From a virus: a stretch of DNA of 26,255 nucleotides. This document shows positions 1 to 26,255 of this stretch, one piece after another. The DNA lies in the IMG/VR virus record IMGVR_UViG_3300024520_000433, positions 1 through 26,255 of that record, one strand, 5' to 3'. The position numbers and the translations under genes were made by a program. The first letter of the stretch is position 1, and each line of letters begins with the position of its first letter. Under the pieces are notes generated by a model. The model did not search any database. It had not been told where the DNA came from and worked only from the letters and a program-made list of their open reading frames with translations.

Positions 1-2
1 TC

Positions 3-443
3 AGCCATGCCTATCTAAGCTGTGCCAATCTCAGCGGTGCCGATCTCAGCTATGCCAATCTCAGACATGCCGATCTCCGCCATGCCAATCTCAGCGGTGC
101 CAATCTCAGCAGAGCCAATCTCAGCGGTGCCAATCTCTACTCTGCCGATCTAAGCGGTGCCTATCTAAGCTATGCCAATCTCAGCTCTGCCTATCTAAGC
201 GGTGCCGCCTTGGAAAATATCACGGTCTCATGGGATAGTCATAGCCTTCTTTCCGAACTATTATGGAGAGAAGCTGATACCATACCTCGTCAAAAGACTG
301 CGGCATTTGTTGGTCGCAAACAAGAGTGGTGTTGGAACGATTTTGCCTCCTGGCGTGATCCTCATAAAAATTGGGCCATCGGCGTATTGAAACAATATGT
401 AAAAGACGCCGACAACGCACCCGATATGATAACGAAAGGATAA
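3..443 (+). CDS. Pentapeptide-repeat protein, C-terminal part (5' end outside window)
   Basis: The frame is open from the window edge to a TAA at 441-443, giving 146 visible residues. The first part is 13 consecutive A(N/D/Y)L-x-x pentads (for example [15 protein letters not shown]), which in this family fold as a right-handed quadrilateral beta-helix. A non-repeat tail of about 78 residues follows, with aromatic motifs EWCWNDF and NWAIGVL and an acidic end. Tails of this kind occur in other phage and bacterial pentapeptide proteins. Some family members (Qnr, MfpA) mimic DNA and bind gyrase, but nothing here shows that activity. An internal TTG at 210 could look like a start, but the upstream repeats are in the same frame, so the true start lies left of the window. 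A Shine-Dalgarno for the next gene lies inside its end. Confidence 0.85.
9..203 (+). repeat. 15-nt tandem repeat encoding pentapeptides
   Basis: Thirteen in-frame 15-nt units of the form gcc-aat-ctc-agc-ggt with variable last codons. Conservation follows the protein pattern (A, N/D/Y, L), so this is coding repetition and not a spacer array. Confidence 0.9.
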
Positions 444-447
444 AACA

Positions 448-672
448 ATGCTTACCATAACATTCGAGACAGAAGAAGATAAACTAAATGCCATTAACAT
501 GCTCATAGACGCTGGTTATAAGCAAAGAGCCGATGTTTATTTTCGGGAGGCGGACGGATTATCAACCTGTGTTATTATCGGCTCAAAAACGGCTACAGTA
601 GAACAGCATTGCACGCTGGACCGTCAAGCATATGAGGACACGATACAACGCAACATGATACCCGTACACTAA
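448..672 (+). CDS. Small hypothetical protein, 74 aa
   Basis: A 74-residue soluble protein with no membrane segment or motif I recognise. AAAGGA at 435-440 lies 7 nt before the ATG, and the gene begins 4 nt after the pentapeptide gene, so the two are probably coupled. The first 30 residues (LTITFETEEDKLNAINMLID) look like a beta strand followed by an amphipathic helix. It lies just upstream of the recT-like gene and may belong to the same early or recombination operon. Function is unknown; the reading frame and ribosome binding site are convincing. Confidence 0.75.
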   Translation: MLTITFETEEDKLNAINMLIDAGYKQRADVYFREADGLSTCVIIGSKTATVEQHCTLDRQAYEDTIQRNMIPVH

Positions 673-729
673 TCAACGGGCAATAATACACTTGTCAATC
701 GTACATATATTTCGTATAGGAGAAACGCA

Positions 730-1680
730 ATGTCTACAGAGCTTGCACCAGTAAACACAGGACTATCACATTCAAATGATGTGCTTTCCATAGTAGGGGA
801 AATGGACAAACTGCTGTATCTTGGAACGACACTCGTTAAATCCGGGTTGCTGCCACCACACATTAAGACTCCAGAAGGAGCGGTAGCTATTATCTTAACA
901 GGCCGTGAACTTGGGATTGGTCCAATGGTAGCCTTTAATAATATAAACGTCATACAGGGCAAGCCAACGGTGTCTCCACAGCTTATGATCGCCCTTGCTC
1001 AACAGTCAGGTCAGCTTCAGAACTATAAGATAGAAGATGACGGTAATAAATGCACCGTTTCAGTGTTACGCCGTGGTCATTCACCGTTTTCTGCCAGTTT
1101 TTCTATGGAAGATGCAAAGAATATGGGTATCGACGGTAAAGACAACTGGAAAAAACAGCCCAAAATTATGCGTCAATGGCGAGCCATCTCCGCAGCATTC
1201 CGGGTAAAATTTGCCGATGTTTTAGCTGGAATATTTACATTAGAGGTCGACGAAGAAGGGGAGATTATCGCTGAGACTTCCCCTCTGGTTGAGACGAAAG
1301 AAGATGAGCAGCGGCCAGAAGAGGAAACATTAGAAGATATCATCCCTGATAAAGAAACACCGTTCTGGTGCGAGACGGAAGAAGGACAGGCGTTTCGCAA
1401 GGAAGTTAATATTCTAATGGATGAAATCCAGAACATATGCGAAACCATCAGGAAGGCTAAACACGGTGATGAGGACACACAAGAAGCACAGGCAGAGATA
1501 AAGAGCTATTTAGACAACTTATATCAAGGCATCTTAGCCATTTTCGATGTGGAAAATGCCAGCGACCCAGGATTGAATCAACGAAAGGCTACGGGCATTT
1601 CCGATAGGCTAACAAGTAAGCGCGATGAATTGCAAGACCAACTACGAATGGAGGTAGACGATGAAACGCTTGATCACTAA
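730..1680 (+). CDS. recT: RecT-family single-strand DNA annealing protein
   Basis: A 316-aa protein whose first 175 residues match the phage RecT pattern. It has a helical start, then TPEGAVAIILTGRELGIGPM (47-66), then NVIQGKPTVSPQLM (73-86), then KIMRQWRAISAAFRVKFADVLAGIFT (145-170). In this family such proteins anneal complementary single strands during phage recombination and replication, usually with an exonuclease partner; no exonuclease gene is visible here. From about residue 175 there is a low-complexity acidic extension (many E/D) and then a helical C-terminal region not needed for the RecT core, possibly a partner-binding tail. AGGAGA at 718-723 supports the ATG at 730. Its last 20 nt overlap the start of the lipoprotein gene. 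Confidence 0.85.
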   Translation: MSTELAPVNTGLSHSNDVLSIVGEMDKLLYLGTTLVKSGLLPPHIKTPEGAVAIILTGRELGIGPMVAFNNINVIQGKPTVSPQLMIALAQQSGQLQNYKIEDDGNKCTVSVLRRGHSPFSASFSMEDAKNMGIDGKDNWKKQPKIMRQWRAISAAFRVKFADVLAGIFTLEVDEEGEIIAETSPLVETKEDEQRPEEETLEDIIPDKETPFWCETEEGQAFRKEVNILMDEIQNICETIRKAKHGDEDTQEAQAEIKSYLDNLYQGILAIFDVENASDPGLNQRKATGISDRLTSKRDELQDQLRMEVDDETLDH

Positions 1681-1969
1681 AATAGACGACAGAACGACAG
1701 TTACAGTGCTGATATTAGCCATTGTATTTTTGTTTTTATCGTGTGGTGACAATCCAGCAAGCATTGAAGCAGAACCCGTTGTTATTGAGCCAAAGCCAGC
1801 GTTGCCAGTAGGATTTTTTCCAGAAGATGATATTATCTACATAGAAGTGACTAAAGAACGTATGAAAACGATTTCGGACGCAATGAATGAGGGTGCTGGA
1901 TCAGATCCGTACTATGGTTTCTTTCGTATTGACGACGAAACCGTTGTGGTATTAAAACGGGTTGATTGA
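1661..1969 (+). CDS. Small predicted lipoprotein, 102 aa
   Basis: The N-terminus is a type II signal: MKRLITK is basic, residues 13-26 are strongly hydrophobic (VTVLILAIVFLFL), and Ser27-Cys28 is a plausible lipidation site. Phe at -3 of the lipobox is less usual than Leu. Mature residues 28-102 include a proline/glutamate-rich linker and a small domain ending VVVLKRVD. GGAGG at 1650-1654, inside the end of recT, supports the start, and the 20-nt overlap implies coupling. Phage lipoproteins are often superinfection-exclusion or lysogenic-conversion proteins (Llp of T5 is an example); that role is inference here. It is too large and not paired as expected for an Rz1-type spanin. Confidence 0.75.
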   Translation: MKRLITKIDDRTTVTVLILAIVFLFLSCGDNPASIEAEPVVIEPKPALPVGFFPEDDIIYIEVTKERMKTISDAMNEGAGSDPYYGFFRIDDETVVVLKRVD

Positions 1970-2005
1970 GGAAACAAGGTAAAACACATCAAAAGGAGAA
2001 ACATC

Positions 2006-2224
2006 ATGGCAAATAAAAAGAAAGCACCGGAAATAACCTTTGATCCCTACTGGCCTGTAGATATGCAAGGGGCAATGTTGGCGTTCGAGACGGAAGTAAC
2101 AGCCGTAAATTTTTTAAAGCGTTGCACCGTGGAAGGAACGCTTAGAAGACAAGACGGGAAAACGACAGCCATTAAAGTATTGGTATTCAGGGAAGATGCA
2201 GAAATAGAAGAGGATAAAGAATAG
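2006..2224 (+). CDS. Small hypothetical protein, 72 aa
   Basis: A 72-residue protein beginning MANKKKAPEITFDPYWPVD and ending in an acidic stretch (REDAEIEEDKE). AAAAGGAG at 1991-1998 lies 7 nt before the ATG. The core (MLAFETEVTAVNFLKRCTVE) looks like a small alpha/beta fold; I recognise no family. It lies between the lipoprotein gene and a 51-aa membrane protein on the same strand, and its stop region holds the next gene's Shine-Dalgarno. Function is unknown. Confidence 0.75.
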   Translation: MANKKKAPEITFDPYWPVDMQGAMLAFETEVTAVNFLKRCTVEGTLRRQDGKTTAIKVLVFREDAEIEEDKE

Positions 2225-2234
2225 GAGGATAAAG

Positions 2235-2390
2235 ATGTCAAAACAATGCTTGCATTGTGAAAGTTATGTCAGCGAAACAACATGGCAGAACTTACCCTTT
2301 TCTGCTAAATATCCCGTAACGACTTGTATAATCACCATAGTCATTACGTCAATCATTGTGAATATGTTAATGTTTGGTTTGTTTTTTTAA
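2235..2390 (+). CDS. 51-aa CxxC and single-membrane-segment protein
   Basis: A short ORF of 51 codons: MSKQCLHCESYVSETTW at the start, with Cys5-x-x-Cys8 as half a zinc knuckle, and a hydrophobic C-terminal helix from about residue 29 to the end (rich in I, V, T, M, F). GGAGG at 2224-2228, overlapping the upstream stop, gives 6-nt spacing to the ATG and strongly supports translation. It is the last plus-strand gene; its TAA (2388-2390) overlaps the TAA of the minus-strand gene that ends at 2387. It is probably a small inner-membrane protein of unknown role. Confidence 0.65.
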   Translation: MSKQCLHCESYVSETTWQNLPFSAKYPVTTCIITIVITSIIVNMLMFGLFF

Positions 2391-2578
2391 CGTTTACGTA
2401 TCAAAAAGACGAGCCTTAAAACAGCGACAAAAACAGCAACCCCCGCAGTAACAAGAGGATCTTCAGTACCTGTAACAGCCTGCCCCGCATAGGTAGCCAC
2501 ACCAGCGCAGCCGCCCCAACTGGCTGCGCTGGCTATCTTGGTATCTAAAAATCGAACAATCGTTTTTTTAAAATTCAT
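2387..2578 (-). CDS. Small membrane protein, holin-like, 63 aa
   Basis: A 63-residue protein with a basic N-terminus (MNFKKTIVRF), an Ala/Gly-rich hydrophobic segment around residues 16-33, a short polar turn (TGTEDP), a second hydrophobic segment (about 43-59) and a basic end LIRKR. Two short membrane helices with a charged C-terminus fit a small class II holin. Its position at the distal end of the late operon also fits, but size and topology alone do not prove it. Its ATG overlaps the upstream stop by 4 nt (ATGA). An alternative is a structural membrane protein unrelated to lysis. Confidence 0.6.
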   Translation of the reverse strand: MNFKKTIVRFLDTKIASAASWGGCAGVATYAGQAVTGTEDPLVTAGVAVFVAVLRLVFLIRKR

Positions 2579-2994
2579 GACCCAGTGGATTTCCTGTGGA
2601 ATTGTTTAGTCAATTCCACACAGTGACTTTTACAATTTTCTCTTATCTGTTCAACCGTTTGTACCATTTCGGACCTAACATAGTCTAAATCTTTTTCTGA
2701 CATCTTTTGTTCTTCTAATGCCTGATTTGCTTTACCTAATGCCGTTGCAACTTTGTCACTATGCCTTTGATGCGCTAACTCCAACTTAGAAATAGCCGTT
2801 GCGATATTATCAAATTTATCGTTAAAAATAGTGACTATGCCATCCAATTTGGTATTTAATAACGCTAAATTATTTCTATTGAGCATTTCGACATCATCTT
2901 TATCCGCTTTTTTATCGATTATCTTATATAAGAAAGCCATAACTCCACCAAGAGCCATAACAACAGCGATAGCTATACTTATTTCAATAGTCAT
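2575..2994 (-). CDS. N-terminally anchored coiled-coil protein, 139 aa
   Basis: Residues 3-25 form one hydrophobic helix (IEISIAIAVVMALGGVMAFLY). The rest is highly charged and helical with heptad-like spacing (KLDGIVTIFNDKFDNIATAISKLE and onward), ending with two cysteines (CKSHC). The topology (N-in anchor, long periplasmic or cytoplasmic coiled coil) resembles inner-membrane spanins or membrane-anchored holin accessory proteins. It is coupled by ATGA to the holin-like gene. It looks AT-richer than the tail genes upstream, perhaps from a separate origin. No partner outer-membrane spanin is seen beside it. Confidence 0.65.
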   Translation of the reverse strand: MTIEISIAIAVVMALGGVMAFLYKIIDKKADKDDVEMLNRNNLALLNTKLDGIVTIFNDKFDNIATAISKLELAHQRHSDKVATALGKANQALEEQKMSEKDLDYVRSEMVQTVEQIRENCKSHCVELTKQFHRKSTGS

Positions 2995-3002
2995 AATTTT
3001 CT

Positions 3003-4070
3003 CTAAAATACAAGATTCTGAAAGTAAGTCATAATGGGCGTAGGTGTATGCGTATCACTTGACCACCAGAAACTATACACAGGGATATTATTTGTTTTAA
3101 CAATGTCAATCTGCGTCTGAAGCGTTGATACCAAAACCTCAGTCAAGTGTGCGCTTGATCCGCTGTTAAAAATATGGAAAGTCATAATAGGGAATGGTGG
3201 TAAAGCCGTGCCGTCTGATTTTAGAATAGTAGCCGCTTCATCGATGGCAAGCTGCGTATATGCCGGCAAGGTGCTGAAATTAGGTTCCGATGCACCAAAT
3301 CGGGTATACATAACGGGCAGGATATAATCCATCATATCGAAAACACCACGATTGCCCATCTCCCGATATCCAAGCATAGACGTTTGATGATCGGACGCAC
3401 CCGCAAGACCTTTTCCCTGGACAACTGGTGCCCACCACATCAATTTAGCGTTCGGGAACTTGGCACGGGCAATATTGCCACGTCTTAAAAAACCATCAAC
3501 CAGAGCATCAAATTGCGCTGGATCGTGTTGTGTGTGCAAAGGATCGAATAGGTTGCCCATCCATCTCATATTGCGCGGATGTTCAGCGTCTACTAAAACC
3601 CAATCGGTTGTTAACGGATCAAGCGTAGGATGGGCGGCAAGATAGTCGTCTAATGCCTGTTGTATTTGTGCATCAGTATAAGCTATAAATTGTGCCTCTG
3701 TATCGCCGTTGATAGATTTGACGGCGTAACCGTTCATACTCCAACAATCGTTTTGTACACCTACGGACGCCACGTCAAGCGATGTGTAGAAATTCTGCCC
3801 TATAAAGCGCGGTCCTGGTGTTACACCGGGGGGGGGGGGGGGGGGGGGGGGGGTTGTGGGGGGGGGGGGGGGGGGGGGGGGCGGTGGTGGTGGATCGGTC
3901 AGACTATCTTTGTACAGAACGATTAATGCCTCAAGTTCATTAACCAATAACGCATGGGCCTCGTTTGCTTCATCAAGACCATTAATCTGTATCGACTGAT
4001 CAATGGTACTCTGGTCGATCTGTGCTATTTTTGCCTCTATCTGTTGTAATAGTTCCTCTGATGTAGCCAT
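3003..4070 (-). CDS. Coiled coil, poly-proline linker and TIM-barrel (hydrolase-like) protein
   Basis: A 355-aa modular protein. Residues 1-58 are a helical, Q/E/L/I-rich coiled coil, likely an oligomerising stalk. Residues 60-81 are 12 prolines, Thr-Thr, then 8 prolines. Residues 85-355 look like a TIM barrel of the glycoside-hydrolase kind: strands such as DWVLVDAEHP (acidic residues plus aromatics nearby), NAKLMWWAP, MMDYILPVMYTRF, FPIMTFHIF and VYSFWW at successive strand ends. This resembles a tail-associated sugar hydrolase or receptor-binding protein. Because two small membrane genes follow, it could instead act in lysis. The proline linker is encoded by two long homopolymers (see repeat entry). 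I am sure of the reading frame and architecture, less so of catalysis. Confidence 0.65.
   Translation of the reverse strand: MATSEELLQQIEAKIAQIDQSTIDQSIQINGLDEANEAHALLVNELEALIVLYKDSLTDPPPPPPPPPPPPTTPPPPPPPPGVTPGPRFIGQNFYTSLDVASVGVQNDCWSMNGYAVKSINGDTEAQFIAYTDAQIQQALDDYLAAHPTLDPLTTDWVLVDAEHPRNMRWMGNLFDPLHTQHDPAQFDALVDGFLRRGNIARAKFPNAKLMWWAPVVQGKGLAGASDHQTSMLGYREMGNRGVFDMMDYILPVMYTRFGASEPNFSTLPAYTQLAIDEAATILKSDGTALPPFPIMTFHIFNSGSSAHLTEVLVSTLQTQIDIVKTNNIPVYSFWWSSDTHTPTPIMTYFQNLVF
3828..3881. repeat. Twin poly-G/poly-C homopolymer tracts
   Basis: On the plus strand there are 26 consecutive G (3828-3853), then TTGT, then 24 consecutive G (3858-3881). On the coding (minus) strand these are C runs encoding prolines 64-71 and 74-81 plus the third-codon context, and as given they keep the TIM-barrel domain in frame. 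After the tract, one alternative frame meets a stop at its second codon and the other after 16 codons, so any length change not divisible by three removes the catalytic domain. Confidence 0.9.
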
Positions 4071-4086
4071 GACATTAACCTTGTTT

Positions 4087-4371
4087 TTAGGGTGCCTGTT
4101 CTTCTACAATAAGTGTTTTGTCATACCAGGGTCTTTTATCCGTGCCTTCACTATAACTTTTTTCCTCTGCCCCATCTACCCATTGAACCGTTTTCGTCCA
4201 TCCCGATGTACCGGTTGGCGAGAAAAATTCATTGACACTTTCAATAAGCGTCGATCCCCTATGGGTTACAGTTTTTTCTAACTCTTGGACATACTTGCCA
4301 CGTGACAATGTGGGATCTGCCATTGTTTTAACCCTATCGATGGCATCCTGCTCTTTTTTCCTCTGTAACAT
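4087..4371 (-). CDS. Hypothetical tail-region protein, 94 aa
   Basis: A 94-residue charged protein, starting MLQRKKEQDAIDRVKTMAD (helical) and continuing with a beta-rich, tryptophan-containing part (GTSGWTKTVQWVDGAEEKSY). No signal or membrane helix. It sits between the LamG protein (8 nt upstream) and the TIM-barrel protein (16 nt downstream), so it is likely a small tail, fibre or chaperone component. I do not recognise a family. Confidence 0.65.
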   Translation of the reverse strand: MLQRKKEQDAIDRVKTMADPTLSRGKYVQELEKTVTHRGSTLIESVNEFFSPTGTSGWTKTVQWVDGAEEKSYSEGTDKRPWYDKTLIVEEQAP

Positions 4372-4379
4372 GATATATC

Positions 4380-5456
4380 CTATGTCGGGATAAAGGGATA
4401 ACTTTTGCCGGAACCGCCATTGTAGTGATCGCCAATTTCAGCGTCTGACCATGTTTTCCCTATTGCGATAAAACACTCATCGGCTCCACCATCCGTATCC
4501 TGATTTGTGCCCATGTATCCAGATATTTGGATATCCTGTGTCCCAGTATGCAAGCTGGCAAAAGTACTATCCGTATCTTGTGAAACATTGTCCTGCCATA
4601 ATTCTATGACATTTGTTGAGGCTATGCGCGTAGCCACAAGGTGATACCATACACCAGCCGTAACCGTTGATCCCTGCACATTGGTAGCGTTAGACCCATC
4701 ATCTGAAAAGGCAAACCGGGGCGCACCGCCGGTCGTCTTCCAAAAATGCCAACCCTTATCAGCCGTTCCGCCTGTAGACCAGTTGCCAAATAAAAAGTCA
4801 CCTTCTGTCTCGTCCCATCTGAACCACCCACCTATGGTAAAATCAAGATCGCCACCAGGGTTTAAAGCGGCCACATTTGCCATACTTAAATATTGGTTGC
4901 TGTTGTCATTCATGTCAACGCCATTGCCCACCTTACTCGCTATGAACGTTGCAGTATTGTTATTAGTCCAGTTATTAGCGCCCACGGCATCGTTAACGTC
5001 TTCTAAGTCCCAGTACGAGTCAAGAGCATCTATAATGTCTATAGACGCGCTGTTGGTCAGTGTAGCAAAATTGGTGATATCGGTAACTGGATCGCCGCCA
5101 GAGGATTCCAGGCCGCCAGAGGATTCTACATACGAAAACCGGACCTCATGTGAACCTTGAAACGTATCCACCGTGCCCGTCATGGTATATCTTATTTTAT
5201 CGACATCCGCACCGGTAAGTTTAGCACCTGTATATGTCGTTATGGTGGTCCACGTACCTCCCGGCTCTCTGGCTTCCAGCGTTACACCAGCCGTAAATGT
5301 CGTGCTTGTAAATATCTCCTGATCCCATTCTACATCGAGCGTACTGTTTGAAGGGGATGCACCACCGGCATTGACATATAGACGGACAATGGTAGGCGCA
5401 GCGCCAGCCGCCGCAGGTTTACCCCGTACACCAAGTAAAGGTAATAGATTGACCAT
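4380..5456 (-). CDS. Tail surface protein with LamG/concanavalin A-like domain
   Basis: 358 aa. The first 120 residues look like a beta-sandwich (fibronectin-like pattern: repeated strands with TFTAGVTLEAREPGGTW and VRFSYVESSGG). From about residue 143 there is a LamG_3-type jelly roll: ALDSYWDLEDVNDAVGANNW, then FTIGGWFRWDETEGDFLFGN, WHFWKTTGGAPRFAFSDDG, GVWYHLVATR, IELWQDN and DECFIAIGKTWSDAEIGDHY. LamG folds bind sugars or proteins, so a host-surface-binding virion part is likely. The start ATG shares a base with the upstream stop (TAATG at 5456). The family match is by motif only. Confidence 0.75.
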   Translation of the reverse strand: MVNLLPLLGVRGKPAAAGAAPTIVRLYVNAGGASPSNSTLDVEWDQEIFTSTTFTAGVTLEAREPGGTWTTITTYTGAKLTGADVDKIRYTMTGTVDTFQGSHEVRFSYVESSGGLESSGGDPVTDITNFATLTNSASIDIIDALDSYWDLEDVNDAVGANNWTNNNTATFIASKVGNGVDMNDNSNQYLSMANVAALNPGGDLDFTIGGWFRWDETEGDFLFGNWSTGGTADKGWHFWKTTGGAPRFAFSDDGSNATNVQGSTVTAGVWYHLVATRIASTNVIELWQDNVSQDTDSTFASLHTGTQDIQISGYMGTNQDTDGGADECFIAIGKTWSDAEIGDHYNGGSGKSYPFIPT

Positions 5457-7480
5457 TATTCCGCCGCCTGATATCCTTGTGCAGAAACATGGGTTGCTGT
5501 ACCCGTTGTTATAGCTGCCACATTCATTGCTGTTGCTGCCGTTCCTCGCAATGGTGGATCAAACTTTGCAGCATAACCACCACCATCAGCACCCGCCCAA
5601 CCCCTATGGATTACTGTAGATCCATCTTTGATGACAACTTCTGTGTCCACTGTAGCATGGGCATTGATGACCTGGACACTGGTCACATAATTTCTAACAC
5701 CCGCAGCACCCGCAGCTTTTAAAACATCATTTGTCGTATCTGTAATACCACTGGCAGGGCCAGCGTATGACCATGTAGATGCGGGGATAGCATATGGTAC
5801 TATAACCTGTTTGCCAAGCATCGAGGCTAAAGCTCTTGTGCCATCACCTGTTGTACCTACTGCCGTTGGTTCCGTGTTCCGACCTTCTAAACCTAATTGT
5901 GTGATACTACCTGCGGCAGTGGCATCATGGGTCGCTATACTATTGTCAATAAGCTGCAATGCTGTGAGCGCCGCACCATCCACCTGCACCGCAAAAGTCC
6001 CCGCATTGGTGACAGCGTGAGAGTTTACCGTCAACGTAGCCGCCGATACATCCAGCGCGGCATCTTGACCGACAATTTGGGTATCGGTCCACAAGCGCCT
6101 ATCCGTTGACATTCCTGGCATTGCGATATCATTAGCTTCTACAGTGGTATCAGTCGGGACGGCAACAACACCAATGCCAAGTCCTTTTGTCGTAGTAGCC
6201 GTGTGTGTTGTCGTGTCATCGGTAAAAACGGCGTCATCGATAAGCTGTAAAGCTGTCAATGCCGCACCATCCTCTTGAACGGCAAAAGTCCCCGCGTTGG
6301 TAACCGCGTGTGATGGCACAGATGCTAGAGAAACGGGTTGTGTTTCGCCCAGGTCCGCTTTACCCTGTAACTCAGTCAATAGCGCATCACTATTAAAATC
6401 CTGCGTCCACAATGCGCCTTCAGCCGTTCCGCGTAAACCTATCCAATCACCCTCTATAGGTGTGACAGTCGTCAAGGCGTCATCACGCTCAATTAACGTA
6501 GCTGTACCAACGATGGTTGCCGGTGTAGCTACGTCCTCATTGTATTCCGTACCACCACCACCACCTGTAACGCGTAATGCACCAACGCTATCAACCTGTA
6601 ATGGTGTATAGTCGCCTGTCGTACCGGCTAAAGCACCGCCCGCGTCATTACGTACTACAAGCATCTGTATGCCTGCATCACCAGTATTATGAGCTGTATC
6701 TTCGGCAAATTCAGTCACACCGCTTGAACCGGTGACGTGCAATGCACCTGTGCTATTCACACGCAACGGGACATAATCACCTTCAATAGGCGTCAATGCG
6801 CTCAAGCTATCGTCACGTATAGCCAGGGGAGCAATGCCCGTATCTGTCGCACCCGCAGCGGTGTCAATGGCTTTGCCTAAATTAGTAGCACCAGTACCAG
6901 GAATAACAGAATCAGCTTGTACCGCAAACGTGCCTGCATTGGTAACCGCGTGTGATGGGACGGATGCCAGAGAAACAGGCTGCGTCTCACCTAAATCGGC
7001 TTTGCCTTGTAACTCCGTAAATATTGTATCGAGAACGGCATCTATCGTATCCAAAACCGCATTGTCGGTAGCACTGAGATTGGCCGTCACCGTTCCAGAG
7101 ACGGGTTGAGTCACTCCAGAGCCATCAACCGTCACCGTTGCACCTGACACGTCAAGCGCGGCATCTGTACCCACAATCTGAGCGTCTACATATAAGCGAC
7201 GATCGAGCGACATGCCGACCATGCCTATATCGTTTGCCTCGACGCTACCATCTGTCGGCGTTGCCGCTGCCATAATCCCGATACCTTTTGATGTACCAGT
7301 GGCATGGGTGCTTGTATCATCGGTGTATACCGTATCGTCAATAAGCTCAAGCGCGGTTTTTATTGCGGCACTATTAGTATCAAGATGCTCGATAATAAAT
7401 GGATCTGCGTCAGAACCGGCACCAGAAGATTTTAGAAACTTAGATAAACCTGCAAAATTCTTAACATTGGCATTTGCCAT
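5456..7480 (-). CDS. Repeat-rich fibre-like or virion surface protein, 674 aa
   Basis: This protein, low in charge and rich in A, T, G, V and D, is built of internal repeats. A block of about 67 residues at 46-112 recurs at 413-479 (LIDD.V.TDD, VEANDI, DRRL). A 32-residue block at 157-188 recurs identically at 371-402, with its last part again at 487-499. Three beta-type units around 218-251, 271-306 and 328-360 share a GDY-x-PL-x-V...GAL pattern. Such repeats are common in phage fibre or whisker shafts. The C-terminus (about 560-674) is non-repetitive and may be the head or attachment domain. The gene lies between the tail hub and LamG genes. No cysteine is visible and no catalytic motif is recognised. 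Confidence 0.75.
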   Translation of the reverse strand: MANANVKNFAGLSKFLKSSGAGSDADPFIIEHLDTNSAAIKTALELIDDTVYTDDTSTHATGTSKGIGIMAAATPTDGSVEANDIGMVGMSLDRRLYVDAQIVGTDAALDVSGATVTVDGSGVTQPVSGTVTANLSATDNAVLDTIDAVLDTIFTELQGKADLGETQPVSLASVPSHAVTNAGTFAVQADSVIPGTGATNLGKAIDTAAGATDTGIAPLAIRDDSLSALTPIEGDYVPLRVNSTGALHVTGSSGVTEFAEDTAHNTGDAGIQMLVVRNDAGGALAGTTGDYTPLQVDSVGALRVTGGGGGTEYNEDVATPATIVGTATLIERDDALTTVTPIEGDWIGLRGTAEGALWTQDFNSDALLTELQGKADLGETQPVSLASVPSHAVTNAGTFAVQEDGAALTALQLIDDAVFTDDTTTHTATTTKGLGIGVVAVPTDTTVEANDIAMPGMSTDRRLWTDTQIVGQDAALDVSAATLTVNSHAVTNAGTFAVQVDGAALTALQLIDNSIATHDATAAGSITQLGLEGRNTEPTAVGTTGDGTRALASMLGKQVIVPYAIPASTWSYAGPASGITDTTNDVLKAAGAAGVRNYVTSVQVINAHATVDTEVVIKDGSTVIHRGWAGADGGGYAAKFDPPLRGTAATAMNVAAITTGTATHVSAQGYQAAE

Positions 7481-7495
7481 AGAAAATCACATCCT

Positions 7496-9676
7496 TTAGG
7501 TAGGATCGGTCAAAGCGGCATGTGACGTATCCGCTTGCATAGCTTCAAAAGTTATAACACCATTTATAATATCGGTTTCTACACTGTATATCTCGTAAAC
7601 ATGGTCACCACCGCCGGATTCATCCGTGTCCGTCATCTCCTGATGATTCAGTTTCACCCTATCAAGTAGTTCCATTTCAAAACCATTAAAAGCCGTTTTA
7701 AAGCGTACTATTCGTTTTCTATCCGCATAGCGATAAATAAGGTAATTGCCGAAAGAAGTTGCTGTGTTGGCATCATTGATCCACCTGGCCTCAACTGTCA
7801 TTTTGCGGGTAATATTATAATCAGCCTGACTATCCGTTAGCCACGTGCCGATTGCCCCGGCTGTTGATTCATTAAGGATCAGAACATCATTAAATCGTCC
7901 CTCTGCCTCGTTCCATCCATACAACAATTCAAATTGGTTAAATACATTTTCAGATGTAGACTGTCCGACAAATTCAATTTCTTCATCTGCAAAATCAACA
8001 TTTTCTTGTGAAAACGTTTTATCTGGCGTAGCACCTGGCAGATCCCAGTATTTTACTTTCCAATTGCCCTCATAGTCTATCCATGCTGACATTCGACTGT
8101 TAGACATTATGTCAAAGATAGATTCTTCCCCGGAGGTCAAGTTTAATATCTGCCCAGAGATTATATATGTGCCAAAAGCGATCCTTGCTGTTGATATCGA
8201 TGTAGTATCAAATCCAGCAATACCGAAAACTTCACCAAGTATAAAATGGATCACATCGGACGGTGTTTCTATTAGACTATTTGCCGATCCGGTGTATGTC
8301 CCTGATCCGTCATCGTCATATCCTGACAATTCACCGGAAACCTGTTTGTACTGGAATACAGCAACATTGCATAACAGGTTTAGTCCAGCTTCATAAATAC
8401 GGAAAAAATCACTTTCATCGCCAGCACCCGCCTGATCTTCCTCAAGACATTCAATAAAGAGTATTAGATTAGCCAGCTTTTCTATGGGGAAAGTTACGCT
8501 ATTACCACCTAACTCATCACCTAAGACATCAGAATAGTTCAAGGTGATAAGCGCCAAATCCGTATCATTATCTGCTCCATCGACATTATTAAATGCCGTT
8601 TCTGTATCCACTAATATGGCTTTCTTCTGGTCGAGATCCGGTGCGGTTCCGGGCACCACTTCGATACCAAAACGGAAAACTTCACCAGTACGTGTCCCGT
8701 GGTTTAGTGCTTGTTCTTTTTGCACTTTCCCTTTGAAATAGATAGTAGAAATTTGATGCCCGGAACCGAAAGACAGATCGGGGATAGTCCCCGTCCAGTT
8801 ACCCCCCGTTGTTGTCGCATCCGGCGCTGGATTGTCAAGCAAGGCAAAATCAGACGTAGACCCATTTATAGCCTTTTCTGGGTCTGAATCCGATCCACCG
8901 GTAGAAGCTCCACCCAATGCCCAAGCCGCATCAAGCGGTTGTACATTTTTTGTCCACGCCTGTGCATCGGTTCTTACACCTATATATCCAGCGGTAAGAT
9001 CACCACCTTCAACTCCAGTACTGTTCGTTTCTTCAAGCCATCGTTTTGCTGAATCATTCCATAAATAAAAACGTGAAAAAACGCCAGGAAACACACCAAT
9101 AGCGATATGCCCGGTGACCGGTGCATTAAATATGTACTTCGCTGATGCATTAGCACCGAAAGCTCCTTGTAATCCTATGGGTCTGTATGGTGTTCCTATC
9201 GTAAAAGGCACCCATTTTCCTATTTGCCCATCTGGAATATTAAACGTGGAATAATTTGTGGCGTTGATTTGTTGTATGGGTAATTTAGTGCCCTTTAATA
9301 CCAGTTTTGAGATACATTTTATCGTTAATTCGTCTTTGCTATATTTCCAATCATCAATAACACCTGCAATAATCGGTATATCAGGATCGGTCCCATATGC
9401 TATATTTACTGTTACAGGCTCATTATCAAGATTATCCGTCTGTATAATTTGCGTTGGTTCTTTCTGTATAGAAAAGGAAAAACTTGCATATTCACCGAGG
9501 CCACCATAAGAATCGATAGTATGTGAGATAACGGATATTGATGAGACTATGGGATCATATCCGGTTGCTACACCATACGACCATTTTTTAGATTGATTCG
9601 CAAGATCAATCTTTATAACGGGCGCCTGCACCCTATTGTTTATATTTGCTTGGTTAGCTGCACTTAAAGTTTTCAT
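7496..9676 (-). CDS. Tail tip/hub structural protein, 726 aa
   Basis: A large beta-rich protein positioned directly after the distal-tail-like gene (4-nt ATGA overlap), where siphoviruses encode the tail hub (gp27-like) or tip. The N-terminal 130 residues (VIKIDLANQSKKW, PVTVNIAYGTDPDIPIIAGVIDDW) look like the hub entry domain. A middle insertion (about 190-400) carries beta-sandwich character. The C-terminal part (VFNQFELLYGWNEAEGRF, MTVEARWIND, RIVRFKTAFNGFEMELLDRV) resembles the second hub barrel with a MELLDRVxL pattern typical of phage hub proteins that interact with a membrane-facing ring. I infer the role from position and fold-like pattern; no peptidase motif is seen. Confidence 0.7.
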   Translation of the reverse strand: MKTLSAANQANINNRVQAPVIKIDLANQSKKWSYGVATGYDPIVSSISVISHTIDSYGGLGEYASFSFSIQKEPTQIIQTDNLDNEPVTVNIAYGTDPDIPIIAGVIDDWKYSKDELTIKCISKLVLKGTKLPIQQINATNYSTFNIPDGQIGKWVPFTIGTPYRPIGLQGAFGANASAKYIFNAPVTGHIAIGVFPGVFSRFYLWNDSAKRWLEETNSTGVEGGDLTAGYIGVRTDAQAWTKNVQPLDAAWALGGASTGGSDSDPEKAINGSTSDFALLDNPAPDATTTGGNWTGTIPDLSFGSGHQISTIYFKGKVQKEQALNHGTRTGEVFRFGIEVVPGTAPDLDQKKAILVDTETAFNNVDGADNDTDLALITLNYSDVLGDELGGNSVTFPIEKLANLILFIECLEEDQAGAGDESDFFRIYEAGLNLLCNVAVFQYKQVSGELSGYDDDGSGTYTGSANSLIETPSDVIHFILGEVFGIAGFDTTSISTARIAFGTYIISGQILNLTSGEESIFDIMSNSRMSAWIDYEGNWKVKYWDLPGATPDKTFSQENVDFADEEIEFVGQSTSENVFNQFELLYGWNEAEGRFNDVLILNESTAGAIGTWLTDSQADYNITRKMTVEARWINDANTATSFGNYLIYRYADRKRIVRFKTAFNGFEMELLDRVKLNHQEMTDTDESGGGDHVYEIYSVETDIINGVITFEAMQADTSHAALTDPT

Positions 9677-10863
9677 CCGGCTAAATCAATACCCCACATA
9701 TCAGACAACCTAAATTCTTGCCGCCTACGCTGTAAATCAGTATGTAACGCATCAAAAAATATCAATTCACCGATACGACCATCAAAGAATTGCGAAAGTA
9801 CCCCCGATAGATTGACTGCACCAATTCTGGCCGGGTCCGCTACGTCCAGCGTTCCCGTGTTAAAATCACCTGCCGTAGCTTTTATAACACCGTCAAGGTA
9901 GATATCCAACGCCGTTCCAGTGCATATAAATGACAGAATAGCCGGGTTAGTCGTTGCTAAGTCAGCATTAGTTTCGACTGTCTTTGATGTTATCCCATCA
10001 TCAATAACAGCTATATAATCTTGTTGTGGTACACCACCGCCATCATCCCAAACACCGAAAGTAAGCAGATCCGCGCCGCCAGTACCAAAGCCAAGCACGG
10101 TATTTTTAGATGTAGTAAACGTGTCTGGGTCTATAACCATGTAACAAGTAAAAGGCTGATCCGCTTGTAAATCAACCCATCCGTCGAAGTCACCGCCTAT
10201 ATCAAGTCGGTCATTTGTTCCATCAAAGTCAAGCGCTGGACGATTATTGATAAGTGATGACGTAGACTTAAACAATGGTCTAAAAGTAGCACTCGATTGT
10301 GTACCATCATGATCATTACCCGACTTATCTTCCCATTCAGTGGCTGCATCACCTACTGCATCATCATGTGTCCAGGCCGACAAGTCACCGCCGTTATTAT
10401 CCACGTCATAAGCTGCCCACCAGCCACGTACCGCCGTGGCCTCATCACTTGGCAGTGTATGTTCATTTATTAGCTGGATAGTGCCATTGTATTGATTTAC
10501 CGGACCTTCCGTAAGACCACCACTAAAATCGTCGGCAAAACGCACTTGATAGCTGTCACCATCGGCATCGGTCAACATAAACGTATTCAAATCACCATTG
10601 ACGCCCGTATGGTCTGTACCTTCGAAGAAAGAGACGAGACTGTCTAATCCTTGCACGGTGGTTGATCGATCTGTACGTTCAAGAGAGACCACAGCAGTTA
10701 ATATGCGAGGGTCGCGGCCATCTGATATTTTATAGGAACGTGGTAGGCCCACAGAGTTGTTTATAATCCTTGACGGCGTTTTCCACGGTGGTACTTTTAT
10801 CACCTGGAAGTCAGAGGCACGCATGATAACGTTTGTTGCGCCGTTAGTGAGAATCACGCTCAT
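9673..10863 (-). CDS. Distal tail-like protein with fused ConA-like domain
   Basis: 396 aa. Residues 1-140 look like a distal tail or minor tail protein (VILTNGATNVIMRASDFQ, GRDPRILTAVVSLERTDRST, DSLVSFFEGTDHTG). From about 150 to 380 there is a second beta jelly roll resembling LamG/concanavalin A lectin folds (WEDKSGNDHDGTQS, RPALDFDGTNDRLDIGG, FTCYMVIDPDT, ALDIYLDGVIKATAGDFN, DGRIGELIFFDAL). This domain is absent from compact distal tail proteins and probably decorates the tail tip for sugar contact. The start overlaps the tape measure stop (ATGA). Confidence 0.75.
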   Translation of the reverse strand: MSVILTNGATNVIMRASDFQVIKVPPWKTPSRIINNSVGLPRSYKISDGRDPRILTAVVSLERTDRSTTVQGLDSLVSFFEGTDHTGVNGDLNTFMLTDADGDSYQVRFADDFSGGLTEGPVNQYNGTIQLINEHTLPSDEATAVRGWWAAYDVDNNGGDLSAWTHDDAVGDAATEWEDKSGNDHDGTQSSATFRPLFKSTSSLINNRPALDFDGTNDRLDIGGDFDGWVDLQADQPFTCYMVIDPDTFTTSKNTVLGFGTGGADLLTFGVWDDGGGVPQQDYIAVIDDGITSKTVETNADLATTNPAILSFICTGTALDIYLDGVIKATAGDFNTGTLDVADPARIGAVNLSGVLSQFFDGRIGELIFFDALHTDLQRRRQEFRLSDMWGIDLAG

Positions 10864-13016
10864 AGCTTGAGCCTCCGTTTTGCGCTTTGTACTGCGTCTA
10901 CAACCATTTTCTCCATGGCTGTTTGATCTGTTGCACTGGTCCCAGGTCCAAAGTGAAAATTGAACGTGTCACCACCAGGCGCTTGCCCCGTGATATTGGC
11001 CGCTGCGAACGCACCACGACCAAACCGGCGCTCAAAGCTGTCCATAAAGGATGCATTCGCCACACCCTCATTTGAGTGTACGCCTATCATCTTCGTTCTG
11101 CTGCCTATATTCCCGATCTCCATACCGGATCGTGCCATAGGTATAGGACCGTTCTGTATGCGTCCGGCGCTGCCTGATTTGAAAAGACCACCGGCAAAAC
11201 CGATACCTGCTCCTAACGCAGTTCCAACACCGGGAACGATAGACCCAATGGCAGCACCTACACCAGCGCCTACCAAAGCGCCCACAGCTTTATTCCCCAC
11301 CAAAAGCCCCAAATCCTTAACAAAATCTTTAAACGTTTTTTGCATCAATAGTAATTCTGTTACAAGTCCTGAAACTTCCTGGGTCAAACTCCCAACAAAG
11401 TTTTTCGCTGTAGGAATCTGCTCCTTAAACGCAGACATAATACTATGAGAACCGGCAAGGGAATTGCTCATATCGTCTATTGCCGCAGGCAACTCAAGCA
11501 ATGGTTGTTTTATTCCCCTTGCTTCTTTCTGTGCATCGGCAAGAGATTGATTGAATTCGTCTGTGTCTATTACTAAATCGGACACAGCTACTTGAACAGG
11601 GCCAAATACGTTGAGGAATGTGGAGACATCGAATTCCTCAAATCCCGTGGCTATTTCATCAATACCTTTTTTTATGTTGCCAAATAAATCTTTTTGAGTT
11701 TTATCCATTTTTTTCTTGGCTTTTGTAAACGAGGCGGCAACGATATCAAAATCAAGAGCCATAACACCATCAATAAATTCTTTGACGAAATCTTTCAAAA
11801 TAACAAAATTCAAAATCCATGTTTTGATTTGCGATCCGATAATTCTGCCCACGCCGGTAAACACCTTGGCTATTGCACTTACATTTTGTTTGTTGATCAA
11901 CAACCATGTATTTAATGTCCTCATCCCTAACACAACTCCTGGTAGAATTGTCTTTCCAAGTTCAATAAATGTGGCGTTGAGGTTGTTTTTTAATAACTGA
12001 AACTGATTGTTCATTGTACCGTTCATCTTATCGAATGCTTCATTGACATTGCCAGAGGCATTATTCATGTTTCCTAATTGTTTTGCGAATTCTGCCGCAC
12101 CTGTACCCGCTATAACAGACGCTGCACGGAAGGACCGTATATCAGGAACGATCTGCGTGAGTAAATCAATGTTATCTCCGGCTTTTTCATTCAATTCAGC
12201 AAGGAAACCAGCAAACCCTTTAGATCGTATACCAGCGGAAGATAGGTCAATGCCCAACTTCTTAGCTGCGTTGCTTGCTTCTTTGGTAGGGGATATGATC
12301 TTAAGCATCAAGTTATTAAGCGCCGTCATAGTTTCATCGGCACTTATACCTGATTTTGTCATGGTCGCTACTGAGGCCGCAATTTCTTCTATCGTCACAC
12401 CTGCTAACGACGCTGTATTTGCCACCTGCCCGATACTTCCGGCTAATTGATCATATGTGATTTTACCCTGTTTGACCGTCTCAAAAAAGACATCATTGAT
12501 ATTCATAGCTTGCGATGCAGATAATCGATAAGCATTCAAGACTGTTGTCGTAGCGTCCACCGCTACCGCAGTAGTAGACAGTCCAGCAGTGGCGGCACGA
12601 GCAGAAACATTAAGGACACTCATAGCCTCGTTTGCATCCGTTACACCAGAGGAAAAAACCTGATAAAGACCAGCGCCCAAATCATCCGCAGTTTGTGGAA
12701 CTGTCCGACTTAAATTCAATACGCTCTCAGACAAACCTTCAACATTTATATTAGCAGTATCGACAATCGTCGATACTTCTGCCATGCGAGTTTCAAAATT
12801 GGCAAACGACCTTGTGACTTTCGCTATAGCACCAATCGCCCCCCCGATACCCGCAAGAGCAAGAAAACCACCACCGAATCGTTTTAGTGATGCAGTGGCA
12901 GAAGTCGCCGTTCGGTTGAATTTATCAACACTCGCGCCGCTCTTTTTTAGCTTGTTTTCAAAATCTCTCGACTGCAAGACCATTTGTACTTTGATGGCCT
13001 CTGTTATAGTTGCCAT
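10860..13016 (-). CDS. Tail tape measure protein
   Basis: 718 aa. The N-terminal region is helical (FENKLKKSGASVDKFNRTATS), followed by the TP901-type core: FANFETRMAEVSTIVDTANI, LNLSRTVPQTADDLGAGLYQ, VKQGKITYDQLAGSIGQVAN, MTKSGISADETMTALNNLML. Near residue 630 is an Ala/Gly-rich hydrophobic stretch (LVGAGVGAAIGSIVPGVGTA) of the kind that spans membranes during DNA ejection. If the usual figure of about 1.5 angstrom per residue holds, the tail would be near 100 nm. The start shares a base with the chaperone stop (TAATG at 13016). Position, length and motifs agree, so the call is secure. Confidence 0.93.
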   Translation of the reverse strand: MATITEAIKVQMVLQSRDFENKLKKSGASVDKFNRTATSATASLKRFGGGFLALAGIGGAIGAIAKVTRSFANFETRMAEVSTIVDTANINVEGLSESVLNLSRTVPQTADDLGAGLYQVFSSGVTDANEAMSVLNVSARAATAGLSTTAVAVDATTTVLNAYRLSASQAMNINDVFFETVKQGKITYDQLAGSIGQVANTASLAGVTIEEIAASVATMTKSGISADETMTALNNLMLKIISPTKEASNAAKKLGIDLSSAGIRSKGFAGFLAELNEKAGDNIDLLTQIVPDIRSFRAASVIAGTGAAEFAKQLGNMNNASGNVNEAFDKMNGTMNNQFQLLKNNLNATFIELGKTILPGVVLGMRTLNTWLLINKQNVSAIAKVFTGVGRIIGSQIKTWILNFVILKDFVKEFIDGVMALDFDIVAASFTKAKKKMDKTQKDLFGNIKKGIDEIATGFEEFDVSTFLNVFGPVQVAVSDLVIDTDEFNQSLADAQKEARGIKQPLLELPAAIDDMSNSLAGSHSIMSAFKEQIPTAKNFVGSLTQEVSGLVTELLLMQKTFKDFVKDLGLLVGNKAVGALVGAGVGAAIGSIVPGVGTALGAGIGFAGGLFKSGSAGRIQNGPIPMARSGMEIGNIGSRTKMIGVHSNEGVANASFMDSFERRFGRGAFAAANITGQAPGGDTFNFHFGPGTSATDQTAMEKMVVDAVQSAKRRLKL

Positions 13017-13818
13017 TAGCTTGCCTTATTCTTTAAACGTTCCTCGATACGCGCCTTACGCTCTATCATCTTTTTGTGTTTCCGGCGTTCGGCTTCATCG
13101 CTGTCAAGCCACTCGTCAAGCGAGATCTCAAGTCCGGCGTATTCCTCTTTATTTTGTGCATACTCACGGACACCCTCACTATCTGTTTTCATCCAGTCCG
13201 CAAAAGACATGCCGTTTTTTACATCGTCGTCAAGGGCTTCATATTCTACTATGGCCGCTTTTACTTGACGATACCCTACCCAGTGTATTCGTTCCCATCT
13301 ATTGCGCTCACACCAAGGGCCATTGGACAGATAACCTATTCCTAATTGCTCACACGTCGAAAATTCAAAGAATAGATTCGTTAGCTGCCCGTCTGGGCGA
13401 AAAAATCCGGCTGTACCTCGTTCATGACTGTTTCGCCATAACCGTTCAGGTCAAGGATGGCGTCCACCAGCTTTTTGATCTGTTTACCTGAAAAGCCCGC
13501 ATCCGCAAGCTCATGACCGCAGGCATCGAGATATTCTTCAAAGGTCAATGACTTCTTTGACGCTTTGAACTGTATCTGCCCTGGGACAACGCTGTCGATG
13601 ATAAGCAGAAGGCTAAAGCGGGTATTATACCGCGCCTCTTCTGTTTTATATTCGGGATCGTCTTTGTTGCCGTCTGGCGCAATCGGCTCTGTAAGCAATG
13701 CGGCAACGTCGAGGTGCCATGTAACTGCAAGAGGTTGTATGCGTAGAGAAAAATCGGTTGTAAGATCTACGGGTACAATTTCGGCAATGCTGGTAATATC
13801 CTTCTCAAGGAATTTCAT
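13016..13818 (-). CDS. Tail assembly chaperone GT fusion, made by -1 frameshift
   Basis: The 145-aa ORF ending at 13381 carries T TTT TTC in the right phase at codons 139-140. A -1 slip after 13399 enters a frame with no stop that reads through the 64-aa ORF to TAA at 13016-13018. The fusion has 140 residues from the first ORF and 127 from the second (267 aa), starting RPDGQLTNLFFEFSTCEQLG after the slip and ending in a basic helix (ERKARIEERLKNKAS). The internal ATG at 13210 has no Shine-Dalgarno, so separate translation is unlikely. This matches lambda G/GT logic: the long form helps load the tape measure, whose gene follows directly. Confidence 0.88.
13381..13818 (-). CDS. Tail assembly chaperone, short (G-like) form
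   Basis: 145 aa: MKFLEKDITSIAEIVPVDLT, a beta-rich first half, a charged middle (DGNKDDPEYKTEEARYN) and a helical end with an EF-hand-free FEEYLDACGHELADAGF. Its placement between the major tail protein and tape measure genes, and its overlap by frameshift with the next ORF, identify the G-type chaperone even without sequence recognition. It stops at TAA 13381-13383 when no frameshift occurs; the short form is expected to be the abundant product. An AGGA-like site at 13825-13828 precedes its start. Confidence 0.85.
   Translation of the reverse strand: MKFLEKDITSIAEIVPVDLTTDFSLRIQPLAVTWHLDVAALLTEPIAPDGNKDDPEYKTEEARYNTRFSLLLIIDSVVPGQIQFKASKKSLTFEEYLDACGHELADAGFSGKQIKKLVDAILDLNGYGETVMNEVQPDFFAQTGS
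13399..13405 (-). promoter_or_regulatory. -1 ribosomal frameshift slippery heptamer TTTTTTC
   Basis: The heptamer lies so that zero-frame codons are GAT TTT TTC, which is the X XXY YYZ arrangement. A small GC hairpin (GCCC-AGAC-GGGC) follows at once, before the zero-frame stop 18 nt downstream of the heptamer. The hairpin spacing is closer than usual, so its role as stimulator is doubtful. Confidence 0.85.
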
Positions 13819-13838
13819 ATACTATCCTCCGCGTTCAG

Positions 13839-13864
13839 CGTACAAAAATATATATTTTTGTACG
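13839..13864. promoter_or_regulatory. 26-bp perfect palindrome between tail genes
   Basis: The sequence from CGTACAAAAATAT reads the same on both strands across 26 bp, with the centre at 13851/13852. It fills half of the 52-nt gap between the major tail protein stop (13871) and the chaperone start (13818). As RNA it would form a long AU-rich hairpin with U runs, possibly an attenuator that lowers downstream tail-gene expression relative to the major tail protein, or an RNase/operator site. The function is inferred from position. Confidence 0.7.
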
Positions 13865-13870
13865 AGACAT

Positions 13871-14374
13871 TTAGGTTATGGTGGGTTTTACAACCATCGC
13901 CCGTCCAGAAGCGGAGAACGTGTCTTCTTCAGCTCCTTCAGCAAATTCAAATTGCTCCGTGAATGATCTTACAATGGTTGCGGTTTCCGTGGAAGCGTCG
14001 CCCGGATCTGTTTTGGTAAGATCTTGGATAAAGGCATGTACATCGCTATTCGGTTCATCGCTTACCCAATCGGATGCGGATGATTCACCGAACATAGCCT
14101 CATAAACCCTTGTACTTGCATTGGCCGTACCAGTAGGGCCATAAAAACCTTTATGGTCGCCTTCAAGCGTCCAATCAAGTGGTTCCTGCTCGCCAGAACG
14201 GACGTGATCAAGTGTGCCACGATCTTTCTTGACTAATTGGGGGGTGTTTACGGTGAATCCAAGACCGCCGTTGTCGAGCGGCACGGTAATCACATCGATA
14301 CCGCTCACTGTACCATTATCCGCGATTTTGTAAACACCATCTGCGAAGATCCGAGTTGTACTGGTAGCCATCAT
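13871..14374 (-). CDS. Major tail (tube) protein
   Basis: 167 aa, beta-rich, without cysteine: TRIFADGVYKIADNG, LDNGGLGFTVNTPQLVKKDR, EPLDWTLEGDHKGFYGPT, FEFAEGAEEDTFSASGRAMV. The repeated 'WTLEG' and late 'FSASGRAMV' strands fit the tube-protein fold of siphoviruses, and the gene lies exactly between the tail terminator and chaperone genes. AAAGGAG at 14379-14385 gives 4-nt spacing to ATG 14374 and 7 nt to ATG 14371; the second codon-ATG may be the used start, making 166 aa. Confidence 0.8.
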   Translation of the reverse strand: MMATSTTRIFADGVYKIADNGTVSGIDVITVPLDNGGLGFTVNTPQLVKKDRGTLDHVRSGEQEPLDWTLEGDHKGFYGPTGTANASTRVYEAMFGESSASDWVSDEPNSDVHAFIQDLTKTDPGDASTETATIVRSFTEQFEFAEGAEEDTFSASGRAMVVKPTIT

Positions 14375-14400
14375 TAGGCTCCTTTAAAAAAGGTTACAAA

Positions 14401-14862
14401 TCATTCTCTGATACGCCCCTGGAATGTACAGGCACGCATCATGAGATTGTCGTTGTCTGATTGAATAGGGGTTTGGTTGATACGCTTTGTAATGAGATAC
14501 ACCACATGCGGATCACCCACCGCATCCCAATCTTTGACAGAAATACCCTTGTTTTCAAAGACATTCCGAACATCACCGACTAGTTGCATAATTTCTACAC
14601 TATCTTCTTGTCCTGGCCCGGTCTTTATAAAACAATTGACCTGGAAAAACCATGTTTCGCTGCGTTGGGTTTTCCTGGTGTTAAAAGCATTGGTATCGAG
14701 GATATGAGGCTCAAACCATTTGGTGACATTGGTTGTGTCGAAATCCTTACCCTCAAATTTGATATTTCCCGTACTGGTCACATCATAGCCCAATGCAAGA
14801 AATTCAGTTTTAACGTGATTCCAGAACGATATGCGTACATTTTTAAAATCATCCTGTGCCAT
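14401..14862 (-). CDS. Tail terminator/completion-like protein
   Basis: 153 aa with an opening amphipathic helix (DFKNVRISFWNHVKTEFLAL), a strand-rich centre (TWFFQVNCFIKTGPGQEDS) and a closing strand set (HVVYLITKRINQTP, MRACTFQGRIRE). The order helix-strands-helix-strands and its position between a gp10-like gene and the major tail gene fit the tail-terminator (gpU-like) or DUF4128-type family. It overlaps the previous gene by 1 nt. Family assignment is from context and pattern. Confidence 0.65.
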   Translation of the reverse strand: MAQDDFKNVRISFWNHVKTEFLALGYDVTSTGNIKFEGKDFDTTNVTKWFEPHILDTNAFNTRKTQRSETWFFQVNCFIKTGPGQEDSVEIMQLVGDVRNVFENKGISVKDWDAVGDPHVVYLITKRINQTPIQSDNDNLMMRACTFQGRIRE

Positions 14863-15251
14863 TATACCGCTCCTGCCGTTCTTGCGGCATTAAATAGCGC
14901 CGTGGCCCCTTCGCTGGACACAAGGCCGGTGGATACAAGTTCATTAAGCGTAATGCGTACCATACCTTGCGGGGCTTGGCCACTGCGGCCAAATTCCAGA
15001 AAGACGATATATGGTACATTGTTTATGATCTCTGCCATCATTTGGCTTTTGATCTTAGATTGATCTATCTGCCATCCAGCACGAGCGCGTCCCGTATCAA
15101 CTGGTGTCCGTTTCACAATACGGTTGAACGCTTCGAAAATAACGCGCTTCACATATGCTGGCCCTTCCTTGCGTCCTAATTCTTCGGGTAGACGCACAAA
15201 AAAACGCTCTATCTTCGATGTATCGAATTTCATGCCTGTTTTGTTTGCCAT
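14862..15251 (-). CDS. HK97 gp10-like head-tail connector
   Basis: 129 aa. The motif RIVKRTPVDTGRARAGW (about 47-63) is the diagnostic TPVDTG-x-(A/L)-x-x-(G/S)W signature of HK97 gp10-like proteins, followed by NNVPYIVFLEFGRSGQAPQG, the equally typical YxxxLEFG segment. Proteins of this family act at the head-tail junction or in tail completion. The start abuts the preceding gene's stop (1-nt overlap). One of the most secure small-gene calls in the window. Confidence 0.88.
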   Translation of the reverse strand: MANKTGMKFDTSKIERFFVRLPEELGRKEGPAYVKRVIFEAFNRIVKRTPVDTGRARAGWQIDQSKIKSQMMAEIINNVPYIVFLEFGRSGQAPQGMVRITLNELVSTGLVSSEGATALFNAARTAGAV

Positions 15252-15493
15252 TACAAAAGCCTTACACTAAACACATATATAGCATTGATAGGATCTTCCT
15301 TAATACCCGTTATAAGCCATGTGTCCGATCCATCAACGATCCAGTCGTTTTCTTTAGGTGTGATGCTGTTATCCGACATCTCAAGGAAGGGTACAAGTAT
15401 CACAGAATCCGTTGAGGATGCACCATTCACAGCATCGGGGTTGTTCCTGGTCTGTATGCTGCCTTTAATGGTGGATGTTGTCGATGTTGCCAT
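15251..15493 (-). CDS. Small head-tail connector (stopper-like), 80 aa
   Basis: 80 aa: after a Ser/Thr-rich start it has VILVPFLEMSDNSITPKENDWIVDGSDTWLITGIKEDPINAIYVFSVRL, a compact beta-barrel-like pattern in which 'W.V.....T.L...I..D' recalls head-closure or stopper proteins of siphoviruses. It lies where stopper genes usually sit, before the gp10-like gene, and overlaps both neighbours by 1 nt. The role is inferred from position and pattern; no close family is recognised. Confidence 0.65.
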   Translation of the reverse strand: MATSTTSTIKGSIQTRNNPDAVNGASSTDSVILVPFLEMSDNSITPKENDWIVDGSDTWLITGIKEDPINAIYVFSVRLL

Positions 15494-15702
15494 CAGATAC
15501 CACCTATCCAGTGTGAATTATCCGCATCATCGAATTGCAGGCCGCCAGGTGTTCCGGCAGCTACGCCCGTAAATTCCCCTGTTTCAGGATCATAGACTTG
15601 TGTTGCGTCTATGCTGTGATACGTCAGGTTTTTTGTGATCCCGTCCATATCACAGACAAAGACATCCTGGATCAACTCTTGAACATCGGTCTTTATGCTC
15701 AT
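15493..15702 (-). CDS. Small connector-region protein, 69 aa, copy B of a duplicated pair
   Basis: 69 aa. Residues 1-45 resemble the adjacent 49-aa protein: an acidic helix (DVQELIQDVF against EVVQEVF), then LTYHSIDATQVYDPETGEFT against LTYHSVNTAQTYDPETGEFS. This copy continues with a Gly-rich and Asp-rich tail (GVAAGTPGGLQFDDADNSHW). It overlaps the preceding copy by 4 nt (ATGA) and the next gene by 1 nt. No function is known to me; the conserved YDPETGEF motif resembles phage neck-region small proteins. Confidence 0.75.
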   Translation of the reverse strand: MSIKTDVQELIQDVFVCDMDGITKNLTYHSIDATQVYDPETGEFTGVAAGTPGGLQFDDADNSHWIGGI

Positions 15703-15848
15703 GAAAATTCGCCCGTTTCAGGATCATACGTTTGCGCTGTATTCACACTATGATATGTCAATTCCTTGAATATGCCCTCATCGAGTAAATCACCTGAAAA
15801 GACTTCTTGTACGACTTCTTTTATTTCATCGATCACATCTTCCAGCAT
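15699..15848 (-). CDS. Small connector-region protein, 49 aa, copy A of a duplicated pair
   Basis: A 50-codon frame from ATG 15848-15846 to TGA 15701-15699: MLEDVIDEIKEVVQEVFSGD, LLDEGIFKELTYHSVNTAQT, YDPETGEFS. It ends exactly where copy B goes on into its Gly-rich tail, so it looks like a shortened tandem duplicate. It starts 2 nt after the DnaT-like adaptor gene's stop, and its TGA overlaps the ATG of copy B. Coding support comes from tight packing and from homology with copy B. Confidence 0.75.
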   Translation of the reverse strand: MLEDVIDEIKEVVQEVFSGDLLDEGIFKELTYHSVNTAQTYDPETGEFS

Positions 15849-15850
15849 GG

Positions 15851-16375
15851 TTACACCCTCACAGCTTCACGGCGTGCCGTACCTTCAATAATCGTGCCAT
15901 ACGGGTGTATATACGCCTGTACAGATTTCAACAGTACCCGACGTTGTCGCCCATTGACATCGAAGGTTATATCTACATCACCCGTTTTGAGCCTACTTAT
16001 ACCACGTGTAGGCTCTTTTGTCAGGTCTTTTGCCAACAGTTGCCGGGCCAACTCGGTGGTGGCTTCTATAAGGAATTGCGGTATAGTAGCACCATCGACC
16101 GTTTCACCGTCCGGCGTTGACACATTGGTCCTGGGCCAGCGCAGCCGCTGTGCTGTCGTGGCCTTGTCACCCTTCCAGTCAACCCACGTATCGAGCAACC
16201 GCGTGGCCCACATAAGCAGATCTTCTTTTATTTCGGCCGTAGTCCCTGCTGCATCCCAGTTGGTCGTGTATGTTGTGGGTATGCCGTCAAGATAGTCATC
16301 GGCTTCCGCTACGGAAGCGTAACTATTTGACGTTGCCCCTAAAGCCGTCTCGACTAATGAACCGTATAGAGCCAT
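15851..16375 (-). CDS. Head-tail adaptor, DnaT-like family
   Basis: 174 aa. It shows the pattern of the phage adaptor family often annotated as DnaT-like: SYASVAEADDYLDG near residue 18, KEDLLMWATRLLDTWVDWKGDKA (about 50-72), QRLRWPRTNV (about 75-85), and FLIEATTELARQLLAKDL. These adaptors bind the portal and receive the tail. The C-terminal part (RQRRVLLKSVQAYIHPYGTI) is beta-rich. The gene follows the 143-aa unknown by 3 nt and precedes the small duplicated genes. Confidence 0.82.
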   Translation of the reverse strand: MALYGSLVETALGATSNSYASVAEADDYLDGIPTTYTTNWDAAGTTAEIKEDLLMWATRLLDTWVDWKGDKATTAQRLRWPRTNVSTPDGETVDGATIPQFLIEATTELARQLLAKDLTKEPTRGISRLKTGDVDITFDVNGRQRRVLLKSVQAYIHPYGTIIEGTARREAVRV

Positions 16376-16378
16376 ATA

Positions 16379-16810
16379 TTATTCTCCTAACGCTTCATCA
16401 TATGCCCGTATAGCAGTAACACGCTTCCGGCCTTTTTTCTCACGGTCCCTTGCGATACGCAACGCCTCATGACTATAATTCTCCACAGCCTGTTCTAATT
16501 CCTTCACAGCCAAGGCGAGTAATTCAAGAGCCTCTTGTTCATGGTCGTCTGTGAATGGCTCTTCCGGTTCAGGCGGTGATGGTACAGCCGGAGCCGTGAT
16601 AACTGCGGCTCCGGCTGCCACGTAGGTATTGCGTATGACCGTATATCGTGAATTGACGTAAACGAGATCCGCTTTGTCGAAGGCATCGGCTTTGAAATAC
16701 TTCGGGTTGCCCTCTTTTATCGTGGCATCCGGGTATTTCACATCTGCCTCTGCCCTACATGCATCCACAAAGGTGGTGTCATCGTTACGCCGATAAATGA
16801 TAATAGTCAT
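16379..16810 (-). CDS. Hypothetical protein after the capsid gene, 143 aa
   Basis: The first 65 residues are a small alpha/beta region (MTIIIYRRNDDTTFVDACR, YFKADAFDKADLVYVNSRYT). A Pro/Ala/Glu hinge (ITAPAVPSPPEPEEPF) leads to a long charged helix (LLALAVKELEQAVENY, ALRIARDREKKGRKR). It lies between the major capsid gene (11 nt away) and the adaptor gene. It could be a head-decoration, neck or Ig-like replacement protein; nothing decides between these. Function is unknown. Confidence 0.7.
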   Translation of the reverse strand: MTIIIYRRNDDTTFVDACRAEADVKYPDATIKEGNPKYFKADAFDKADLVYVNSRYTVIRNTYVAAGAAVITAPAVPSPPEPEEPFTDDHEQEALELLALAVKELEQAVENYSHEALRIARDREKKGRKRVTAIRAYDEALGE

Positions 16811-16821
16811 AAAGTGCCTTC

Positions 16822-17790
16822 CTACTGTGTACGGATGTGAACGCCAGGTAGATTTTTATCATCCGCTGAGATCTGATCCCAATTGGTACTTGTACCCAAT
16901 GTGGCGTCAGTCGGAGCGGCTCCACCGTTCGTCTCATCCCAGGTCATACCCTTGAGTGACAAGAAAAAGTCATATTCTGCCTGGTAGAACATGGTGATGT
17001 TCTCTCCGCCCTCTTTGAGACCACTAAGAACTTTAGGCGGTTTAGCAAGCTGGCATGTGACTGCATTCTCGACAAGGCCCAGTGTGACATATTCATCCGT
17101 GGTCTTGTCTCTGAATAGTGCCGCAGCATCGCGTTGTAATATGTTACGACCCAGGGCAGCATTATCACCATTAAGGATAACCAGACTGGCAGGTCCATCA
17201 ATGGCATTTGTAATATGATCGCTCATCAGGTCATGAGCAGCCTTCGAATGCATGATCCAGTGTCTAATAAGACTGGCAGCATCGCCCATCTTACTAAGAC
17301 CTGTCACCAGATCCTCAATACTTATTGTGGCCGCAGCGTCTGGATGCTCTTGAGAAGCCTGACCGTCAAGAGCCGCTTCCACAGCGAGAATAGCCGTATC
17401 AAGCATATCCTGCATCTGCGCTGCTGCAAGCTGTGTGCCGATGGCAAAGTTGAACTCATTTTCTGTCATGCCGATCAGATTAAACGAATCAAGCGTATTT
17501 TCGACGAGATCCAACTTGCGAGTTACACGTACTTTCGACTGACGAATCTCAGCGAGAGGCGATGCCGTCTGCGCTGACGTACTGGTAGGATCGCGATGGG
17601 AAATCAGCGTTGCGATTTCACTAAAATAGTTTTCTCGCAGATAATCACCCATGCCATCCTCAGTGATAAAACGAATGGTATTACTGGTCGCACCGTTAAA
17701 ACCGTCCACAGTACCAGCGACGACCTCCGTCCATCCAGCATGTACAAATTCGTTTTCTATCTGTACATTTGCCTTTGTACCTACAGCCAT
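16822..17790 (-). CDS. Major capsid protein
   Basis: 322 aa. It follows the scaffold gene directly (13 nt) and shows the HK97-type flow: an N-arm, an E-loop region with TRKLDLVENTLDSFNLIGMTENEFNFAIG, a long helix (LAAAQMQDMLDTAILAVEAAL), IRHWIMHSKAAHDLMSD (P-domain turn), and LSGLKEGGENITMFYQAEYDFFLSLKGMTWD near the end. 'WIMHSKAAHDLM' is a frequent capsid motif. GAGAGGG lies 7 nt upstream of the ATG. No protease gene is seen, so the scaffold may not be cleaved by a phage protease. Confidence 0.87.
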   Translation of the reverse strand: MAVGTKANVQIENEFVHAGWTEVVAGTVDGFNGATSNTIRFITEDGMGDYLRENYFSEIATLISHRDPTSTSAQTASPLAEIRQSKVRVTRKLDLVENTLDSFNLIGMTENEFNFAIGTQLAAAQMQDMLDTAILAVEAALDGQASQEHPDAAATISIEDLVTGLSKMGDAASLIRHWIMHSKAAHDLMSDHITNAIDGPASLVILNGDNAALGRNILQRDAAALFRDKTTDEYVTLGLVENAVTCQLAKPPKVLSGLKEGGENITMFYQAEYDFFLSLKGMTWDETNGGAAPTDATLGTSTNWDQISADDKNLPGVHIRTQ

Positions 17791-17803
17791 GATTTAACCC
17801 TCT

Positions 17804-18541
17804 CTATTCAGGAAGTTTCAAAAACGCTTCCCTGCCATGTTCTTCCACATAAGCAGTCTTCTCTTGTATTGACATTTCAGACCGCTTACTATTGGTTGTC
17901 AACTTGCCATTAGTACCACTACCATGTGATGCACCGCCGCCCGAAGACGATTTAAACAGATGAGGTGCATTTTCTCGTAGTGTGCTCATCCATTCGCCCA
18001 TATCGATCGGGTTACCATCCTTACCACCGACAGCGATTCCCTCCGGCGTCAATGCTACCGGTTTCCCTTCTCGTAGTTGCCAGACATTCGATGCTCTGGA
18101 CGTAATATCCGTCAACGCCTTTTCTTCAGCGCCTGCATCGATAGCGGCAGCGGTGAGCTTATCCGTCAACATGTATTTCGTGACCTCGCGGGAAAGATTC
18201 TCTTTTTCCTGTTGCAGTGTGGAAACCTGATCTTTTAAAGGTTTTGCACGTTCTTCGTACAGATCCTCGAACTTACCGGCATCAATGAGCTTCTTTTCTT
18301 TTAATGCCTGTTCATTGTCCTTATATTTCTTGAACTCATCAAGATCGACTCCCTCGAACTCTTTGAGCTTGTCCACAGCTTCATTAGCCCTGGCACGTTC
18401 TTTTTCTATTCCCGACTTCAATCCGCTTGTATCCTCTTTGACATTGCTATCAAGAACAAACTTCCCGTCTGTCTCGGTATACAACGCATGGTATTTTTCA
18501 TCTACACCATCAAGAGTGGCTGTTTCATGTGGTAATGCCAT
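17804..18541 (-). CDS. Capsid scaffolding protein
   Basis: 245 aa, very charged and helical: GIEKERARANEAVDKLKEFE, DLDEFKKYKDNEQALKEKKL, AGKFEDLYEERAKPLKDQVS, LQQEKENLSREVTKYMLTDKL. These are signature segments of siphovirus scaffold proteins. A Gly/Ser linker (SSSGGGASHGSGTNG) precedes a C-terminal helical domain (SEMSIQEKTAYVEEHGREAFLKLPE) of the kind that binds the capsid subunit. AAAGGAA lies 7 nt before the ATG. The gene begins a transcriptional or translational unit after the structured leader at 18542-18787. Confidence 0.88.
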   Translation of the reverse strand: MALPHETATLDGVDEKYHALYTETDGKFVLDSNVKEDTSGLKSGIEKERARANEAVDKLKEFEGVDLDEFKKYKDNEQALKEKKLIDAGKFEDLYEERAKPLKDQVSTLQQEKENLSREVTKYMLTDKLTAAAIDAGAEEKALTDITSRASNVWQLREGKPVALTPEGIAVGGKDGNPIDMGEWMSTLRENAPHLFKSSSGGGASHGSGTNGKLTTNSKRSEMSIQEKTAYVEEHGREAFLKLPE

Positions 18542-18787
18542 TTTTTCATTTCCTTTCTACGCTTCCCGCGCAACCACCTTCCCGGTGGATTTTTAAAACC
18601 CCACAAAAAAACGGCTGTAAGAGGATAAGCTCTTATCAGCCGTTTCTATTGTGGGAACATGCAAGCCCGGTGCCCCAGGTCATTGCTTATTCCGTTATTT
18701 GATTGTCACAGGCTTCCCGCCTGTCATTTATTAAACCTTTCACATAAATTCACAGTTTACACCTTCATCCCTGTCTTTCATTTCCAT
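18542..18787 (-). other. Structured non-coding leader between the glycosyltransferase and scaffold genes
   Basis: No gene is supported in these 246 nt. Read on the minus strand it holds, in order, a hairpin ACAGGC-GGGAA-GCCTGT (18708-18724), a hairpin CCTGG-GGCA-CCGGG (18666-18679), a long terminator-like hairpin (18600-18655), a hairpin CCACC-GGGAA-GGTGG (18574-18588), a short stem with the same GGGAA loop (18558-18572), then the scaffold ribosome binding site. No clear -35/-10 pair is visible. It is the longest gap between genes in the late block. Confidence 0.65.
18604..18645 (-). terminator. Intrinsic terminator-like hairpin before the scaffold gene
   Basis: On the minus strand, AAACGGCTGATAAGAG pairs with CTCTTACAGCCGTTT (15 bp with one bulged base) around the loop CTTATC, and seven T follow the G/C part. 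This fits a Rho-independent terminator for the packaging and glycosyl/methyl unit. An additional outer stem (CCCACAA with TTGTGGG, 18600-18606 and 18649-18655) would enclose part of the U run and could weaken termination. Confidence 0.75.
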
Positions 18788-19435
18788 TCAACCAGCCTTC
18801 TTCTTTGCCCCCGTATATGGGAACGCTTTTATATGATACGGATTCTGATGTTCTGTCACCTTGCCATTGTTAAACGGCGTTATAATATGCTCTACACGTC
18901 CAATATTAACAATTTCAGCCTTCGGGTCAAGTTTTTGTACCGTTTGCCAGAAAAAGGCATCGCTGTGATGTCCGCTTGCAGAACGCCCCCTATCGATCAC
19001 TTCGGAACCATCCGCAGAGAGAACAAAATTCCACGATTGGAAAACAGGCTTGGGAAGACGCTGCAAAATGGTCAATGGTATTTTGGTGAATACATTCCCT
19101 GTCCACAGTAAGTCGCCAGTATGCTTATTGTACCGGACGTTTATCGTTCCATAACGTTCAACCGCTTCTGCAAACTGTATGGTTGCTGTTCCATCACCAT
19201 TTATTCCATCCCATTGGATTTTATGCCACAAATCAATTGGGACTCGGATATCATCCTCTATCAGTAAGAGTGCCTGATTTTCTTCCAGAGCTTTATTAAC
19301 CGCTTCATTCTTTGCATCAATTAATTTCTTGCCACAGATAGGATAAAACAAATTGTGTCCGGCCTGTGCTTGTTCCATAGCTTCATATACCAATTGTACC
19401 GGGGCCATACCACGGCTAATATATCCCACTACCAT
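18788..19435 (-). CDS. Second glycosyltransferase (GT-A-like), 215 aa
   Basis: 215 aa, starting VVGYISRGMAPVQLVYEAME, with DAKNEAVNKALEENQALLLIEDDIRVP (about 41-67). Here a hydrophobic strand ends in the EDD of a GT-A metal-binding motif, the place of DxD in nucleotide-sugar transferases. Later GTINVRYNKHTGDLLWTGN and a His-rich stretch (SASGHHSDAFFW) fit the acceptor half; the last part, HIITPFNNGKVTEHQNPYH, is like a C-terminal metal or substrate loop. The gene overlaps the GT2 gene by 7 nt, so the pair is coupled. The sugar and acceptor are unknown. Confidence 0.7.
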   Translation of the reverse strand: MVVGYISRGMAPVQLVYEAMEQAQAGHNLFYPICGKKLIDAKNEAVNKALEENQALLLIEDDIRVPIDLWHKIQWDGINGDGTATIQFAEAVERYGTINVRYNKHTGDLLWTGNVFTKIPLTILQRLPKPVFQSWNFVLSADGSEVIDRGRSASGHHSDAFFWQTVQKLDPKAEIVNIGRVEHIITPFNNGKVTEHQNPYHIKAFPYTGAKKKAG

Positions 19436-20193
19436 ACCCGTTCCCCGTATTTCGCTCGTAGCACACCCATTGACTGCTGTTGCATGGCCGCAATCTCTTT
19501 ATCGCTGTAAAGCGCCTTAAACGTTGTCCTATGCTTATGCTCTACGAAAGCATCCAAGCATATGAGCCGTTTGTACCCGGCTGCATGTATACGTTCGTTA
19601 TAGTCGTCATCTTCCCCGAAGCCTTCGCCCATTTCCTCAGACAGGTACCCGATTTTCTGTATACATTCACGGGTGATCATCGTGCAGAAAAATGCCGGGT
19701 GTTCTTCTCGCTCCAATACTCGAGGAGTTGTTACTACAGGCATATATTCCTCGTTGTCTTCTTGTGCTTCTGTTATCCAACCTCTTTTTGCTAGCCGCGT
19801 GGGTCTCTGCCATCCAGACGTGGAAACAGTACTTGCAAGCATAGAATTAGGTGTATTTTCAATGGCTTCTCGCATAGTATCGAATACATCGGATCTCAAT
19901 ATAACGTCATTGTTAAGGAAAATAACATAAGGCGCTACTGAATTAGCTATACCCAGGTTGGTAGCCTTGGGGAAACCCCAATTTTCAGGATTGAATATGA
20001 TGAAATGCATCATGCCTGTGGTATAGATATGTCCCATAATATCGCTGGTATGATCCGGTAAAGACCCGTTATCTATCCATATCAAACGCATCTTATCGAC
20101 TTCCCGCATCTCCGACAATGACGTGATAGCTTGCTTTGTTTCATCGGTCTGGTTGTACGTTGGCATTATCACATCATATAAGGGCTTATCCAA
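19429..20193 (-). CDS. GT2-family glycosyltransferase
   Basis: 254 aa with the GT-A order of family 2: DVIMPTYNQTDETKQAITSL (7-26), IWIDNGS (38-44), NPENWGFPKATNLGI (68-82), FLNNDVIL (92-99) with the metal-binding NND, FFCTMITRECIQKIG (168-182), GEGFGEDDDYNERIHAAGYK (189-208) with the catalytic ED region, and VEHKHRTTF (217-225), the family C-terminal His motif. Such enzymes move a nucleotide-activated sugar to another sugar, protein or DNA. It lies in the accessory cassette between head genes, so virion or host-surface glycosylation are both possible. Confidence 0.87.
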   Translation of the reverse strand: MDKPLYDVIMPTYNQTDETKQAITSLSEMREVDKMRLIWIDNGSLPDHTSDIMGHIYTTGMMHFIIFNPENWGFPKATNLGIANSVAPYVIFLNNDVILRSDVFDTMREAIENTPNSMLASTVSTSGWQRPTRLAKRGWITEAQEDNEEYMPVVTTPRVLEREEHPAFFCTMITRECIQKIGYLSEEMGEGFGEDDDYNERIHAAGYKRLICLDAFVEHKHRTTFKALYSDKEIAAMQQQSMGVLRAKYGERVW

Positions 20194-20671
20194 TGTTTTC
20201 CCATCCTATAGTAAAAGCATTAATTATGAGCGTAACAGGATTCATTTTAGGATTTCGCTTTGTGCCATTCCATATACCGATCTGCATAAAAACACCACCA
20301 TCTTCTTTAATATGCACACGACCGGTCCGAAGCATATTCTGTCTATCGATCAAGCACATCATAATACCTATAGGCATCTGGTCATCAAGCACAACATGAA
20401 TATCATTTCCCGTTATCTTAAAATTGACGTGTATCTTGCCCTTTGAATGCTGTTTATGCCATTCAAATTGTGGTTTGTACGGTTTCCACTCCACCTTGAA
20501 ATTACTGATATTGCCGAACGGCACGGGCTTATCATTTACCCATATTGTAGGCGTTTCCTTGGAAATAACGCCCGTCAAACGTTGCGTTATCTTGCCTTGA
20601 ACGGATTTATCCCATTTATGAATCTTTCGGTCGTCTTTACGCTTTATAGATGTGCCTCTTATCTCGATCAT
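20186..20671 (-). CDS. Hypothetical protein in the glycosyl/methyl cassette, 161 aa
   Basis: 161 aa, basic (many K and R) and beta-rich: MIEIRGTSIKRKDDRKIHKW, then TPTIWVNDKPVPFGNISNFKVEWKPYKPQFEW, then GKIHVNFKITGNDIHVVLDDQ, then RVHIKEDGGVFMQIGIWNGT. No signal, membrane helix or recognised enzyme motif. It overlaps the methyltransferase by 4 nt upstream and the GT2 gene by 8 nt downstream, so it is made with them; it may be a carbohydrate-binding or scaffold partner of the enzymes. The assignment is open. Confidence 0.7.
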   Translation of the reverse strand: MIEIRGTSIKRKDDRKIHKWDKSVQGKITQRLTGVISKETPTIWVNDKPVPFGNISNFKVEWKPYKPQFEWHKQHSKGKIHVNFKITGNDIHVVLDDQMPIGIMMCLIDRQNMLRTGRVHIKEDGGVFMQIGIWNGTKRNPKMNPVTLIINAFTIGWENIG

Positions 20672-21381
20672 AGGAGATTGACCTTGAGTAATATCTTTGT
20701 TTGGTCGTTATGGTCTGTCGTTTCACCATCCCATATATATAGAATTTCACCATAAGCGCATAATAGGTCTAATATCATATATTTGCCGAATACAGATCTA
20801 CGCCCACGGTCTTCTATACCTGTTGGGCTATTCGGTGGGTAAAAAAACCATGTCGAATATAACAGGCCATCGCTTGTAGGAGAATTCAGAGCTTTAGACA
20901 TTTGGTCTATATAATTAACGACAGCATCAAAGCTGACAAGATGTGTAAATAGACTTGAAGCGATCACAATATCATATTTTCCAGTATCAGGAAATTCGAT
21001 TTCACACGCTTCATTTTTGCCTGATATGTAGTGTGGATTATATACATCCAAATGCTTAAAACTGAATTCTGGGAACGTTTTAAACAGATCGTTGCAGAAT
21101 TTGACACACTGCGGTATGGCTTCAAGCCCCGTGTATCCTTCTATCCTTCTCTCTGTAAGCGGCGCCGCCCACCGTCCATTTCCAGATCCCACGTCCAGTA
21201 CATTTTTACCCTCGAAATCAACGCCCTGAACCTCAAGCTCTTTTATTAGACTATCGCCAGATTGATATATCATATCATGATTCTCTGGAATATATCCAGC
21301 CTGTGCCATTGATAATAACCGATTCCAAGAATCCGCAGGGGATATACCCATTTCTAATGATGCGGGGTATTCGGTCGTCAT
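20668..21381 (-). CDS. Class I SAM-dependent methyltransferase
   Basis: 237 aa from ATG 21381-21379, which overlaps the upstream stop (ATGA). An upstream in-frame ATG at 21519 would add 46 residues but lies wholly inside the Mu F-like gene, and its extra residues lack order, so I chose the coupled start, with GGAG 8 nt before it. Motif I VLDVGSGNGR (61-70), TGLEAIPQCVKFC (84-96, motif II acid at Glu87) and YDIVIASSLFTHL (136-148) are the Rossmann SAM-binding series. The target cannot be told. Small-molecule, sugar O-methyl or protein methylation are all possible, and the neighbouring glycosyltransferases favour sugar. Confidence 0.8.
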   Translation of the reverse strand: MTTEYPASLEMGISPADSWNRLLSMAQAGYIPENHDMIYQSGDSLIKELEVQGVDFEGKNVLDVGSGNGRWAAPLTERRIEGYTGLEAIPQCVKFCNDLFKTFPEFSFKHLDVYNPHYISGKNEACEIEFPDTGKYDIVIASSLFTHLVSFDAVVNYIDQMSKALNSPTSDGLLYSTWFFYPPNSPTGIEDRGRRSVFGKYMILDLLCAYGEILYIWDGETTDHNDQTKILLKVNLL

Positions 21382-22478
21382 TCCAGTTGCTCCAACGTTA
21401 GCGGCCGACCGCGTTGATCGATCAGGTCTGTCATACTGATTTTGCCATCCTGCCACAACTTCAGACGCCCCGGTCCCAAAGCTTCTGTTTGCCTTGCCAC
21501 CGTTTGTTTCTTTAGCCATCCGTCAAATGTGAGGTCTCCGGCAACTTGCCCGTCCATGCTGGTCTGCGTACCCGGTCCAAGTTTTTCGAGCGCATCGTCA
21601 AAACGTTTCCCCTTGGCACCTACCAGATCATTAAACGATTTCAATACCGTTATCAATACCGTTCTGCAGCGCCAGTGCCACGGTGGTGGTCCTGGGTATC
21701 GTGTGCGTACAGGCGATTGTGGCAGCGGGCGTCCTGTTTTAAGATTCCACGCACCACCGGATCGGGCCTTGCATATATCACTTGTACGTGTGTCCAGCGT
21801 GGCAAGCGCCTGTACGCCCCGGATTACATCGTCGTTAGCCCTGAACGTACTTTCACGCGCAGCATTAGCGACCGACGCCGTGGACGTTCGAACAATCCGA
21901 TCTGCATTTTTTCGTGTTATGCCCATGATGCCATTCTGAAAACGAGCCTCCCTGGTTCCCCGTACCCGGCGCATAAGGTCACTATTCGTTTCATTCAAAA
22001 ATAATCCCTGACGCATCTGATCTCTGAATTGCTCGCGTGTCACTACCGCTTGCCGACTCCACCAGTCCTGTACCGGCGCACCCTCGATTATAACGTCATC
22101 GACCAAGGCCCGCAGGTCTGTCGCTGTTGGCAATGATCCCAAAAGATCAATACCCACAGTCCTATTGACTATTTTCTGTGCGTTGACCGATTCCATCACG
22201 GCAAGATCTTTTAGCATACCCTTCTGGTCTTTGGCAATGCCCGCATATCCATCACGCAAAATTTCGTTTACAGCGGACATAAGCTTTGTAAGGCGTTTCT
22301 GTCTAAATGTTTGCCGGATCGGTTCTGTAGGATCTTCGATGGCTATATGCTGCAACAAGGACCGCTGAACATCGTTCAAGAGTGTAAAGACACGACGCCG
22401 TTCACCTTCTGACAGCCTGTTAAGCTGTAGGTCACGGAATGTGAAGTTGTCGGCTAAGTTTTCAGATATGTTAGCCAC
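21378..22478 (-). CDS. Mu F/SPP1 gp7-like minor head protein
   Basis: 366 aa. The conserved core is ATLDTRTSDICKARSGGAWNL (about 226-246) and PGPPPWHWRCRTVLITV (262-278), the defining segments of phage head morphogenesis (Mu F-like) proteins; the cysteines and histidine may bind metal. The N-terminal 150 residues are helical, as in other members that reach into the capsid interior. It follows the portal gene with an 8-nt overlap, the usual portal-then-MuF order. Such proteins are often ejected or hold a toxin domain, but none is visible. Confidence 0.88.
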   Translation of the reverse strand: MANISENLADNFTFRDLQLNRLSEGERRRVFTLLNDVQRSLLQHIAIEDPTEPIRQTFRQKRLTKLMSAVNEILRDGYAGIAKDQKGMLKDLAVMESVNAQKIVNRTVGIDLLGSLPTATDLRALVDDVIIEGAPVQDWWSRQAVVTREQFRDQMRQGLFLNETNSDLMRRVRGTREARFQNGIMGITRKNADRIVRTSTASVANAARESTFRANDDVIRGVQALATLDTRTSDICKARSGGAWNLKTGRPLPQSPVRTRYPGPPPWHWRCRTVLITVLKSFNDLVGAKGKRFDDALEKLGPGTQTSMDGQVAGDLTFDGWLKKQTVARQTEALGPGRLKLWQDGKISMTDLIDQRGRPLTLEQLE

Positions 22479-23859
22479 CTGCGGCTTCTCCTATATCGTC
22501 AAAATCAGGCGTTTCCTCTGCAATAGCCGCCGTTTCGTCATCAAACGTTGTATCCGGCGGCAAACGCTCACCCTGCTGTAGATTCCAGAACAGTGACGCT
22601 CTCGACATACCACCACCTTGCCAGGCTGCCATGAGTGCCGTAATTTCCTGTGCATCCAGTTTTGTGACCACATAATCCTTGTTGAGGCTCACACGCGCAT
22701 CACCCTGAACACCTTCCCACTCTGCCTTTATCTCAAAACTTCTTTCATGCCCCTGGTCCTGTACCTCAACCATACTTTGCAGTACGCTCGCCTTACCTGA
22801 TTGTCTTCGTGCCAGAGCAGCAGACGTTTCACCGACCTTTTTAGATTCTTCAAGCAATTTGGCACCGAGTAGCGCCATTTCCTGTCTATTTTCATCACGG
22901 GCCTTTTCAAGAGCGCCTAACCCTTGACCTGTAAATTCTACGATACCTGCTTTAGCATCCGCGTTTACAGAAAACAACACCTCGCCAGCGCCCACGGCTA
23001 TAGGCCCATCCTCATATTCTGGTGCGCCGAACAAATAATGCATCGGCAATCCACAGAAATGTCTACCGTGTTCAAGATCGGCGCTATTTCTCCAATCGGC
23101 TATATTGAGGTCCACAAGGTCAAGCAGTGGTGGTTTTTCAATATCGGCGGTATTTTCACTAACGCCATAGAATATAAATGGTATAAAATCCAGTTTCTTG
23201 CCCCTAACTGTCGGCTGTTTCGTCTCAATAAGTTGCGTGGTTGCTCCATTGGTCTTTGTGCTGGTGATCGTTTCATGTATCTCAACCGTATAAACACCAT
23301 CAACCAAAAGTAACACGCGATAACGTATTATCGTATCATGGGAAAATATATCATCTGAATTATCAACCACCTCTTGCATTACCACTAATTGTAATTCCTG
23401 GTTGCCGATATCAGACGACATGCGCCAGTTAATAATATTTTCAGCGCAGTACCCCACACTAAACGTCCGGGCTAAATCATCGGAAAACTCTATTAGTTCC
23501 CCAAACCGACCCGTTGTTAGACGCTCTTTTAATACTAAACGCATGTATTGTTCCTGACTCATGCCGGTCAGTGTCACGTTATTAAGCGTCTCCTCAATTT
23601 TCGGCGCAACCTCTATACTAGGATCATTGCGGAAAACTTCACCTTCCAAACCTTCTATGGTCCGTGCTATCGCTGGAAACCATTTAGCCCTGGTCTTATA
23701 GGCTACGTATCTTGCGTCTGTTTCTTCGAGGCCATTCGGTACAGGCAGATATGTGGAACCAGCGTCTTTTATGTCGTCACTGCCTGCCACGGCATCACGG
23801 CAACGTTCCCACCGTGCTTTCCATATGTCATAATCAGGGTGTGTGTCTGTTACTGGCAT
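22471..23859 (-). CDS. Portal protein (DUF4055-like)
   Basis: 462 aa. The start HPDYDIWKARWERCRDAVAGSD and GSTYLPVPNGLEETDARYVAYKTRAKWFPAIARTIEGLEG (about 33-72) are typical of portals annotated as DUF4055. Later come RYRVLLLVDGVYTVEIHE, KLDFIPFIFYGVSENTADIEKPPLLDLVDLNIADWRNSADLEHG, FTGQGLGALEKARDENRQEMALLGAKLLEES (stem helix) and an acidic C-terminus (DDETAAIAEETPDFDD). The portal ring is the DNA entry door of the capsid. It lies between the terminase block and the Mu F gene, as in many siphoviruses. Confidence 0.9.
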   Translation of the reverse strand: MPVTDTHPDYDIWKARWERCRDAVAGSDDIKDAGSTYLPVPNGLEETDARYVAYKTRAKWFPAIARTIEGLEGEVFRNDPSIEVAPKIEETLNNVTLTGMSQEQYMRLVLKERLTTGRFGELIEFSDDLARTFSVGYCAENIINWRMSSDIGNQELQLVVMQEVVDNSDDIFSHDTIIRYRVLLLVDGVYTVEIHETITSTKTNGATTQLIETKQPTVRGKKLDFIPFIFYGVSENTADIEKPPLLDLVDLNIADWRNSADLEHGRHFCGLPMHYLFGAPEYEDGPIAVGAGEVLFSVNADAKAGIVEFTGQGLGALEKARDENRQEMALLGAKLLEESKKVGETSAALARRQSGKASVLQSMVEVQDQGHERSFEIKAEWEGVQGDARVSLNKDYVVTKLDAQEITALMAAWQGGGMSRASLFWNLQQGERLPPDTTFDDETAAIAEETPDFDDIGEAAGG

Positions 23860-23862
23860 TGT

Positions 23863-24066
23863 CTATCCCTCAATCTTTTTGTATACCTTTTCAACTATTT
23901 GGTCTATATCGTCCGGGTGTAGACGCAGGGCACGTACACGTTGTGCTATGCGCTCAATACTTTGGTCCGATAATATCGCGAAACCCTCAGTATCAAATTT
24001 GCCAAGATGCATATCGTCCTCAGAGAGCGTTAATTGATTAATAAATGGCTGCCGGTCTTTTTCCAT
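23863..24066 (-). CDS. Small hypothetical protein between terminase and portal, 67 aa
   Basis: 67 aa, helical and charged: MEKDRQPFINQLTLSEDDMH, then LSDQSIERIAQRVRALRLHPDDIDQIVEKVYKKIEG. It begins where the large terminase gene ends (1-nt overlap) and lies 3 nt before the portal start. It could be a small terminase cofactor or head-packaging accessory protein; no family is recognised. The tight spacing supports a real gene. Confidence 0.7.
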   Translation of the reverse strand: MEKDRQPFINQLTLSEDDMHLGKFDTEGFAILSDQSIERIAQRVRALRLHPDDIDQIVEKVYKKIEG

Positions 24067-25340
24067 CAGAATCCTACCAGTCGTTTCCGCTTTATAGGCG
24101 CTCTGGCAACTTTAAGCTCCGTGAGTGCATAGACAAGAGCGTCGAGTCTATCCGGGCTATCACTCGTCATACCCGGAACCCATTCGCACATCTGATCTTC
24201 TAAATCCAGGAATACACCCACATGATGCACCATGCCTTTTTCGTACAACGCACTTACAGGCTCTGCCCGCAAGGCCTTGCCACGTTTGGCGTGTATCTTT
24301 GTATATGGTATACCGGAATTATAGACACGCAGGGTGTGTTCGATCATATCGCCGCCCTGGTTGGCTTCGGCAACGATGATATTTGCCTGCCAATCATCAT
24401 ATGCGTTTAATGCCCTGTTAGCCCATATTTCAGGCAGCGCGCTTGTCGCTGTAGCATCTTCCAAAACATAGGCGTGGCCGTCCTTGCCACGACCTGCAAC
24501 GATGATACCCGTTTCATCTGAATTAGGTCCGGATGACGCTGCGGGATCGATAGCAACAACGATACGTGTGAGGAAATCCTTGTCTTTTTCCGTGCTGTCA
24601 GGAAGGGAAGATAGGCGGGTATCGTCTATAGACTTCCGGTTCCACAGCGCCCCCGGTATTTCGTCAATATCTTCTGCTAATATCTCTTGTCGGTATGCCA
24701 GATCGGTCATGTCCTGCGTAATATCTTCAAGCGCCTCATGCGATATATGCGGGTTATCGTGTGAAGTAAAGTGGAAGGCTTCCCATCGCCCGGTCGTGTC
24801 GGCTTTGGCTTCTTTGAATAGTTTAGAAGCATATCGAGGATCTCGAGCTTTGGATGAGGATCGTGATAGTCTCGACGGTGGTGTGTATATAAAAACGGCA
24901 TCGCCATTGTTATCAAGTAACATGGGGACACCGACTTCTGTCCACGCCGTTTCTTCCATAAGCTGAAATTCATCGAGGATAAGGATGTCAGCAAAATCCC
25001 CTCGCAGCGTATCGGCGTTCCAGGCTGTTTTTGCTCGTATGCGTCCCAGACCATCGTCAAGGATATGCATAGACTCGTTTTTGTACATATGGCCGTTATT
25101 GACCGGCTCAAAAAACGCTTTGGTTATTTCTGCCCAGAAGGTCATAATCTGCTCTTGTGTAGGTGTGGCATACAATACGCGGAATCCCTCAAGAAAATAG
25201 TCAATAGCCAATCTTGATACACCAACTGTTTTACCCCCACGGCGTCCAGCCCTTATGACCTTCCGTTTCGCTGCGCTATTAATAAATTCACTTTGCCGTT
25301 CGTGTGGTTTGTTGACGGTGATGGTTCCGGCGTTTCGCAT
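24066..25340 (-). CDS. terL: Terminase large subunit
   Basis: 424 aa, ATPase and nuclease. The Q-like entry HERQSEF is at 13-19, the Walker A-like RAGRRGGKT at 30-38, Walker B ILILDE at 119-124, and the coupling region YTPPS at 152-156. The RNase H-like nuclease has acidic residues Asp265 (VVAIDPAASSG), Glu325 (IIVAEANQGGD) and Asp400 (SPDRLDALVYA). An AGGTGG site 7 nt before the ATG supports the start at 25340. The first 88 nt overlap the end of the small subunit in another frame; the Q region lies inside that overlap, so it is real. The enzyme packages DNA into the portal. Confidence 0.95.
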   Translation of the reverse strand: MRNAGTITVNKPHERQSEFINSAAKRKVIRAGRRGGKTVGVSRLAIDYFLEGFRVLYATPTQEQIMTFWAEITKAFFEPVNNGHMYKNESMHILDDGLGRIRAKTAWNADTLRGDFADILILDEFQLMEETAWTEVGVPMLLDNNGDAVFIYTPPSRLSRSSSKARDPRYASKLFKEAKADTTGRWEAFHFTSHDNPHISHEALEDITQDMTDLAYRQEILAEDIDEIPGALWNRKSIDDTRLSSLPDSTEKDKDFLTRIVVAIDPAASSGPNSDETGIIVAGRGKDGHAYVLEDATATSALPEIWANRALNAYDDWQANIIVAEANQGGDMIEHTLRVYNSGIPYTKIHAKRGKALRAEPVSALYEKGMVHHVGVFLDLEDQMCEWVPGMTSDSPDRLDALVYALTELKVARAPIKRKRLVGF

Positions 25341-25750
25341 TTTTCTACCACCTGATATTGTAGAGGTCCATTGTTGGGACCGGAGACCTCTGTACGATCT
25401 TTGTATTTGTTGCCCATAAAACCTTTGAGAAGAAAAATCAAAAGGGTATCGGAATACTGCGTGGTTATAATAGGTTCATCGTCACCATCATAACCTACAC
25501 ATTTATCTATCCCCTCGACAGCACGTCTTATAGCTTCATCTTCAAGCATTCCACATACATGGAGATTCAACTTGCCAAAAGCCTCTTGATAATCTTCATC
25601 GTCTTCCATCCATAGATAGTGACTACCCCTATCTATCCCGCTGTCCTCTGCGGCTCTAGTAATGTTGCCAGACAAAGCATATTTTGCAAGGAAATTAGCC
25701 TGTTTACGCTTACTCGGCTTTTTAGTAGTTGATTTTTGTTTACCGTTCAT
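25253..25750 (-). CDS. terS: Terminase small subunit-like protein
   Basis: 165 aa. A basic N-terminus (KQKSTTKKPSKRKQ) is followed by a helix-turn-helix (SGNITRAAEDSGIDRGSHYLWM) typical of small terminases that bind the packaging site. A helical middle (EAIRRAVEGIDKC) and LLIFLLKGFMGNKYKDRTEV, a common TerS end pattern, follow. The C-terminus continues 88 nt into terL. It overlaps the previous small gene by 4 nt. The role is inferred from motif and position; confidence in the gene itself is high. Confidence 0.85.
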   Translation of the reverse strand: MNGKQKSTTKKPSKRKQANFLAKYALSGNITRAAEDSGIDRGSHYLWMEDDEDYQEAFGKLNLHVCGMLEDEAIRRAVEGIDKCVGYDGDDEPIITTQYSDTLLIFLLKGFMGNKYKDRTEVSGPNNGPLQYQVVEKCETPEPSPSTNHTNGKVNLLIAQRNGRS

Positions 25751-25959
25751 AGCCCCATATCCGGGTCAAAGTCTATCTCTGGTTGTTCTGTCAGGTTTTC
25801 CAATTTCGACCACAATTCTTTGAATTTGTCGTTTTCGGAATGACATGCAATCGTACCGTCTATGCTGCAATAGAACACATCGGTATTATCACCATTGCGA
25901 TGTATTTGGTGTATGGTATCTTCATGAAGGATCAGGTCGGCGGCTATCTTTATAAGCAT
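25747..25959 (-). CDS. Small hypothetical protein upstream of terminase, 70 aa
   Basis: 70 aa: MLIKIAADLILHEDTIHQIHRNGDNTDVFYCSIDGTIACHSENDKFKELW, ending acidic (EQPEIDFDPDMGL). The beta-strand-turn-strand pattern is like small PH-like or DUF proteins found among phage early genes; I recognise no family. GAGG lies 8 nt upstream of its ATG and the stop overlaps terS by 4 nt. It may belong to the early-late boundary. Confidence 0.65.
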   Translation of the reverse strand: MLIKIAADLILHEDTIHQIHRNGDNTDVFYCSIDGTIACHSENDKFKELWSKLENLTEQPEIDFDPDMGL

Positions 25960-26028
25960 ATTGGTTGCCTCATTAACCGTATATCCCAGGAGAAGGGATT
26001 ATGAGAAGATAAGTTAAGTATAGTATTA

Positions 26029-26253
26029 TCACAATGTTTTGTCAAGAGTATCTTTTCCCTGTTCCTGTATCTGGTTGTCCAATTCTTCAATATATTGTTT
26101 CGCAGCGTCAATCGATAGTGTAGACAGGACCTTAATAGGTTCATTACTTTCTTTAATCCAGACTTGTACTATGTATTCTTTTATTAACGAGCTACTTACT
26201 GAATGTTCCCAAATCTTCCACCAAGCTGAGGCTTTATTTACTTTTCGCTGAAA
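26029..26253 (-). CDS. Partial hypothetical protein (5' end beyond window)
   Basis: On the minus strand one frame is open from the right edge to TGA 26031-26029 and gives 74 residues: KASAWWKIWEHSVSSSLIKE, YIVQVWIKESNEPIKVLSTL, and a helical end AAKQYIEELDNQIQEQGKDT. The composition looks protein-like (charged helix, few rare residues), unlike the other frames here. The start lies outside the window. It ends 69 nt before the next gene, a gap that is AT-rich. No function can be given. Confidence 0.55.
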   Translation of the reverse strand, partial: FQRKVNKASAWWKIWEHSVSSSLIKEYIVQVWIKESNEPIKVLSTLSIDAAKQYIEELDNQIQEQGKDTLDKTL

Positions 26254-26255
26254 TA

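Follow-up and report, generated by a model that had tools for sequence, protein, structure and literature searches.

The product of gene 43 of phage T4, the DNA polymerase, represses its own translation by means of an mRNA hairpin that lies some 40 nt before the start codon and is read through its loop, and the loop of this operator varies between T4-like phages (PMC3014915). By analogy, this autogenous repression by gp43 is the closest documented mechanism for the locus analyzed here, with which it shares a hairpin in phage mRNA upstream of a start codon and candidate recognition of the loop. However, the T4 operator combines one hairpin with ribosome-site sequence and involves a replication gene and an unrelated protein, whereas here two to three hairpins with the same loop precede scaffold or coat genes. 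In P22, according to work by King, Casjens and colleagues, free scaffold (gp8) is said to tune its own synthesis post-transcriptionally; in that phage the gap before the scaffold gene is of 13 nt, which leaves no room for an array of hairpins, and none is present there, in contrast with the 246-nt leader and its array described below. In MS2-type RNA phages the coat protein represses translation by binding to a hairpin loop, but viruses and genes are different, and in our case the copies are in tandem, their loop is uniform and the ligand is putative. The principle of translation control by a phage protein via hairpin loops is already known, while tandem arrays with a uniform loop, placed before the scaffold and coat genes of diverse siphophages, do not seem to have been described. 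No description of the element was found in a literature search that had most subscription journals outside its coverage; a 2017 catalogue of 224 candidate RNAs may reportedly list phage motifs. Rfam 15 gave no match in the window at the gathering score, and with E values up to 10 the region 18400-18900 gave two chance-level matches only; in 22 related loci the sole match was int-alpA, outside the scaffold leader. RNA annotation by families can overlook a hairpin motif whose stems vary freely. To our knowledge, the matching of scaffold and coat synthesis to assembly in dsDNA phages has been studied in few models, and a recurrent array outside Rfam provides a sequence handle on it in cultured phages (HK639, Vibrio MAR10), besides offering candidate orthogonal RNA-protein pairs.

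The window, i.e. the whole stretch of DNA analyzed, is a 26,255-base IMG/VR virus record that corresponds to a partial genome. Its minus strand carries a siphophage-type structural operon with the order terminase large subunit, portal, Mu-F-like minor head protein, a cassette (methyltransferase, unknown gene, family-2 glycosyltransferase and second unknown gene), scaffold, Gp13-like major capsid and tail genes. The methyltransferase/glycosyltransferase cassette, at 18788-21519, is inserted between the minor head and scaffold genes; the related locus L177 has a short glycosyltransferase-like ORF at the same place, at its 3' end, and L018, L049 and L060 harbor several kb of extra genes there. 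Genes of the head region are tightly packed, the 246 nt located 5' of the scaffold gene being the longest gap. The head scaffolding protein (17804-18541, minus strand; 245 aa) was assigned by phrog_206 (E 2.8e-39), scores below the Pfam cut-off for PF06810, and had no known RNA-binding domain reported. After a further 13 nt comes the gene for the major capsid protein (16822-17790, minus strand; 322 aa, Gp13-like, PF20036).

In transcript order, all on the minus strand, the leader presents a hairpin H1, a GGCA-loop hairpin, a terminator followed by seven T, hairpins H2 and H3, the Shine-Dalgarno (SD) region and the ATG at 18541. H1 (ACAGGC[GGGAA]GCCTGT, 18724-18708; 6 pairs, -9.2 kcal/mol) lies upstream of the terminator. 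H2 (CCACC[GGGAA]GGTGG, 18588-18574; 5 pairs, -7.5 kcal/mol) and H3 (TGCGC[GGGAA]GCGTA, 18572-18558; 5 pairs, one of them G-U, -6.4 kcal/mol, weakest at its base) have their loops about 42 and 26 nt before the scaffold start codon, respectively. The preliminary description, which had pointed out three GGGAA hairpins surrounding a terminator and ending at the scaffold ribosome binding site, was right in these respects: the three are present by sequence and by folding, the terminator (18644-18605) stands among them and the scaffold starts at 18541. A hairpin missing from that description, H4 (GACAGA[C-GGGAA-G]TTTGTT, 18473-18455), lies within the scaffold coding sequence; this fourth copy may be due to chance, since it codes for D-G-K. 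Between H1 and the terminator there is a small hairpin with a different loop (CCTGG[GGCA]CCGGG, 18666-18679). The intrinsic terminator (18605-18644; -18.5 kcal/mol alone) consists of AACGGCTG-A-TAAGAG..CTCTTACAGCCGTT followed by 7 T (18611-18605) and reads AACGGCTG.TAAGAG..CTCTTA.CAGCCGTT; it was overlooked by a simple scan because the stem has a bulge, and its place relative to the leader is the same as that of the terminators of relatives. The SD region (GAAAGGAAATG, 18547-18557) is unpaired in the minimum-energy fold.

H1, H2 and H3 share C-GGGAA-G on unrelated stems. Pair probabilities from a partition function computed over the whole leader were at least 0.92 throughout H1 and H2 and 0.99-1.0 for the inner pairs of H3, and the fold of the leader was better than those of all 200 dinucleotide shuffles (z -4.7). 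Three hairpins (of at least 3 bp) with a common GGGAA loop were obtained in none of 2000 Markov shuffles of the leader, and with any common 5-base loop in 9 of 2000. Both strands of the window contain five GGGAA-loop hairpins with at least 5 pairs, four of them on the minus strand within 18455-18724 and the other one at 11459, plus strand. The leader also contains the only two exact copies of GGTTTWAWAAAT in the window (18589-18600 and 18726-18737, minus strand), each just before a GGGAA hairpin: one is part of GGTTTAATAAAT (18726-18737), a single base upstream of H1, and GGTTTTAAAAAT (18589-18600) is directly upstream of H2. The pair could be a duplicated -10-like or unknown element. No sigma-70 promoter was recognised on the minus strand at 18600-18800, nor after the terminator, so that transcription of the head genes must come from read-through or from a phage-specific promoter. 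It was also observed that positions 18787-18638 (minus strand) are tiled by three tiny ORFs (MEMKDRDEGVNCEFM, MTGGKPVTIK and MTWGTGLACSHNRNG), the last of which has its TGATAA stop within the ascending arm of the terminator, as would be expected of a leader peptide.

No DNA match to the leader was found among cultured phages, nor any close relative covering it: L177 and L178, identified by single-protein and alignment searches and 53-61% identical in their terminase, portal or minor head protein, stop short of the scaffold gene, and identity with other relatives is at most around 42%. The element was therefore judged by what precedes the scaffold gene in distant phages, and its link to the window rests on position, loop and architecture. 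Before the scaffold gene, a Loktanella contig (L199) has GTTGGC[GGGAA]GCCAAC and TGAC[GGGAA]GTCA; the Leisingera locus L198 has GGGGC[GGGAG]GCCCC and TAGC[GGGAA]GCTA, plus two further hairpins at the 3' end of the scaffold gene; and L174 has GCGC[GGGAA]GCGC and TTCC[GGGAA]GGAA. From 51 loci with a scaffold related to that of L199, 32 distinct leaders were obtained, and in 31 of them the scaffold ATG is preceded by two C-GGGA(A/T/C)-G hairpins; in the remaining one, L309, the first loop is CGGATG. In the window, likewise, two C-GGGAN-G hairpins stand immediately 5' of the scaffold gene (H2 at -42, H3 at -26). In the 27 distinct two-hairpin sequences of this family 97.7% of cells are paired, two-sided compensatory changes are seen in 8 of the 10 pairs, and the two-sided cells amount to 65 versus 18.9 in shuffled alignments (0/500); the closing C-G is invariant and the loops are constant except for the last base of the first one. 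When the window was taken together with L198, L199 and L174, their eight GGGAA hairpins, sequences that had been picked as hairpins, were 100% paired, with 12 two-sided cells versus 3.3. The conservation of loops and stems that had been proposed as a check is thus found in distant relatives, as the same loop at the same place on covarying stems. A covariance model of the two-hairpin unit, built from the family with the window left out, was run over the 26-kb window and ranked H1 first (15.3 bits, E 0.016) and H3 second (12.7 bits, E 0.068), with weak E values, H4 being the third match (E 1.5); L198 and L174 scored 46 and 22.5 bits. H2 and H3 were not aligned as one unit because their loop-to-loop spacing of 16 nt is shorter than the 17-22 nt of the family. 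A terminator upstream of the first hairpin, as in the window, was detected in 13 of the 32 leaders, a scan result that is an undercount when judged by eye. A hairpin upstream of the terminator, as H1, was not seen in relatives, whose hairpins lie downstream.

Scanning portal neighbourhoods for GGGAA hairpins gave nothing relevant, and the general pattern emerged after widening the scan to all loops and to scaffold and coat starts. The layout recurs with other loops in cultured as well as uncultured phages. In the cultured phage HK639 (L210), gggtc[GGAT]gacct and ggcc[GGAA]ggct come after a terminator, and in Acinetobacter phage B1251 (L215) there are three GGAT loops along with a terminator. 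GGAT loops are found 5' of both scaffold and coat genes in Salicola phage CGphi29 (L208), and the coat gene of Vibrio phage MAR10 (L204) is preceded by a terminator, a sequence resembling a promoter, and two GGG loops. Statistics were done on a dereplicated set from around 220 loci with gaps of at least 35 nt, the window being included among 61 scaffold cases. At least two hairpins with identical closing base and loop were present in 11 of the 61 scaffold leaders (Fisher p 4e-10) and 6 of 38 coat leaders (p 4e-6), versus 9 of 1096 other leaders, with the provisos that genes were called by a simple script, so some start codons are off, and that thresholds were chosen after examples had been seen. 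Markov shuffles of the scaffold and coat leaders gave means of 0.04 and 0.01 leaders with a repeated loop; no repeated loop was present in 50 of the 61 long-gap scaffold leaders. Among C-closed hairpins, G occupies the second loop base in 97 of 142 in scaffold and coat leaders versus 158 of 616 elsewhere. Triloops of the type C-NGN-G were counted 73 times in sense and twice in antisense orientation in scaffold and coat leaders, versus 60 and 46 before other genes, a strand bias that points to RNA rather than to a DNA operator. Identical-loop pairs within leaders numbered 33, versus a mean of 5.6 and a maximum of 14 over 2000 trials in which loops were redistributed among leaders: a leader mostly keeps to one loop, and this loop differs from phage to phage. 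Pairs of C-GGN-G triloop hairpins 18-26 nt apart occur in the coat leaders of L011, L014, L038, L077, L060 and L062, where they precede P22-type coat genes as a coat counterpart of the scaffold arrays. A promoter hairpin of the N4 type was considered for the C-GGA-G triloops and dropped, the loop lying here on the coding strand; that of N4 is on the template strand.

The type of loop is associated with the scaffold protein. On a tree of 40 scaffold proteins, loop class required 11 changes versus 25.6 for shuffled labels (0/200), and all eight GGAN loops fell in one clade with support 100. Both P22-type coats (HK639, CGphi29) and Gp13-type capsids (B1251, Mannheimia 1152AP2, L127, L132) are represented in this clade, so that the loop follows the scaffold rather than the capsid. 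In L110, L129, L133 and L153 repeated C-GAT-G triloops, whose second position is not G, were observed around the scaffold start, and these phages form one group on the tree. Where both scaffold and coat leaders have hairpins of the element, the loop class is common to both, and it does not track host class, gammaproteobacterial phages and prophages having GGAT, GGG or AGA. The main alternative reason for the tree signal is that it could arise from mere co-inheritance of leader and gene.

From sequence comparison, the leader is very probably an RNA cis-regulatory element. With less assurance, its loops are probably recognised in trans by a partner that binds RNA in a loop-specific way. The earlier proposal that one protein binds the hairpins stands in so far as loops are mostly identical per leader, vary between phages and are set on the sense strand; the partner itself is a putative one. 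Scaffold is the most economical candidate, because loop class follows the scaffold tree, matches in the coat leader, crosses capsid families and ignores host class, and we tentatively regard it as a putative ligand. Taken as a whole, our best reading, to which we give an even chance, would be an operator array, located behind a terminator, for a loop-specific RNA-binding factor, likeliest the scaffold protein as a repressor of its own translation. Unassembled scaffold would bind the tandem same-loop hairpins located between the intrinsic terminator and the scaffold ribosome binding site and block initiation on its gene; repression would extend to the capsid gene through the 13-nt junction, and head-protein synthesis would thereby be matched to assembly. 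The terminator would limit read-through from the packaging, methyltransferase and glycosyltransferase genes, and the head genes would thus make up an expression unit of their own. The idea, already advanced, that the leader sets the level of capsid against packaging and modification genes is plausible, because the terminator separates the methyltransferase/glycosyltransferase cassette from the scaffold gene and because a conserved promoter-like sequence is present in the same gap of three relatives. A more general and still less secure proposal would be that tailed phages whose capsids are P22-type or Gp13-type share an undescribed class of RNA operators, with tandem hairpins of one phage-specific loop before scaffold and often coat genes, read by scaffold, co-evolving with it and responsive to assembly. 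In the three relatives just mentioned (L018:19008-19027, L049:17283-17302 and L060:9699-9718) the common promoter-like sequence is TTGTCANNTAGTGCCATTGG, located in the gap before the scaffold gene. A -10 resembling TATATA/TTATAA comes after it and a second copy of the type GTGCCATT(G/T)G lies upstream; it looks like a regulated head-gene promoter.

An unlikely alternative to an operator array is that the hairpins, with no reader of their loops, passively protect the mRNA, shielding the 5' end of the abundant scaffold/capsid message or marking processing between cistrons. This would agree with the high levels required of head mRNAs, with a first hairpin about 5 nt after the start predicted from the promoter-like TTGTCANNTAGTGCCATTGG in L049 and L060, and with one close after the scaffold stop codon in the coat leaders of L049, L060 and L018, but it needs neither one identical loop per leader (33 pairs versus 5.6 expected) nor a near-invariant loop on covarying stems. 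Even less likely, SD-like loops could load or delay ribosomes in the absence of any protein, by SD presentation or ribosome standby. The loop or the 3' arm of the last hairpin does contain the SD in many relatives (C-GGA-GG, C-AGA-GGAC, or C-GGGAA-G at -11 to -15); however, the loops repeated in the upstream copies do not resemble an SD (TGT, GAT, TGC, AGT), and the SD of the window stands apart from the hairpins and is unpaired. That three hairpins of unrelated origin should look alike by chance in a 246-nt leader is the least credible explanation. It could appeal to the leader being the longest gap around the head genes and to the fourth copy as a possible coding coincidence, but the shuffles (0/2000 for GGGAA, 9/2000 for any common 5-base loop) argue against it and, for the general element, it is refuted by recurrence with covariation in relatives.

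Two further explanations invoke known RNA-binding proteins. The preliminary description had also suggested an antitermination RNA, in which a phage N-like protein would let RNA polymerase through the terminator. The loops of lambda boxB differ between phages along with their N proteins, and the resemblance to lambda nut/boxB is that of a short hairpin with a GNRNA-type pentaloop, which GGGAA fits, with H1 upstream of a strong terminator. We consider this improbable, since most relatives' loops (GGAT, AGA, TGT, GAT) do not fit GNRNA, H2 and H3 are in the wrong order with respect to the terminator, 19 of the 32 GGGAN leaders have no terminator close upstream in the scan, relatives' hairpins lie downstream of it, and hairpins flank the terminator on both sides in the window alone. 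In addition, no boxA-like sequence was noticed by eye 5' of H1, the boxA-like CCTCTTAC being present only within the terminator stem, and no N-like gene was recognised in the 26-kb partial genome, small Arg-rich proteins not being reliably found by homology. Less probable still would be repression by host CsrA/RsmA through binding to the GGA of each loop. CsrA/RsmA targets have several GGA-loop hairpins near the ribosome binding site, and the repeat of CsrB is CAGGA(N)G; a GGA is contained in each GGGAA loop of the window, and phages of gammaproteobacteria have GGAT/GGAA loops. Nevertheless, many relatives have loops devoid of GGA, including AGA in a genome that carries CsrA (Methylomonas MAG), and no CsrA was found in three genomes with GGGAN-loop prophages (Leisingera, Loktanella and a Burkholderiales MAG) nor in the phage records searched.

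Two other features of the window were observed outside the head genes. Positions 1-206 (plus strand) contain a 15-nt tandem repeat, GCC AAT CTC AGC GGT (A-N-L-S-G), which codes for pentapeptide repeats and is truncated by the record's edge. At 3828-3893 there is a 54-base run of nearly pure G (C on the minus strand), unusual for a phage with 45% GC, by which a 355-aa protein acquires a long stretch of poly-proline.
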